DNA of 59,521 bases from an uncultured Pelagibacteraceae bacterium. Lineage in GTDB: Bacteria; Pseudomonadota; Alphaproteobacteria; Pelagibacterales; Pelagibacteraceae. Positions 1-59,521 of the stretch are shown here, piece by piece; positions within the stretch are counted from its first letter, which is position 1, and each line of letters opens with the position of its first letter. The stretch spans positions 1-59,521 of the forward strand of contig CACGOM010000006.1 in NCBI GenBank assembly GCA_902574705.1, in the 5' to 3' direction. The position numbers and the translations under genes are program-made. Below the pieces are notes generated by a model, which was not told where the DNA came from, made no database searches, and saw only the letters and a program-made list of their open reading frames with translations.

Positions 1-878
1 AAAATAATCGAGGCATATTTTGGCGCGTCTTTAAACATATTTTGAGTAATTCTTTGATATGTTTGCATAAAAGTAAATACATCATCTTTACTCATAATTT
101 TAAGGTTTTTTCTCTTTTTTGAATTTAGTCTTAGTTTTTTTTCTTGTGTTAACCTCCATTGCTGTAAAATTTTAAAATTTTTCGCTTTTAAATAAATCAA
201 TGAATTTAAATTACGAAATATTTTTTTATACTCTTTTTGTAATTTTAAATTAACAAATTTTCTCCATCTTAAATTATAATCTTCGTATTTTTCTAATGAG
301 TTAATAGGTTTTCTTAGTTGAGAAATTTTTTGAACTTTGGCCCCAACACACCATCCTTCTAAAATCACTACATCAGGTTTTGACCTTATTTTGTACCAGT
401 TATTTTTAGACGATCTATCATCTATAGATTTATCAAACTTTGGAACACTAGTTTTTGTAAATTTATTTTTTTTAACGTTTGTAAAAAACTTTGAAATTAT
501 TTTGGTGTCATGAGTGCCTGGAACACCTCTTATTATAAGTAAAGGATGTATTTTTTTTGACAGTTTTGATCTTTCTTTTCTTGTTTTATAAAAATCGTCA
601 ATTGAAATCTTAAATACTTTTAAATTAAAGTATTTAGTTAATATTATGGTGACAATTGACGTTACTGTAGTTTTGCCGGTACCTTGCCCGCCTGCTAAAC
701 CTAAAATAAAAGGTTTTTTTTTATTTATTTTTGATTTTATCCAAAAACAAAGAGGAATTAAAAATTTCTTTAACATCCTTTCTTTGTTTTTAAATTTATT
801 TTCTTTTGTTTCTTGTGAAAAAATATATTTAAAACAATCAGATTTTGTCTTTATATAACAGTGTTCTACAGATTTCAT
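1..878 (-). CDS. D-glycerate 3-kinase-like P-loop kinase (3' end cut by window edge)
   Basis: I translated this from the minus strand, starting at the ATG at 876-878; the frame stays open to the left edge, giving about 292 residues with no stop. A Walker A loop reading GLAGGQGTGKTT lies at about residues 60-71. It is followed by ISIDDFYKTRKER, RGVPGTHD, PKFDKSIDDR, ILEGWCVG and, near the visible end, FMQTYQRIT. This order of motifs is that of the glycerate kinase (GLYK) / YGGR-type P-loop kinase family, which phosphorylates D-glycerate to 3-phosphoglycerate or a related small acid. The C-terminus lies outside the window. Assignment to the family is good; the exact substrate is inferred. Confidence 0.8.
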   Translation of the reverse strand, partial: MKSVEHCYIKTKSDCFKYIFSQETKENKFKNKERMLKKFLIPLCFWIKSKINKKKPFILGLAGGQGTGKTTVTSIVTIILTKYFNLKVFKISIDDFYKTRKERSKLSKKIHPLLIIRGVPGTHDTKIISKFFTNVKKNKFTKTSVPKFDKSIDDRSSKNNWYKIRSKPDVVILEGWCVGAKVQKISQLRKPINSLEKYEDYNLRWRKFVNLKLQKEYKKIFRNLNSLIYLKAKNFKILQQWRLTQEKKLRLNSKKRKNLKIMSKDDVFTFMQTYQRITQNMFKDAPKYASII

Positions 879-885
879 AATACGA

Positions 886-1251
886 TTATTTTTTTTGATC
901 TAATGGATGATTATTGCCATCGTTTACTGAAATATTTTCATATTCAAAAGGATCAACTCCCTCTATACAAGCTATATTAATCATATGAATTTTTGGATTA
1001 ATTCTTGGTCTTGTGTGTGTAAATATTCCACAGATTGAGCAAAAATAATGCTTAGCTGTATTTGTATAGTATTGATATAAAGTTAATTTATCTTCACCCT
1101 TTATAATTTTCATATCGTTTTCACCTACTGGGGACATTACATATCCCTTTCTTTTACATATCGAACAATTACATCTCATCACCTTTTCAAATTTTTCTGG
1201 TACATTTACTTCAGCTTCAACTGCTCCGCAATGACAAGATAGTTTTTTCAT
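886..1251 (-). CDS. GFA-family (glutathione-dependent formaldehyde-activating enzyme-like) zinc protein
   Basis: This 121-residue protein carries the cysteine pattern of the GFA/CENP-V fold: C6 and C8, then C27, C29 and C32, then a C71-x2-C74 pair, with a further C95. The family binds two zinc ions and includes the Gfa protein that helps couple formaldehyde to glutathione, but most members have no proven substrate. No signal peptide is visible, so it should be cytoplasmic. It lies 7 nt upstream of the glycerate-kinase-like gene and 9 nt downstream of the SOUL gene on the same strand, so the three may be cotranscribed. I call the family only; a formaldehyde role is not shown. Confidence 0.8.
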   Translation of the reverse strand: MKKLSCHCGAVEAEVNVPEKFEKVMRCNCSICKRKGYVMSPVGENDMKIIKGEDKLTLYQYYTNTAKHYFCSICGIFTHTRPRINPKIHMINIACIEGVDPFEYENISVNDGNNHPLDQKK

Positions 1252-1260
1252 AGTTTCTCC

Positions 1261-1818
1261 TTAAGTATTTTTTTTAATTTCAAACATTACCTCATTTCTT
1301 CTTAACATAGGTAGAGTAAATGGTGAATTGTATGTTGCTCTTATAGGTGGGCTTAATATTAATATTTTATCTTTTTTTAATTGATTTTCTAAAATTTTTT
1401 TATGTTTTATAAAATTTTTATCAGACGCTCTACCTGAATAAGTAATGGCAGCAAAGTAACCCCCTTTCATATTTAAAACTTTCACTTCCGAATTAGAAGG
1501 GCTTGGCACATTATTTTCGTCAAATTCTGATGGTAAATAAAATTGCATTGTCATATTGCCATTTTTTTCTATTTGAGTAACGGGTGCTGTCATTTTAATT
1601 TCTTGATTTTTTTCATTACTTCCAGAAATGTAGTTAAACAATTTTCTAAAGCTGCTATTTTGATTAGAAGTTTCTGTTTCAATAACTAAACGATCAGAAT
1701 ATTTTCTAATTTCATAAACTTCATTTACATCTATTGTTTCATATTTTAGTTGCTCAGTGGCCATAGAGTTAGAAACTATAATTAAATTGAAGATAATAAC
1801 TGTTAAAATTTTTTTCAT
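1261..1818 (-). CDS. SOUL-family heme-binding-like protein, exported
   Basis: The 185-residue product begins with a hydrophobic signal peptide of about 20 residues ending near NSMA. The mature part shows the SOUL family pattern: YEIRKY near the start, FRKLFNYISGSN, IKMTAPV, and PFTLPMLRRNEV at the C-terminus. SOUL/HBP proteins bind heme or tetrapyrroles in eukaryotes; bacterial members are mostly uncharacterised. An envelope location follows from the signal peptide. It is the first gene of a probable three-gene minus-strand unit and is divergent from umuD across a 173-nt region. Confidence is high for the family and low for any exact ligand. Confidence 0.85.
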   Translation of the reverse strand: MKKILTVIIFNLIIVSNSMATEQLKYETIDVNEVYEIRKYSDRLVIETETSNQNSSFRKLFNYISGSNEKNQEIKMTAPVTQIEKNGNMTMQFYLPSEFDENNVPSPSNSEVKVLNMKGGYFAAITYSGRASDKNFIKHKKILENQLKKDKILILSPPIRATYNSPFTLPMLRRNEVMFEIKKNT

Positions 1819-1890
1819 TTTAATATGTTTTTAAACTATCCTTGGTTTAAGTTATCCACAATAGCACAATATGTAGTTCAGATGTTCACG

Positions 1891-1912
1891 TTTTGATTCA
1901 CTTTTGATTCAC
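1891..1912. repeat. Tandem 11-bp direct repeat in the SOUL/umuD intergenic region
   Basis: TTTTGATTCAC occurs twice back to back at 1891-1901 and 1902-1912, about 25 bp upstream of the umuD -35 hexamer. It could be a regulator site or a chance duplication; no known motif is recognised. Confidence 0.6.
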
Positions 1913-1936
1913 TTACAGACTCAAAATACAACCTAA

Positions 1937-1965
1937 TTGACACTAGTGGATAACTTCTGTAATAG
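1937..1965 (+). promoter_or_regulatory. Sigma70-type promoter of umuDC
   Basis: A perfect -35 TTGACA at 1937-1942 is separated by 17 bp from TAATAG at 1960-1965. This predicts a transcription start near 1972, about 20 nt before the umuD ATG. The SOS box lies directly at the predicted start, as expected for LexA-type repression. Confidence 0.6.
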
Positions 1966-1972
1966 TATAAGA

Positions 1973-1987
1973 GAACAAAATAAGAAC
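1973..1987 (+). promoter_or_regulatory. Putative LexA (SOS) box of alphaproteobacterial type
   Basis: GAACAAAATAAGAAC is an exact GAAC-N7-GAAC, the reverse complement of the GTTC-N7-GTTC direct repeat established as the alphaproteobacterial LexA site. It overlaps the predicted transcription start of umuDC and ends 4 nt before the ATG. Its position in front of a textbook SOS target makes a chance match unlikely. Confidence 0.7.
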
Positions 1988-1991
1988 ATTT

Positions 1992-2387
1992 ATGAAACTA
2001 ACAATACCATACTATTTACATAAGGCTGGCGCGGGTTTTCCATCGCCTGCAACGGATTATATAGAAGAGGATATAGATTTAAATATTCATCTAATCAAAA
2101 ATGTTCCTGCAACTTTCATTATTAGAGTTCAGGGAAAATCAATGATTGATGTAGGGATTAATGATGGAGATTTATTAGTTGTTGATAAAAGTTTAACACC
2201 GAGAGATTTTTCAACTGTCATTGCAAATGTTCATGACGAACTTGTAGTTAAAACTTTGGTTCAAGAAAGAGATAAAAAATTTTTAACATCAGGCTCTAAA
2301 AATTTCAACGATCGGATTTTAATTAATGAAGAAGAAGATATTTTTATATGGGGAGTAGTTACTTATGTCATCCATTCAGTATACTAA
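1992..2387 (+). CDS. umuD: UmuD, self-cleaving S24-family subunit of DNA polymerase V
   Basis: The 131-residue protein matches UmuD across its length. The autocleavage region reads AGAGFPSPA, placing the scissile bond at about Ala14-Gly15. The catalytic serine is S50 in GKSMID and the general-base lysine is K87 in ELVVKTL, the Ser-Lys dyad of the LexA/S24 family. After RecA-stimulated cleavage UmuD' joins UmuC to form the translesion polymerase Pol V. It overlaps umuC by 23 nt, so the pair is translationally coupled. A strong promoter and an SOS box lie immediately upstream. No Shine-Dalgarno is obvious. The N-terminal arm before the cleavage site is short compared with E. coli. Confidence 0.93.
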   Translation: MKLTIPYYLHKAGAGFPSPATDYIEEDIDLNIHLIKNVPATFIIRVQGKSMIDVGINDGDLLVVDKSLTPRDFSTVIANVHDELVVKTLVQERDKKFLTSGSKNFNDRILINEEEDIFIWGVVTYVIHSVY

Positions 2388-3642
2388 AAAAATAGCATTA
2401 GTTGATTGTAATTCTTTCTATGTTTCTTGTGAAAGATTATTTAATCCTAAAATAAGAAAAAAACCTGTTGTTGTTTTATCGAATAATGATGGCTGTATTA
2501 TTTCAAGATCCAACGAAGCAAAAGCTTTAGGTATTAAAATGGGTGAACCTTATTTTAAGGGCAAAGATATTATCATAAAAAATAATGTACAAGTTTTTTC
2601 ATCTAACTATTCATTATATGGAGATATCTCAAGAAGAGTTATGAGAACTCTAAAAAGATTTAATTCTGATATTGAGATTTATTCAATTGATGAAGCTTTT
2701 TTAGATTTGTCTAATTTTACCGATGAGGAAGTAGAGAAAGTTGGAAAAGAAATCAGAGCTACAGTTTTACAGTGGACAGGAATACCAACTAGTATTGGAA
2801 TTGCCAAAACAAAAACTTTAAGTAAAGTTGCAAATCATATTGCAAAAAAAACACAATCAGGAGTAACTAGTTTAATTGGAATTGAAAATATTGATCCAAT
2901 TTTAGAAAAAGTTGAAATTAATGATGTTTGGGGAGTTGGCAAACAATTAACTAAATTTTATCAAAAGCACGGAATTTATAACGCCAAACAACTTAAAAAT
3001 AAATCAAACACTTGGATTAAAAAAAGTTCAAATGTTTTGAGTTCAAGAACAGCTATGGAGTTACGGGGAATTCCTTGTATTGATCTTGAGACTACAACAT
3101 CAAAAAGAAAAAGTTGTGTAGTATCAAGATCATTTGGAAAAAGAGTAGAAAAATTTCAAGAACTAAGGGAAGCGGTTGCAAATTATTGTTTGAATGCATC
3201 TGAAAAAATCAGATCAGAGTCTTTGGTTGCAAAAGCAATCACGGTGTTTGTTAGAACAAGTCCTTTTCAAAGAAACTTTGGTTACTATTCAAATTCGAAA
3301 ACAGTAGATTTTCCAATTGCAACAAATAATAGTATTGAAACTGTTAAAGTTGCAATGTCAATTTTAGATAGTATTTTTAAAAATGGATATCGTTATCAAA
3401 AAGCAGGCGTGATGCTTACAGGCCTATCAAATGCAGAGGGAAAGAAAAATTTATTTTCATCTGAAAAGGATGAAAAGATAAATAGTTTAATGAGATCAAT
3501 TGATAACACTAATTACAGATATGGAAGATCAACTTTAAGTCTTGCAAGTGCAGGTGTTCAAAAAAGATGGAACATGAGAAGGCAATACTCTTCTAAAATA
3601 GATACGGCTGATTTTTATTGCCTGCCCACAATTAGAGCTTAA
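2365..3642 (+). CDS. umuC: UmuC, Y-family translesion DNA polymerase V catalytic subunit
   Basis: This 425-residue Y-family polymerase has the usual UmuC length. The first metal-binding aspartate is D14 in LVDCNSFYVSCER, and the palm acidic pair D109-E110 sits in YSIDEAFLDL. A helix-hairpin-helix region follows (GIPTSIGIAKTKTLSKVA, then DVWGVGKQL). The little-finger and C-terminal domains run to the end without interruption. It copies past damaged bases with low fidelity, together with UmuD' and RecA. It starts inside umuD and is the last gene of the operon. The next genes converge on it, with only 1 nt before a small minus-strand ORF, so no separate terminator is visible. Confidence 0.95.
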   Translation: MSSIQYTKKIALVDCNSFYVSCERLFNPKIRKKPVVVLSNNDGCIISRSNEAKALGIKMGEPYFKGKDIIIKNNVQVFSSNYSLYGDISRRVMRTLKRFNSDIEIYSIDEAFLDLSNFTDEEVEKVGKEIRATVLQWTGIPTSIGIAKTKTLSKVANHIAKKTQSGVTSLIGIENIDPILEKVEINDVWGVGKQLTKFYQKHGIYNAKQLKNKSNTWIKKSSNVLSSRTAMELRGIPCIDLETTTSKRKSCVVSRSFGKRVEKFQELREAVANYCLNASEKIRSESLVAKAITVFVRTSPFQRNFGYYSNSKTVDFPIATNNSIETVKVAMSILDSIFKNGYRYQKAGVMLTGLSNAEGKKNLFSSEKDEKINSLMRSIDNTNYRYGRSTLSLASAGVQKRWNMRRQYSSKIDTADFYCLPTIRA

Positions 3643-3643
3643 A

Positions 3644-3793
3644 TTATTGACCAAAAGCTACCTGGCTAGAATAGTGAACATAACATCCATCTTTATTTTT
3701 ATTAGTACATTCTTTCATAGCTTTTTCAGTTAAACTTTCTTTATCCAAACCTCTAAGTTTAATTAAAACATTTTTATTAATTTTATTTTTCAC
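3644..3793 (-). CDS. Small two-cysteine ORF, 49 aa, unknown
   Basis: A minus-strand frame with a GTG start at 3791-3793 overlaps the stop of the lyase-like gene by 4 nt (GTGA arrangement), which suggests translational coupling. It ends 1 nt from the umuC stop. The product is lysine-rich and contains two cysteines in the stretch KECTNKNKDGCYVHYSS, which resembles the C-terminal part of a small exported protein. An in-frame stop lies three codons before the GTG, so it cannot extend further. I do not recognise the family. It could be a real small protein or a decayed remnant. Confidence 0.4.
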   Translation of the reverse strand: MKNKINKNVLIKLRGLDKESLTEKAMKECTNKNKDGCYVHYSSQVAFGQ

Positions 3794-4534
3794 AATTTCT
3801 TATTTTTTATTACAAGATTGCTATACGAATAACTTGTTGTACCAGTCTCTCCTATTCTGTAAATTCCAATTTTAATATATGGTTTACTAGGTCCATAAGG
3901 TCCATCAGTTTTTTTTGATGATAGAGGGACATTTAAATGTTGAAGAATAAAAACATTATTAAGATAATATTTAATCGACAAATTTTTAGCGTTTTTTTTC
4001 ATATTTTATATCTGCCTTAAATTTATATTTTTTACCTGTTTCTAAATATAAATATTTTATCATTTTACAATTTTCTGGGGAACACTCTCCTTTCGGAAAC
4101 TTATGTTTTATTTTCCAATCTCCTCCAACTCCAATCCACGAAGGTGGTGCGCCTTTGTTACGACCATCGTGTATTTGAAAAATTGTAGTTCTAGCAGATG
4201 GTGCACCTTCAACTATTAAATCAGTTTCAAAGATTGTATGTCCAACTGGCAATCTATGAGTAATTTCCTGTCTACCTGAATAAGGATATCCTCCGGCAGG
4301 TTTTTTATCAGTTGGACAGCTACCCACATCTCCTTTATCAAGTTTAAAAACTACGCTCTCAAGTTTAAACTCTCTTTTATTATAACTTTTTTTTGGTTTA
4401 CCATTGATAACCAATGACTCTTTATCAGCAATACCACAAGAAATTTTCCATTTGTTTTTTATTTTCCATTCATCAGCAAAGCTTTGTAAATTAAAAAATA
4501 AACTTAAAAATATTAAATATAATATTTTCTTCAT
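3790..4534 (-). CDS. Heparin-lyase-I-like polysaccharide lyase, frameshifted as written
   Basis: As written, two overlapping frames encode one protein. Residues 1-182 (start 4534) hold a signal peptide of about 20 residues ending SFA and a jelly-roll core with RQEITHRLP, FQIHDGRNKGAPPSWIG and GGDWKIKHKFP. Residues downstream, in the next frame, supply the expected last strands ending KPYIKIGIYRIGE and a short tail. The switch point is a run of eight A on the coding strand (T at 3992-3999); deleting one A gives a continuous 247-residue protein. The pattern matches the polysaccharide lyase family related to heparin lyase I (Pfam Polysacc_lyase), so the product is probably exported and acts on an acidic glycan. 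Substrate is unknown. Whether the frameshift is real cannot be told from sequence alone. Confidence 0.7.
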
Positions 4535-4574
4535 TTGTCCTCATTATTGTTATAATTTTTTTCATTAATATTAT

Positions 4575-5933
4575 TTATTTACCATTTTTAATTGGATCAA
4601 ATAAAAGTTTTTTATAACCATATTTATATTTAGTATTATTATAATGAAGTGAGTTAAGAACCACTATTCTTGAATTTTCCATATCAATTAAAATGGCTTG
4701 ACCACCATAGCCATTCATGCCGAAGACAATCTTATCTTTTAATCCTGGATAATCAAAATGAAACTGACCTCCATAAGTTTTGGAACGATTAAATCCAGGT
4801 TCGGTTCTTTCTTTGGTTAAATTTTTAGGTATTCTTCTTTTATAAATTTCTTTTAAATATTTTCCAACACAAGTATCATTCTGATAATCATCCATTATGG
4901 CTTTTGCAATTCTAAGATAGTCAAATCTTGTTGCACTTATGTTTTGATGTCCATTTCCATTTTCTACTCGTCGACTAGTTTCACCATAAAGAATACTATG
5001 TTCGATCTTTACTTTATCATTGAAAATCTTGCTATAAAGTTTTTCATAGTCTTCACCAGTTTTAAATCTTATATAGTTAAAAATTAACTGAGTAACAAAT
5101 CCATTATAATTGTAAATATCCTTAGATTTTTTTGTATTTTTATTTCTAAAGTGTAAGCGCATAGTTGTTTCAATATCTTTATCTTCATAATTACCTAATG
5201 AACTGGTACCCCTCCCCGCAAATTCATCGACATATTTTTGATCTCCAGTATTCATATTCAAAAAATTAATTAATTTTTGATCATGATAAAGCGAATCTTT
5301 TATTACAGGCCAGTCATTTATTCTTGCATCAACTCCATCAATGTAGCCATCACATATAGCATGACCTAACATATAAGAAACTAGTGACTTGCTCATTGAC
5401 ATTGAATAGAATTTTGTTTCATTATCTAAAAACTCTCCTAGTCTTTCTTTAGGAGAAAATTCATCAATCAATACTTCACCATCTTGGTAATATAGATAAC
5501 TTAGGATACCTTTAGTTTTCATTTGTTTTTTTACATATTTATCTTCAATTAAGTTAAATTTAAAATCGTACGAATTATTTGTAGATTTAAACTCTTTGAA
5601 GCCTCTATCTTTGTGTGAGTATTTCCATAAATAATAAATTAGCGAGTCTCTATTTGGGTTAGAATCATAGGCAATATTAGTACCTGATAATTCTTTATTA
5701 TTTATCTTGATATCTAGATTGTTAGATCCCTGAAATTGATCGCATTTATTATAGTACCAAAGATTACTATATTTTGGTTCTTCTTTACATACTGGGTTTT
5801 GTTCCAAATTTAAATATTGATGATATCCATTATCAGAAAGCCACAGATTAAACTCATTAATTTTAAAACTCTCAGCAAATAGATTGCTTGAAGCTAATAA
5901 GTAAAATACACAAATGGATAATATTCTTTTCAT
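4575..5933 (-). CDS. Beta-lactamase-fold serine hydrolase, exported
   Basis: The 452-residue product starts with a signal peptide of about 20 residues ending LFA. A class-C beta-lactamase/DD-peptidase-type S-x-x-K motif is present as SMSK within FYSMSMSKSLVSYMLG, and a Y-x-N motif as YNYNG. The C-terminal part contains GGQFHFDYPG and GMNGYGGQAILID, which fit the third motif region and closing strands of this fold (6-aminohexanoate-dimer hydrolase/esterase-like branch). It should be a periplasmic esterase or amidase; real beta-lactamase activity is not implied. It lies 40 nt upstream of the lyase-like gene on the same strand, so both may form an exported-hydrolase unit. Confidence 0.8.
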   Translation of the reverse strand: MKRILSICVFYLLASSNLFAESFKINEFNLWLSDNGYHQYLNLEQNPVCKEEPKYSNLWYYNKCDQFQGSNNLDIKINNKELSGTNIAYDSNPNRDSLIYYLWKYSHKDRGFKEFKSTNNSYDFKFNLIEDKYVKKQMKTKGILSYLYYQDGEVLIDEFSPKERLGEFLDNETKFYSMSMSKSLVSYMLGHAICDGYIDGVDARINDWPVIKDSLYHDQKLINFLNMNTGDQKYVDEFAGRGTSSLGNYEDKDIETTMRLHFRNKNTKKSKDIYNYNGFVTQLIFNYIRFKTGEDYEKLYSKIFNDKVKIEHSILYGETSRRVENGNGHQNISATRFDYLRIAKAIMDDYQNDTCVGKYLKEIYKRRIPKNLTKERTEPGFNRSKTYGGQFHFDYPGLKDKIVFGMNGYGGQAILIDMENSRIVVLNSLHYNNTKYKYGYKKLLFDPIKNGK

Positions 5934-6031
5934 AGATTATGCTCCTTTTTTTGTTGTCCCTTTTTTTACAAGTGAGCACAACCACACTTAATTTAAAAAA
6001 ATAGTATCTTTTTTTGTTTTTTTTTAAAGAT

Positions 6032-6907
6032 TTAATTTGATTTAATTTCCTCTATATTTTTAATATTAGATAAAGAATCATTTAGTTCACTCATATTTTC
6101 TCTCTTTGAAATTGCTAAAACTGAAATTACTAAGGCTAAAACTGCTATTAAAGGAATTGAAGTTACATAACTTAGATTTTCAGAAATTAAAAATAGATAA
6201 ATTAAAAAGAATAAAATTGATCTAATAATCACATTTGTTTTAAAAACTGCTATAATAGATAGAGAATGCTTAACTAAATTAAAGAAACTCATTTTTGATG
6301 GACCAAAATATCTTTTTCCCCTTATTGATGGAATTGTAGATTTATTTTTTTCTACTTTTGCTAAAGATCCTGAAAAACTACTCCATGTAGCCTTTTCATT
6401 TATCATCTTTTCAACAGTTAATTTAGGTAAACAAGTATAATTTCCAAACTTAATTGATTGTCCAGTAAACATAAAAGTTATTAATTTATGAATGTTATAA
6501 AATGATTTAAACAAAATACCTTCAGATCTTTTAATTCTTTCACCTACTATTGGTTTTGAATTATCGTATTTTAAAAACTCAATAAATTTTTTAATTTCCT
6601 CTGGTCTATCTTCACCATCGCCATCCATTGGAATAATATAATCAAATTCTTCATTTTCAAAAATATATTTTAGTCCCGCCGCATTACACCTAGCGTGTCC
6701 TTTATTTTCTTTCATATTAATTAATTTGATTGATTTTATATTTTCAGTATTTGAATGATTAATTTCAACTTTATCTGTTGAAGAATCATTAATAATTATA
6801 ACAGAAAATTCTTTATCATTATTTAAAACTATAGAATTAATATCTACTAGTAATTTTGAAACTGACTCAAAATCATTGTAAACAGGAATTAAAATTTTAA
6901 TCTTCAT
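6032..6907 (-). CDS. Family 2 glycosyltransferase with C-terminal membrane anchor
   Basis: The 291-residue protein opens with ILIPVYNDFESV, the nucleotide-binding start of GT2 enzymes. The metal-binding D-x-D is D95-G-D97 in IIPMDGDGEDRP. A lipid-carrier or acceptor region with RSEGILFKSFYNIHK follows, then two hydrophobic helices around residues 225-265. Such proteins transfer a sugar from a nucleotide or to a polyprenyl phosphate at the inner face of the cytoplasmic membrane. The gene lies 15 nt downstream of the deaminase gene and a membrane GT39-type transferase lies one gene further upstream, which suggests a joint role in surface-glycan modification. Donor and acceptor sugars are unknown. 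Confidence 0.85.
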   Translation of the reverse strand: MKIKILIPVYNDFESVSKLLVDINSIVLNNDKEFSVIIINDSSTDKVEINHSNTENIKSIKLINMKENKGHARCNAAGLKYIFENEEFDYIIPMDGDGEDRPEEIKKFIEFLKYDNSKPIVGERIKRSEGILFKSFYNIHKLITFMFTGQSIKFGNYTCLPKLTVEKMINEKATWSSFSGSLAKVEKNKSTIPSIRGKRYFGPSKMSFFNLVKHSLSIIAVFKTNVIIRSILFFLIYLFLISENLSYVTSIPLIAVLALVISVLAISKRENMSELNDSLSNIKNIEEIKSN

Positions 6908-6922
6908 CTGAAATATTTAGAA

Positions 6923-7924
6923 TTATATCTTACTTAACCAAATATTTTTACTTTTTTCGTCTAGGAATGATGATTTAAAAGAGTTTTTAATTAATATTTT
7001 TACATCCTCTAAACCCAAGTTTAGTGCTTTTGATGTTTCAACTAAATTTGAATTTAAATATCCTCCAAAATAAGCAGGATCATCAGAGTTTACCATTACC
7101 CTTAACTCTTTATCTAACATTTTTTTCAAATTATGATTTTCAAGTTTATCAAAAACACAAAGCTTTATATTTGATAAAGGACAAACTGTTAAAGGAATTT
7201 GATTTTTTTTAAGTAAGTCTACAAGTTTGTTGTCCTTTAAGCATTGCACGCCATGATCAATCCTTTTTACTTTAAGTAGCTTTAAACTATCCCAAATATA
7301 TTCTGGTGGACCCTCTTCTCCAGCGTGAGCAACTGTTAAAAATCCCTCCTTAATTGCTGTCTCAAATAAGTTTTTAAATTTTTTAGGTGGATTGCCTCTT
7401 TCTGATGAGTCTAAACCAACTGCTATAATTTTATCTTTATGTTTTAAAGCTTGATTTAAAATTTCAAAACAAGGTTCTTCATCCAAATGTCTTAAAAAAC
7501 ACATAATAATTTTTGAAGTAATATTAAATTCAGCATTTGCTTTTTTTAAAGCTCCGTATATCCCATTTATGATTGTATTAAATTCTATACCTCTTTCTGT
7601 GTGGGATTGTGGATCGAAAAAAATTTCGGTGTGTACAATATTATCTTTTTTACATCTTAAAATGTATTCCCATGTTAAATCAAAAAAATCTTCTTCTGTA
7701 ATCAATACATTTGAACCTTGATAATAAATTTTTAAAAAAGAGTCTAAATTTGAGAAATTATAAGCAGATCTTATTTCATCTACAGATTTAAATGGAATTT
7801 CAATTTTATTTCTTTTTGATAACTTAAACATCAGTTCGGGCTCTAAACTTCCTTCGATATGCAAATGCAATTCAGTCTTTGGAGTATTTTGTATATAATT
7901 TGTTATAATTTCTGTATCATTCAT
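6923..7924 (-). CDS. Adenosine/adenine deaminase
   Basis: The 333-residue protein is a metal-dependent amidohydrolase of the adenosine deaminase family. Zinc ligands H20 and H22 sit in ELHLHIEGS, H200 with catalytic E203 in VAHAGEEG, H224 in RIDHGV, and D281-D282 in NSDDPAYFGGY. It removes the 6-amino group of adenosine or adenine for purine salvage. The DDPAYFGGY stretch is more like the adenine-deaminase branch, so adenine is a real alternative substrate. It lies 3 nt downstream of a GT39-type membrane protein and 15 nt upstream of a glycosyltransferase, an odd setting for a salvage enzyme, probably reflecting tight packing. Confidence 0.9.
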   Translation of the reverse strand: MNDTEIITNYIQNTPKTELHLHIEGSLEPELMFKLSKRNKIEIPFKSVDEIRSAYNFSNLDSFLKIYYQGSNVLITEEDFFDLTWEYILRCKKDNIVHTEIFFDPQSHTERGIEFNTIINGIYGALKKANAEFNITSKIIMCFLRHLDEEPCFEILNQALKHKDKIIAVGLDSSERGNPPKKFKNLFETAIKEGFLTVAHAGEEGPPEYIWDSLKLLKVKRIDHGVQCLKDNKLVDLLKKNQIPLTVCPLSNIKLCVFDKLENHNLKKMLDKELRVMVNSDDPAYFGGYLNSNLVETSKALNLGLEDVKILIKNSFKSSFLDEKSKNIWLSKI

Positions 7925-7927
7925 CTT

Positions 7928-9256
7928 TTATTTATAAGTTCCTACACAAATTTCATCGATACAAATATATTCTTTAGCCTCATTAAGTATATTATTATTA
8001 TTGATAAAACCTTCCCACTTAGGTCTAGACTTTAGATGATAAGATAAATTTCCTGCCTTCCACTCATCGCCAATTACAAATCCCATTGGTTCATCAAAGT
8101 TCTGATCCCATTCGAATTGAACTTTTTCTGCTATTTGCTTTCCTGGATAATCTGTTCGTTTATTGTCATTAGAAATTGAAATATATCCATAAATTAATGG
8201 TGAAACCAAAAATAAAAATCCAAAACAGATACTAAATTTTTTAATATTTTTAAAATTTATTTGTTTTCTAAATACATAAACAAAAAGTAAACCTATAAAT
8301 AAATAGAATGGAGTCATCCACATAGTTCTAATTTTTGAACCGGTAATAAGTGATGTCAGTAAAATTAATATAATTGGAGCCATGTTTATAAAAATTAAAA
8401 AAAGTAATTTTTTATCTTTCAAGTTTATTTTAAATTTTATTTTTTTAATTAAAAGGAAGCACAAAGTTAATAAAGGGATCAAAATACCAATTTGTTTTAA
8501 TGCAAATAAAATTGGATTAATTAAATGATTTGCGATTTGAAAGTCGTTTGCACCAGTTCTAGCAAGTCCATAAGCTATAGTTACATAATCATTATTTGTT
8601 AGCCAAATTAAATGAGGAATTAACAATAATAAAAATACCTCCAAAGAAATTAAGTATGTAAATTGAAACTTCCTATCTTTAATTATAAAAATTAGATAAA
8701 AAAATAATAAATCAATAGAGATCAATAAATATAAAAATAAATATTTTGATAAAAATCCAGCTGCAGCAAAAAATCCTAATAAAATCAGGTCTATAACATT
8801 TGGCTCTTTTTTATCAAAAATTTTCCATGTAAAGTAAACTACTATTGCCCAAAATGGTAATTGGGCAACGTTAACATTAAATTCTGGAGTGGTAAAATTA
8901 TAGAAGTAAATCCCCTCTAATAATAAAACTGATATTAAACTCAGTTTAAAATCGTTCATTAATAAATTAGAAAGTTTAAAAACAAAATAAAAAGAAATAA
9001 TAACAAATATCTGGCTTAATAAATAAAATGCCCAATCCTTTGATCCAAATATAATAAAAAATATTTCTGAAAAAAAAGCACTTAAGGGAGGATGTTTATT
9101 AAAACCCCAATCTAAATTACTTCCCCATGCTAAAGCTTCTATTGTATCTAGGGGTAAATTTTGATTTACAAATGTAGGTACAACTGTCCATAGAACTAGA
9201 TGAGTTATTAAAAAAATATAAAATAAATTTAATATTTTTTTTTTATTTTGTGCCAT
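7928..9256 (-). CDS. GT39/ArnT-like membrane glycosyltransferase
   Basis: The protein is largely hydrophobic with about ten predicted membrane helices followed by a C-terminal soluble part. The first periplasmic loop carries DTIEALAWGSNLDWGFNKHPPL, split here only for naming: an acidic DTIEALAWG followed by KHPP, the signature of dolichyl- or undecaprenyl-phosphate-sugar transferases (PMT/ArnT, Pfam PMT_2). These move a sugar from a lipid carrier to a periplasmic acceptor such as lipid A or a protein. I prefer the ATG at 9254-9256 (MAQNKKK) over the ATG at 9295, because a good promoter for the divergent dksA gene occupies 9286-9313. With the ATG at 9295 it would be 13 residues longer. Confidence 0.8.
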   Translation of the reverse strand: MAQNKKKILNLFYIFLITHLVLWTVVPTFVNQNLPLDTIEALAWGSNLDWGFNKHPPLSAFFSEIFFIIFGSKDWAFYLLSQIFVIISFYFVFKLSNLLMNDFKLSLISVLLLEGIYFYNFTTPEFNVNVAQLPFWAIVVYFTWKIFDKKEPNVIDLILLGFFAAAGFLSKYLFLYLLISIDLLFFYLIFIIKDRKFQFTYLISLEVFLLLLIPHLIWLTNNDYVTIAYGLARTGANDFQIANHLINPILFALKQIGILIPLLTLCFLLIKKIKFKINLKDKKLLFLIFINMAPIILILLTSLITGSKIRTMWMTPFYLFIGLLFVYVFRKQINFKNIKKFSICFGFLFLVSPLIYGYISISNDNKRTDYPGKQIAEKVQFEWDQNFDEPMGFVIGDEWKAGNLSYHLKSRPKWEGFINNNNILNEAKEYICIDEICVGTYK

Positions 9257-9285
9257 TTTTAACAATTTATACAAATAATGCATTG

Positions 9286-9313
9286 TTGACACCACTTAAT
9301 TGATGAATATATT
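9286..9313 (+). promoter_or_regulatory. Sigma70-type promoter of dksA
   Basis: TTGACA at 9286-9291 and TATATT at 9308-9313 are separated by 16 bp. The predicted start near 9320 falls after the upstream ATG at 9303, which therefore cannot be the translation start; the ATG at 9336 fits. Confidence 0.6.
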
Positions 9314-9335
9314 CACCGGATTTTTAAATATTGAG

Positions 9336-9752
9336 ATGGTTAAAATTTCTAAAACATACATTCCTAAAGAGACAGAGAAATATATGTGCCCTAAGCATTT
9401 GGCATTTTTCAAAAAGAAATTACAAGACTGGAAGACTGATTTAAAAAGGACAAGTAACGAAGCAATTTACAATAGTTCTTTAGATGATAATAGTACCTCA
9501 GCTGATATAGTAGATCAGGCTAGTTCTTATACTGAAAAAAACGTAGAACTGAGAGCTATTAATAGACAAATCAAATTGATTTCAAAAATTGAATCTGCTT
9601 TAAAAAGAATTCAAGATGGAACTTATGGTTTTTGTGAAGAAACAGGTGAGCCTATAGGCTTGAAAAGATTAATGGCTAGACCAGTAGCAACATTATGCAT
9701 CGCTGCCCAAGAAAAACATGAAAAAGAAGAGAAAGTATACGCTGACGATTAG
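9336..9752 (+). CDS. dksA: DksA/TraR-type transcription factor
   Basis: The 138-residue product (from the ATG at 9336) has the DksA layout: a helical coiled-coil tip region, then the C-terminal GFCEETGEPIGLKRLMARP zinc-finger-like segment and a final helix ending with acidic residues. DksA inserts into the secondary channel of RNA polymerase and, with ppGpp, tunes rRNA and amino-acid promoters. As in other alphaproteobacteria, only one of the four classical zinc cysteines is retained in the finger motif (plus one in ATLCIAAQE), so zinc binding is doubtful. An in-frame ATG at 9303 lies upstream of the predicted transcription start and is rejected. It converges on and overlaps the GST gene by 4 nt. 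Confidence 0.88.
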   Translation: MVKISKTYIPKETEKYMCPKHLAFFKKKLQDWKTDLKRTSNEAIYNSSLDDNSTSADIVDQASSYTEKNVELRAINRQIKLISKIESALKRIQDGTYGFCEETGEPIGLKRLMARPVATLCIAAQEKHEKEEKVYADD

Positions 9753-10378
9753 GGTTTCGGAATCTCTGAGGACTCATCTATAAACTTATAACCCCTTACA
9801 ACTGCTGGCCTTTTTGAAATTACTTCATACCATTTGCACAAATTTGGATAATTTTTTAATCCAATATCATGCCAATGATGTCTTGCAATCCAGGGCCATG
9901 TTGCTATGTCTGCGATTGAATACTCATCTCCAGCTAAAAAAATATTATTTTTTAAGTGATCATCTAAAACTTTGTAAATGCTTTTTGTAATATCAAAATA
10001 TCTCTTTTCGCTAATTTCACTTAAACCTTTATTAAAACGATAAAAAAAATGATACTGACCGATGAAAGGGCCTATCGATCCCATTTGCGCCATAAGCCAT
10101 TGATCAATTTTTAATTTATTTTCCAACCCGTAGAACTTCCCGCTTTTTTCAGCTAAATAAATTAAAATTGCACCAGACTCAAATACGGCTTCTTTATTAT
10201 TTGAATGATCTATGATAGCTGGTATTTTTGAAAAAGGACTAATTTTTTTAAATTCGGATTTAAATTGATCTCCTTTTGACAAATCTAATTTTGTTACTTT
10301 ATAATCTAAACCTATCTCTTCCAACATAATACTTACTTTTTTTCCGTTAGGTGTGTCAGAAGAAAATAAATCGATCAC
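9749..10378 (-). CDS. Glutathione S-transferase family protein (YfcG/YghU-like)
   Basis: The 209-residue protein has a thioredoxin-fold N-terminal domain starting IDLFSSDTPNGKKVSIMLEE, where the DTPNGKK stretch is typical of the nu-class GST / disulfide reductase group. SAIL-type glutathione contact reads VFESGAILIYLAE, and the helical C-terminal domain has YSIADIATWPWI. It probably reduces or conjugates thiol substrates with glutathione in the cytoplasm. It overlaps the upstream ferredoxin-reductase gene by 4 nt (ATGA), so it belongs to the ferredoxin-reductase operon. Exact substrate is unknown. Confidence 0.88.
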   Translation of the reverse strand: MIDLFSSDTPNGKKVSIMLEEIGLDYKVTKLDLSKGDQFKSEFKKISPFSKIPAIIDHSNNKEAVFESGAILIYLAEKSGKFYGLENKLKIDQWLMAQMGSIGPFIGQYHFFYRFNKGLSEISEKRYFDITKSIYKVLDDHLKNNIFLAGDEYSIADIATWPWIARHHWHDIGLKNYPNLCKWYEVISKRPAVVRGYKFIDESSEIPKP

Positions 10379-11391
10379 TCTTTCTTGCCTAACCTCTTAA
10401 GAAGATTTGTTGATGTTGTAGTAAATTCAAATCGGTATTTTTCATTTGGTCTTGCTAATTTGAAACAAGCTCTTGCAGCAAGAGCACCTTCATGGAAACC
10501 TGATAAAATGAGTTTCAATTTACCTGGATAAGTACATATATCTCCAACCGCGTATATACCTTTTTGGTTAGTTTCAAATTTCTCAGTATCCACATTTATT
10601 GTTTTTTTATCTAAATTTAACCCCCAGTTCGCAATAGGTCCTAATTGCATAATTAATCCAAAAAAACCAAGCACAAAATCTGTCTTCAGGGTTTTATTTT
10701 CTTTATTGTCATGAATAATATCTACGCTTTCTAGTTTGTTGCTGCCACTTACATTCTTGAGTTGATATTTTGTGTAAAGATTAATAGTTCCTTTTTTTTG
10801 TAATTCATATACTTTATCTAATGTTGACTGTGCGCCTCTAAATTCATCTCTTCTATGTATTAAATTTACCTTAGAGTCTTTTGATAATTCTATTGCCCAA
10901 TCTAATGCGCTATCACCACCGCCAAATATTGAGACGATTTTACCTTTAAAAATGGACTTATCTTTAACTGAATAAAAAATTGAAGTATTTTCAAATTTTT
11001 CACATTCTTTAGGATTAAACTTTCTTGGCTCAAAAGACCCTACTCCACCAGCGATAATTATATTTGGTGTATCAAATTCTGTTCCTTTGTTAGTTTTAAC
11101 ATTCCAGTTACCATTATTTTTTTTTACTTCATCAACTCTTTCACTTAAATGGAATTTTATATCGAATGGTTTTAGTTGATTGATTAAATTATTTGTCAAT
11201 TCTTCACCAGTACATTCTGGTACAGCTGGAATATCGTAAATTGGTTTATCAGGATATAATTCGATACATTGCCCGCCAATTTTATCCAAATTATCAACTA
11301 CTTCACAATTTAAACCAATCAATTTTAGTTGATGAGCAGTAAATAACCCTGTTGGTCCTGCTCCAATAATTAATGCATCAGTTTTTATCAT
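10375..11391 (-). CDS. Ferredoxin--NADP(+) reductase, thioredoxin-reductase-like type
   Basis: The 338-residue flavoprotein has a first dinucleotide-binding motif GAGPTGL at residues 10-16, a FAD contact region GGQCIELYPDKPIYDIPAVP-like (GGQ followed by YP and IYDIP), a second NADPH motif FGGGDSALDWAI, and the FAD-closing YAVGDICTYPGK. It lacks the redox CxxC of thioredoxin reductase, which marks the YumC-type ferredoxin/flavodoxin reductase. It passes electrons between NADPH and the ferredoxin encoded directly upstream, with which it shares one base. Position next to proteorhodopsin suggests a link of light-driven energy to the redox pool, but this is inferred from context alone. Confidence 0.9.
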   Translation of the reverse strand: MIKTDALIIGAGPTGLFTAHQLKLIGLNCEVVDNLDKIGGQCIELYPDKPIYDIPAVPECTGEELTNNLINQLKPFDIKFHLSERVDEVKKNNGNWNVKTNKGTEFDTPNIIIAGGVGSFEPRKFNPKECEKFENTSIFYSVKDKSIFKGKIVSIFGGGDSALDWAIELSKDSKVNLIHRRDEFRGAQSTLDKVYELQKKGTINLYTKYQLKNVSGSNKLESVDIIHDNKENKTLKTDFVLGFFGLIMQLGPIANWGLNLDKKTINVDTEKFETNQKGIYAVGDICTYPGKLKLILSGFHEGALAARACFKLARPNEKYRFEFTTTSTNLLKRLGKKE

Positions 11392-11711
11392 TAAACTTGT
11401 TTCTCTGGTAAATTTACTATCAGTCCATCTAACTCATCAGTAATTACTAGTTGACAGCTAAGTCTACTATTTGTTTTGGGTTCATAAGCTTGGTCCAACA
11501 TATCATCCTCACCCTCAGTTTTGGATGGAACTTTATTAAACCAATCCTCTTTGACATAAACGTGGCAAGTTGCACAAGCCATTCCTCCTCCACAATCTGC
11601 ATCAATTCCTGGAATATCGTTTTGAACTGCTCCTTCCATAACGGTTAATCCGTTCTCAACATTAATAGTATAAGATTTCCCTGTGTGTTCTATATAAGTA
11701 ATTTTAGCCAT
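11391..11711 (-). CDS. [2Fe-2S] ferredoxin
   Basis: The 106-residue protein has the adrenodoxin/ISC-type cluster ligands C40, C46, C49 and C86, in [17 protein letters not shown] and SRLSCQLVI. It carries single electrons in the cytoplasm. The next gene, overlapping by one base, is its likely reductase. It follows proteorhodopsin on the same strand, but a hairpin with a T-tract lies between them, so read-through must be partial or the ferredoxin has its own start signals. It is not beside hscAB/isc genes, so a special redox role rather than iron-sulfur assembly is likely. Confidence 0.92.
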
Positions 11712-11728
11712 TCAGGTTATATAGTGAT

Positions 11729-11771
11729 TAAAAAAAATAGGGCAAGTATGTAAAAACATACCCGCCCTATT
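11729..11771 (-). terminator. Rho-independent terminator after proteorhodopsin
   Basis: On the minus strand AATAGGGC and GCCCTATT (11736-11743 and 11764-11771) plus inner arms GTATGT/ACATAC form an interrupted hairpin. It is followed by a run of T. It sits 22 nt after the proteorhodopsin stop and 17 nt before the ferredoxin start. Confidence 0.8.
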
Positions 11772-11793
11772 AATTAAAGTTCGATAAATTTAA

Positions 11794-12564
11794 TTATCTT
11801 GCTCTAGCAGATGTATTTTGCATCGCTGCAGCCCAAATAACTAAACCAAATGCGATTTTGTTAATAAAGTCTGCAAGGTTGTAAATCACGTTAAGTGAGT
11901 TTGCATCTACACCACCAGTTAGGTAACCAAATACATAACCTAATGGGTAAATCGCCCAACCAATTGTTACGATCATTCTCATTGCACCAAATGCAGTAGA
12001 CAAACCTTTGTTACCGCTTTTAGCTGCCGCTTTACCAGCTTCACCTGAGAATACTTCATATAAGATGTAGAACCATCCAGCCATACCGATTACGAAACCA
12101 AGTAGTGCGTTGATGTATCCTGCTTCTCCTAAGTATCCACCGATTAGCATTACTAAAGATCCAATTAACAATCTCCAGAAAATACCACCTGGTACTTTTC
12201 TTACAGCTGCAAGAATTAAATAGAATTCAATCATCTGTAGTGGCACAGTGATTAGCCAGTCAATGTATCTGTATACAGTTGGTGACTCTCCAGTTTGCAC
12301 CCATACACCTCTCATGTACATATAGTGGATAAATGCAATACCAGTTACAAGACCTGCAACCGTTACTGAAGTTTTCCATCCAGATGCAACTGATCCTCTT
12401 TCCATGAAAAAGAATGCAGTAGCAGCTAACATACCCATTGAAATTACCCAGAAAGAAATTCCAACGAAGTCATCAGCAGCCAAGAGAACAGTTTCTGCGT
12501 TTGCAGCACCTGAAAAACCCAATAGGGCAACAGTTGCTAGCGCAAAAAGTTTAAGTTTTTTCAT
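11794..12564 (-). CDS. Proteorhodopsin, light-driven proton pump, predicted blue-absorbing
   Basis: The 256-residue protein has a signal peptide (cleavage near ANA, residue 23) and seven membrane helices. Retinal attaches to K236 in DFINKIAFG. The Schiff-base counterion is D102 and the proton donor E113, both in YIDWLITVPLQMIEFY; H80 matches the conserved histidine of helix B. Position 110, equal to residue 105 of the founding green pigment, is glutamine, which established work links to blue absorption. It pumps protons outward in light. A strong GAGGGAG ribosome site precedes the ATG, the promoter region holds two palindromes, and a terminator follows. Codon use is richer in G+C than neighbours, as expected for a highly expressed gene. 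Confidence 0.97.
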   Translation of the reverse strand: MKKLKLFALATVALLGFSGAANAETVLLAADDFVGISFWVISMGMLAATAFFFMERGSVASGWKTSVTVAGLVTGIAFIHYMYMRGVWVQTGESPTVYRYIDWLITVPLQMIEFYLILAAVRKVPGGIFWRLLIGSLVMLIGGYLGEAGYINALLGFVIGMAGWFYILYEVFSGEAGKAAAKSGNKGLSTAFGAMRMIVTIGWAIYPLGYVFGYLTGGVDANSLNVIYNLADFINKIAFGLVIWAAAMQNTSARAR

Positions 12565-12572
12565 ATTAAAAA

Positions 12573-12580
12573 CTCCCTCT
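12573..12580 (-). promoter_or_regulatory. Strong Shine-Dalgarno of proteorhodopsin
   Basis: AGAGGGAG on the minus strand lies 8 nt before the ATG. Such a clear purine site is rare in this window and fits high expression. Confidence 0.7.
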
Positions 12581-12588
12581 TTTGTTTA

Positions 12589-12617
12589 TTTATAGTTTAA
12601 ATTTAAACTACAGAATG
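12589..12617 (-). promoter_or_regulatory. Candidate proteorhodopsin promoter with poor -35
   Basis: On the minus strand TATAAA (12589-12594) would be the -10, with a start near 12582 and a 17-nt leader. The hexamer 17 bp upstream is CATTCT, a poor -35 that overlaps the larger palindrome, as expected for an activator-dependent promoter. This is inference. Confidence 0.4.
12593..12610. repeat. Perfect 18-bp palindrome upstream of proteorhodopsin
   Basis: TAGTTTAAATTTAAACTA reads the same on both strands. It lies in the spacer of the candidate promoter, 2 bp from a second palindrome. Confidence 0.75.
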
Positions 12618-12633
12618 ACCATTATGGTCATTC
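12613..12633. repeat. 21-bp palindrome with 10-bp arms, candidate operator
   Basis: Arms GAATGACCAT and ATGGTCATTC flank a single T. It overlaps the candidate -35 of proteorhodopsin and lies 146 bp before the divergent prpE gene, so a dimeric regulator could act on either. No T-tract follows, so it is not a terminator. Confidence 0.7.
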
Positions 12634-12779
12634 CTAAGTTAGGGGCTTAATAACAAAATTACTTGTGTATTAAAAGTTTTTTTGGACATTAAAAAGTATT
12701 GATTTTACTTACTTTTTAAAATTAAATACAACCTGTAACATAAAATCTATATTAAAATGGTTCTTATTAACAAATCATA

Positions 12780-14675
12780 ATGGGTCAAAAGTTTAATCAA
12801 ATTTACGAGAATTCAATAAAAAATCCTGAGGATTTTTGGAAAAATATATCAGAAGATATTTTTTGGTTTAAAAAACCAACTAAAATCTTAAATAAATCTA
12901 ATCCACCGTTTTATAAATGGTATGAGGATGGTGTAACAAATACTTGTTACAATGCATTAGATCATCACATTGAACAAGGAAAAGGTGAAAAGATTGCAAT
13001 AATATACGACAGTCCGATAACAGGAAATAAAGCCAAATTCACATTTAATCAACTTAAAGAAAAAGTTTCTAAATTTGCAGGAGCTTTGGATAATTTAGGA
13101 GTTAAAAAAGGAGATAGAGTCATTATTTATATGCCAATGATACCTGAAGCTGTAATAGCAATGCTAGCTTGTGGGAGAATTGGAGCAATTCACTCTGTTG
13201 TATTTGGTGGTTTTGCATCTAATGAACTTGCAAGTAGGATTGATGACAGTAAAGCAAAAATTTTGATTACAGCATCCTGTGGTTTTGAGCCAGGTAGAAC
13301 AGTGGAATACAGACCTCTTGTAGATGGAGCTGTTAAGCTTGCAAAGCATAAATTAGGAAAAGTAGTTTTTTTTCAAAGGAAAGGACACGAGATCAATTTA
13401 AATGCTCCATTAGAAATTTCATGGGATGAAGCTCTTTCAAATGCAAAAAATAAAGATTGTGTTGAAATGAAATCAAATGACTTTGCTTACATATTATACA
13501 CCTCAGGAACAACTGGTGTCCCTAAAGGAATTGTTAGAGATATAGGAGGGCATATTGTTGCTCTCAAGTGGACCATGAAGAATATTTACAATATCGATGA
13601 GAATGATGTTTGGTGGTCAGCAAGCGATATTGGATGGATTGTTGGTCACTCTTACATAGTTTATGCCCCTTTGTTCAAAGGATGTACAACAGTTTTATTT
13701 GAAGGAAAACCTGTGGGCACACCTGATGCAGGAGTTTTTTGGAGGATTATTTCTGAATATAAAATAAAATCTCTGTTCACAGCTCCAACTGCTTTTAGAG
13801 CAATTAAAAAGGAGGATCCAGAAGGAAAATTTTTTTCAAAATATGATCTAAGCTCATTTGAATCCCTTTTCTTGGCTGGTGAAAGAGCTGATCCAGATAC
13901 GATTAAGTGGGCTGAAAATTTATTAAATGTTCCTGTAATTGATCATTGGTGGCAAACTGAAACTAGTTGGTCAATAAGTGGAAATTGTACAGGTATCGAA
14001 ATGCAAAAAACTAAATATGGTTCTGCATGCAAGCCAGTACCAGGTTATGACGTAAAAATAATTAAACCAGATAATAATTTGGCAAAACCAAATGAAATGG
14101 GTGATATAGTTGTAAAACTTCCATTGCCTCCTGGAACTTTTCCTACACTATGGAATGCTGATCAAAGATATAAAGAAAACTATATGACAAATTATGAGGG
14201 TTATTATCAAACTTATGATGCAGGTCACATCGATGAAGATGGTTATGTTTGGATTATGTCTAGGACAGATGACATCATAAATGTTGCTGGCCATAGATTA
14301 TCTACAGGAGCAATAGAAGAAGTTTTGTCAGAACATCAGTCAGTTGCTGAATGTGCTGTTATTGGAATCAAAGATCAATTAAAAGGTCAATTACCTATCG
14401 GTCTAATAGCATTAAAGGCCGGTGTCACTAAGGACAATGAAATTATATCAAAAGAATGTATTCAAATGGTTAGAGATAAAGTTGGCCCAGTTGCTGCTTT
14501 TAAAACAACTATTGTTGTAAAAAGGTTGCCTAAAACAAGATCAGGTAAAATATTAAGAGGCACTGTAAGAAAGATTGCTGATAAAGAGGAATATAAAATG
14601 CCAGCAACAATTGATGATCCAGCAATTTTAGATGAAATAAAAGAAAATTTAATGCAAAATGGTATTATAAAATAA
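12780..14675 (+). CDS. prpE: Propionyl-CoA synthetase (acyl-CoA synthetase, PrpE type)
   Basis: The 631-residue enzyme is a member of the AMP-forming acyl-CoA synthetases of acetyl/propionyl type. The phosphate-binding loop reads YTSGTTGVPKGIVRD at about residue 240, followed by WWSASDIGWIVGHSY and DHWWQTETSW. The catalytic lysine near residue 590 is in LPKTRSGKILRGTVRKI. The GIVRDIGGH stretch after the loop is typical of PrpE rather than Acs. It activates propionate (possibly acetate) to the CoA thioester in the cytoplasm. It is divergent from proteorhodopsin and shares its last base with the SMR gene. Acetate specificity cannot be excluded from sequence. Confidence 0.88.
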   Translation: MGQKFNQIYENSIKNPEDFWKNISEDIFWFKKPTKILNKSNPPFYKWYEDGVTNTCYNALDHHIEQGKGEKIAIIYDSPITGNKAKFTFNQLKEKVSKFAGALDNLGVKKGDRVIIYMPMIPEAVIAMLACGRIGAIHSVVFGGFASNELASRIDDSKAKILITASCGFEPGRTVEYRPLVDGAVKLAKHKLGKVVFFQRKGHEINLNAPLEISWDEALSNAKNKDCVEMKSNDFAYILYTSGTTGVPKGIVRDIGGHIVALKWTMKNIYNIDENDVWWSASDIGWIVGHSYIVYAPLFKGCTTVLFEGKPVGTPDAGVFWRIISEYKIKSLFTAPTAFRAIKKEDPEGKFFSKYDLSSFESLFLAGERADPDTIKWAENLLNVPVIDHWWQTETSWSISGNCTGIEMQKTKYGSACKPVPGYDVKIIKPDNNLAKPNEMGDIVVKLPLPPGTFPTLWNADQRYKENYMTNYEGYYQTYDAGHIDEDGYVWIMSRTDDIINVAGHRLSTGAIEEVLSEHQSVAECAVIGIKDQLKGQLPIGLIALKAGVTKDNEIISKECIQMVRDKVGPVAAFKTTIVVKRLPKTRSGKILRGTVRKIADKEEYKMPATIDDPAILDEIKENLMQNGIIK

Positions 14676-15010
14676 TGCTTAAAACATATTTACTTTTAAT
14701 TGCTGCTACTTTTTTTGAAGTTGCGGGTACAATGCTCTTACCAGTAACAAAAGGGTTTAGTAAGCCAATACCTACTGGTTTTCTTATTGTATTTTATACC
14801 TGCGCATTTTTTTGTTTGTCAATCGTTGTAACAAAACTTCCATTAGCAGTAGTTTACGCAACTTGGTGTGGGCTTGGTATTTTTACAGTTGCAATACTTG
14901 GTTACCTTATTTATGGCCAGACATTAAGCTGGCAAGTCATTCTAGGTTTATTTCTAATTGTTATTGGTTTAACATTAGTTAATATATTTTCTTCAAAAGT
15001 AATTAATTAA
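14675..15010 (+). CDS. Small multidrug resistance (SMR) family transporter
   Basis: The 111-residue protein has four hydrophobic helices and the essential membrane glutamate E15 in AATFFEVAGTM, the proton/drug coupling residue of EmrE-type transporters. W-x-G-L-G in helix 3 appears as YATWCGLGIF. SMR proteins work as antiparallel dimers exchanging protons for cationic compounds, guanidinium or polyamines. It is joined to prpE by a one-base overlap, so it is cotranscribed with it. It converges on the dihydroorotase gene with an 8-nt overlap. The natural substrate is unknown. Confidence 0.9.
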   Translation: MLKTYLLLIAATFFEVAGTMLLPVTKGFSKPIPTGFLIVFYTCAFFCLSIVVTKLPLAVVYATWCGLGIFTVAILGYLIYGQTLSWQVILGLFLIVIGLTLVNIFSSKVIN

Positions 15011-16310
15011 ACTCTAAAGGTTTGCCAGCGGGATCTCCAATTATTTTTCCGTCCTTCATTTTCACTTCACCTCTTATAATTGTTGCTACAGGAGTTCCTT
15101 TAAACTTATCTCCATTAAATGGAGACCATTTACATTTACTTTCAATATTTTCATTTTTAATTTCAATTATTTTATTCATATCAACAATTGTAAAATCAGC
15201 GTCATAACCTTCCTTGATAAATCCTTTATTTTTAATTCCAAAAATTTTAATAGGATTTTCGCAGACATAATTAATTAACTGATTTAGTGTCAACCTTCCT
15301 TCATTTACATGGTTCAACATTACTGGGAGTAAAGTTTGAACTCCTGGCATTCCTGATGGTGAATTAGGGTATTCTTTATCTTTATTTGCCTTGAGGTGTG
15401 GAGCATGATCGGAGCCTATTGTATCATTTAAATTATTTCTAACTGCATACCATAATCTGTCATAATGTGATTTATCTCTTATAGGTGGATTCATTTGAGC
15501 ATAAGTTCCAAGTTTATTATAACAATCAGGGGCATATAAAGTTAAATGTTGGGGGGTAATCTCAAATGTAATATTTCCTTTGTGTTGTGATAGAAAATCA
15601 ATTTCTTCTTTTGTTGTAATGTGAAGTACATGAGCTTTTTTATTATGACGCTCAGCAATTTTTACAATTCTTCTGGTAGACGAGATCGCGCATTCTATAC
15701 TTCTCCAAACTGGATGAGTATGAACATCTCCTTTTTTGATTAATTTTTTGTTTATATTTAAAATTGCCTCATCTTCAGAATGAACTGCAACAACTTTTGA
15801 ACTGTTTTGAAAAACTTTATCAATATCTTCTTCTTCAGCTACTAATAAGTTACCCGTTGATGATCCTGCAAAAAGCTTTATACCACAGCAGCCCTCCAAA
15901 TCTTTTAAGCTCGCTAGATCATTTGCGTTGTCAGCCGTTGCACCAAAATAAAAAGCATAATTACAATACATTCTATTCTTTGCGAGATCTAATTTTCTTT
16001 GGAATTCTTTGGTATTTGAAGTTGGCGGATTTGTATTAGGCATTTCAAATACGCTTGTTATGCCGCCTACAATTGCTGCTCTACTTCCTGAATGTAAATC
16101 TTCAGTATCAGTTGATCCGGGCTCTCTAAAATGCGTTTGTGTATCTATACATCCGGGTAAAACAATTTGACCTTTAGCATTTATTTCTTCTTTAGCTTTT
16201 TCTGAAATTTCGCCAATCTGATAAATTTTTCCATCTTTTATAGAAACATCTACATTTTTCAGTTCACCATCAATGTAACATTGTCCATTTTTAATTATTA
16301 GATCTAACAT
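15003..16310 (-). CDS. pyrC: Dihydroorotase-family amidohydrolase (PyrC/AllB-like)
   Basis: The 435-residue protein is a cyclic amidohydrolase of class I dihydroorotase type. The carboxylated lysine is K145 in CGIKLFAGS, further metal ligands are H177 in AVHSED and H230 in VLHITT, and the catalytic aspartate is in GSDHAPH. Substrate-binding residues appear in FREPG and MPNTNP. The normal first metal ligand of H-x-H is glutamine here: IDTQTHFREPG, with Q58 and H60. It should close or open the dihydroorotate ring in pyrimidine synthesis, fitting the carAB genes in the same window. The start ATG has no good ribosome site. An allantoinase-like or other hydantoinase role is possible because of the lost histidine. 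Confidence 0.8.
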   Translation of the reverse strand: MLDLIIKNGQCYIDGELKNVDVSIKDGKIYQIGEISEKAKEEINAKGQIVLPGCIDTQTHFREPGSTDTEDLHSGSRAAIVGGITSVFEMPNTNPPTSNTKEFQRKLDLAKNRMYCNYAFYFGATADNANDLASLKDLEGCCGIKLFAGSSTGNLLVAEEEDIDKVFQNSSKVVAVHSEDEAILNINKKLIKKGDVHTHPVWRSIECAISSTRRIVKIAERHNKKAHVLHITTKEEIDFLSQHKGNITFEITPQHLTLYAPDCYNKLGTYAQMNPPIRDKSHYDRLWYAVRNNLNDTIGSDHAPHLKANKDKEYPNSPSGMPGVQTLLPVMLNHVNEGRLTLNQLINYVCENPIKIFGIKNKGFIKEGYDADFTIVDMNKIIEIKNENIESKCKWSPFNGDKFKGTPVATIIRGEVKMKDGKIIGDPAGKPLEFN

Positions 16311-16353
16311 TTGTTGAAAAAGTAACTATATTATATTCGATTGATAATCAATT

Positions 16354-17235
16354 ATGAAAAAAGAGAATATTTATATATTAGATGATAGAGGTATAATTTA
16401 TATTAACGGAAAAGATTGTTTTAATTATTTACAAAATATAATTAGCAACGATCTTAATAAAGTTTTAGATAATCAAAGTTGTTTTTCATATTTACTAACT
16501 CCTCAAGGAAAATACTTGTTTGAATTTATAATTGTTAAACATAAAAATGGGTATTTTTTAGATTGTCCTAAATACCAAATAGAAAATCTATATAAGCAAC
16601 TAGTCGTTTATAAATTACGTTCAAAAGTTGAAATTACTAATCTTTCAAATGAATTTGTTGTAGCGGCAATTTCAAAGGAGAATTTCCCTGAATTTGAGAG
16701 CAATAATAAACCTGGTATGACTATTAAATTTAGAGAAGACCCCATAATTTTAGATCCAAGATGTATAAAACTCGGTGTGAGAGTAATAATTAATTTAGAG
16801 AAACTATATTTATCATCAAAAAAATTAAACTTAAAAATTTCAAATGTTGATGAATATTATCACTTAAGCCATTCGCTTGGCATCCCAAACTCAGATACAG
16901 AAAATTTTCAAAATAAAATATTTGGTTTAGAAACAAATTCAGAAGAATTAAATGCAATTGACTTTAAAAAGGGTTGTTATGTAGGTCAAGAAAATACAGC
17001 TAGAATGAAATTAAAAGAAAAAATAAGTAGAAGAATTTACCCTATTGAAATTATTGAAGGAAATATTGCTAATGATGATACGATTAAAATTAATAATATC
17101 GAAATAGGAAAAATAGTAAATAATTCAAAGTATTCTTTTGGATTATTTAAATTTAAGGATCCTAATTTTAAATTAGATGAAATTTTAAATACTGATAAAG
17201 CAAAAATAAAAGTTAAAAAACCCTTTTGGGCTTAA
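16354..17235 (+). CDS. ygfZ: YgfZ/GcvT-like folate-binding protein
   Basis: The 293-residue protein carries the signature K-G-C-Y-x-G-Q-E as KKGCYVGQENTARMK near residues 205-218. This motif defines YgfZ/IBA57 proteins, which bind tetrahydrofolate and help build or repair [4Fe-4S] clusters in some enzymes. The N-terminal LDDRGIIYINGKDCFNYLQN-type start (IYINGKDCFNYLQNI) and LLTPQGKYLFEF also match. It acts in the cytoplasm. It is divergent from dihydroorotase with 43 nt between starts and converges on the MazG-like gene with 2 nt between. Its client could be ferredoxin-linked enzymes, but no specific partner can be read from the sequence. Confidence 0.9.
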   Translation: MKKENIYILDDRGIIYINGKDCFNYLQNIISNDLNKVLDNQSCFSYLLTPQGKYLFEFIIVKHKNGYFLDCPKYQIENLYKQLVVYKLRSKVEITNLSNEFVVAAISKENFPEFESNNKPGMTIKFREDPIILDPRCIKLGVRVIINLEKLYLSSKKLNLKISNVDEYYHLSHSLGIPNSDTENFQNKIFGLETNSEELNAIDFKKGCYVGQENTARMKLKEKISRRIYPIEIIEGNIANDDTIKINNIEIGKIVNNSKYSFGLFKFKDPNFKLDEILNTDKAKIKVKKPFWA

Positions 17236-17237
17236 CT

Positions 17238-17609
17238 TTACGAAATAAATTTTTTAAGATTTGGTTTGAAATAGTCTGGACCTTTCATGACTTTTCCATG
17301 TTCATTATAAATTGGCTTACCATCTTTGCCTAACTTGCTCATATTAGATTTTTGAACTTCATTAAAACATTTATCTAAATCGATTCCAAAAGCATGCCCA
17401 GCGCCATATGTAACATAAAGTATGTCTGTTAGTGCATCTGCCACTTCTAAAATATCTTTTTCACTAATTGCTTTATTTAACTCATCCAATTCCTCTTGAA
17501 TTAAACTTAATCTAAGTGAATTTATCTTATCACTTGAAAGTTCTGATTTTTTTTTTACTTCTTGTCCAAAGGTGCTCATAAATAAACCTACTTTTTCAAA
17601 ATTTGTCAT
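17238..17609 (-). CDS. MazG/HisE-like nucleotide pyrophosphohydrolase
   Basis: The 123-residue protein is all-alpha and shows the metal-binding pattern of MazG-type NTP pyrophosphohydrolases: E39-E40-x-x-E43 in SLIQEELDELNKA and D58/D62 in VADALTDILYVTYGAG. These enzymes cleave NTP or dNTP to monophosphate and pyrophosphate, acting as house-cleaners or in histidine synthesis. The length and the C-terminal GKPIYNEHGKVMKGPDYF tail match the phage- and bacteria-borne PRA-PH-like group rather than HisE. It stands alone and is divergent from fumC. The exact nucleotide is unknown. Confidence 0.82.
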   Translation of the reverse strand: MTNFEKVGLFMSTFGQEVKKKSELSSDKINSLRLSLIQEELDELNKAISEKDILEVADALTDILYVTYGAGHAFGIDLDKCFNEVQKSNMSKLGKDGKPIYNEHGKVMKGPDYFKPNLKKFIS

Positions 17610-17687
17610 TTTTCCTCCTCATTTCTTCCAATTACTATGATTTTCGATTTTTTTAATGTATAACATTTTAATATCTTTAATTATAAT

Positions 17688-19076
17688 ATGAAAACTAGAA
17701 AAGAATACGACAGCATAGGTGGTATAAGTGTGCCTGTGGATAAGTACTGGGGAGCCTCAACTCAAAGATCAAAAAAATTTTTTGACATTGGAGAATTTAA
17801 AGTAAGGCCAATATTAATTAAATCGATTGCGATTATTAAAAAATCAGCTGCTATTGTTCATAAAAAACAAAAGCAAATAGATACAAAAATTGCAAACTCA
17901 ATAATAAAAGCCTCAGAAAATGTTATATTAGGAAAACTAGACGATCACTTTCCGCTAAAAGTATGGCAGACTGGATCTGGAACCCAAACGAACATGAACG
18001 TCAATGAAGTAATTGCAAATAAAGCTATTCAAATATTAGGTGGAAAATTGGGTTCAAAAAAACCAGTTCATCCAAATGATCATGTAAATAAATCTCAATC
18101 AACTAATGATGTATTTCCTAGCGCAATGCATATTGCTATAGCTCTAGAAACAAGAGATAAATTATTACCTTCATTAATGTTGCTTAACAAAGAATTAAAA
18201 AAAAAAGTTATTCAATTTAAAAAAATAATTAAAGTTGGCAGAACTCATTTACAAGACGCTACACCATTAACTCTCGGGCAAGAATTCTCGGGATATCAGT
18301 CTCAATTAGAGGATACAATTTTTAGAATAAAAAATGCAGTTAAGGAGATACATTTTTTAGCTCAAGGAGGAACTGCTGTTGGAACAGGTATTAATACAAA
18401 AAAAAATTTTGATAAAAAAATATGTTATGAAATAAGTAAAATAACCAAAATCAAATTTAAACCTGCAAAAAATAAATTTGCTTCATTAGCCGCTCATGAC
18501 GCGATTGTTAACTTTTCTGGAACATTAAACACAGCAGCAGTTTGTTTAATGAAAATTGCAAACGATATCCGATATCTTGGATCAGGACCAAGGGCAGGAT
18601 ATGGAGAGTTAATTCTTCCTGCTAATGAGCCAGGCTCATCTATAATGCCTGGAAAAGTTAATCCGACACAATCAGAGGCAGTAACAATGGTTTGTGTTAA
18701 GGTAATTGGAAATCATAGTGGTATAACAATTGCAGGTTCACAAGGTCAGTTTGAACTGAATGTATTTAAGCCTTTGATAGCTCACAATATTCTTCAATCA
18801 ATTGATTTACTAGCAGATAGTTCCAAGAACTTTGCAAAATTTTGTGTTAGAGGAATTAAAGCAGACAAAAAAAAAATAAAAGAAGATTTGGATAACTCAC
18901 TAATGTTGGTCACAGCTTTAGCCCCAAAAATTGGATATGACAACGCTGCTAAAATTGCAAAATTAGCTTTAAAGAAAGGTACAACGTTAAAACAAGAAGC
19001 ACTTAAAAGTGGTTTAATTGAGGAAAAAGAATACTTAAGAATTGTTAATCCTAAGAATATGGTTAGTCCAACTTAA
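17688..19076 (+). CDS. fumC: Class II fumarate hydratase
   Basis: The 462-residue enzyme matches class II fumarase end to end. The substrate-binding segment reads TGSGTQTNMNVNEV, the B site is around HPNDHVNKSQSTNDVFPS, GRTHLQDATPLTLGQE follows, and the flexible S-loop with catalytic serine is PGSSIMPGKVNPTQSE. It hydrates fumarate to L-malate in the TCA cycle and needs no iron. The start at 17688 is the first ATG of the frame, 78 nt from the divergent MazG-like gene. Its 3' end overlaps the convergent AsmA-like gene by 14 nt. Confidence 0.97.
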   Translation: MKTRKEYDSIGGISVPVDKYWGASTQRSKKFFDIGEFKVRPILIKSIAIIKKSAAIVHKKQKQIDTKIANSIIKASENVILGKLDDHFPLKVWQTGSGTQTNMNVNEVIANKAIQILGGKLGSKKPVHPNDHVNKSQSTNDVFPSAMHIAIALETRDKLLPSLMLLNKELKKKVIQFKKIIKVGRTHLQDATPLTLGQEFSGYQSQLEDTIFRIKNAVKEIHFLAQGGTAVGTGINTKKNFDKKICYEISKITKIKFKPAKNKFASLAAHDAIVNFSGTLNTAAVCLMKIANDIRYLGSGPRAGYGELILPANEPGSSIMPGKVNPTQSEAVTMVCVKVIGNHSGITIAGSQGQFELNVFKPLIAHNILQSIDLLADSSKNFAKFCVRGIKADKKKIKEDLDNSLMLVTALAPKIGYDNAAKIAKLALKKGTTLKQEALKSGLIEEKEYLRIVNPKNMVSPT

Positions 19077-20466
19077 ATATGTTTTCATCTCTTAATAAAT
19101 TTTTTAATTGTTGAAAATTTCTAAATTTATAGAATTCATTGTAATTTGAAAAACCTGTTTTTGATATTGTTGATATAAAACTGTCTCCAGTATCTGAGTT
19201 AAATTGGTAAGTAAAATAAATTTTTTTAGGTATATTTTTGTTCTTTCTATAATTAAAAATAAATCTATTAAATTTTTCTTGGTCTAATACTTTTAATAGG
19301 ATTTTTGCCTGAAGTACTTGATCACCACTCTCTAAATACTCATAATCTCTTACTTCGAAAGTTGCAAACTTATTTAAATGAAATATTTTATTATCTAAAT
19401 AAATGCTAGAGTTAATAAAAGATGATTCAAAGCTACCCTTATTAATTATTTTATTGTTTAAATCATTAAAATTAATTTTGATTTTGCCTGAAAGATTTTC
19501 AAAATTTGTTTTTCTGCTTTTAAATAATAAAAAGGCAAAATTTTCCATTTGTAAGAGGTTCATACTTTTTATATTTAGTATTAAATCAAAATAAAAGGGA
19601 TTCAGTTTAATATCACCTTCCAAATCAAAATAAGAATTTTTCGAATTTTTATTGAAAATTTTTATATTATTATTTTTTACTTCATAATTAATTTCATTTT
19701 TTTTATTTAAAAATTCTAAAGACAAATTTGCTTCTTGTTTAAGTTTTTTTGACAAAAAATCTTCAGTTAAAATATTTTCTATTGTTAGATCAGGATTATT
19801 AAATTTTATTTTAATATTTTGTACATTTGGTTCGTTATAATCAATTAGATAGGAAAATGTATAGTTGGAGTCAAACAAATTTCCATTTATCTTTAAAATT
19901 TTTTTATTATTAACATAATCGATTTTATAAATAAAATTTTTAATTTTGGATATTAAAATTATTTCATCTTTTTTATCTTTAAAAAACAAAGTGCTTTTAT
20001 TTATTTTTAAATCATTAACAATATTTTTTTTAAGGTTTAAAACAAAATTTTTTAAAGATAAATTATTTAGATAGAAATTTGCTCTATTAATTTCAATTCT
20101 TTTAATTTTAAACTTTTCATCTTTATATAAATCTGTAATTGAAATAAAAACTTTGATATTTTTAAGTTTTGATATAATGCTTTTCTCATTTTCTTGAATT
20201 TTTAAATCTGCATTTTTTATAAGTAAATGTGGTGATGGGATAAATTTAAAACTAATATTTTCTAGATTATGAATATTTATCTTATACTCATTATTTATAG
20301 TTTTTTTAATTTGTTGGTTGTATTTTTCATAATTATAGAAGGTAGGCACTGAAAAAAAGATAGCTGTGCCAAAAAAGATAATAAAAAAAACTATAACTAG
20401 ATGAAAAGGATCTTGTTCTTTAAAAAAATTACTTTTAAAAGGAAGTGTAAATGGAATTTTTTTCAT
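19063..20466 (-). CDS. AsmA-like inner-membrane-anchored protein
   Basis: The 467-residue protein has one membrane helix at about residues 22-44 and a long, lysine- and asparagine-rich periplasmic part made of beta-strand-like repeats. The region right after the helix, with INIHNLENISFKFIPSPHLL, resembles the N-terminal AsmA/TamB-like domain (an SFKFIPSPHL-type segment followed by LKNIKVFISITDLY). AsmA-like proteins are bridge-type factors thought to move phospholipid towards the outer membrane. It is divergent from the helicase gene with 34 nt between starts and overlaps fumC at the 3' end. Family assignment is moderate; there is no catalytic motif. Confidence 0.6.
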   Translation of the reverse strand: MKKIPFTLPFKSNFFKEQDPFHLVIVFFIIFFGTAIFFSVPTFYNYEKYNQQIKKTINNEYKINIHNLENISFKFIPSPHLLIKNADLKIQENEKSIISKLKNIKVFISITDLYKDEKFKIKRIEINRANFYLNNLSLKNFVLNLKKNIVNDLKINKSTLFFKDKKDEIILISKIKNFIYKIDYVNNKKILKINGNLFDSNYTFSYLIDYNEPNVQNIKIKFNNPDLTIENILTEDFLSKKLKQEANLSLEFLNKKNEINYEVKNNNIKIFNKNSKNSYFDLEGDIKLNPFYFDLILNIKSMNLLQMENFAFLLFKSRKTNFENLSGKIKINFNDLNNKIINKGSFESSFINSSIYLDNKIFHLNKFATFEVRDYEYLESGDQVLQAKILLKVLDQEKFNRFIFNYRKNKNIPKKIYFTYQFNSDTGDSFISTISKTGFSNYNEFYKFRNFQQLKNLLRDENIFKLD

Positions 20467-20500
20467 TATTTAAAAAATACTTATACAACTTAAATTAAAA

Positions 20501-22528
20501 ATGGTAAAATTTGATTACTTAAGTAATTTAAACAAAGAGCAAAAAGAAGCAGTAACTAGCTTAGATGGACCTCTTTTAATTGTTGCAGGAGCAGGATCAG
20601 GCAAAACAAAGGTTCTGACCTCCAGAATTTGCCATATAATTTTATCTGGCAAAGCTACACCGAATGAAATTTTAGCAGTGACTTTCACAAATAAAGCAGC
20701 AAATGAAATGCTTAGTAGAATTCTATTTAATTTAAAAAAAAAAAAATTTGGAATGCCTTGGGTAGGGACTTTTCACTCAATTTGTGTAAAAATATTGAGA
20801 AAACACGCACTTGCGGCTAATTTAAATTATAATTTTACAATTGTTGATCAAGATGATCAAAAAAAGTTAATTAAGAATATTTGTAAATCAGAAAACATTG
20901 ATACAAAAAAAATATCTCCAAATTATATACTCAATGTTATTGAAAAATGGAAAAATAAAGGGTGGTATCCAGATGATGTAATTATTAAAAAAAATGAAAA
21001 ACTAGATTTAGCTTTTTTGAATATTTATAAAATTTATCAAACAAAATTAATTGATTTAAATGCTTGTGATTTTAATGATTTAATTCTTCATTGTATAAAA
21101 ATATTTGAAAAAAATCCTGATATTACAAAAATGTATTCGAGAAATTTTAAGTATATTCTAGTAGATGAATATCAAGATACAAATTTTATACAAAGTAGAT
21201 GGTTAAATCTTTTATCAATGGAAAATAAAAATATTTGTTGTGTAGGGGATGATGATCAATCTATTTACAGTTGGCGAGGAGCTGAAATAAAAAATTTCCT
21301 AGAATTTGATAAAATCTACGAGAATACAAAGATTATAAGGCTAGAAAAAAATTATAGATCAACGCAAAATATACTAAATGTTGCATCTAGTCTAATTTCA
21401 AATAATGAAAACCGGGTTGGAAAAACCCTTTTCACTGATAGTGAAGAGGGGGAAAACGTCTATTTAGATAGTTACAGAAGTGGAAAAGATGAAGCTATCG
21501 GCATTGGTGAAAAAATAGAAAAACTCAAATTAGAATTTAAGTTAAATAATATTACTATTTTAGTTCGAGCAATTTTTCAAACAAGAGAATTCGAAGAACG
21601 TTTTCTTAAAATAGGAATACCATACAGAATCATTGGTGGAACAAAATTTTATGAAAGGGCTGAAATAAAAGACTGTATAGCTTATCTAAGAATTGTTAAC
21701 CAGCCTAGAGATGATTTATCTTTTGAAAGAATTATCAATGTTCCAAAAAGATCAATTGGTGAAACTACAGTAAAGTCTATATACGATTACACTAAAAAAA
21801 ATAGATGCTCCCTTGAAGAAGGTGCAAAAAAAATGATTGAATTAAATTTAGTAAAGCCAAAATCTAAATTAGGTTTAAGTTCAATTCTTAATTTATTAGA
21901 AAAATGGAGGTTTGATTTAAAAAAAAAAATAAATCATGTAAAATTACTTCAAATAATTTTAGATGAGTCAGGCTATAGTCAAATGCTTAAAGATAAAAAA
22001 GATTTAGAAAATGAAAATAGACTTGAAAATATTAAAGAACTTTTAAATGCGATGAAAGAATTTGATAATCTTGATAGTTTTTTAGAGCACGTAGCATTAG
22101 CAACCTCAATTGATCAAGACTGGGAAGGTCAAAAAGTAAATTTAATGACAATGCACTCTTCGAAAGGATTAGAATTTGATGTGGTCTTTTTACCAGGATG
22201 GGAAGAAGGGTTATTTCCTCACCAAAAATCAATGGAAGAAAAAGGTCAAAGTGGGCTAGAGGAAGAAAGAAGACTGGCATACGTTGGAATTACAAGGGCA
22301 AAAAAAATTGCTCATATTTCTTTTTCAATGAATAGATTTTATCAGGGTGACTGGATAGATAGTATTTCATCTAGGTTTATAGACGAATTACCTGAGAAAA
22401 ATATTGAAAAGAATAATCAATTTTTACAAGATGAGAATGATGATTTTGAATTTAATCAAGATATAGACTATGAAAGTGAAATTAAAAGTCCAGGATGGTT
22501 GAGATATCAAAAAAGAATAAAGTCATGA
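20501..22528 (+). CDS. uvrD: UvrD/PcrA-type superfamily 1 DNA helicase
   Basis: The 675-residue protein has the SF1A helicase motifs in order: Walker A GAGSGKT at residues 30-36, motif Ia TFTNKAANEM, motif II DEYQDTN, motif III GDDDQSIYSWRGA, motif IV with LEKNYRST, motif V MTMHSSKGLEFD and motif VI YVGITRAK. It unwinds DNA 3' to 5' in nucleotide-excision and mismatch repair and clears stalled complexes. The C-terminus is shorter than E. coli UvrD and lacks a clear Tudor tail. It overlaps the aminopeptidase P start by 4 nt (ATGA). Rep or PcrA naming would be equally fair. Confidence 0.92.
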   Translation: MVKFDYLSNLNKEQKEAVTSLDGPLLIVAGAGSGKTKVLTSRICHIILSGKATPNEILAVTFTNKAANEMLSRILFNLKKKKFGMPWVGTFHSICVKILRKHALAANLNYNFTIVDQDDQKKLIKNICKSENIDTKKISPNYILNVIEKWKNKGWYPDDVIIKKNEKLDLAFLNIYKIYQTKLIDLNACDFNDLILHCIKIFEKNPDITKMYSRNFKYILVDEYQDTNFIQSRWLNLLSMENKNICCVGDDDQSIYSWRGAEIKNFLEFDKIYENTKIIRLEKNYRSTQNILNVASSLISNNENRVGKTLFTDSEEGENVYLDSYRSGKDEAIGIGEKIEKLKLEFKLNNITILVRAIFQTREFEERFLKIGIPYRIIGGTKFYERAEIKDCIAYLRIVNQPRDDLSFERIINVPKRSIGETTVKSIYDYTKKNRCSLEEGAKKMIELNLVKPKSKLGLSSILNLLEKWRFDLKKKINHVKLLQIILDESGYSQMLKDKKDLENENRLENIKELLNAMKEFDNLDSFLEHVALATSIDQDWEGQKVNLMTMHSSKGLEFDVVFLPGWEEGLFPHQKSMEEKGQSGLEEERRLAYVGITRAKKIAHISFSMNRFYQGDWIDSISSRFIDELPEKNIEKNNQFLQDENDDFEFNQDIDYESEIKSPGWLRYQKRIKS

Positions 22529-24222
22529 AAAATATAAAAAAAATTAAGAAATTTTTAAACACCTATAATCTGGATGCTTATATAATTCCCAAAAATGACG
22601 AATTTTTTAATGAGTATGCTTTTCCTAATCGACTCAAAACTATATCAAATTTTTCTGGATCAGCAGGCTTTTCGATAATAACAAAATCATTAAATTATCT
22701 TTTTGTAGATGGAAGATATTTAATTCAAAGTAAATTGGAAAGTGGGAAAAATTTTAAAATTATTGAGATTCCATATAAATACCCAAAAGATGTTTTAAAT
22801 AGTGATTATCACAATAAAATTGGATATGATCCAAAATTATTCACTTTAAAAACACTAAAAAAGTATTTTGAATCTAAATATCAATTAGTTCCCATAAATA
22901 CGAATCTTGTTGATCAAATCTACCTTGAAAAAGAAAAAAAAATAAAAAATTTTTTTAAAATTAATGATAATTATGCTGGTGAAAGCGTAGTATCTAAAAT
23001 AAATAGACTTTTTAAAATTTTAAAAAAAAATAAAACAGACTCAATTTTTATTTCTGCTCCAGAAAATGTTGCATGGCTGCTAAATATAAGAGGTAATGAT
23101 AACCCTAATAGCCCAATTCCAAATGCTAGACTAATTATAGATAAATACAAAAATATATTCTTCTTTAGTAATCCAAAAAAAATAAAAAATATTAAGAGAG
23201 AAATAAATTATAAAAAAATAAAATATTATAATTTTGAAAATTTTTATAATGTGTTATCAAAGTTAAATTCAGCTTGTTTTACAATTGACAATTTATCTTG
23301 CTCAATTTTTTATCAAAGCTTAATAGAGTCTAAATTTAACATACTTCATTTCGAAGATCCAATTTATCATCTTAAATCTATCAAAAATAAAACTGAGATA
23401 AAAAATATGATTTCATCTCATATTAAAGATGGTGTTGCTCTTACTAAGTTTTTATATTGGATTAAACAAGATAAAAACTTCGGGTTTGATGAGTTATTCT
23501 TAGAAAAGAAATTAGAATCAATTAGAAAAAAAGAAAAAGATTACATTTGCGCAAGTTTTAATACAATTGCTGGATCGGGTCCTAACAGTGCAATTATTCA
23601 TTACAGATCAACAAAAAAAACAAATAGAAAAATACAAAAAAATGATATTTTTTTATGTGACTCTGGTGGTCAGTATAAATATGGAACTACTGATGTAACA
23701 CGAACTGTTTGCTTCACTAAACCTTCTAAAAGAATCAAAGATATATTCACAAGAGTACTTAAAGGACATATTGCAGTTGTCACAAATAATCTGAATAAAA
23801 TTAAAAAAGGTTTTTTAATTGACAAAAAAGCAAGAGCCGCATTAAGAAAAGTCAATTTAGATTATGGTCATGGTACTGGACATGGAGTAGGTTTTTTTTC
23901 AAATGTGCATGAAGGGCCCCAAGCTATTTCAAAATTTAATTCTGTTGAACTTAGAGAGGGAATGATTGTAAGTAATGAACCTGGCTATTATGAGGAAGGC
24001 AAATTTGGTATAAGAATTGAAAACTTAATTTACATTGAAAAAAATAAAAATAAGTTAAAATTTAAAAATTTAACAATGGCTCCTATAGACTCAGATTTAA
24101 TTAATAAAGAATTATTGAATTCTGAAGAAAAAGATTATTTATCTAAATACAATCTGGAAGTTTACAATAATATTTCAAAGTTTTTAAATAATAAAGAGAG
24201 AAATTGGCTTAAATCAATTTAA
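22525..24222 (+). CDS. pepP: Xaa-Pro aminopeptidase (M24B, aminopeptidase P)
   Basis: Starting at the ATG at 22525, which overlaps the helicase stop as ATGA, the product is 565 residues. Two N-terminal creatinase-like domains (to about residue 280) precede the pita-bread catalytic domain. Metal ligands are the first aspartate of CDSGGQYKYGTTDVTRT with the later aspartate, the histidine in HGTGHGVG, and glutamates in NEPGYYEEG and GIRIENL. It cuts the first residue before a proline, for peptide turnover in the cytoplasm. The three-domain length matches the long aminopeptidase P of eukaryotes and alphaproteobacteria. An upstream ATG at 22495 would add 10 residues inside uvrD and is less likely. 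Confidence 0.92.
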   Translation: MKNIKKIKKFLNTYNLDAYIIPKNDEFFNEYAFPNRLKTISNFSGSAGFSIITKSLNYLFVDGRYLIQSKLESGKNFKIIEIPYKYPKDVLNSDYHNKIGYDPKLFTLKTLKKYFESKYQLVPINTNLVDQIYLEKEKKIKNFFKINDNYAGESVVSKINRLFKILKKNKTDSIFISAPENVAWLLNIRGNDNPNSPIPNARLIIDKYKNIFFFSNPKKIKNIKREINYKKIKYYNFENFYNVLSKLNSACFTIDNLSCSIFYQSLIESKFNILHFEDPIYHLKSIKNKTEIKNMISSHIKDGVALTKFLYWIKQDKNFGFDELFLEKKLESIRKKEKDYICASFNTIAGSGPNSAIIHYRSTKKTNRKIQKNDIFLCDSGGQYKYGTTDVTRTVCFTKPSKRIKDIFTRVLKGHIAVVTNNLNKIKKGFLIDKKARAALRKVNLDYGHGTGHGVGFFSNVHEGPQAISKFNSVELREGMIVSNEPGYYEEGKFGIRIENLIYIEKNKNKLKFKNLTMAPIDSDLINKELLNSEEKDYLSKYNLEVYNNISKFLNNKERNWLKSI

Positions 24223-26235
24223 TAGCTTCATTAATTCATTCTGATTTAAGACCTTAATATTAAGTTCTTTAGCTTGATTTATTTTTTTTATAGTAGGTTT
24301 TTCGCCAACAATTAAGTAATCTAATTTTTTACTTACAGAGCTTAAAATCTTACCTGAATTTTTTTCTATTATAGATTTAATTTCTGCTCTACTCATTGAT
24401 TGTAATTTCCCAGTAATCATAAAAGTAGAGTTTTTAAACTTTCCTTCATTATTTAAATTCTCATTTTCTATATTTAAATCAGACGAAAGATTTTTTACTA
24501 TTTCTAAATTTTCCTTTATTGAAAAGAATTTTTTAATTGATGAAATCTGTATTTCTCCAATGCCATCTATATTTAAAAATAGGTTAAAATTAAATTTTTT
24601 ATTTATTTTAAAAAATTTTTCCTTATTTTGTAAGTGCTTTGCAATTAATTTTGCATTTTCTTGGCCTATGTGCCTTATGCCTAGAGAAAAAATAAATTTA
24701 CTTAAAGTTATATTTTTTGATTTATTAATTGAATATTTTAGATTATTAACAGATTGTTGTCCCCATCCATCTAATTCTTTTATTTTGTTATAATCTAACT
24801 TGAAAATATCTTGTGGAAAACGTATAAATTTTTTTTCCCAAAATTTTTCTACAACTTTTTTTCCAAAACCATCAATATTTAATGCATCTTTCGAAACAAA
24901 ATGTTTAATTTTTTCAATTGCTATTTTTTCACAACTATATCCCTCTGAAGAACATCTTTTTACTGCATCATATTTTTTAGTTTGATTATTGAATTCTTTT
25001 TCAACTTGTGAACCACAAGAAGGACATTTGTCTGGAAATTTATATCTAATGGATTTTGAAGGCCTTTTTTTTAAATCAACAGAAATTACATGGGGAATTA
25101 CATCTCCAGCGCGTTCAATTTGAACAATATCTCCGACTCTTATATCTTTTTTGTTTATTTCATCTTCATTATGAAGTGTTGCATTAGAAACTACAACCCC
25201 TCCAATATTCACTGGCTTAATTTTTGCCACCGGTGTGAGTGCACCAGTTCTACCAACTTGAATATCAATTTTCAAAATTTTAGAAAAAGATGAAGCTGCA
25301 GAAAACTTATGAGCAGCGGCCCATCTCGGTGCATTCCCAACAAATCCTAATCTTTGCTGTAGGTTTAAATCATTTATTTTATATACCAGTCCATCTACAT
25401 CGTATTCTAATTCATATCTTTTTTTTTCAAAGTTTTCATGATTCTTAATTAAATCATCAATATTTGATATTAAATTATTATATTTACAAATTTTAAATCC
25501 ACTTTTTTTTAAAAAAATTAAAAAATCTGATTGTTTTTGAAAAGTATTACTATCAAATTGACCAAATGTATAAGCTATGAATTTTAATGGAATTTTTTTG
25601 GTTTCAGAAGAATACTTTTGTCTTAAAGAACCAGATGCAGCATTTCTTGGATTTGCAAATTTTTCTTTTAATTTTTCAAAATCTTTTTTTTCAATATAAA
25701 CTTCTCCTCTAATTTCAATATTTTGTGGAAAATCTTTAGCATTTATAAATTTTGGAATATCTTTTATTGTTCTTAAATTTTCTGTAATTAACTCTCCTTC
25801 ATAACCATCTCCTCTTGAAAGTCCTGAAACAAAACTTCCATTTTTATAAGTTAATGATGCAGAAATTCCATCTATTTTAGGCTCAACGCTGTATTCAAAT
25901 ATTTGGTTTTTTTTTAAATTAAGATAATTTTTAATTTTTTTTTCAAAGTTAGTTAGGTCTTCTCTATTAAATACATTTGACAATGATAGCATGGGAACTT
26001 TATGTTTCTGCTTAGTAAAGTTTTTTGAGGGTTTAAAACCAACTATTTTTGAGGGTGAGTCCTTATGATTTAAATAAGAATATTTTTTTTCCAAGTTTAT
26101 TATTGATAATTTTAATTCATCATAATCTTTATCAGAAATTATTGGCTTACTTTTTGAGTAATATAATTCGTTATGTTTCTTTAATTTTTTGATTTTGTCG
26201 ATATATTTTTTTTTAATCGATGTTTTATCTTCCAT
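24214..26235 (-). CDS. ligA: NAD-dependent DNA ligase LigA
   Basis: The 673-residue ligase shows the domain order Ia, adenylation, OB, zinc finger, helix-hairpin-helix and BRCT. The adenylated lysine is K120 in SVEPKIDGISAS, followed by SRGDGYEGELITEN and RGEVYI. Zinc ligands lie in CPSCGSQVEK and in KRCSSEGYSCEK. The BRCT domain begins near FKNSTFMITGKLQSM. It seals nicks using NAD+ during replication and repair. It is the last gene of the minus-strand dcw unit, sharing one base with bamD. It converges on pepP with a 9-nt overlap. Its place at the end of dcw-lpxC-bamD is usual in alphaproteobacteria. Confidence 0.96.
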   Translation of the reverse strand: MEDKTSIKKKYIDKIKKLKKHNELYYSKSKPIISDKDYDELKLSIINLEKKYSYLNHKDSPSKIVGFKPSKNFTKQKHKVPMLSLSNVFNREDLTNFEKKIKNYLNLKKNQIFEYSVEPKIDGISASLTYKNGSFVSGLSRGDGYEGELITENLRTIKDIPKFINAKDFPQNIEIRGEVYIEKKDFEKLKEKFANPRNAASGSLRQKYSSETKKIPLKFIAYTFGQFDSNTFQKQSDFLIFLKKSGFKICKYNNLISNIDDLIKNHENFEKKRYELEYDVDGLVYKINDLNLQQRLGFVGNAPRWAAAHKFSAASSFSKILKIDIQVGRTGALTPVAKIKPVNIGGVVVSNATLHNEDEINKKDIRVGDIVQIERAGDVIPHVISVDLKKRPSKSIRYKFPDKCPSCGSQVEKEFNNQTKKYDAVKRCSSEGYSCEKIAIEKIKHFVSKDALNIDGFGKKVVEKFWEKKFIRFPQDIFKLDYNKIKELDGWGQQSVNNLKYSINKSKNITLSKFIFSLGIRHIGQENAKLIAKHLQNKEKFFKINKKFNFNLFLNIDGIGEIQISSIKKFFSIKENLEIVKNLSSDLNIENENLNNEGKFKNSTFMITGKLQSMSRAEIKSIIEKNSGKILSSVSKKLDYLIVGEKPTIKKINQAKELNIKVLNQNELMKLLN

Positions 26236-27074
26236 TAAAATATTTTCGACTTAATTCTTTGAATAAGAGTTTTCTTATTTTTATCTTTTTTAACTTTAAT
26301 TTCCAAGGGTTTATAACTGCTATTGAAAATTTTATAAGACATTTCGTACCATTCACTAGATTGATAATTATATCCTAATAAATAAGCATATTTTTTTGCT
26401 TCTTCTTGAAGGCCAATCCTATAATGAATTTCTACTAACCTGTGGAGTGCTTCTTCAATAAATATCGAGTCATTATATTTTTCAACTACATATTTGTATC
26501 TATTAATTGCAGGAATCCATTTTTGTTTATCTAAATAATATTTTGCCAAATACATTTCTTTTGAAGCTAATATTTCATTAATTAATTCAAGTTTGAACAT
26601 CGAGTCCTCTGCATAATCGGTCTTAGGATAAAGTTTTATTAATAATTCAAAATATTCTTTTGATTTTAAAATAGCCTCTAAATCTTTTCTTTCGTCTACA
26701 ATTTGATCATAATAGGAAATAGCTAAAAGATAGTACGCATAATCAGTTCTTGGATGTTTTGGATAAGTTTTTAAAAATCTTTCAATCTCATAAATAGTGT
26801 CATTATGATATTCATTTGTATAATAAGAATATGCAGCCATTAATGCTGATCTTGGTGCCCAGATTGATTGTGGAAATAGTAATTCTGCTTCAGAGAATTT
26901 TTTTGCTGCTAGAAGTCCGTCTCCAGTTTCAAGTATTTCAATTCCTTCCTCATAAGCGTCAATCATTTGTAAATTAATTTCTTTTTCTAGAATTACTTCA
27001 ACATTTTTTTCTTCTTTTGCACATGACAGAAAAAAAACGAATGTTAATATTAAATAAAAATTGATTGATCGCAT
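26235..27074 (-). CDS. bamD: BamD, outer-membrane protein assembly lipoprotein
   Basis: The 279-residue protein has a lipoprotein signal ending FFLSCAKEE, with lipidated C18. The mature part consists of tetratricopeptide-like repeats, for example AAKKFSEAELLFPQSIWAPR, FLKTYPKHPRTDYAYYLL and LIKLYPKTDYAEDSMF, which match the YfiO/BamD fold. BamD works with BamA in inserting beta-barrel proteins into the outer membrane. It sits between lpxC and ligA; coupling with lipid A synthesis in one operon is common in this group. It starts with the first ATG after a short gap from lpxC. Confidence 0.93.
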   Translation of the reverse strand: MRSINFYLILTFVFFLSCAKEEKNVEVILEKEINLQMIDAYEEGIEILETGDGLLAAKKFSEAELLFPQSIWAPRSALMAAYSYYTNEYHNDTIYEIERFLKTYPKHPRTDYAYYLLAISYYDQIVDERKDLEAILKSKEYFELLIKLYPKTDYAEDSMFKLELINEILASKEMYLAKYYLDKQKWIPAINRYKYVVEKYNDSIFIEEALHRLVEIHYRIGLQEEAKKYAYLLGYNYQSSEWYEMSYKIFNSSYKPLEIKVKKDKNKKTLIQRIKSKIF

Positions 27075-27111
27075 ATCTATGTATTAACAGAAATAAAAAA
27101 AATTTCTATTT

Positions 27112-28032
27112 TTATGCAATAGATTTTAGATAGGATCTATCTAAAATTTGGTAAGGTAAAGTTTTTTCCTTGATTTCTATAACGGTAAAATTTGATTTAT
27201 CTGAAAAAAGTTTTCTCAAAATCTTATTTGTCAGTCCGTGGCCTCCCTCTGAAGTTTTAAGAGATCCAACAATTCTATATCCTGATAAATATAGATCGCC
27301 CATACAATCTAAAATTTTATGATTTACAAATTCTTTTGAGTTTCTTAATCCACCTTTATTTAAGATTTCTTGCTCACCGACAACCACTGCATTATCTAAA
27401 CTTCCACCCTTAGCCAGGCCTTTGCTTTTAAGAATCTCTACATCATTAAATAAGCAGAATGTTCTAGACTCAAAAATATTTTTTAGATCATCATTAAATA
27501 AATTAATTTTATTCCTTTGAGTTCTAATATTCTTATTTTTATATCTTATTTCAAAATCAATTTCAGATGCTACTTTGGATTTATCTAGTGAGATTTTTTT
27601 TGTCCCTTCTTCTAAAGAAATATTCTTTTCTATTTTAATTAATTTAATTGGTGTTGATGATGATTTAATTCCAGTTGATAAGATTTTTTCAACAAAATTT
27701 TTTGCAGAACCATCTAGTATTGGTAATTCTTGAGAATTTACTTCAACAACCAAATTGTCCACTCCCAAACCATATAATGCTCCCATTAAATGTTCAACAG
27801 TTGAAACCTTAATTCCATGTTCATTTGATAAAGTTGTACATAATGTAGTATCAACTACATTATCAAAAGATGGTAAAACTATATTGTTATCTTTAATATC
27901 AATTCTTTTGAATATTATGCCTGTATTAGGTGGAGAAGGTATAAGATTTAGCTGAACTGATTTGCCGGTATGCAAACCTATTCCGTTAAAAGTAATTTTA
28001 TTATTAATAGTCTTTTGATTAAGAATTGACAT
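27112..28032 (-). CDS. lpxC: UDP-3-O-acyl-N-acetylglucosamine deacetylase
   Basis: From the ATG at 28030-28032 (MSILNQKTI) the product is 306 residues. Key motifs are TVEHLMGALYG with the zinc histidine and catalytic glutamate region, HKILDCMGDLYLSG with zinc H and D, and EGGHGLTNKILR with the catalytic histidine. It carries out the committed, zinc-dependent step of lipid A synthesis in the cytoplasm. An ATG five codons upstream (28047) is possible but adds the odd MYKLV. It follows ftsA by 59 nt, and ftsZ is not between them as it is in most relatives. Confidence 0.95.
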   Translation of the reverse strand: MSILNQKTINNKITFNGIGLHTGKSVQLNLIPSPPNTGIIFKRIDIKDNNIVLPSFDNVVDTTLCTTLSNEHGIKVSTVEHLMGALYGLGVDNLVVEVNSQELPILDGSAKNFVEKILSTGIKSSSTPIKLIKIEKNISLEEGTKKISLDKSKVASEIDFEIRYKNKNIRTQRNKINLFNDDLKNIFESRTFCLFNDVEILKSKGLAKGGSLDNAVVVGEQEILNKGGLRNSKEFVNHKILDCMGDLYLSGYRIVGSLKTSEGGHGLTNKILRKLFSDKSNFTVIEIKEKTLPYQILDRSYLKSIA

Positions 28033-28091
28033 CACAAGTTTATACAAAAATTAATTTAAGTAAAAAAAACAACTTATGTTACAAAAAGTTG

Positions 28092-29234
28092 CTATTTTGA
28101 TGTGAAGTACTCAAATAATTTCTCAAAAAAACCTTTATTATCTAAGTTTAAAGGCGATTTTTGAGATTCGGTGACTTCATTTTTCAAACTGAATCTTAAA
28201 GCGCTATCACATGTCTCCCTCCTTTCATCATCAAATATAGACATATCTTTAATGAAAGAAAATTCAGGTCCAAAAGATAATAAATTTTCGTTCAATACTC
28301 TTGAGCCATTTCCAGTAAAAATTAATTTCAAACCTGTTTCAAAATTCTTATTATTTATTAAAGGGCAGTTAAAAAATAATAATTCAATTATTTCTTCTAA
28401 TCGTGAATTAATTATTTGTTTAAGATTATTTTGACTATCTGAGTCCCCAACAAATTGTTTATTTTTTGAAAATTTTTTTTTCCATGCCTCAGCTTTTCTA
28501 TAATCTAACTTCAAAACTTTAGAAATATCTTTTGTTATATGATCTCCACCAATATGAATATTATTGAGATATAATAATTTCTGATTTTTAAAAATTGCTA
28601 AACTGCTTTTACTAAAACCAATGTCTATAAAAGCAGTTTTTTCAGAGATGTTATTTTTATTAACAAAACCTAAAGACTTAATATAAGTTGTACAAAATGT
28701 ATCAATCAGGGATATATGATTTTTAAAAAAAATATTTTTCAAATTTTCGAAGATTTTTTTCTCAATCATTATAAATTTAACTTCAAGGACAACATTATTC
28801 GCTTCGATATTCAATTTATTTATATTTTCAATTTTTTTATTATCAATATAAATATCCATTTCAATTTTATGTAAAATAACTTTATCTTGATAATTAGATT
28901 TAATTGTTTTTTCACTTTCAATTAATAAATAGTCTAAATCATTTTTATTAATTATTTTTTTTTCGAAATTTTTTTTTATTGAAAAATCTAGAGAAAAGAT
29001 GGTTGAAGAGTCTACCAATAACAAAGCTTCATTTAAATGTTTCCCAATATCTTTTTCTGCTTTAAGAATTAGTTTATCAATTTTAAAGGCATTAGTTGAT
29101 TTTTTATTACTTGTATAATCTAATTTCTCCTCGTAAAACAAATTCTGATTCAGAATCGATTTATCATAAATTGATAAGTCAACATGAGTTGATCCTAATT
29201 CAAAAATTGAAATAGGCGAACTAATTTTAATCAT
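28092..29234 (-). CDS. ftsA: FtsA, actin-like cell-division protein
   Basis: The 380-residue protein is a member of the actin/FtsA ATPase family. Phosphate-binding regions are FELGSTHVDLSIYD near the start and FIDIGFSKSSLAIF near the middle, with LNNIHIGGDHITKDISK following and the adenosine motif FTGNGSRVLNENLL. It lacks a clear long amphipathic tail, though the last residues FFEKLFEYFTSK could be the membrane-targeting helix. It tethers the FtsZ ring to the membrane and recruits later division proteins. It overlaps ftsQ by 4 nt. Sequence conservation is low, as usual in A+T-rich genomes, but order and motifs are clear. Confidence 0.9.
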   Translation of the reverse strand: MIKISSPISIFELGSTHVDLSIYDKSILNQNLFYEEKLDYTSNKKSTNAFKIDKLILKAEKDIGKHLNEALLLVDSSTIFSLDFSIKKNFEKKIINKNDLDYLLIESEKTIKSNYQDKVILHKIEMDIYIDNKKIENINKLNIEANNVVLEVKFIMIEKKIFENLKNIFFKNHISLIDTFCTTYIKSLGFVNKNNISEKTAFIDIGFSKSSLAIFKNQKLLYLNNIHIGGDHITKDISKVLKLDYRKAEAWKKKFSKNKQFVGDSDSQNNLKQIINSRLEEIIELLFFNCPLINNKNFETGLKLIFTGNGSRVLNENLLSFGPEFSFIKDMSIFDDERRETCDSALRFSLKNEVTESQKSPLNLDNKGFFEKLFEYFTSK

Positions 29235-29917
29235 AATAAAATAATTTTATTTTTAATTCTTAAATCTATAATTTTAAATTCTTTTAAGGACTGATTATTA
29301 ATAAATTCTTTAAATATATTTAAAGAATCATCAAAACCTTCCATCGGTAATTTAATAATAATTTTATTTTTATACATTAAATCCCATCTTAATGATTTAA
29401 ATGAGTAAATTTTATTAAAATCTTCTAATCTGAAACCATTTTTTTCCAAAATTTCTTTTAAAGTTAAAAATTTTTTAATATCAACTTCACCAATTATTTG
29501 TGTTATTCCACTAGTTATTGTGTTTTGGTGTTTAATTTTTTTTCCGTTGTTTCCAATAAAAGTTTTCACATTATTATCATAGTAGTAAGCTAAAATATCT
29601 GTTTGCTTTAGTTCTATTTTAATAACTGATGGGTACTCTTTTTTAATTTTATATTCACTAATTAGTTTAAATTTTTCTAATTCTGATTTTATTTCATATG
29701 TCTTAATTGAAAAAATATTAGTATAATTAAACTTATCTAATGATTTTAAAACATCGTCAGATAAACTTTTGTCAACTTTGCCTATAATATTTATTTTATC
29801 TATCTTAAAATAATTATCTATGTTGCTTATTAAATTAATATTATGAAGACTTAATAAAATTAAAAGTAAAAAGATATATAAATAAATTTTACTTTTATCT
29901 ATTAATTGACGCATCAT
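29231..29917 (-). CDS. ftsQ: FtsQ/DivIB cell-division protein
   Basis: The 228-residue protein has one membrane helix at about residues 11-28, then a POTRA-like region (DKINIIGKVDKSLSDDVLKSL) and a beta domain containing KIELKQTDILAYYYDN. This is the layout of FtsQ/DivIB, which links early cytoplasmic and late periplasmic divisome parts. Direct evidence is topology plus position between ddl and ftsA, where ftsQ is expected. It overlaps ddl by 23 nt and ftsA by 4 nt. Primary sequence is strongly diverged. Confidence 0.85.
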   Translation of the reverse strand: MMRQLIDKSKIYLYIFLLLILLSLHNINLISNIDNYFKIDKINIIGKVDKSLSDDVLKSLDKFNYTNIFSIKTYEIKSELEKFKLISEYKIKKEYPSVIKIELKQTDILAYYYDNNVKTFIGNNGKKIKHQNTITSGITQIIGEVDIKKFLTLKEILEKNGFRLEDFNKIYSFKSLRWDLMYKNKIIIKLPMEGFDDSLNIFKEFINNQSLKEFKIIDLRIKNKIILL

Positions 29918-30812
29918 TAATAATCCATCTTATTAAATTATAAAAATTTATACCTTTGTACCTGGCAATTTCTGGAACTAAAGAAAGTTCCGTTAATCCT
30001 GGTTGTGTATTTACTTCTAGTAAATAGAATTTTTTATTACTATATCTAAAATCACTTCTCGTGATACCTCTGCATCCAGTAATTTTATGTGCTTTGAGAG
30101 CTATATTTTCAACTTCTTTTATTTTATTTATTGGTAGCTCAACTGGTAATATGTGTTTTGTTTTTGCTTTCTTGTCATACTTAGCTTTGTAATCATAAAA
30201 TTTTCTTTTTGGCACAAGCTCAATAGTACCTAATTTTTTATTTCCCATAATTGCTACTTGAATTTCTCTACCTGGGATATATTTTTCAATTAATACTTCT
30301 TTTTCGCTTCTAAGTTTTTTTAAATTTTTGAAAAAATTTTTTTTATTACATATATAAACTCCAACACTGGAACCTTCATTTATAGGTTTTATCACTACTG
30401 GAAAACCTAAGTTTTTAATAATTTTTTTATATATATTTTTATAATTTTGTTCCGAATTTTCTCTAAGGAGAAGGTATTTTGGTGAAGAAATTTTATTTTT
30501 TTTAAATATCTGTTTTGATATTAATTTATTTATGCATATAGATGATGCCATAACTCCAGAATGAGTATACTTAATTTTTTCACTTTCTAAAATTAGCTGA
30601 ATAAATCCGTCTTCACCGTATCTTCCATGCAAAGCATTAAAAACAATGTGAGGTTTAAATTTTCTTATTTCGTTAATAAAACCACTTTTAGGATCAAGAA
30701 TTTTACATTTATAATCATTTTTGATTTGTTTATAAACCGCTCTACCTGTAATAAAACTTATATCTCTTTCTTTAGAATATCCTCCAGCTAATATTAATAT
30801 TTTTTTCTTCAT
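29895..30812 (-). CDS. ddl: D-alanine--D-alanine ligase
   Basis: The 305-residue ATP-grasp enzyme starts with ILAGGYSKERDISFITG, and has FNALHGRYGEDGFIQ for substrate binding, VVIKPINEGSSVGVY for ATP binding, and FYLLEVNTQPGLTELSLVPE for the metal site and catalytic loop. It makes the D-Ala-D-Ala dipeptide used by MurF. It lies in the usual place between murB (2 nt apart) and ftsQ (23-nt overlap). DdlB-type length. Confidence 0.95.
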   Translation of the reverse strand: MKKKILILAGGYSKERDISFITGRAVYKQIKNDYKCKILDPKSGFINEIRKFKPHIVFNALHGRYGEDGFIQLILESEKIKYTHSGVMASSICINKLISKQIFKKNKISSPKYLLLRENSEQNYKNIYKKIIKNLGFPVVIKPINEGSSVGVYICNKKNFFKNLKKLRSEKEVLIEKYIPGREIQVAIMGNKKLGTIELVPKRKFYDYKAKYDKKAKTKHILPVELPINKIKEVENIALKAHKITGCRGITRSDFRYSNKKFYLLEVNTQPGLTELSLVPEIARYKGINFYNLIRWIINDASINR

Positions 30813-30814
30813 AT

Positions 30815-31732
30815 TTATGAGGCTAAAATTATTTCTAATTCAAGATTAACTCCAGTTTTGTTATATACATTTTCTTTGATAAAATTGATAAGATTTTTCA
30901 TATCTTTGGATGAGGCCTTTTCCTTATTAATTAAAAAGTTACAATGTTTTTCTGATAAAATAGCGTCTCCAAACATTCTATTAGCCTTTTGGATATCGAT
31001 TGAGTCTCTAATTAATTCCCAAACTTTTTTATTTTCCTGATTAATTGGATTTTTAAATGTACTTCCACCAGTTTTAACTCTAATTGGTTGAGATAATTCT
31101 TTTTTGTTTTTTAATTCATTCATTTTTTTTTTAATTAAATCTTTGCTAGACAAATTTCCTTTTAAAGTTCCGCTTAGAAAAATTAAATTCTTAGGCAAAT
31201 TTGTTGATCTATATTTAAAATTTATTGTGGAGGCTGGGATTGTTGAAACATTTCCACTGAAATCAATGGCTTGTACTGAAACAATTATATCTTTGAATTC
31301 TTTGCCGTAGCAACCAGCATTCATTTTAATCCCTCCGCCAATTGAACCTGGAATACATGATAAAAATTCAAAACCCTCAATATTATTTTCCATTGCAAAT
31401 TCTGAAGTTTTTCTATCTAAACAAGAGCTGCCAGCAATAATCAAATTTTCATCTAATTTAGTAATATTATTGAAATTTTTTCCAAGCTTAACAACTACAC
31501 CATCATAAATCTTATCATCAAAAAGCGTATTAGATCCTGCACCTAAAATAAAAATTTTTCCTCGTTTATCATATTCTTTAAGAAAAATTGCTAAATCCTT
31601 CAATGAGTTTGCTTGTAAATAAACTTTTGATTTGCCACCAATATTAAACCAATTAAATCTTGATATATCATAATCAAAATTTATTCGTGAGTTATTAGGA
31701 AATTCAATTTTTTCTAAATCATTTAATATCAT
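30815..31732 (-). CDS. murB: UDP-N-acetylenolpyruvoylglucosamine reductase
   Basis: The 305-residue FAD enzyme has the type II MurB pattern: NIGGKSKVYLQA, FILGAGSNTLFDD, IPGSIGGGIKMNAGCYG and, near the C-terminus, KTGGSTFKNPINQ with the substrate loop. It reduces enolpyruvyl-UDP-GlcNAc to UDP-MurNAc with NADPH. It overlaps murC by 4 nt. The type II form lacks one domain compared with E. coli, consistent with its length. Confidence 0.95.
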   Translation of the reverse strand: MILNDLEKIEFPNNSRINFDYDISRFNWFNIGGKSKVYLQANSLKDLAIFLKEYDKRGKIFILGAGSNTLFDDKIYDGVVVKLGKNFNNITKLDENLIIAGSSCLDRKTSEFAMENNIEGFEFLSCIPGSIGGGIKMNAGCYGKEFKDIIVSVQAIDFSGNVSTIPASTINFKYRSTNLPKNLIFLSGTLKGNLSSKDLIKKKMNELKNKKELSQPIRVKTGGSTFKNPINQENKKVWELIRDSIDIQKANRMFGDAILSEKHCNFLINKEKASSKDMKNLINFIKENVYNKTGVNLELEIILAS

Positions 31733-33129
31733 TTAATCAATTCAGGCAAGTTTCTTATCCAGTTAGATATGGTTCCTGCGCCCATTCCTATAACTATTTT
31801 ATCGCCATAAATATTTTGCTTTGCAAACTTTGCAAGCTCCTTCTCTCCATTGATCATAATCAAATCTGTATTAGAATTTTTAATAATATCTTTGGCAAAT
31901 TTAAAATAATTAAAATTTAATTTAAGATTTTCCCCAGCTTTATAAATTGGACATAAAATAACTTGATCAGAAAACTTAAAACATTTTGTAAATTCTTTTT
32001 TCAGCGAGTTGAGTCGTGAAATCCTGTGTGGTTGAAAAATAGATATAATCTTTTTTGATTTAAAAACTTCTCTAGTTGATTTAAGTAATTCGAATATTTC
32101 TGTTGGGTGATGTGCATAATCATCATAATAAATACTACTATTATGTTCAAATATAAAATTAAATCTTCTTTGAACTCCCTTGAATTGCAATATTGATCTT
32201 TTGATTAAATTAATAGAAATTCCCATCATTATTGCAATTGCAATTGCTGCACAAGAATTTTTAATATTATGAGTTCCTATTAATGGTATTTGAAAAGATT
32301 TATATGTTTTTTTTTCCTGATTAGGTAAATTTACTTCTAAGTCAAATTTAGAGATATGAGATTGAAGTTTAATATTCTTAATCCTGAAATTTGATTTTTC
32401 ACTTACCCCATAAGTTATTATGTTTTGATTTTTAATTTTTTTGAGTATTGATCGATTATTTTTATCATCTAAGCAAATGAGAGTTTTACCAAATGATGGT
32501 GTTTTTTCAGCAAATTTTATAAATTTTTTTTTCAAATTTTCAATTGAACCATAGTATTCGAGATGCTCATTATCTATGTTCGTAATGATAGAATATGTAA
32601 AAGGTAATTGTAAAAAACTACCATCAGACTCATCAGATTCAAGTACACACCATTCTCCTTTTCCAAGTTTAGCTGAATTTCCAATTGAATTAATTACTCC
32701 ACCATTAATTGTGGTGGGATCTAATTTTGACTTTGAAAAAATTGTTGAAACGATAGATGTTGTTGTGGTTTTGCCATGTGATCCAGCAACAACAACATTT
32801 TTGTAAAGAGAAACAATATTTGCAAGCATTTCTCCTCTTTTATAGATTGGTATTTTTTTTTTCTTTGCTTCTAAATATTCTGGATTATTTTTTTTTATTG
32901 CAGAAGAGATAACAACAATTGTGGCATTAGATATATGTTTTTTTTTATGACCAACTTGAACATTTATTTTATGTTTTTTTAACCTGTCTATATTTTTACC
33001 AGTTTGCTGATCTGTCCCTTTAATATTAAACCCCAAGCCTTTCATTATTAGTGCAAGACCACTCATTCCAATACCACCAACCCCGATAAAATGAATTATT
33101 TCTTTTTTTCCTAAACTAATTTTCATCAA
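31729..33129 (-). CDS. murC: UDP-N-acetylmuramate--L-alanine ligase
   Basis: The 466-residue Mur ligase begins with a nucleotide-fold glycine motif GVGGIGMSGLALIMKG, followed by the P-loop VAGSHGKTTTTS at about residue 115. YDDYAHHPTEI gives the metal and substrate histidines typical of MurC. It adds L-Ala to UDP-MurNAc using ATP. It overlaps murG by 14 nt and murB by 4 nt in the operon. Confidence 0.96.
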   Translation of the reverse strand: MMKISLGKKEIIHFIGVGGIGMSGLALIMKGLGFNIKGTDQQTGKNIDRLKKHKINVQVGHKKKHISNATIVVISSAIKKNNPEYLEAKKKKIPIYKRGEMLANIVSLYKNVVVAGSHGKTTTTSIVSTIFSKSKLDPTTINGGVINSIGNSAKLGKGEWCVLESDESDGSFLQLPFTYSIITNIDNEHLEYYGSIENLKKKFIKFAEKTPSFGKTLICLDDKNNRSILKKIKNQNIITYGVSEKSNFRIKNIKLQSHISKFDLEVNLPNQEKKTYKSFQIPLIGTHNIKNSCAAIAIAIMMGISINLIKRSILQFKGVQRRFNFIFEHNSSIYYDDYAHHPTEIFELLKSTREVFKSKKIISIFQPHRISRLNSLKKEFTKCFKFSDQVILCPIYKAGENLKLNFNYFKFAKDIIKNSNTDLIMINGEKELAKFAKQNIYGDKIVIGMGAGTISNWIRNLPELIK

Positions 33130-34183
33130 AGTATTTTGTTATTTTTTTGTTTATATTTTCCCAAGTATTTCCCTCAGTAATTTTTTTGAGGTTACTTTTT
33201 TTTTCAAGATACTCTTTTTTATTGACCATTATTTGATTAATTAGTTTACATATATCACCAGAATTAAATTTTTTCTCTTCTAATATCCAACAACAATTTA
33301 AATCATCATATCTTTTAGCATTAAAAAATTGGTGATTATCAGTTGCAAATGGAAAAGGAATAGCAATAAAAGGTATATTAAGGTGGGCTAGTTCTGCTAA
33401 AGATGAGGCTCCAGATCTAGATATTGCGATATCATAATTATAGTTTTTGCATAAATAATTTTCCTCAAAATAGAATAAATTATTCTCTACATTTTTTTGT
33501 TTATATTCCTCTTTAAATTCATTTTTATTAAATCCTTTTGACAATTGTTGAGATACTCGAATTTTATATTTTGAAGATAATTCAATCAATTCATTCTTTA
33601 TATTTTTACTTAAAAATAAAGAGGCCTGGCTTCCACCAACAATAAGGATTTTTAACACTTGTTTATCAACGTCATTTTTATTTTGGAAATAAAAACATTT
33701 ATTTAAAATTGGCTCTATTTCAATAATTTTATCTAAATATCTTTGGTTAAAGCCTTTAAGATTTTTGTCATAACAAAAAACTTTATACGAAAAACTAAGC
33801 AATAATTTATTTGATCTACCAAGTACCGAGTTAGGTTCGAATAAAAATATTTTTTTGTTAAATATTCTAGCTGCTAAAGCTATTGGTAAAGACATATAAC
33901 CTCCGGTACTTAAAATAATATCAAATTTATTATGAGCTAAATGATAAATCGATTTAATAAAAGCAAAAAATAAGAATATAATTTTTAAAGGTAGTAGATA
34001 TTTTTTTTCGGGAACTTGTTTTACTTCAAAAATAGTTTTATTAATTTCTTTAGGTATGAATTTTGATCCTCTTTTATCAGTATAAATTTTAACTTCAAAA
34101 TTTTCTTTTAAATGATTATAAAAATTCAGTGCAGGAACTACATGTCCACCTGAGCCACCAGTTGATATTAAAATTTTTTTCAA
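33116..34183 (-). CDS. murG: MurG, lipid II-forming GlcNAc transferase
   Basis: The 355-residue GT28 enzyme has the N-terminal glycine loop STGGSGGHVVPAL, a second loop STGGYMSLPIALAA, and the UDP-GlcNAc-binding region ILIVGGSQAS plus AISRSGASSLAELAHLNIPFIAIPFP. It attaches GlcNAc to lipid I at the inner face of the cytoplasmic membrane, giving lipid II. The gene overlaps ftsW by 4 nt, the usual order ftsW-murG-murC. Confidence 0.95.
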   Translation of the reverse strand: MKKILISTGGSGGHVVPALNFYNHLKENFEVKIYTDKRGSKFIPKEINKTIFEVKQVPEKKYLLPLKIIFLFFAFIKSIYHLAHNKFDIILSTGGYMSLPIALAARIFNKKIFLFEPNSVLGRSNKLLLSFSYKVFCYDKNLKGFNQRYLDKIIEIEPILNKCFYFQNKNDVDKQVLKILIVGGSQASLFLSKNIKNELIELSSKYKIRVSQQLSKGFNKNEFKEEYKQKNVENNLFYFEENYLCKNYNYDIAISRSGASSLAELAHLNIPFIAIPFPFATDNHQFFNAKRYDDLNCCWILEEKKFNSGDICKLINQIMVNKKEYLEKKSNLKKITEGNTWENINKKITKYFDEN

Positions 34184-35301
34184 TTTAAAATTCTTCTTTT
34201 TGTTAAATTTAAAATAATACCAGATATAATTGAAATACTTATAATTGAAGATCCACCATAACTTAAATATGGAAGTGTCATTCCTGTAGTAGGTATCACT
34301 CTTAAATTAACACCAACATGTATAAACGCCTGCATCATTAATAACGATATTAATCCTAATAGTATCATCTTTAATACCTTATCATTTGTATCTCTAATTT
34401 TTTTAAAAATAGTATATGCAAAAAATATGAAAGACAGCATTATTAAAAAAATTATTATTATACCAAATTCCTCAGAAATGACTGATACTATATAATCTGT
34501 ATGTGCCTCAGGAATTTTTGAATTTAAGGTTCCTTCTCCAATACCTTTTCCAAAAAAACCACCATCAATTATTGCTTCAGATGCTTTCTCAGATTGAAAA
34601 TTGTTGTTTGGAGAATTGTCAAAAAAAGAAGAGATTCTAATTTTGATATAATTGAATTTTTCTATAAAAAAAATCATATAACTTAGAGTTAAAATAAAGA
34701 TTCCAAATAATCCAAAAAAAATAAATAAATTAATCCCTGAAACAAAAACCAATATCAACCATGTTAAAATAATCAATATTGATTGACCTATATCTGGCTG
34801 AGATATTAATAACAAAATAATAGGAATAATTAAAAACAAAGTTAATAAGTATTTAAGATATAAATTATATTTTTGAAGATTTAATAAAGAAGCAAGAATG
34901 ACAATATAGAAAGGTTTAATTAGTTCTACTGGTTGAAATCTAGGTAATAATGGTAGGTCTAACCATCGTTTAGAGCCTTTGACTTCTGCCCCTATAAAAG
35001 GAACCAATAATAATAATAAGAAAGATAAAATAAATAGTAATGTAGATAGTTTTATTAAATAACTCTCTTTAATTAAGGAGAAAACAAACATTATTGAAAG
35101 TCCCAATAAAATAAAACTCAAATGTTTAACAAAAAAGTAGTATGAATTTGTGTTTAGTCTATCTGATGCAATCAAAGAAGTTGATACTAAAGAAAAAAAT
35201 AGTCCTGCAACAAAAAAAGAAATTATTAGTAATAGTATAGTTTTATCGATATTTTTCCACCAACTATAATAACTATCATAAATATTTAATTTATTGATCA
35301 T
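34180..35301 (-). CDS. ftsW: FtsW, SEDS-family septal peptidoglycan polymerase
   Basis: The 373-residue protein has about ten membrane helices and the SEDS signature regions. These include SKRWLDLPLLPRFQPVEL near the middle, QPDIGQSILI, a large periplasmic loop with GKGIGEGTLNSKIPEAHTDYIVSVISEEFG, read here as GKGIGEGTL then PEAHTDYI then EEFG, and TTGMTLPYLSYGGSS. SEDS proteins polymerise lipid II together with a class B PBP, here FtsI. It lies 1 nt from murD. Confidence 0.94.
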   Translation of the reverse strand: MINKLNIYDSYYSWWKNIDKTILLLIISFFVAGLFFSLVSTSLIASDRLNTNSYYFFVKHLSFILLGLSIMFVFSLIKESYLIKLSTLLFILSFLLLLLVPFIGAEVKGSKRWLDLPLLPRFQPVELIKPFYIVILASLLNLQKYNLYLKYLLTLFLIIPIILLLISQPDIGQSILIILTWLILVFVSGINLFIFFGLFGIFILTLSYMIFFIEKFNYIKIRISSFFDNSPNNNFQSEKASEAIIDGGFFGKGIGEGTLNSKIPEAHTDYIVSVISEEFGIIIIFLIMLSFIFFAYTIFKKIRDTNDKVLKMILLGLISLLMMQAFIHVGVNLRVIPTTGMTLPYLSYGGSSIISISIISGIILNLTKRRILN

Positions 35302-35302
35302 A

Positions 35303-36595
35303 TTATCTTTTAAAAAATCTTTTAATTAATTTGTTGAAATATTCTCCTCTTTCTTCAAAATTTTTAAATTGATCAAATGAAGCAGCTGCAGGACTAAACA
35401 AAATTGTTTTATAACTTTCATCAACCTCGATTTGTTTTTTTACTTTTAAAATAGCGTTTTTAAGATTAGTAAAACATTTGTATTTAATTTTATTTTTAAA
35501 TTGTTTTTCAAAATATTTTTTGTTATTTCCAATAATATATGCAGTGATATTTTTATAATAACTTTTATTAATTTTAAATTTATCACCTTTTTTGTACATC
35601 CCTCCAACAATCCAATGAATATTTTTATAAGTTTTTAAAAGTCCATTTGTAGAGGAAAAACTGGTAGATTTTGAGTCATTAATAATTTGTAAATTTTTTT
35701 TATTATAAATTAATTGTTTTCTAAATTTTAAACCCTTAAATTTATTGAGAGTTAAGAAAATTTTTTTATCTACAAATTTAAACTTTTTACATATAAAATA
35801 AATAAAATGAATATTGTTTAGGTTATTTTGATCTAATAGATATGTATTTTTAATTTTACTTATAAAAAAACTACTTTTATTATAATTTAATTTATTGAGG
35901 TTGGATTTTATTTTTTTAATTAAAATATTTTTATTAATTATTGGGTTATTCTTTTCAATATAAGATTGTTTATTCTTATCTTGATCATAAATTAATTTAA
36001 GTTTTGCTTTTGCATATTTATCTATATTTCCATGTCTTTCTAAATGGTCAGGACTTAAATTTAAAATCACAGCATGATCAGTTTTAAAATATTTACTGTA
36101 AGATATTTGATATGAAGATGCTTCAATAATAAAGATAGTTTTTTTTTGTATTTTTTTTTCAGATAATGGTGAATTTCCTATATTTCCAACTAATCTGACA
36201 TCAGATTTATTTGATCTAAATACTTTGTACAAAATCTGACAAGTTGTAGATTTTCCATTTGTTCCAGTAATTGTAACTTTTTTATTTTTTGGAAATGATA
36301 AATAAAAAATATCTAATTCTGTAATTATTTTTTTTTTATTTTTTTTTAAAAAATTATTTAGTTTACAGTTATTAATATCAATACCAGGACTTAAAATAAT
36401 ATAATCAAAATTAAATTTAACAATTTTGCTCCTATTAATAAAAAATTTTTTATTTTTATAATTTCTTAAAGAAAAATTGTCATCGAAAACTTTAATTTCA
36501 TTTTTATTTTTTAAAAAGTTAAAACAAGATTTTCCTGAAAGACCAAAACCATAAATTAATATTGTTTTATTAATAAAAGTTTCTTTGCCGAACAT
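35303..36595 (-). CDS. murD: UDP-N-acetylmuramoylalanine--D-glutamate ligase
   Basis: The 430-residue protein starts with a nucleotide-fold motif ILIYGFGLSGKSCFNFL and holds the Mur ligase P-loop VTGTNGKSTTCQIL at about residue 110. LNLSPDHLERHGNIDKYAKAK supplies the conserved metal/substrate residues, and INDSKSTSFSSTNGLL is a C-terminal domain motif. It adds D-Glu to UDP-MurNAc-L-Ala. It is directly adjacent to mraY and 1 nt from ftsW. Sequence is very lysine/asparagine rich but motifs are intact. Confidence 0.95.
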   Translation of the reverse strand: MFGKETFINKTILIYGFGLSGKSCFNFLKNKNEIKVFDDNFSLRNYKNKKFFINRSKIVKFNFDYIILSPGIDINNCKLNNFLKKNKKKIITELDIFYLSFPKNKKVTITGTNGKSTTCQILYKVFRSNKSDVRLVGNIGNSPLSEKKIQKKTIFIIEASSYQISYSKYFKTDHAVILNLSPDHLERHGNIDKYAKAKLKLIYDQDKNKQSYIEKNNPIINKNILIKKIKSNLNKLNYNKSSFFISKIKNTYLLDQNNLNNIHFIYFICKKFKFVDKKIFLTLNKFKGLKFRKQLIYNKKNLQIINDSKSTSFSSTNGLLKTYKNIHWIVGGMYKKGDKFKINKSYYKNITAYIIGNNKKYFEKQFKNKIKYKCFTNLKNAILKVKKQIEVDESYKTILFSPAAASFDQFKNFEERGEYFNKLIKRFFKR

Positions 36596-37681
36596 TTATC
36601 TCAACTTTAATGTTGCTAATCCAATCATTGCCAAGATTAATGATATAATCCAAAATCTAATTACTACAGTAGACTCTGCCCATCCTTTTTTTTCAAAATG
36701 ATGATGGATAGGAGCCATCATAAAGATTCTTTTGCCAGTTAATTTGTATGATATAACTTGAACTATTACTGAAACTGCCTCTAATACAAACAGCCCACCA
36801 GTTATTGCTAAAACTATTTCATGTTTGGTGACTACACCCACGGCACCTAATGATCCGCCTAAAGCTAACGAACCAGTGTCGCCCATAAATATTTTTGCTG
36901 GAGGAGCATTAAACCATAGAAACCCTATCGATGCTCCAATTATTGATCCACAAAAAACTGCAACCTCTCCTACTCCTTCAATATAAGGTATTAATAAATA
37001 TTCAGCAAAAATTATATTTCCAGAAACGTAGCTTATGAAAGCAAAACAACCAGCTACTAAAATTACTGGTACTGTGGCTAAACCATCCAGACCATCTGTA
37101 AGGTTAACAGCATTAGATGATCCTACAATTACAAATAGATAAAATGGTATAAAGAACCATCCTAAATTTATAACTAAATTTTTAAAAAAAGGAAAATAAA
37201 GATTTGTTGTTAAGTCTGAGTCTATAAAGTTATATAAAATAACTAAAGAAATTAAACCAAGAATAATTTGAATAATTAATTTAAATTTTGAAGAAATTCC
37301 TTTTGAATTATTATTTTTTATTTTTTTATAATCATCAAATGCTCCTAAAATTCCAAATGAAAGAGTAATAAAAATTAATAGCCAATTATATGGGTTTGAT
37401 AAATCACCCCATAAAAAAACACCAGAAAATAAACCTATTAATATTAAAACACCCCCCATAGTTGGAGTTCCTATTTTTTTGATAAGATGACCTTCAGGTC
37501 CATCTGAACGAATAGGATTGGTGATTTTGTTTGTAGAAAAAAACTTTATAAATTTATCTCCAATTAAAAAAACGACCACCATTGCTGTAATGACAGCTAA
37601 ACCTGTTCTCACTGTTAGAAAATTAAAAAAATTTAAAAAGGTGTATGTATCTGAGTAGTTTGTTAATAAATTATAGAGCAT
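36596..37681 (-). CDS. mraY: MraY, phospho-MurNAc-pentapeptide transferase
   Basis: The 361-residue protein has about ten membrane helices. Catalytic aspartates appear in GAFDDYKK and NAVNLTDGLDGLA, and the late motifs FMGDTGSLALGG and MAPIHHHFEKKGW are complete. It moves phospho-MurNAc-pentapeptide to undecaprenyl phosphate, making lipid I, at the cytoplasmic face. It sits between the murE-murF gene (5-nt gap) and murD. Confidence 0.97.
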   Translation of the reverse strand: MLYNLLTNYSDTYTFLNFFNFLTVRTGLAVITAMVVVFLIGDKFIKFFSTNKITNPIRSDGPEGHLIKKIGTPTMGGVLILIGLFSGVFLWGDLSNPYNWLLIFITLSFGILGAFDDYKKIKNNNSKGISSKFKLIIQIILGLISLVILYNFIDSDLTTNLYFPFFKNLVINLGWFFIPFYLFVIVGSSNAVNLTDGLDGLATVPVILVAGCFAFISYVSGNIIFAEYLLIPYIEGVGEVAVFCGSIIGASIGFLWFNAPPAKIFMGDTGSLALGGSLGAVGVVTKHEIVLAITGGLFVLEAVSVIVQVISYKLTGKRIFMMAPIHHHFEKKGWAESTVVIRFWIISLILAMIGLATLKLR

Positions 37682-37686
37682 TATAT

Positions 37687-40507
37687 TTATAAGTTTTTAA
37701 TTATTTTATTTAATCCTGTTGAATTTGATCCTTTTACCATTAAAAAACTATTGTTTGGTAAATCTTTATTAATTAAATTCATAACTTCTGCGTTGCTTTT
37801 TAAGATTTTGCCTCTAATTTGTGGTTTTAATTTGTTAAATGTATGTTTTGTTAAATTTCCATAAACGAAGGTTTTGGTAACTTTTGAATTATTAATATAT
37901 TTTGCTATTTTCATATGTAGATTTTTTGAATATTTTCCGAGTTCGAGCATATTTCCTACTAAAAGATACTTCTTATTGTTGTTGTAAGTTGAGTCGAATT
38001 TTTCTAAAGCAAATTTAAATGATAGTGGATTTGAGTTGTAGCTCTCATCAACGATAGTTAGTTTTTTCGACTTTCTTTTATAATTAATTACTGATCCTCT
38101 GCTTGTTGGTATTTTAAACCCATAAAACAAATTTTTGTTTAATTTTTTTATACTAAAATAATTGCTTATAATACCGATAGAAGACAAAATATTTTCTTTA
38201 TAATTATATAAATTTTTAGAAATTAAAAAAGATTTTTTTTCATTTTTTATATTGAATTCACATAAATAATTTTTTTTATATTTTTTTTTGTTTAAAAAAA
38301 CAATATCCGCTTTATGATTAAATTTACTAAATGAAATAGTTTTGAGTTTATTACTTCTCGCCTTCTTTAGAAAATAATTGTAATAATTGTCATCCATATT
38401 TAAAACTATTGTTCCTCCTGGAATTATATTATTTATTAATTCACCTTTTGCATATGCAATATGATTTAAATTTTTAAAATTTTCGATATGTGCATAAGAT
38501 ATATTTGTAATTAATCCTAAATTAGGTCTGATTAGTTTAGTCAAATAATCTATTTCTCCCTTCTTATCCATACCTACTTCAAGAACTGTAAACTTTGTTG
38601 ATTCAGGAGTATTGAAAATGCTCAAAGGAACACCATACTTATTATTAAATGAATTTTTTGAGAAATATGTTTTTGTTAATTTTTTTAAACAAAAACCAGT
38701 TAATTCTTTAGCCGATGTTTTTCCGGCGGATCCTGTAATCACTATATTGTTGGAATTTAACGATTTTCTAAAGACTGAACTTATTTTATTCAATTCACTT
38801 AATGGATTTTGCTTAAATATTATTTTTGAATTTTTATAATTTTTATTGGTTATAGCTATAACTGCACCATTTCTTATCGCTTCTTTTGTAAAATTATTTC
38901 CATCAAATCTTTTTCCTTTAACTCCTATAAAAATTGAATTTTTATTTATCTTTTTTGAGTTTATAGAAGCTGAGTTTATTTTTGTATTCTTTTTAATTTT
39001 TTTACTTTTTAAATTCTCTCTCAAAATATTATTTTTAATAGATTTAGATAAATTTAGGTTTTTTTTATGGATTGCTTTTAAAATTTCTAATTTGTCAGAA
39101 AAAAATTTTCTTTTTTTGAAATCTTGATAATTTTCATGACCTTTCCCGGCTACAATTAGAATATCTCCAGAATTCAAATCTTGTATAGCAGTCTGGATAG
39201 CTTTAGCTCTTAATGGAATCTCTATGAATTTATTTTTTTTGACTCCTTTTTTAATATGATTTCTAATTAATTTAGGATTTTCAAATCTTGGGTTGTCGTC
39301 TGTAATATAAATATTATCACAATATTTACCTGCTATATTTCCCATCATAGGTCTTTTTTCTTTATCTCGATTTCCACCACAGCCAAATAGAAGTGAAATT
39401 TTACTTAGAGGAAAATCTTCTTTTACATTTAATATTACAGTTTTTAATGCATCTGGGGTGTGAGCATAATCAAGTATAACCTTAGATTTATTTTTTAATT
39501 TTCCAATATTTTCAAGCCTTCCATATATTGGTTTAATTTTTTTAATTGAATTTAAAATATCACCAATTTTAATTTTTGATAAATATGCTGCTAAAATAGC
39601 AAACATTAAATTTTTAATTTGAACTGCTCCGATTAATGATGTTTTGAAAGAATATTTTTTATTAGAAATTATAAATTCCACTTTTTTTTGATCGTTAATT
39701 CGTTTTATATCAATTATACGAATAAACGATTTTTTTGCTTCCAAAACTATATATTTTTAAATTTCTTTTTTTTGAAATATTTTTCAGTTTATTTGCTTGA
39801 ATAATTTCATCCTCAAAAATTATATTTCCTTTTTTTTTTAGTAATTTATTAAATAAAATAAATTTGGAATTTAGATAGTCCTTAAATGACTTATGATAAT
39901 CTAGGTGATCTCTGGATAAATTAGTGAAAATTGATGTACTAAAATTTATATTATTTAATCTTTGCTGCTTTAAACCGTGGCTTGACGCCTCTAAAATAAC
40001 ATTTTCAATTTTTAAATCCTTTAGTTTTTTTAAAACCTTATGAATGTTTATTGAGTCAATTGATGTATTCTTAGTTTTTAAATTGAATTCTTTAGATATA
40101 ACTCCTAAGGTGCCAATTGTAGCTACTTTTTTATTATTTAAAGATAATATTTGATAATAAAAATTTGCTATAGATGTTTTGCCATTTGTACCTGTTACAG
40201 CAATAATATTTTTAGGTTTTTTAACATATAAATTATTAGCAACTTCGGCTAAAAGTTTTCTTGGGTCCTTGCTTCGTATAAATAATATTTTATTTTTGTC
40301 AAAACCCTCAAATTTCAAATTTGAGATAATAATTTTGGCCCCGTTTTTAATCGCATCATTTATAAAATTATTGCCATTTAAATTAGAACCATTTATTGAA
40401 AAAAAAATATCATTTAATTTACATTCTCTACTGTTAAATCTAATATTTTTAAATTTAACAGATTTATATTCTTGTTTTATGTTTTTAAATACTTTGCCTA
40501 ATAACAT
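37687..40507 (-). CDS. murE-murF: MurE-MurF fusion ligase, frameshifted as written in the MurE part
   Basis: Two frames together encode one protein. The upstream frame (start 40507) gives the MurE N-terminal and central domains with P-loop AVTGTNGKTS, LEASSHGLKQQRL and LSRDHLDYHKS. It runs into a stop after GSKKIVYSYN. The other frame continues with the MurE C-terminal domain, including YAHTPDALK, GCGGNRDKEKRP and the diaminopimelate motif DDNPR. It then passes through a short lysine-rich linker straight into MurF (NSKKINKNSIFIGVKGKRFDG, P-loop TGSAGKTSAKE, KFTVLEVGMD, ESYNSNPLS). The break is a run of seven A (T at 39730-39736); six A would give one 939-residue protein. It adds meso-DAP and then D-Ala-D-Ala. 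No Met or stop occurs in the linker, so the fusion itself looks genuine. Confidence 0.88.
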
Positions 40508-40519
40508 TAATTTAAATTC

Positions 40520-42190
40520 TTAGTATTTTGTGGCTAAAATAGGTCCTATCTTTTCAATAATTTTTCCCGCAACTTCTACTGATGTCCATCCTGCGGTATT
40601 AAATTGTGTGCCCTTTATTTTCAACCCAGATCCATCTTTATAATTATATATATAGTCTTTGTTAGGTTTAGGCTCATCTAACATTACAATTAATACATAT
40701 TTTGGGTTTGAAGCAGGAAAAATAGATGCAAAAGTATTTATCTTATTTTTTGAATATCCTCCTGCAATAGATTTTTGCGCAGTTCCAGTTTTTCCAGCAA
40801 TTTCATAACCCTCTATGTTTGCAAAACTTGCCGTTCCTTCTTTAGAAGTAACTATTTTTCTCAAAGCTAAGTTCACTTGTTTTGACGCATCCTCTGAAAT
40901 TATTTGCTGATATTTTATACTATTTTGTTTTCCATCTAAAACTAAAGTAGGTTTTATTTCATACCCTCCGTTGGAAATAATTGAATATCCTTTTGCTAAT
41001 TGTAATAATGTTGTTGTAATTCCATGACCATATGCACTAGTTGCAAGTTTACATTTTCCCCATTTAAATTTTAAAGGCTTCCCAATCTCTTCAATATCAA
41101 AATCTATAGTATCAAGTAAGCCCAAAGTATTTATAAATTTAACAAATTTTTGCTCTCCTACTTTTTGAGCAATCCTAATAGAACCGATGTTACCAGATCT
41201 TATTAAAATTTGTTCTGCAGTAAGATCGGAAGGAATTTTTTCATCATATTCTCCTATTGTATATTTGCTGCAAGAAATTTTTTTTTCTAAATTTTTGAAT
41301 TCTGTATCTGGTTTTATAATGCCTTCATTTAAACCAACCGCATATGTAAATGTCTTAAAAACAGATCCAAGTTCATATACACCTTTTGTTGCTCTATTAA
41401 TTAAATTTATATCTTCGAATGAATTTCGTTTATTAAGATCGTAATCAGGAAGAGATATGAGAGAGAGTATCTGTCCATTTTTTGAGTCAATTAATATACC
41501 AGCCGCTCCAATACTTTTGAAAATTTCTTTAAACTTAATAAGCTCCTCTCGAATTATATATTGTAAATTAAGATCAACCGTTAGTTTTAAATTTTCATTT
41601 TTTTCTTTAAGTATTTTATCAAAACTTTTCTCTATTCCAGATACTCCATTATTTTCATTGTCTATTTGACCAATTATATGACTAAAAAGATTTTTTTGAG
41701 GATATATTCTTGTAATTCTATTTTCAGGTATTAATGACTTATCACCAAGCATTATTAATTTTTCATAATTTTCTGGATTTAATTCTTCAGCAAAATAGAA
41801 AAATTTTTTTCCATCTAGTTTTTCTTGAATGTCACTATAATTTTTGTCTGGGAAAAGTATTTTCAGGTTTAATATTAACTTTTGCTTATCAATTACTAAA
41901 TTTGGATTAATGCCAATATTTCTTGTTATAATAGTTTTGGCTAATATATTATTATTTCTATCTACTATATTACTTCTTAATTCTTTTTTAGAGCTAACAA
42001 TATTATTTGTAGGAAGTTTTTTTCCTGTTAAATAAAATGCTTTTAAAGAAAAAATTAATGAAACTAAGACAAAAATAAAAAAAATAAAAGCAACCCTATT
42101 AAATGAAATATTTAAATTATTCCTGTTGTATTTATTGCTTAACTTATCAAAATTATTTTCATCACTTATGAAGTTGCTTTCTCTACTCAT
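40520..42190 (-). CDS. ftsI: FtsI (PBP3), septal peptidoglycan transpeptidase
   Basis: The 556-residue class B penicillin-binding protein has one membrane helix at about residues 32-55, a pedestal domain starting KELRSNIVDRNNNILA, and the transpeptidase motifs S276-x-x-K279 in YELGSVFKTF, S332-G-N in IRSGNIGSIR and K467-T-G in IAGKTGTAQ. It cross-links new septal peptidoglycan with FtsW. It overlaps ftsL by 8 nt and is followed 12 nt later by murE. Confidence 0.95.
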   Translation of the reverse strand: MSRESNFISDENNFDKLSNKYNRNNLNISFNRVAFIFFIFVLVSLIFSLKAFYLTGKKLPTNNIVSSKKELRSNIVDRNNNILAKTIITRNIGINPNLVIDKQKLILNLKILFPDKNYSDIQEKLDGKKFFYFAEELNPENYEKLIMLGDKSLIPENRITRIYPQKNLFSHIIGQIDNENNGVSGIEKSFDKILKEKNENLKLTVDLNLQYIIREELIKFKEIFKSIGAAGILIDSKNGQILSLISLPDYDLNKRNSFEDINLINRATKGVYELGSVFKTFTYAVGLNEGIIKPDTEFKNLEKKISCSKYTIGEYDEKIPSDLTAEQILIRSGNIGSIRIAQKVGEQKFVKFINTLGLLDTIDFDIEEIGKPLKFKWGKCKLATSAYGHGITTTLLQLAKGYSIISNGGYEIKPTLVLDGKQNSIKYQQIISEDASKQVNLALRKIVTSKEGTASFANIEGYEIAGKTGTAQKSIAGGYSKNKINTFASIFPASNPKYVLIVMLDEPKPNKDYIYNYKDGSGLKIKGTQFNTAGWTSVEVAGKIIEKIGPILATKY

Positions 42191-42482
42191 TTTTATTTAA
42201 ATGTTTAATGTTTATTTGACTAATATCATCAATAATTATTATATTTTTTCTGAGGGTATAATTAAGCTCATCATCAAAATATAAACTATATAAATAAAGT
42301 AATTTTTCTGGAGAGGTTAAATAGTCATGCTCCAATTTTACCATTTCTTTTAAACTATTTAAGTAATTTATATTTTCTTTAGCTGTAAATATTTTTTCAT
42401 CTAAATTTTTTGTATGGTTTTTAATTAAAGTTGTTGAAATCACCAGTGCTAAAATAAAGAAAACAAAGATTTTTCTAATCAT
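42183..42482 (-). CDS. ftsL: FtsL-like division protein
   Basis: The 99-residue protein has a single membrane helix at about residues 4-21 followed by a helical, coiled-coil-like stretch (NLDEKIFTAKENINYLNSLKEM-type, polar heptads) and a short C-terminal tail. That topology, together with the position between rsmH and ftsI and overlaps of 4 and 8 nt with them, identifies it as FtsL, which recruits FtsW-FtsI. Sequence alone would not be enough. Confidence 0.8.
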   Translation of the reverse strand: MIRKIFVFFILALVISTTLIKNHTKNLDEKIFTAKENINYLNSLKEMVKLEHDYLTSPEKLLYLYSLYFDDELNYTLRKNIIIIDDISQINIKHLNKNE

Positions 42483-43477
42483 AATTTTTTTCCTATATTT
42501 TCTATGTCTAATAATTTTTTAAATTTTAAAAAAAATTCATCAAAATTCCCATCTTCACTAATTTTTCTAGCATATCTAAGTTTAGCTGATCTCGAAGGTG
42601 GATTTATTTTTATTTCTTCTGCTGAAGGCAAAATTGCTTTTTTGCTAATTAGATCAAAAATTTTATTTTTATTTTTTGATTTTGGTAAATATCGAGAAAT
42701 ACCCTTATCTTCTGAATAATTTTTAAAGAAAAATTTAACTATTTTGTCCTCTAAAGAATGAAAAGTAACAACTATTATAAAGCTATTGATCGGTAATAAT
42801 CTATATGCATTTATTAATCCATTAATCAGTTCACTGATTTCTTGATTTACAAAAATTCTTAACGATTGAAAAATCTTAGTTGATTTATTTATTTTAAAAT
42901 TATAATTTTTTTTTTCTCTATTGATAATATCAACTAAATCTTCTGTTTTAATTATTTGTTTTTTTCTTTTTCTTAAAATCGAACTAGAAATTTTCTTTGC
43001 ATATTTTTCTTCACCAAAATATTTAAATATTTTTGTTAAGTCCTCTTTATCTAATTTATTTATTACCTCATGAGCTGAAAAAGTATTTAACCCCATTTTC
43101 ATATTTAATTTTCCACTAAAGTTAAATGATAATCCTTTTTTTTTATCAAAAATTTGGTCTGTTGAATAACCTAGGTCGAATATTATTGCCTTAATATTTT
43201 GTGTATTATCTGTTTTGATTTCGCTAAATTTTTTATGATTAAAATCAAACCTTTCATTGTAAAGTTTTTTAAATTTTTTTGATAATTCAATTGCATCTAT
43301 ATCCCTATCAAAAGCAATAACTTTATTTTTGGGATCTTCTAAAATTTTTTCTGAGTATCCGCCCTGACCAAAAGTGCAATCTAAAAAAGTGCCACTATAT
43401 CGAGGGGAAATGATCTTGATTAATTCATCAAGTAATACTGGAAAGTGTTTTTTTTCCAGATTTATAGTGGCACTCAT
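42479..43477 (-). CDS. rsmH: 16S rRNA (cytosine1402-N4)-methyltransferase
   Basis: The 332-residue protein starts HFPVLLDELIKIISP and has the SAM-binding stretch FLDCTFGQGGYSEKIL, then VIAFDRDIDAIELSK, FDLGYSTDQIF and the C-terminal VVTFHSLEDKIVKFFF and PPSRSAKLRYARK. It methylates C1402 in the ribosomal P site. It follows ftsZ by 18 nt, whereas it normally follows mraZ directly. It overlaps ftsL by 4 nt. Confidence 0.96.
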   Translation of the reverse strand: MSATINLEKKHFPVLLDELIKIISPRYSGTFLDCTFGQGGYSEKILEDPKNKVIAFDRDIDAIELSKKFKKLYNERFDFNHKKFSEIKTDNTQNIKAIIFDLGYSTDQIFDKKKGLSFNFSGKLNMKMGLNTFSAHEVINKLDKEDLTKIFKYFGEEKYAKKISSSILRKRKKQIIKTEDLVDIINREKKNYNFKINKSTKIFQSLRIFVNQEISELINGLINAYRLLPINSFIIVVTFHSLEDKIVKFFFKNYSEDKGISRYLPKSKNKNKIFDLISKKAILPSAEEIKINPPSRSAKLRYARKISEDGNFDEFFLKFKKLLDIENIGKKL

Positions 43478-43495
43478 CTATTTTTTTGAAGAACA

Positions 43496-44929
43496 TTAAT
43501 TTTTTTGTCTTCTCAAAAATGCGGGAATTTCTAGTTCATCTTCCTCGGTCTCTTTATCTTCATCGACAAAAGAACTTTGATCTTCATTATTATCAAAAAG
43601 TTCAAAGCTACTTTCCTCTTGCAAACCAAAGTTTTCTAGACCGTTAGAAGGCTCTTCAAGGTTTTTCTCTTCATTTTCAATTTCTTTTGTTTCTTGAGAA
43701 GAGATTTCTTCAAGATTATCAGCAGAAACATGAGCTATTGACTGATGGGCTTTGTCTGAATATTGAGCTTCATTCAATAAAGACTCATTAGTTGTATCAA
43801 TTTCATTTTCTAATTTAAGAGCTGTAGCTCCCTCAGAAATTGGATTACTTGCTGTGGTTTGAAAATTAAAAGAGTCAGACATGTTCATTCCTGAAAAGTC
43901 AGAATATCCAGGATTTCTATTTTGTATTCTATGGACCATATTAATAACAGATTTGCTCTCTGGCTGCTGTCCATCTAAAGATGTAGCAACGATAGATACT
44001 CTCATTTTACCGTCTAATTGTGGATCTGTTATTGCGCCAATTATTAATTCAGCTTCTGGATCAACTTCTGCTCTTACTTTGTTAACAGCCTCATCAACTT
44101 CAAAAAGTTTAAGATCTTTTCCTCCAGTAATATTTACTAATAATCCTTTTGCACCTTTTAAAGTATAGTCATCAATTAAAGGGTTAGTAATTGCCATTTC
44201 TGCAGCTTTTAATGCTCTTCCTTCGCCATCTGCTTCACCTGTCCCCATCATAGCTTTACCCATGGAACTCATAACTGACTCAACATCAGCAAAATCTAAA
44301 TTTATCAATCCAGGTCTTACCATTAAATCAGTGATACTTTGTACACCGTGTAACAAAACATCATTTGAAAGCTCAAAAGAAGATTCAAAAGTTGTCTCTT
44401 CATTTGCAATTTTAAATAAGTTCTGATTTGGAACAACAATTATAGTATCCACATGTCTTCTAAGTTCTTCTAAGCCTTGCTGTGCTCTTCTCATTCTAGA
44501 AGGGCCTTCATATAAAAATGGCAATGTAACAACGCCCACTGTTAAAATATTTAATTCTTTTGCAGCTCTTGCAATTACATGCGCAGCTCCGGTACCTGTT
44601 CCTCCGCCCATTCCTGCAGTTATAAAACACATATTTGCACCCTGCAAAATATTAACTATTTCATTAAGAGACTCGTCAGCAGATGCTTGTCCAACATCGT
44701 GTTTTGCTCCTGCACCTAATCCTTTAGTTAAATTAACCCCTAATTGAATTTTTGTCTTTGCTTTATTTAATTTTAAATCTTGAGCATCGGTGTTTACTGC
44801 TATGAACTCAACTCCTTGAAGTCCAGCATCAATCATTCCATCTATAGCATTTCCGCCAGCTCCTCCAATTCCAAGAACTAATATTCTTGGTTTTAATTCT
44901 CTTATATCTGGTGTTTTAAAGTTTATCAT
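43496..44929 (-). CDS. ftsZ: FtsZ, tubulin-like cell-division GTPase
   Basis: The 477-residue protein has a GTPase domain with the T1 loop VLGIGGAGGNAI, VNTDAQDL, the tubulin signature AGMGGGTGTGAA, and the T7 synergy residues NLDFADVESVM. An acidic, disordered linker of roughly 130 residues follows, and the conserved C-terminal peptide reads LEIPAFLRRQ, which binds FtsA. It polymerises at mid-cell to form the Z ring. Its place is unusual: it lies between mraZ (12 nt) and rsmH (18 nt) at the head of the dcw cluster instead of after ftsA. It should therefore be under the mraZ promoter and MraZ box. Confidence 0.97.
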   Translation of the reverse strand: MINFKTPDIRELKPRILVLGIGGAGGNAIDGMIDAGLQGVEFIAVNTDAQDLKLNKAKTKIQLGVNLTKGLGAGAKHDVGQASADESLNEIVNILQGANMCFITAGMGGGTGTGAAHVIARAAKELNILTVGVVTLPFLYEGPSRMRRAQQGLEELRRHVDTIIVVPNQNLFKIANEETTFESSFELSNDVLLHGVQSITDLMVRPGLINLDFADVESVMSSMGKAMMGTGEADGEGRALKAAEMAITNPLIDDYTLKGAKGLLVNITGGKDLKLFEVDEAVNKVRAEVDPEAELIIGAITDPQLDGKMRVSIVATSLDGQQPESKSVINMVHRIQNRNPGYSDFSGMNMSDSFNFQTTASNPISEGATALKLENEIDTTNESLLNEAQYSDKAHQSIAHVSADNLEEISSQETKEIENEEKNLEEPSNGLENFGLQEESSFELFDNNEDQSSFVDEDKETEEDELEIPAFLRRQKN

Positions 44930-44941
44930 TTTATCCCCCCA

Positions 44942-45400
44942 CTATTGTTTATTAAGTTGTAGCTCCCATTTAAGGCTGCCTCTATAAATATTAGATTTTT
45001 TCTTGGCAGTTATCTTAAATTTTTCAAATGTAGTTGGCTCCCAAATTTGGAATGTTTTTCCTTGACCAACAAATACCATGCTGTTTTTGATTTTGGCATG
45101 TTTTAATAATTTTGATGTAAGCAAAATTCTTCCTTCACTATCAAATTGTAGATTTATACTCTCTGATAAAATAGATGTTGCAAAATAATCTTTTTTCTCC
45201 TCAAAAGGATTTAATGAATCAATACTGTTAGAAATTTTTTCAATTCTGTCTTGAGGCCATGCCTCAATACATTGGTGATTAAAAGATGGATAACAAATTA
45301 TACCATTGTATCCGATATTAGATAAATATGATCTAAAAGATGCTGGCACCGACACCCTTCCCTTTTTGTCTAATCTGTTTTCGTACGTAGATAAAAACAT
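44942..45400 (-). CDS. mraZ: MraZ, dcw-cluster transcription regulator
   Basis: The 152-residue protein contains two AbrB-like half-domains with the D-x-x-x-R motif: YENRLDKKGRVSVPASFR near the start and QFDSEGRILLTSKLLKHA in the second half. MraZ forms ring-shaped oligomers that bind direct TGGG-type repeats ahead of its own gene and repress the dcw operon. Exactly such repeats lie 23-46 nt upstream here. It is the first gene of the operon. The ATG at 45400 is about 30 nt after the predicted transcription start. Confidence 0.94.
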   Translation of the reverse strand: MFLSTYENRLDKKGRVSVPASFRSYLSNIGYNGIICYPSFNHQCIEAWPQDRIEKISNSIDSLNPFEEKKDYFATSILSESINLQFDSEGRILLTSKLLKHAKIKNSMVFVGQGKTFQIWEPTTFEKFKITAKKKSNIYRGSLKWELQLNKQ

Positions 45401-45422
45401 AATTCATAATATAACCCATATT

Positions 45423-45446
45423 TGGGTTTTTATGGGATATTATGGG
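45423..45446 (+). promoter_or_regulatory. MraZ box: three TGGG repeats at 10-bp spacing
   Basis: TGGG occurs at 45423-45426, 45433-45436 and 45443-45446, exactly 10 bp apart. MraZ is known to bind TGGGN-type repeats separated by about 5 bp. The repeats overlap the -10 hexamer of the mraZ promoter, so binding should block transcription. Confidence 0.75.
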
Positions 45447-45465
45447 TTTTATTAAACTTCGTCAA
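45437..45465 (-). promoter_or_regulatory. Promoter of the mraZ-ftsZ-dcw operon
   Basis: On the minus strand TTGACG (45460-45465) and TAATAT (45437-45442) are separated by exactly 17 bp. The start would fall near 45430, inside the MraZ box, leaving a leader of about 30 nt before the mraZ ATG. Confidence 0.7.
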
Positions 45466-45544
45466 TACCTAATAATTTGCATAAAATTGCAATGATCCTA
45501 GAACAAAGAAGAAACGATTCAGGTTTAGAGAAATGTCAATTTAT

Positions 45545-45907
45545 GAATGCCAGATAAACTATAAGCCGGGTTCTGTCATTTAAACCTATCATTTATCTAG
45601 GCCTTAAATCACTTTAAGGCTCAAGCAACTAACCCTGATGACTAGCCAAAGACAGCTTTTAGTTATTTCTAACAATGTCATCTCTACTCAGTTTTGCTCT
45701 CAGTGGGGTTTTCCATGCGTTGTTTGTTACCAACCAACCGGTGTGCTCTTACCACACCTTTTCACCCTTGCCTTGTTGAGGCGGTTTATTTTCTGTGGCA
45801 CTATCCCTAGGGTTGCCCCCGCCAGCCATTAACTGGCACTGTGTCTTTGTAGAGCCCGGACTTTCCTCATCAAATAATTGATGCGATAAGTCGTTTATCT
45901 GGCATTC
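45545..45907 (-). ncRNA. rnpB: RNase P RNA, bacterial class A
   Basis: The minus strand carries the universal RNase P signatures: GAGGAAAGTCCGGGCTC near the 5' end, GGGTGAAAAGGTGTGGTAAGAGC-like centre (GTGAAA then GGTAAGAGC), a GAGAGCAAAACTGAGTAGA-type segment and ACAGAACCCGGCTTATAG at the 3' end. The termini GAATGCCAGATAAAC and GTTTATCTGGCATTC form a perfect 15-bp P1 helix that sets the ends. The RNA is the catalytic part of the enzyme that trims tRNA 5' ends. It lies between the amidase gene and the mraZ promoter on the same strand. Confidence 0.96.
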
Positions 45908-45947
45908 TTAAAATATTCATTATTTAGATTTTTTCAAGATAATTAAA

Positions 45948-46680
45948 TCAATGCTCAAATTTACTTAATTTTTTTGCGATAAGTAAGCATTCCTGATCAA
46001 TTTCTCCATTAATAAGCTTTTGCCTGAAATGTCTTTGAAAACTTTTTACTAATAGAATTTTCTTTGATGCTTTTGTAGCTTTAACAAAATAACCAATTTT
46101 AGATAATAATTTAAAAAAAAACTCTTTTTCTAACTTCGAAATATTTTTATTTCTTATTTTTTTTAATTTTTGTTCATTAACTTTATGCCAAATGCCAATG
46201 TTTTTTTTCGATAGAAGTTTCCAAGGAAATTTTTCTCCTGGATCTTTTTTTCTTTCAAATGCAATATCTGAATGTCCCAGTATATTCTTTTTGCTTATGT
46301 TATATTTTTTAATCAAATACTTAGATAATTTAATCAGAGATTTGATCTGCTTTTTAGAATAATTTTGATAACCAAACTGGTGACCTTTGTTTGCAATCTC
46401 AATTCCTATAGATTTTTTATTTAAAGATTTTTCGCTTTTCCAATTAGATTTCCCAGCATGCCAAGCTTCATAAACTTCTGGAACCATCAAAATTATGGAG
46501 CCATTTCTTTTAATAAAATAATGGCAGCTAACTTCTGATCTGACATTTGTTAGTCTATTTATTGCCTTACTTTCGCTACTCATTCCAGTGTAGTGATAGA
46601 TAATATATTTTATCTTTTTTTTTTGTTCTTCTGTAGGTTGAAAAATTAGGTGAATAATTAATTAAGGTTTTTATGAGCAT
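45948..46680 (-). CDS. N-acetylmuramoyl-L-alanine amidase (Amidase_2), frameshifted as written
   Basis: The catalytic zinc amidase core is clear: ISLIN-type start INYSPNFSTYRR, then IKYIIYHYTGM with the first zinc histidine, SCHYFIKRNGSI, AWHAGKSNW, GIEIANKGHQFGY, ILGHSDIAFERKKDPGEKFPW with the last ligands. A peptidoglycan-binding-like tail follows. The first 22 residues, from the ATG at 46678-46680, lie in a different frame from the rest; the switch is a run of ten A (T at 46615-46624), and nine A would give one 243-residue protein. An open frame from an ATG at 46583 exists but starts after HYTG and would miss a zinc ligand. It trims peptidoglycan stem peptides, probably in recycling (AmpD/AmiD-like). 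Confidence 0.82.
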
Positions 46681-46744
46681 TTTTAATAATTATTATACAA
46701 AATATAGATTTACTTTTATAGAGGATACAATAAAATTCACATAT

Positions 46745-47530
46745 ATGGGTAGAATTTTCAAAGTATTAATTATATCGTTATTTTTAACTTCTGCTTCCTT
46801 AGCAGGAAGTGATGGTGAAAATGAATTATCAAAAAATTCTAATGGTGAAGTAAAAGATTGTTTTGAAACTATAAACAGAGGTGTATTTGTATTTAATGAA
46901 GGTTTAAGAAAAGTTGTTTTTGAGCCTCTTGCTAAAGGTTACTTATATCTGCCTGCCCCACTTAGAGCTGGTACTGGAAATATGTTAAACAATCTGACAA
47001 ATGTAGTTACCATACCAAACAACGTTCTTCAGGGTGAATTTAAATTGGCTGCAAAGAATACAGCAAGATTTACTGTAAATACAACTATTGGAATATTAGG
47101 AATTTTCGATCCAGCATCTAAAATTGGTTTAAATGATTATGATAAAGAAGATTATGGTCAAACTTTGGGCACGTGGGGAGTAGGTGAAGGATGTTACATA
47201 GTTCTTCCTGTTTTAGGACCTTCTACAGCAAGAGATGCCTTTGCAAGTTTAGCTAGTTTCTCTGGTGGAGATGCATGGTACAATGTTACAGTAAGAAATG
47301 ATACTCATTATGTTTCTGACTTCGATTACTATTTTTCAAGAGGTGCTAGAGGAGTTGATTTTTTAGCAAAGAATTTGGGGGCTCTTGATAACCTTGAAGA
47401 AAATTCAATTGATTTTTACGCGTCTGTTAAAAGTCTATATCTTCAAGAAAGAAGGCAACAAATAGCAAATGCTGATGAAATAACAGAAACTTTTGACGAT
47501 AGCGACTGGGAAGAAATCGAAACTCAATAA
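46745..47530 (+). CDS. mlaA: MlaA (VacJ)-like outer-membrane lipid-asymmetry protein
   Basis: From the ATG at 46745 the product is 261 residues with a clear signal peptide (MGRIFKVLIISLFLTSASLA). The MlaA core shows DCFETINRGVFVFNEGLRK, PLRAGTGNMLNNLTNV, NTTIGILGIFDPASKIGL and the DYGQTLGTWGVGEG and YIVLPVLGPST stretches. It forms an outer-membrane channel that removes misplaced phospholipid. The lipobox cysteine of E. coli MlaA is missing, so it is not a lipoprotein here. An upstream ATG at 46673 would add 24 residues before the signal peptide and overlap the divergent amidase, so it is rejected. It is followed by mlaC 7 nt later. Confidence 0.92.
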   Translation: MGRIFKVLIISLFLTSASLAGSDGENELSKNSNGEVKDCFETINRGVFVFNEGLRKVVFEPLAKGYLYLPAPLRAGTGNMLNNLTNVVTIPNNVLQGEFKLAAKNTARFTVNTTIGILGIFDPASKIGLNDYDKEDYGQTLGTWGVGEGCYIVLPVLGPSTARDAFASLASFSGGDAWYNVTVRNDTHYVSDFDYYFSRGARGVDFLAKNLGALDNLEENSIDFYASVKSLYLQERRQQIANADEITETFDDSDWEEIETQ

Positions 47531-47537
47531 TCTTTGA

Positions 47538-48131
47538 ATGAAAATTTTTAAAAAATTTTTATTTTTATTTTTATTTTTAATATCATCAACTACTTATACG
47601 CTTGCGAAAAATCCATCTGTATTTATTTCTGAAATTACTGAAAGTGCATCCACAATCTTGAAAAAGGATATTTCAATGGATGAAAAAGCCAATGAACTAA
47701 TTAGAATAGCTGAGCAAAATGTTGATATTGATGGAATTGGTTTATATTCTCTTGGAAAGCATAGAAAATCAATTGATACAAATCAATTAGAACAGTATAA
47801 AAGTATTTTTAGAGAGTATTTCTTAAAAAGTTTTTCAAGTAGATTATCTCAATATTCTGATCCAAAAATTAATGTAATATCACAAAATGTAATTAACGAT
47901 AAATATACAATCGTTTCATCAGTTTTGGTAAAAACCGACGAAAGACCTGAAATTAAGATAGATTGGAGAGTGTATACAAAAGATCCTAGTAATCCATTAA
48001 TTAGAGATCTAATAATAGAGGGACTTAGTTTAGCAAGAACACAGAAGGAAGAGTTTAATTCAGTCATCCAAAGTGCTAACGGCGATGTTAATGCTCTATT
48101 AGAAAATTTACAAAATTTCAATTCAAAATAA
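47538..48131 (+). CDS. mlaC: MlaC-like periplasmic phospholipid-binding protein
   Basis: The 197-residue protein has a signal peptide ending near YTLA and then the Tol-Tol-Ttg2 (MlaC) pattern: long alpha-helical start with DEKANELIRIAEQNVDIDGIGLYSLGKH, QYKSIFREYFLKSFSSRL, and the strand WRVYTKDPSNPLIRDLIIEGLSL. MlaC shuttles phospholipids between MlaA and the inner-membrane MlaFEDB complex, which is not in this window. The gene is 7 nt after mlaA and 1 nt before a small Cys-rich gene. Confidence 0.92.
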   Translation: MKIFKKFLFLFLFLISSTTYTLAKNPSVFISEITESASTILKKDISMDEKANELIRIAEQNVDIDGIGLYSLGKHRKSIDTNQLEQYKSIFREYFLKSFSSRLSQYSDPKINVISQNVINDKYTIVSSVLVKTDERPEIKIDWRVYTKDPSNPLIRDLIIEGLSLARTQKEEFNSVIQSANGDVNALLENLQNFNSK

Positions 48132-48132
48132 A

Positions 48133-48411
48133 GTGAAAAAATTTCTTATTATTATTTTTCTATCACTAACACTAACTAATGGAGCATACGCCAAACTAAG
48201 TAACGCTGCATGGATGGACGTATATAGAGGTTGTTATGAAAATAGTGATAAAACAAAATTTTTTCAACAATATTGTACTTGTTTTGTTGATGGATTTGAT
48301 GCAAAATTTTCAGATTCAGAATTAGATAGTTTCTTACGTGAAACCCGTGATGTAACAAAAGAACCATTATTTATCAAAATTACTAGGCGTTGTTACGACA
48401 AGTATAAATAA
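48133..48411 (+). CDS. Small exported Cys-rich protein in the mla operon
   Basis: The 92-residue product starts with GTG one nt after the mlaC stop. It has a signal peptide ending AYA (residue 20) and a mature part of 72 residues with four cysteines: C34, C48, C50 and C87, the middle pair in QQYCTCFVDGF. This looks like a disulfide-stabilised periplasmic helical protein. I do not recognise the family. Direct coupling to mlaA-mlaC suggests a role in outer-membrane lipid transport, but that is inference. Confidence 0.75.
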   Translation: MKKFLIIIFLSLTLTNGAYAKLSNAAWMDVYRGCYENSDKTKFFQQYCTCFVDGFDAKFSDSELDSFLRETRDVTKEPLFIKITRRCYDKYK

Positions 48412-48414
48412 ATT

Positions 48415-48491
48415 TGGTGGGCCCGCCAGGACTCGAACCTGGGACCAATACATTATGAGTGTACTGCTCTAACCAACTGAGCTACAGGCCC
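48415..48491 (-). tRNA. tRNA-Met (CAT), elongator
   Basis: The minus strand folds into a full cloverleaf of 77 nt including the encoded CCA. The acceptor arms GGGCCTG and CGGGCCC pair (one G-T), the anticodon loop is CTCATAA with CAT, and the T-arm CCAGG-TTCGAGT-CCTGG is canonical. The D-loop contains the usual GG. It is read as elongator Met; a tRNA-Ile with modified CAT is a lower-probability alternative. Confidence 0.93.
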
Positions 48492-48503
48492 AAAAGATTT
48501 TGA

Positions 48504-48532
48504 TATATACTAAAATAATTAATTTATGTCAC
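48504..48532 (-). promoter_or_regulatory. Candidate promoter of tRNA-Met
   Basis: On the minus strand GTGACA (48527-48532) and TATATA (48504-48509) are 17 bp apart, giving a start about 6 nt before the tRNA. Confidence 0.4.
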
Positions 48533-48595
48533 TTTAATTAATAAAAAAAGTATAGTTTTTTGCTCAAATTATTATATTTAGAGTAGCACATTATT

Positions 48596-49444
48596 ATGCA
48601 ATTAAAAAACCTTGAAACTTATAGGCATTTTAAAAAGTCAAAAAGACTTTCTGTAAAATGGGATAGTTATTTTTCAGTATATGACAAGATATTCAAACAA
48701 TACAAAAATAAAAAAATTAAAGTTGTTGAGGTTGGGGTTGCTAATGGAGGATCTTTATTTATATGGAGAAAGTTATTTGGCAAAAAAGCCAAAATAATTG
48801 GCGTAGACGCAAATCCTATTTCAAAAAAAATGAGAAAATACGGTTTTAAAATATACTTAGGAGATCAAAGTGATCCTAATTTTTGGAAAAAATTTTTTAA
48901 AAAAGAAGGCAAAATAGATATAATTTTAGATGATGGAGGTCATAAAAATCTCCAACAAATTAGTACTGTTCATTATGCACTTCCATACATCAATAATGGT
49001 GGATTGATAGTTGTTGAAGATATGGCCTCTAGCTATATAAAAAAGGAATTTTACAACCCATCAAAATTCTCATTTGCTAATTTTTGTAACAAAATTGTTG
49101 AGTTTATTAATTACCGTTCAGGCGCGATAAATAAGCAGATGAATATTTATTCAAAAAAGATCTATTCAATTGAATTTTTTGAATCAATTGCTGTTTTAAA
49201 GATAGATTCAACAAAGTGTATTAAAAGTAAACCAATATCAAATAATATCAAAGATCCAGCACTGAATGAAATGAGAAGCTCATTTCATTTCATTAGAGCA
49301 AGGGAAAATATTAAAAATTTAATCCCTTTTTTAAAAAACTCAAAAGTTTACAATAAAATTGAGAGGAAATTATTTTATAAAAATAGAATTTTAAACTTTA
49401 AAGAAAACTTAATAATTAAAAAAATATACAGAAATATTAAGTAA
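48596..49444 (+). CDS. Class I SAM-dependent methyltransferase (sugar/CmcI-like)
   Basis: The 282-residue protein has the SAM-binding fold: VVEVGVANGGSLFIWR (residues 43-58), IIGVDANP (67-74) and a conserved acidic IILDDGGHKNLQ (109-120). The EVGV...G.SL..W pattern with LDDG.H is that of macrocin/sugar O-methyltransferases and cephalosporin hydroxylase-type (CmcI-like) enzymes often found in glycan loci. Substrate is unknown. It is a single plus-strand gene between two minus-strand tRNAs, an arrangement often seen when a gene has been inserted beside tRNAs. Confidence 0.8.
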   Translation: MQLKNLETYRHFKKSKRLSVKWDSYFSVYDKIFKQYKNKKIKVVEVGVANGGSLFIWRKLFGKKAKIIGVDANPISKKMRKYGFKIYLGDQSDPNFWKKFFKKEGKIDIILDDGGHKNLQQISTVHYALPYINNGGLIVVEDMASSYIKKEFYNPSKFSFANFCNKIVEFINYRSGAINKQMNIYSKKIYSIEFFESIAVLKIDSTKCIKSKPISNNIKDPALNEMRSSFHFIRARENIKNLIPFLKNSKVYNKIERKLFYKNRILNFKENLIIKKIYRNIK

Positions 49445-49519
49445 TGGTGGGCCGTGTTGGTTACGCTCCAACTACCCCTGCAATGTCAATGCAGTACTCT
49501 ACTATTGAGCTAACGGCCC
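49445..49519 (-). tRNA. tRNA-Val (GAC) with a non-canonical T-loop
   Basis: The acceptor arms GGGCCGT and ACGGCCC pair fully, the anticodon arm CTGCA-TTGACAT-TGCAG is perfect with anticodon GAC, and CCA is encoded. The T-stem GTTGG/CCAAC pairs, but its loop reads AGCGTAA instead of TTCRANY, and the D-loop reads AATAGTA so residue 18 is A. The G19-C56 contact could still form. It starts 4 nt after the rpoD stop, so it is probably made from the rpoD transcript. Confidence 0.88.
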
Positions 49520-49523
49520 TAAA

Positions 49524-51365
49524 TTAACTCTCTAGGAAGCTTTTCAATTGTTTAGATCTACTTGGGTGTTTTAATTTTCTTAAAGCTTTTGCTTCGATTT
49601 GTCTAATTCTCTCTCTTGTTACAGAAAATTGTAGACCTACTTCCTCTAAAGTATGGTCAGTATTCATGCCAACTCCAAATCTCATTCTTAAAACTCTTTC
49701 TTCCCTAGGTGTTAGAGTTGATAATATTTTAGTTGTAGCCTCGCTCAAATTTGATTTGATTGCTTGGTCCATTGGATCTAATGCTTTTGTATCCTCTATA
49801 AAATCTCCAAGATTACTATCTTCTTCATCTCCTACAGGTTTTTCTAATGAAACAGGTTCTTTTGAGATTTTTAAAACTTTTCTTACTTTTTCTAAAGGCA
49901 TTCTTAGTTTTTTTGCTAACTCTTCTGGAGTTGCTTCTCTACCAAACTCACTCAAAATCAGTCTTTGTGTTCTAACAATTTTGTTAATTGTTTCAATCAT
50001 ATGGACTGGGATTCTAATTGTTCTTGCTTGGTCTGCTATAGATCTTGTAATTGCTTGTCTTATCCACCAAGTTGCATATGTCGAAAATTTATATCCTCTT
50101 CTATATTCAAATTTATCAACTGCTTTCATTAACCCAATATTTCCTTCTTGAATTAGATCAAGGAATTGCAGACCTCTATTTGTATATTTTTTGGCAATTG
50201 AGATCACTAGTCTTAAATTTGCCTCAACCATTTCCTTTTTCGCTATTCTGGACTCTTTCTCTCCTTTTTGAACTCTGCTAACTAATTTTTTAAATTCAGT
50301 AACTGAAAAACTTAGATTTTTACTTATTTCAATAAGTCTTTCTCTAATATTTTTAAACTCTTCTTTGTTTTTCTGAAAAAACTTACTCCATGTTGGATTT
50401 GTATCTAAAAATTTTTTCAAATTTGGATTTATTTCATTGCCAACATAAAATTTAATAAATTCATCTCTACTTATATTATTGCCTACTGCTAATCTTAACA
50501 AATTGCCTTCTAGAGAAATTATTTTTTTATTTTGATCGTAGTGTCTTTGAACTAAGTCTTCTAGTACAGATGGTGATAGTTGAAGAGATTTAATATTTTC
50601 AAGTATATTTTCACAAATCTTTGAATAATTTTTTTCTTTAGGTTTGGAAAATTCTAAAGAGTTTAATACTGAATTTAATTTTTCTACCTGATATTTGCCC
50701 AACTTGCTATATTCTTTGGTCAGTAAAGTTATAGTTTTAAGTATTTTAGGTTTAATCTCTTCTTCCATTGCAGCAAGCGTTGGATTAAATTCATCATCAT
50801 CTGAATTTTGTGTGTTAGCTGATTCATCTTTATCTTTGGTATTATTATTTTTTTTATCTTCTGTATCTGAGTCTTCCTCCTCCATATAATTTGTATCAAT
50901 ATCTATTATTTCCCTTACTAAAATTTCATTGTTATTTAATTTTTCATTCCAATCTTTAATTTGATTTCCTGTTAATGGGCTTTGTGAAAGAGCCTCTAGC
51001 ATTACATTTTTTCCAGCTTCAATTCTTTTAGCAATTGCAATTTCTCCCTCTCTTGAAAGCAGTTCTACGCCACCCATTTCTCTTAAATACATTCTTATAG
51101 GATCATCACTTTTTTCAGATACCTTGCCTTCTTCTTTGCCCTGTCTATCTTTTTTCTTTAAAGCTTTAAAATCTGATTTTTGCTCAACTAAAAATATCTT
51201 TTCATCTAAAATATGTATAAAAGCTTGAGATAAATTTTCTTCTGAAAGGTTTCTTTTGCCTAAAGATTTAAATAACTCTTCATGAGTTATAAAGCCTCTA
51301 TGGACACCTCTGCCCATTAGCCTTGCAAATGATTTTGTTATGATTTTTTCCACAATTAAACCCAT
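49524..51365 (-). CDS. rpoD: RpoD, primary sigma-70 factor
   Basis: The 613-residue sigma factor has region 1.2 at [16 protein letters not shown], a long acidic insert, and regions 2-4. These read [55 protein letters not shown] for -10 recognition and melting, and [22 protein letters not shown] for -35 binding. It directs RNA polymerase to housekeeping promoters such as the TTGACA/TATAAT-like sites seen here. It follows dnaG by 48 nt as in the macromolecular-synthesis operon, and a tRNA-Val follows it by only 4 nt. Confidence 0.97.
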
Positions 51366-51413
51366 AGATATATATTGATAATTTCCAAAAAATCCATGGA
51401 TAATTTTTCGATA

Positions 51414-53189
51414 TTAATTCATATTTTTCAATTTTTTTAGCTCTTTTAGCTTATTAAATGTATCCTCGCTCAAATCTTTAGAAAATTTCTCCTCCAGATC
51501 AAGAATCCTAAGCTCTAATTCATAATTTTTAAGGTCCCTCAGTACTTCAGTTAAAATATTTTCTATTTTTTCTTCATCATTTATGCTCTTTTCCCAAATA
51601 TTTTTAATCGATGCATATTTAAAGACTCTATCAATTAAATTTTTATCAATATCAAGTTGGTTTAAATTGAAATCTTCAAAATTATTACTTTGTTTAATTA
51701 GCGCCTCATATAAAGTTTTATTTTCATTCGAAAACAAACGCACATTCTCAATTAAATGAAAGTTATTTTTTATAAATTCAGGTTTATTTAAAAGTATATA
51801 CAGAAAGGAAAATTCTTTTATTTCAATTGATGTGAGAGACTTTGTTTCATTATAATATTTTTGAGTACTTTTTAATGTTTTAGTTGTTTTATTTTTTATA
51901 TATTGATTTTTAATATTTATGTTGGGCGTAAGTTTAGATATTTCCTCTAGATAATAGTCCAAAACGTATTTTTTAATGTATTCATCTCTAATTGTTGAGG
52001 CTATAGACTTAAGTTTTTTTTCAAATATTGCTTTTGAGGATGGATTATTATCAACCTCTTTGTAATAATGGTTGAATATAAATTTATGAATTTCAATATT
52101 ATTTTGAGCTGAAAATTCAAGAAACTTATCATTTCCTAATTCATTTACATAGCTGTCTGGATCATGATTATTTGGTAAAAATAAAAATAATATTTTTTTT
52201 TCCGGTTTCAGTTCAATTATTGAATTTTCGGCAGCTCTTAATGCAGCTCTATAACCACTTTCATCTCCATCAAAACATATTATTATTTTATTAAAGAATT
52301 GATATAGCATTGAAATTTGACGCGATGTTAACGCAGTTCCTAAATTTGCTACTACATTTCGAATTTTATTTTTGTATAAGCCTATTACATCCATATAGCC
52401 CTCAACTAGATAAACGTAATCAAGTTTATTGGATAATATTCTTGATTTATCAAGATTATATAAATTTGATCCTTTCTTAAAAAAGTTTGTTTCAGGGGAA
52501 TTAATATATTTTGCCAAATAATTATTTTCTTTAATGGTTCTGCCACCTATTGCAATTGCATCTCCAGATATGTTATTTATTGGAAAAATAATTCTATCTT
52601 TAAACCTATTAATAAATTTTTGTTTTTTTTCATCAAAGTAGAAAAGTCCAGAATTTTTTAAATCTTTTTTATCAAATTCTTTAAGAAGATAGTCATAAAT
52701 ATCAATATCATTTGTAACAAATCCTATTTTAAAATTTTGTACATCATCAAGTTTGAGACCTCTTTTTTTAATGTAGGATTTCGCAATAGATGAATTATTA
52801 TTTTTTATCAATTCATTATGAAAATAATCAATATATTTTTTGTAAATTTCTTTATAAGTACTCCAATCTTTTTCTCTTTCTTCGTCTTGTTTAGAAAAAG
52901 TATAGGGTTTCATTCCTGCTAAATTTGCTAAAAATTTAACTGCTTCCCCAAATTTAAAATTTTGTGTTTTCATAACGAAGTCAAATATATTTCCATGTTC
53001 GCCTGTTGCAAAACAATGATAAAATTCTTTTTCATCATTAACAGTAAATGATGCTGTTTTTTCATTTTTAAAAGGAGAAAGACCTACAAACTCTTTGCCT
53101 CTTTTTTTTAAACTGACACTTCTCGAAACTACATTTGAAACTTTTAATCTTGCTTTAATTTCATCAAGATAATCTTTAGGATATTTCAT
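51414..53189 (-). CDS. dnaG: DnaG primase with a degenerate zinc-binding site
   Basis: The 591-residue primase has the N-terminal zinc-domain fold (KKRGKEFVGLSPFKNEK then SFTVNDEKEFYHCFATGEHGN), the RNA-polymerase core (GRTIKENNYLAKYINSPET-type) and the TOPRIM motifs VEGYMDVIGLY and CFDGDESGYRAALRA. Three of the four usual CHC2 ligands are replaced: S38, K41 and T62 stand where Cys, His and Cys are expected; only C59 remains. The C-terminal helicase-binding part is present. It makes RNA primers at the fork. It shares one base with yqeY upstream. Confidence 0.94.
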   Translation of the reverse strand: MKYPKDYLDEIKARLKVSNVVSRSVSLKKRGKEFVGLSPFKNEKTASFTVNDEKEFYHCFATGEHGNIFDFVMKTQNFKFGEAVKFLANLAGMKPYTFSKQDEEREKDWSTYKEIYKKYIDYFHNELIKNNNSSIAKSYIKKRGLKLDDVQNFKIGFVTNDIDIYDYLLKEFDKKDLKNSGLFYFDEKKQKFINRFKDRIIFPINNISGDAIAIGGRTIKENNYLAKYINSPETNFFKKGSNLYNLDKSRILSNKLDYVYLVEGYMDVIGLYKNKIRNVVANLGTALTSRQISMLYQFFNKIIICFDGDESGYRAALRAAENSIIELKPEKKILFLFLPNNHDPDSYVNELGNDKFLEFSAQNNIEIHKFIFNHYYKEVDNNPSSKAIFEKKLKSIASTIRDEYIKKYVLDYYLEEISKLTPNINIKNQYIKNKTTKTLKSTQKYYNETKSLTSIEIKEFSFLYILLNKPEFIKNNFHLIENVRLFSNENKTLYEALIKQSNNFEDFNLNQLDIDKNLIDRVFKYASIKNIWEKSINDEEKIENILTEVLRDLKNYELELRILDLEEKFSKDLSEDTFNKLKELKKLKNMN

Positions 53190-53650
53190 TATTTATTTAA
53201 TAATTCTTTTAGAATTACTCCAGCTTTCGAAAAATCGATCGTGTCTGAATATTTTTTTTTTAACTCTCCCATAACTTTTCCCATGTCTTTGATTGAAGAT
53301 GCTCCTGTTGAAGAAATTATTTCTGAACAAATTTTTCTTGTTTCTTCATCGTTTAATTGTTTTGGAAGATATTCGCTCAGAATTAATACTTCGCTCTGTT
53401 CTATTTCTAGCAAATCAATTCTATTATTTTTTTTATAAACTTCTATCGATTCGGACCTTTGCTTTATCATTTTTTTTAAAAGTTTTTTAATATCCTCATC
53501 GTCAGTTTCTTTCTTTTCAGGGCCTGATCTATTGTTAATATCTAAGTCTTTAATACCTGCTAAAATTAACCTGTAAGTTGATATTTTGTTTTTGTCTTTA
53601 GATTTTAAAGCGTTTTTGTAATCGGTCTCGATTTTTTCTCTAAGGCTCAT
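53189..53650 (-). CDS. yqeY: GatB/YqeY-domain protein
   Basis: The 153-residue all-helical protein matches the YqeY family (SLREKIETDYKNALKSKDKNKISTYRLILAGIK-type start with LR..L.A.K, KLLKKMIKQRSES, EYLPKQLNDEE, MGKVMGELKKKY). The domain resembles the tRNA-binding tail of GatB and is thought to act on aminoacyl-tRNA. It starts the yqeY-dnaG-rpoD operon, a stable alphaproteobacterial arrangement. It is divergent from carA with about 120 nt between. Confidence 0.9.
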   Translation of the reverse strand: MSLREKIETDYKNALKSKDKNKISTYRLILAGIKDLDINNRSGPEKKETDDEDIKKLLKKMIKQRSESIEVYKKNNRIDLLEIEQSEVLILSEYLPKQLNDEETRKICSEIISSTGASSIKDMGKVMGELKKKYSDTIDFSKAGVILKELLNK

Positions 53651-53733
53651 ATTTTTAACTTACTTTATAGTCAGCTTTCTTCAAAAGAAAAAATTGTTTT
53701 TTAAAATAATTGTTATAGATGTGTTGTGCAAAT

Positions 53734-53769
53734 AAAGGTTTTATTGTATTAACCTTTAACTCATGAGTT
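53734..53769. repeat. Inverted repeats in the carA leader
   Basis: AAAGGTT (53734-53740) and AACCTTT (53751-53757) can form a hairpin, and AACTCATGAGTT (53758-53769) is a perfect 12-bp palindrome ending 4 nt before the carA start codon. They may control carA translation; function is not known. Confidence 0.45.
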
Positions 53770-53773
53770 GTAA

Positions 53774-54967
53774 TTGAAAGAAAAACACAAAAATAAAATT
53801 GCAATTAAATCAAAATTTCCTTCAGCTATTTTAGTTTTAGATAATAAAACTATATTTAAAGGTATTGGGCTTGGTTATCAAGGCGAGGCAACCGGGGAGA
53901 TTTGTTTTAATACCTCTCTTACTGGTTATCAAGAAATAATATCCGATCCATCTTATGCTGGTCAAATTATCAACTTTACTTTTCCACATATCGGAAATGT
54001 AGGAACCAACAATGAGGATATAGAGTCGGATAAAGTTTGGACAAGAGGGGTAATTTTTAACTCTGAAATCTCAAACCCTTCAAATTATAGATCTCTAAAG
54101 CATTTAGATGAGTGGCTTAATAAAAATAAAATAGTAGGAATAACCGGGCTAGATACTAGGAGCTTAACTAATTTTATAAGAGATAGAGGTGCGCCTAAAG
54201 GTACTATTTCTAATAATAAATTAGGTAAATTTAACATTAAAAAACTAATTAAAAAAACAACTACTTGGCCTGGATTGAATGGAATGGATCTGGCAAAAGA
54301 AGTATCAACTAAAATAAATTATACTTGGAAAGGTCTTAAGACATGGAACAAAAAAGAGGGATATAAAAAAAATAATAAGAAAAAATACAGAGTTATTGCA
54401 ATAGATTACGGGATTAAAAAAAATATTTTAAGATACTTTTCTAATTTTGGTTGTGAAGTAAAAGTTGTATCTTGTAAAGAAAGTGCTGAAAATTTATTAA
54501 AACTAAATCCACACGGAATATTTTTATCAAATGGCCCAGGTGATCCAGCTGCTACAGGAAAATATGCAATTCCAACTGTTCAAACATTAATAAAATCAAA
54601 CCTTCCAGTTTTTGGAATTTGTTTAGGTCATCAGATTTTAGCTTTAGCATTAAATGCAAAAACAAAAAAAATGAAATTAGGACATAGAGGTGCTAATCAT
54701 CCAGTTAAAAATTTAATTTCAAAGAAGGTTGAGATTACAAGTCAAAATCATGGATTTGAAGTTATTAAAGAAAGTTTACCAAAAAATGTAAAGATTACTC
54801 ACAGATCTCTCTTTGATAACTGTATAGAGGGAATCAAATTAAAAAATAAACCGGTTTTTTCTGTTCAGTATCATCCAGAGTCAAATCCTGGCCCGCAGGA
54901 TAGTCACTATTTATTTAATGATTTCATTAATGAGATAAAAAAATATGCCAAAAAGAAAAGATATTAA
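53774..54967 (+). CDS. carA: Carbamoyl-phosphate synthase small subunit (glutaminase)
   Basis: The 397-residue protein has the CarA N-terminal domain ([29 protein letters not shown]) and a class I glutamine amidotransferase domain with catalytic C283 in FGICLGHQI and H367/E369 in [10 protein letters not shown]. It releases ammonia from glutamine for CarB, feeding arginine and pyrimidine synthesis. No ATG or GTG is available before the conserved start region, so a TTG at 53774 is used. It overlaps carB by 23 nt. Confidence 0.95.
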
Positions 54968-57900
54968 AAAAATATTAGTCATTGGAGCAGGTCCTATAAT
55001 TATTGGACAAGCTTGTGAGTTTGATTATTCAGGAACACAAGCATGTAAAGCGCTCAAAGATGAGGGTTATAAAGTTATATTAGTTAATTCAAACCCAGCA
55101 ACTATTATGACTGATCCAGGTGTTGCTGACAAAACTTATATTGAGCCAATATCAATTGAGGTTTTAGAGGAAATAATAAAAAAAGAAAAACCAGAAGCAA
55201 TTCTTCCAACTATGGGGGGGGCAAACTGCTTTAAATTTAGCAATTAAAGCAGAAAAAATTGGACTACTTAAAAAGTATAAAATTGAACTAATTGGTGCAA
55301 ACTCTAAAGCAATAGAAAATGCTGAGGATAGAAAAAAATTTAGGAAGAATATGTCTGATATTGAGATTGATCTTCCTAAATCAGAAATTTTAAATAACTT
55401 TAAAAAAGCAAAACAAACATTAAAAAAAATTGGATTACCGGCAATAATACGACCATCTTTTACTCTTGGAGGTCTAGGTGGTGGGATAGCAAGAACTAAA
55501 AAAGATTTTTTTAATATTGTTAAAGAGGGAATGCACGAGTCACCAAAAAATCAGGTTCTTGTGGAAGAGTGTCTTGATGGATGGAAAGAATTTGAAATGG
55601 AAGTTGTTAGAGACAGAAATGACAATTGTATAATAATTTGTTCAATTGAAAATATAGATCCAATGGGAACTCACACAGGGGACTCGGTTACAATAGCACC
55701 AGCTCTTACTTTAACAGATAAAGAATATCAAGTAATGAGGAACGCATCTATTGCATGTTTAAGAAAAATTGGTGTAGAAACTGGTGGTTCAAATGTTCAG
55801 TTTGCCATTAATCCAAAAAATGGAAGAATGGTCATAATTGAAATGAACCCAAGAGTTTCAAGATCTTCAGCATTAGCGTCAAAGGCAACTGGTTTCCCAA
55901 TTGCTAAAGTTGCTGCGAAATTGGCAGTTGGCTATACTTTGGATGAATTAAAAAATGAAATCACAAAAACAACACCAGCCTCATTTGAACCAACAATTGA
56001 TTATGTTGTAACAAAAATACCTAGATTTACTTTTGAAAAATTCTCAGACACAAAAGCTTTATTAGGTACTTCTATGAGATCAGTTGGTGAAGCAATGGCA
56101 ATTGGTAGAAATTTCAAAGAGTCATTCCAAAAAGCTCTAGTATCTCTTGAAACTGGATTATCTGGATTGGATAATATTTTCAACTATTCTAAAAATGACA
56201 TTTTAAAACAATTAAAGATTAATGTGCCAAATAAACTACTTTTGATTGCAGAAGCATTTAGAAAAAAAATAAGCTTAAATAGAGTTTATAAACTTTCAAA
56301 AGTTGACCCATGGTTTCTAAACCAAATAAAAGAACTTGTAGATGAAGAAAATTATATAAGCAAAAAAGGTCTTCCCAAAACTTTTGAAGAATTTAATAGA
56401 ATCAAATCCATAGGATTTTCTGATAAAAAATTATCTAAAATTACTGGACTTAAAGAAAAAATTGTAAAATCAAAAAGAATTGCACTTAAAGTCTTTCCGG
56501 TATTTAAGAAAGTTGATACTTGTGCTGCTGAGTTCAAATCATTCACGCCATATATGTATTCAACTTATCAGAGAAATCTCACCTTAAAGACTGAATGTGA
56601 AGCAGATCCTAGTAATAAGAAAAAAATTATAATTCTTGGTGGTGGACCTAATAGAATTGGCCAAGGTATTGAGTTTGATTATTGCTGTTGCCAAGCGAGT
56701 TTTTCACTTAAAGAAGCGGGTTTCGAAACAATAATGGTAAATTGTAATCCTGAAACTGTTTCAACGGATTATGATACCAGTGATAGATTGTATTTTGAAC
56801 CATTAATTGAGGAATATGTTCACAATGTAATTTTAAAAGAACAATCAAAAGGAAATTTAATTGGAGTAATAGCACAATTTGGAGGACAAACACCTATCAG
56901 GCTTGCTAAATTTTTAAATGAAAATAAATTGCCAATCTTAGGAACCCAGTATGCTTCTATCGATTTAGCTGAAGACAGAGATCAATTTAGAGATTTATTG
57001 ATAAAATTAAATTTAAAACAAGCAGAAAGTGGTATTGCATACAAATTTGATCAAGCAATTAAAATAGCTGAAAATATTGGTCTTCCAGTAGTTGTAAGAC
57101 CGTCATATGTGCTAGGTGGAAGAGCCATGGAAATAGTTCATGACAAAAGTCAGCTTAGAGAATTCATAAATGAAGCATTTAAAGCCTCTGAAGATAATCC
57201 AATACTGATTGATAAATTTATAAATAATGCAATGGAAGTAGATGTTGATGCAATATCTGATGGCAAAGATGTTTATATTGCAGGAATTATGCAACATATA
57301 GAAGAGGCGGGAATTCATTCTGGAGACTCTGCTTGCTGCCTTCCTCCTGTTTCCATTAAAAAAGGAATATTAAAAGAATTAAAAATACAAACTAGAAAAC
57401 TCGCATTAGCTTTAAAGGTTAAGGGGTTTTTAAATATTCAATTTGCTATAAAAAAAGATGAAGTCTTTGTTATAGAAGTAAATCCAAGAGCAAGCAGAAC
57501 AGTACCATTTGTATCAAAAGCAAATGGAATTTCTTTAGCAAAAATTGCATCAAGAATTATGGCTGGTGAAAATTTATCAAAATATAAACTAAAATATAAA
57601 ACTAATAAAAGATTTGCTGTCAAAGAGGCTGTATTTCCATTTAATAAATTTCCAGACAGCGACGTTCTTCTTGGTCCTGAAATGAAATCAACTGGTGAAG
57701 TAATGGGTTTTGATGATGATTTTGGAATGGCTATTGCAAAAAGTCAAATTGCAGCTTCTAACTCTTTGCCAACAAGTGGATTGGCATTTTTGTCAGTTAA
57801 AGATACTCACAAACAAGAAATAGTTGGAATAGCACAAAGATTATCTAAGCTTGGATTTTCATTATCAGGCACAAAAGGTACCTCTGATACAATCAAAGAA

Positions 57901-58170
57901 AATGGAATGAAATGTAAAACTATAAATAAATTAAGTTCGGGTGGTCCAAATATAGTTAATGTTCTAAATTCAAATAAAATTTCTTTAGTAATTAATACTG
58001 GTGGTGGAGACAAAAAACATAGGGTAAGTGATGCAAGAGCTATTAGAAGAGCAACACTTATTAATAAAGTTCCATATTGTACAAATATGTCAACTGCTTA
58101 TGCTTTTTTAGAAGCAATTAAATCTCTTAAAACAAAAAAACTAACTGTAAAATCACTACAGGATAATTAA
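54945..58170 (+). CDS. carB: Carbamoyl-phosphate synthase large subunit, frameshifted as written
   Basis: The first part ([38 protein letters not shown]) and the rest (two ATP-grasp halves, with [14 protein letters not shown] and [46 protein letters not shown], and the C-terminal MGS-like domain with ALNTGG-like INTGGG) are in different frames. The switch is a run of eight G at 55214-55221; with seven G the reading would be [16 protein letters not shown], as in all CarB, and the gene would encode a normal 1074 residues. It makes carbamoyl phosphate from bicarbonate, ATP and ammonia. The defect is almost surely an error, since carB is needed for pyrimidines. The 3' end shares one base with the MOSC gene. 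Confidence 0.93.
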
Positions 58171-58616
58171 TGTCTGTTGTCTTTGAGATTGGAATTACTG
58201 AAAAAAATAATCAAGAAATAGAAAAAAAAGAAACTATAAAAGTAGTTGCCTCAAAAGGTATTGTGGGTGATAGATATTTTCATGATTTCAACGGTGATAG
58301 AGAACAAATTACTCTAATAGAAAGTGAAAATATTGATTATTACAATGATACTTTTAATACAAAATTTACTTATTTAGAATTTAGAAGAAATATAGTCACA
58401 AAAAATATTAAACTAAATGATTTAGTTGGTAAAACAATTCAAGTGGGCAATATAAAATTAAAAGTAAATGATTTATGTAGGCCGTGTAAAGATCTACAAC
58501 AAAGACTTGGCAAAGGTAATATTATTAAAGAGTTTTTAAGAAGAGGTGGTTTAAGATGCGAAATTCTTTCCTCTGGGACAATAAATGTTGGAGACAAAAT
58601 AACTATCAAAACATAA
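58170..58616 (+). CDS. MOSC-domain protein
   Basis: The 148-residue protein shows the MOSC pattern: GIVGDRYFHDF, REQITLIESENI, YLEFRRNIVTKNI and the conserved cysteine in NDLCRPCKDLQQRL. MOSC domains, also found in molybdenum-cofactor sulfurase, are thought to carry a persulfide on the conserved Cys for sulfur transfer to metal sites. It shares one base with carB (TAATG), so it is translated from the car transcript. A sulfur-carrier role is inferred. Confidence 0.88.
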   Translation: MSVVFEIGITEKNNQEIEKKETIKVVASKGIVGDRYFHDFNGDREQITLIESENIDYYNDTFNTKFTYLEFRRNIVTKNIKLNDLVGKTIQVGNIKLKVNDLCRPCKDLQQRLGKGNIIKEFLRRGGLRCEILSSGTINVGDKITIKT

Positions 58617-58624
58617 TATTTAGT

Positions 58625-58750
58625 ATGAAACAAAAAAAGAAAAATTTTAAAGAAACTCAAAGTGTACCAAAAATGTTTGCTAAAAAGTATATATACTACT
58701 ATTATGGTTTCTTTTGGGTATTGTTGATATTATTTATTTTAATTAAATGA
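58625..58750 (+). CDS. Tiny membrane protein, 41 aa
   Basis: From the ATG at 58625, 9 nt after the MOSC stop, a 41-residue product has a positively charged start and one hydrophobic helix (YYYYGFFWVLLILFILI) at the C-terminus. A longer frame starts at 58556 inside the MOSC gene but would be mostly overlap. It overlaps the next tiny ORF by 4 nt (ATGA). Function unknown. Confidence 0.55.
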   Translation: MKQKKKNFKETQSVPKMFAKKYIYYYYGFFWVLLILFILIK

Positions 58751-58851
58751 ACAAAAAAATAATTCTATTTGTAATAATTATTATAGCGATTGAATTATCT
58801 GGTCACGGAATTATTGCATCTTTATTCAGACTTTTGAATTCAGCTAATTAA
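58747..58851 (+). CDS. Tiny membrane protein, 34 aa
   Basis: The 34-residue product starts MNKKIILFVIIIIAIEL and is almost entirely one hydrophobic helix with a short polar tail. It is coupled by ATGA overlap to the preceding tiny ORF and ends 4 nt inside the convergent oxygenase gene. Two adjacent coupled single-helix proteins suggest a real small membrane pair. Function unknown. Confidence 0.5.
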   Translation: MNKKIILFVIIIIAIELSGHGIIASLFRLLNSAN

Positions 58852-59510
58852 TCGACTTTCCAATCAGTTTTGAAAGATACATAATTTACTTGAAGGCATC
58901 TTCTTTCCTTCTTAATTTCTTTCTTTTCCATTCCATGCCATGTATTAGGTCCACTAGTGAAAAAGTAACCATAATTATCTTTATAAGGAAGTGTTTTTAC
59001 TTTGTTTAGGTTACTATCATAAAAATCAGTTCCTAAATCCTCGGTTTCGTTGTGCTTATTTACAAATAACAAACATGACATTAATTTTTCTTTAATATCA
59101 CAGTGAGGCTTTAACCAAAAACCTTGTCGATCACAAATAACCTCTACTCTTACAAAAGAATTTGACAAGTCTTTTCCAGTTAATACTGAAACTCTTTTAG
59201 TAGTTTCTTTGCTTTGCAGTTCTTGTATAAATTTTGTCAAGTGTGGAAAGTTGTTTGTATTTTCTTTTGTTATAAAACATCTAAATTTTAAAGCTTTTCC
59301 TCCATCAGCTATTCCCTGTCTGAAAATTCCTTCGCCACCATCTATTGCTCTGGTTCCATCGTAGTTTAAGTTATGCTCTGATGGATTTGCTATGTCTGCA
59401 TTAATAATTTCGTTAATTTGTTCCTCTGTTAAAGGTTTATTCAGCTCCCAATGATCAAAAGGGTCAGTAAATTTTTTTGAGTTATTATTAATTGAATTAA
59501 GAAACGACAT
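58848..59510 (-). CDS. 2-oxoglutarate/Fe(II)-dependent oxygenase-like protein
   Basis: The 220-residue protein shows an iron-binding H-x-D as H136-C-D138 in LKPHCDIKEK, a distal histidine H192 in GPNTWHGME and an arginine pair near R203 in ERRCLQVNYV that could bind 2-oxoglutarate. The FRC, VRVEVICDRQGF and LLFVNK stretches fit the double-stranded beta-helix fold of prolyl-hydroxylase-like enzymes. It could hydroxylate a protein or small metabolite. It overlaps the tiny ORF by 4 nt at the 3' end, and its start is 11 nt from the right edge. Confidence 0.72.
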   Translation of the reverse strand: MSFLNSINNNSKKFTDPFDHWELNKPLTEEQINEIINADIANPSEHNLNYDGTRAIDGGEGIFRQGIADGGKALKFRCFITKENTNNFPHLTKFIQELQSKETTKRVSVLTGKDLSNSFVRVEVICDRQGFWLKPHCDIKEKLMSCLLFVNKHNETEDLGTDFYDSNLNKVKTLPYKDNYGYFFTSGPNTWHGMEKKEIKKERRCLQVNYVSFKTDWKVD

Positions 59511-59521
59511 TAAAATAATTT

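Follow-up and report, generated by a model that had tools for sequence, protein, structure and literature searches.

The GAAC-N7-GAAC direct repeat ahead of umuDC is very probably the LexA operator (SOS box) of this operon. The repeat lies in a stretch of 59,521 nucleotides from an uncultured Pelagibacteraceae bacterium, which we will call the window. The site and the features that it belongs with are:

1937-1942, + strand: TTGACA, the likely -35 element of the umuDC promoter (from the sequence; its promoter function is a prediction)
1973-1987, + strand: the LexA operator proposed for umuDC, GAACAAAATAAGAAC (other strand, GTTCTTATTTTGTTC), from the sequence and its conservation
1992-2387, + strand: umuD, 131 amino acids, with Peptidase_S24 as the only domain found (open reading frame and domain search)
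2365-3642, + strand: umuC, 425 amino acids, with IMS, IMS_C, and DUF4113 domains (open reading frame and domain search)

An earlier note on this DNA had reported a perfect repeat at 1973-1987 and a perfect TTGACA ahead of it, and both are there. The note also had the box overlapping the start of umuDC, which needs correcting: the repeat ends 4 bp ahead of the umuD start codon (the ATG at 1992). The start of umuC overlaps the end of umuD, and domain search found no DNA-binding domain in the product of umuD. A Peptidase_S24 domain without a DNA-binding domain in one protein, and IMS, IMS_C, and DUF4113 in the other, identify the pair as UmuD and UmuC (DNA polymerase V). The -10 element of the umuDC promoter is weak in this genome; by eye, the candidates are TGTAAT (1958-1963) and TAATAG (1960-1965). 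Elsewhere in the window, a proteorhodopsin-like gene (11794-12564, - strand) lies near ferredoxin-like and thioredoxin-reductase-like genes (region 9749-12564; by eye). A proteorhodopsin-like gene in such surroundings is typical of SAR11.

Judged by counts, the repeat could have arisen by chance and play no part in regulation. The window contains one match to GAAC-N7-GAAC where 0.76 are expected, and 53 of 100 shuffles contain at least one. Across the genome there are 10 perfect matches, against 15 for the same pattern read backwards, so the perfect repeat is not enriched genome-wide. Seven of the 10 sites are well within open reading frames, and another is at the 3' end of an open reading frame, 111 bp ahead of the next one. 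The two sites at gene starts are those of umuD and lexA (the latter given a lexA start at the ATG of MLTKKQ). The earlier note had suggested a search for other sites; this search did turn up the perfect one at lexA, but the total does not exceed the control. Because the motif count is at chance level, the reality of the box rests on its position and its conservation.

We therefore rely on the comparison of umuD promoters. The repeat is kept in 80 of 80 related SAR11 promoters as well as in the window. (The 80 rank best among at least 565 relatives and are therefore close ones.) Most of the promoter bases around the repeat vary across these loci, and the start of the repeat drifts from 15 to 22 bases ahead of the umuD ATG. 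The repeat itself has four spellings among the 81 promoters, which occur 65, 12, 3, and 1 times. We also inspected 30 loci from more distant SAR11. In 7 of them, umuD was absent or cut at the end of the contig; in the other 23, which have intact DNA upstream of umuD, the operator is always present. These 23 loci span nine genera (g1 to g9) from two families, with two of the genera in the second family. (Some of them recur in a comparison of loci with and without an adjacent umuD, below.) With the repeat kept while its flanks vary, and with a perfect site at lexA as well, a chance match is extremely improbable.

The earlier note proposed a LexA regulon, and it named the lack of a lexA gene as a finding that would count against this. 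The genome does encode LexA, at G000:C15 (PF01726, E = 5e-15; PF00717, E = 7e-30), so this objection does not arise. The translation contains an Ala-Gly that fits the motif of a LexA cleavage site. A perfect site, GAACTTTTATAGAAC, lies 37 bp ahead of the likely ATG of lexA (MLTKKQ). This site falls inside the longest open reading frame, which begins with a TTG and was delimited mechanically, so counting it as upstream of the gene requires translation to begin at the ATG of MLTKKQ. With that start, the evidence at umuD consists of both half-sites with the 7-bp spacer, a conserved position at an SOS-gene promoter, and a LexA that is encoded by the same genome and has an operator of its own.

We did not find recA in the assembly that the window comes from. 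In an HTCC1062-like genome, recA is 3.4 kb from umuD, and the stretch between them has SOUL-like, GFA-like, P-loop (kinase-like), and TolC-like genes (the last two were identified by eye). The window's contig ends within a P-loop kinase-like gene (1-878, - strand), which is 61% identical to its HTCC1062-like counterpart. Since the TolC-like gene and recA lie beyond this gene in the relative, the missing recA is probably in an assembly gap at the edge of the contig. In 4 of 4 relatives, the DNA 63-65 bp upstream of recA has GAACAAAATGTGTAC, which departs from the operator pattern at a single base. Sites with a single mismatch are frequent (8 in 18 kb, versus 8.9 expected), so the case for a recA operator rests on conservation and position. 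Overall, the SOS regulon of this SAR11 genome is probably small: lexA, umuDC, and probably recA.

Published data are consistent with such a regulon. Infection of HTCC1062 with the pelagiphage HTVC027P raises the expression of recA, lexA, umuD, and umuC, which the authors describe as the complete SOS system (PMC12753301). The upregulation was already in print (PMC12753301); the sites at lexA (in this genome) and at recA (in relatives) were observed here. In the part of the literature that we searched, we found no publication that names a LexA operator in SAR11, and no report of LexA binding or of induction by DNA damage in SAR11.

Given the site, its conservation, and the genes, all of which we observed, we infer that LexA binds and represses umuDC and that DNA damage induces the operon. 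LexA dimers would bind GAAC-N7-GAAC between the umuD promoter and the start codon, near the start of transcription, and bound LexA would block the transcription of umuDC. Upon DNA damage, RecA filaments would lead LexA to cleave itself, and umuDC would be transcribed. UmuD would then be trimmed, and UmuD'2C would carry out error-prone bypass of lesions. (The removal of LexA by RecA-stimulated self-cleavage and the action of polymerase V are well established.) The umuDC box is a standard alphaproteobacterial LexA operator: the SOS box of the earlier note is correct, and it is ordinary.

The earlier note went further. It considered such a box unexpected for a minimal genome and, as umuDC sits with other accessory genes, suggested that it may have been gained as a unit that brought its own control. 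Some of our observations would fit a recent gain. The gene content on the SOUL/GFA side differs among relatives. Also, umuC is missing from 14 of 20 genomes of the same genus that were picked because they lack a neighboring element, RF01827 (see below), and G090 (genus g6, 95% complete) has that element but no umuC. However, in the remaining 6 of the 20 genomes, umuC is cut at the end of a contig, and the patchiness may reflect loss or gaps in the assemblies.

The wider distribution of UmuC argues against a recent gain. We found UmuC in all nine of the genera that we tested, from two families, and in 26 of 41 genomes (including the 20 that were chosen for lacking the element). Of the other 21 genomes, 20 have umuC, and the exception is G090. 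The identity of UmuC to the window's protein is 80-91% within the genus, 52-66% in different genera of this family, and 43-54% in the other family, so it drops roughly with distance. All umuD loci with intact upstream DNA share one operator. From this spread, this pattern of identity, and the common operator, umuDC looks, by and large, like an old resident gene that has been lost from some genomes or falls into gaps in some assemblies. Neither the surprise at finding the box nor the acquisition as a unit is borne out, and we consider a recent gain to be very unlikely.

Next to the operator, on the side away from umuD, is an element that Rfam lists as a small RNA:

1261-1818, - strand: a gene for a SOUL haem-binding protein, downstream of the RF01827 element and a neighbor outside the SOS unit (open reading frame and domain search)
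1844-1933, - strand: Rfam RF01827 ("SAR11_0636 sRNA"), divergent from umuD (covariance model, 100.7 bits)
1852-1860, + strand: TTATCCACA, a DnaA-box-like word at a near-fixed distance from the GANTC cluster (from spacing and the DnaA consensus)
1895-1899, no strand: GANTC site 3 (GATTC on the + strand; sequence and alignment)
1906-1910, no strand: GANTC site 2 (GATTC on the + strand; sequence and alignment)
1918-1922, no strand: GANTC site 1 (GACTC on the + strand; sequence and alignment)
1946-1956, + strand: GTGGATAACTT, an inverted copy of 1849-1859 in the spacer of the umuD promoter (in the window's near relatives only)

The match to RF01827 is well above the gathering score of 67. Meyer et al. 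(2009) put this element forward as a separately transcribed RNA, which they inferred from its varying gene context (PMC2704228). Might the box be a shared operator that also governs the element? The predicted 5' end of the element is just 58 bp from the umuD ATG, and in part of the genus, the TTGTTC of the box could serve as a -35 element in that direction: by eye, several relatives have TTGTTC-N18-TACAAT or TTGTTC-N18-TTCAAT pointing towards the element. But in the window and its near relatives, 4 extra bases spoil this spacing, and the element is only a predicted transcript. More importantly, the box tracks umuD. It is present in 38 of 38 element loci with an adjacent umuD and in 0 of 39 without, and 13 umuD loci that lack the element in the stretch that we fetched retain the box. 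So the SOS box is not part of the element. We reject the control of RF01827 as the main role of the box, and we think it unlikely that the operator is shared.

We then compared the element across genomes. We located it in 159 of 159 loci, with 74 distinct sequences. (The loci were brought in by similarity to umuD or to Rfam and were found again by the core with at most 9 mismatches, so the set is ascertained towards the core; also, some of them are one contig fetched twice.) All 74 sequences have three GANTC sites, with a spacing of 12/11 in 71 and of 11/11 in 3. The middle bases are G, A, and A in 65 of the 74, and they differ at site 1 in 3 sequences, at site 2 in 6, and at site 3 never. Other letters are invariant too, including the AAA after site 3 and GAACAT, so the conservation of the element is not that of GANTC alone.

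Genome-wide, we found the triple GANTC with 12/11 spacing in 128 of 144 Pelagibacteraceae genomes and in 0 of the 53 sister-family genomes. A genome with the pattern has it once, except that two copies are frequent in genus g5. The reversed-pattern control gave 3 matches in 197 genomes. (One match to the triple GANTC, G173:C2, is clearly a different site.) Of the 16 Pelagibacteraceae genomes without the 12/11 pattern, 3 carry the element at 11/11 spacing, and the other 13 have no Rfam match to RF01827 either. In g5, which often has two copies (L128-L132, L134, L135, L137-L140, L145, and L148; L160-L170, L172, and L174), one copy is usually after a gene of 406-408 amino acids and the other mostly precedes a GFA-family gene (11 of 13).

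A second word accompanies the GANTC cluster. In 151 of the 159 loci, TGTGGATA follows the core at a distance of 21-24 bases; the word is altered by at least one letter at the same place in 7 and inverted in 1. This word, and TTATCCACA in the window, resemble the consensus of a DnaA box. TTATCCACA is not enriched across the genome (7 + 7 matches, versus 8 + 6 for the reversed control), so the DnaA reading rests on the consensus and the spacing. In the window and its near relatives, the copies at 1849-1859 and 1946-1956 form a perfect 11-bp inverted repeat that has DnaA-box-like cores and flanks the GANTC cluster.

Is the element a structured RNA? Its central predicted hairpin consists of the GANTC words paired with each other. 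Meyer et al. noted that covariation supports none of the base pairs in the conserved stem (PMC2704228). Among 57 of our sequences, the pairs within the invariant words hold, and the pairs that adjoin the GANTC words often fail (31, 42, and 22 sequences are paired for three of these pairs). In a wider alignment (39 of 60 dereplicated sequences were used in the test), 168 of 500 column shuffles reached the covariation score of the Rfam structure and 179 of 500 reached its percentage of paired positions. The Rfam structure does beat versions of itself that were slid along the alignment (75.8% paired, versus 33-45%; score of 0.117, versus 0.053-0.081), which we attribute to two causes: the palindromes are repeated, and the structure was derived from such sequences. 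RNAalifold keeps only four GANTC pairs, all of them invariant, at -0.45 kcal/mol and with a covariation term of 0. In these alignments, we did not find pairs that are maintained by compensatory changes, as in a structured RNA. In favor of an RNA, a word that loosely resembles a -10 element precedes the predicted 5' end in many genera, and part of the sequences have a GGTTG/CAACC-type pairing of their ends (both by eye).

GANTC also suggests a role at the level of DNA, via the methyltransferase CcrM. The RAMA domain is typical of CcrM, and profiles for RAMA and GcrA match 7 of 7 genomes, with RAMA broken in one. (In a g4 genome, at G158:C1:621780-622060, RAMA is in two frames with an internal stop, and the GANTC element is kept; L224 and L225.) A CcrM homolog is known from SAR11 (PMC3973325), and GANTC methylation occurs in Pelagibacter (PMC9516812). 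So the element is a cluster of CcrM sites in a genome that, by the RAMA profile and PMC3973325, encodes CcrM. It is quite possible, if short of probable, that RF01827 is a DNA site and not a structured RNA. The site would comprise the phased GANTC words, GAACAT, and TGTGGATA, and a protein would read its methylation as a signal for the passage of the replication fork. DnaA, GcrA, or another protein may be the reader. With similar caution, we suggest that the GANTC sites are about one helical turn apart and that the element is independent of the neighboring genes. A methylation-linked role in the DNA seems about as likely as a role as RNA.

We considered three other roles for the element. First, it is unlikely to be a cis-regulatory leader, because at seven loci in g2, g3, and g4, the only gene that follows is on the opposite strand. 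Second, it does not encode a repeated peptide, because the repeats are of 11 and 12 bp and one of the spacings is variable. Third, a DnaA-box-like word beside a GANTC cluster had suggested an origin of replication. In the HTCC1062-like genome, the minimum of the cumulative GC skew is at about 0.28-0.31 Mb (from 40 windows of 20 kb, or 0.8 of 1.31 Mb) and the element is at 0.622 Mb. We rejected the origin because this minimum is about 0.3 Mb from the element. We sampled the skew of three further genomes for a mid-replichore element, with 20 windows of 20 kb each, which did not place the origin safely.

The operator implies that a streamlined SAR11 genome retains a compact, old damage switch of the LexA type for a mutagenic polymerase. 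This bears on how the mutation rate varies in abundant ocean bacteria that are under sunlight and phage attack. If RF01827 is a DNA site, then it would matter more than the operator: the Rfam entry would be corrected, and the element would be a fixed and testable chromosomal site for methylation-linked control of the cell cycle. (One study reported finding no ortholog of ctrA in the SAR11 lineage; PMC2877005.)

Finally, we compared both features to known systems. Rfam describes RF01827 as an sRNA; our wider sampling found no covariation beyond that of shuffles and an invariant GANTC triple with GAACAT. As a DNA site, the element would be a SAR11 counterpart, by analogy, of the enterobacterial sites that sense hemimethylation. 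The umuDC operon of E. coli is under LexA control and is inducible by damage. SAR11 has the same gene pair, in the same order and with overlapping frames, and the same damage-inducible logic would apply, but the E. coli operator is a palindrome, and the SAR11 operator is of the alphaproteobacterial type. In Caulobacter crescentus, the LexA operator is GTTC-N7-GTTC (PMC12700426), with the same half-sites and spacing as the SAR11 box. Even the spacers are similar (GTTCttgttatGTTC in an example from Caulobacter, PMC12700426, and GTTCTTATTTTGTTC in SAR11). Both bacteria have operators before lexA and before mutagenesis genes. Unlike Caulobacter, the genome of the window has few sites (counting perfect repeats genome-wide), and its mutagenesis genes are umuDC, instead of the imuABC of Caulobacter (PMC12700426).
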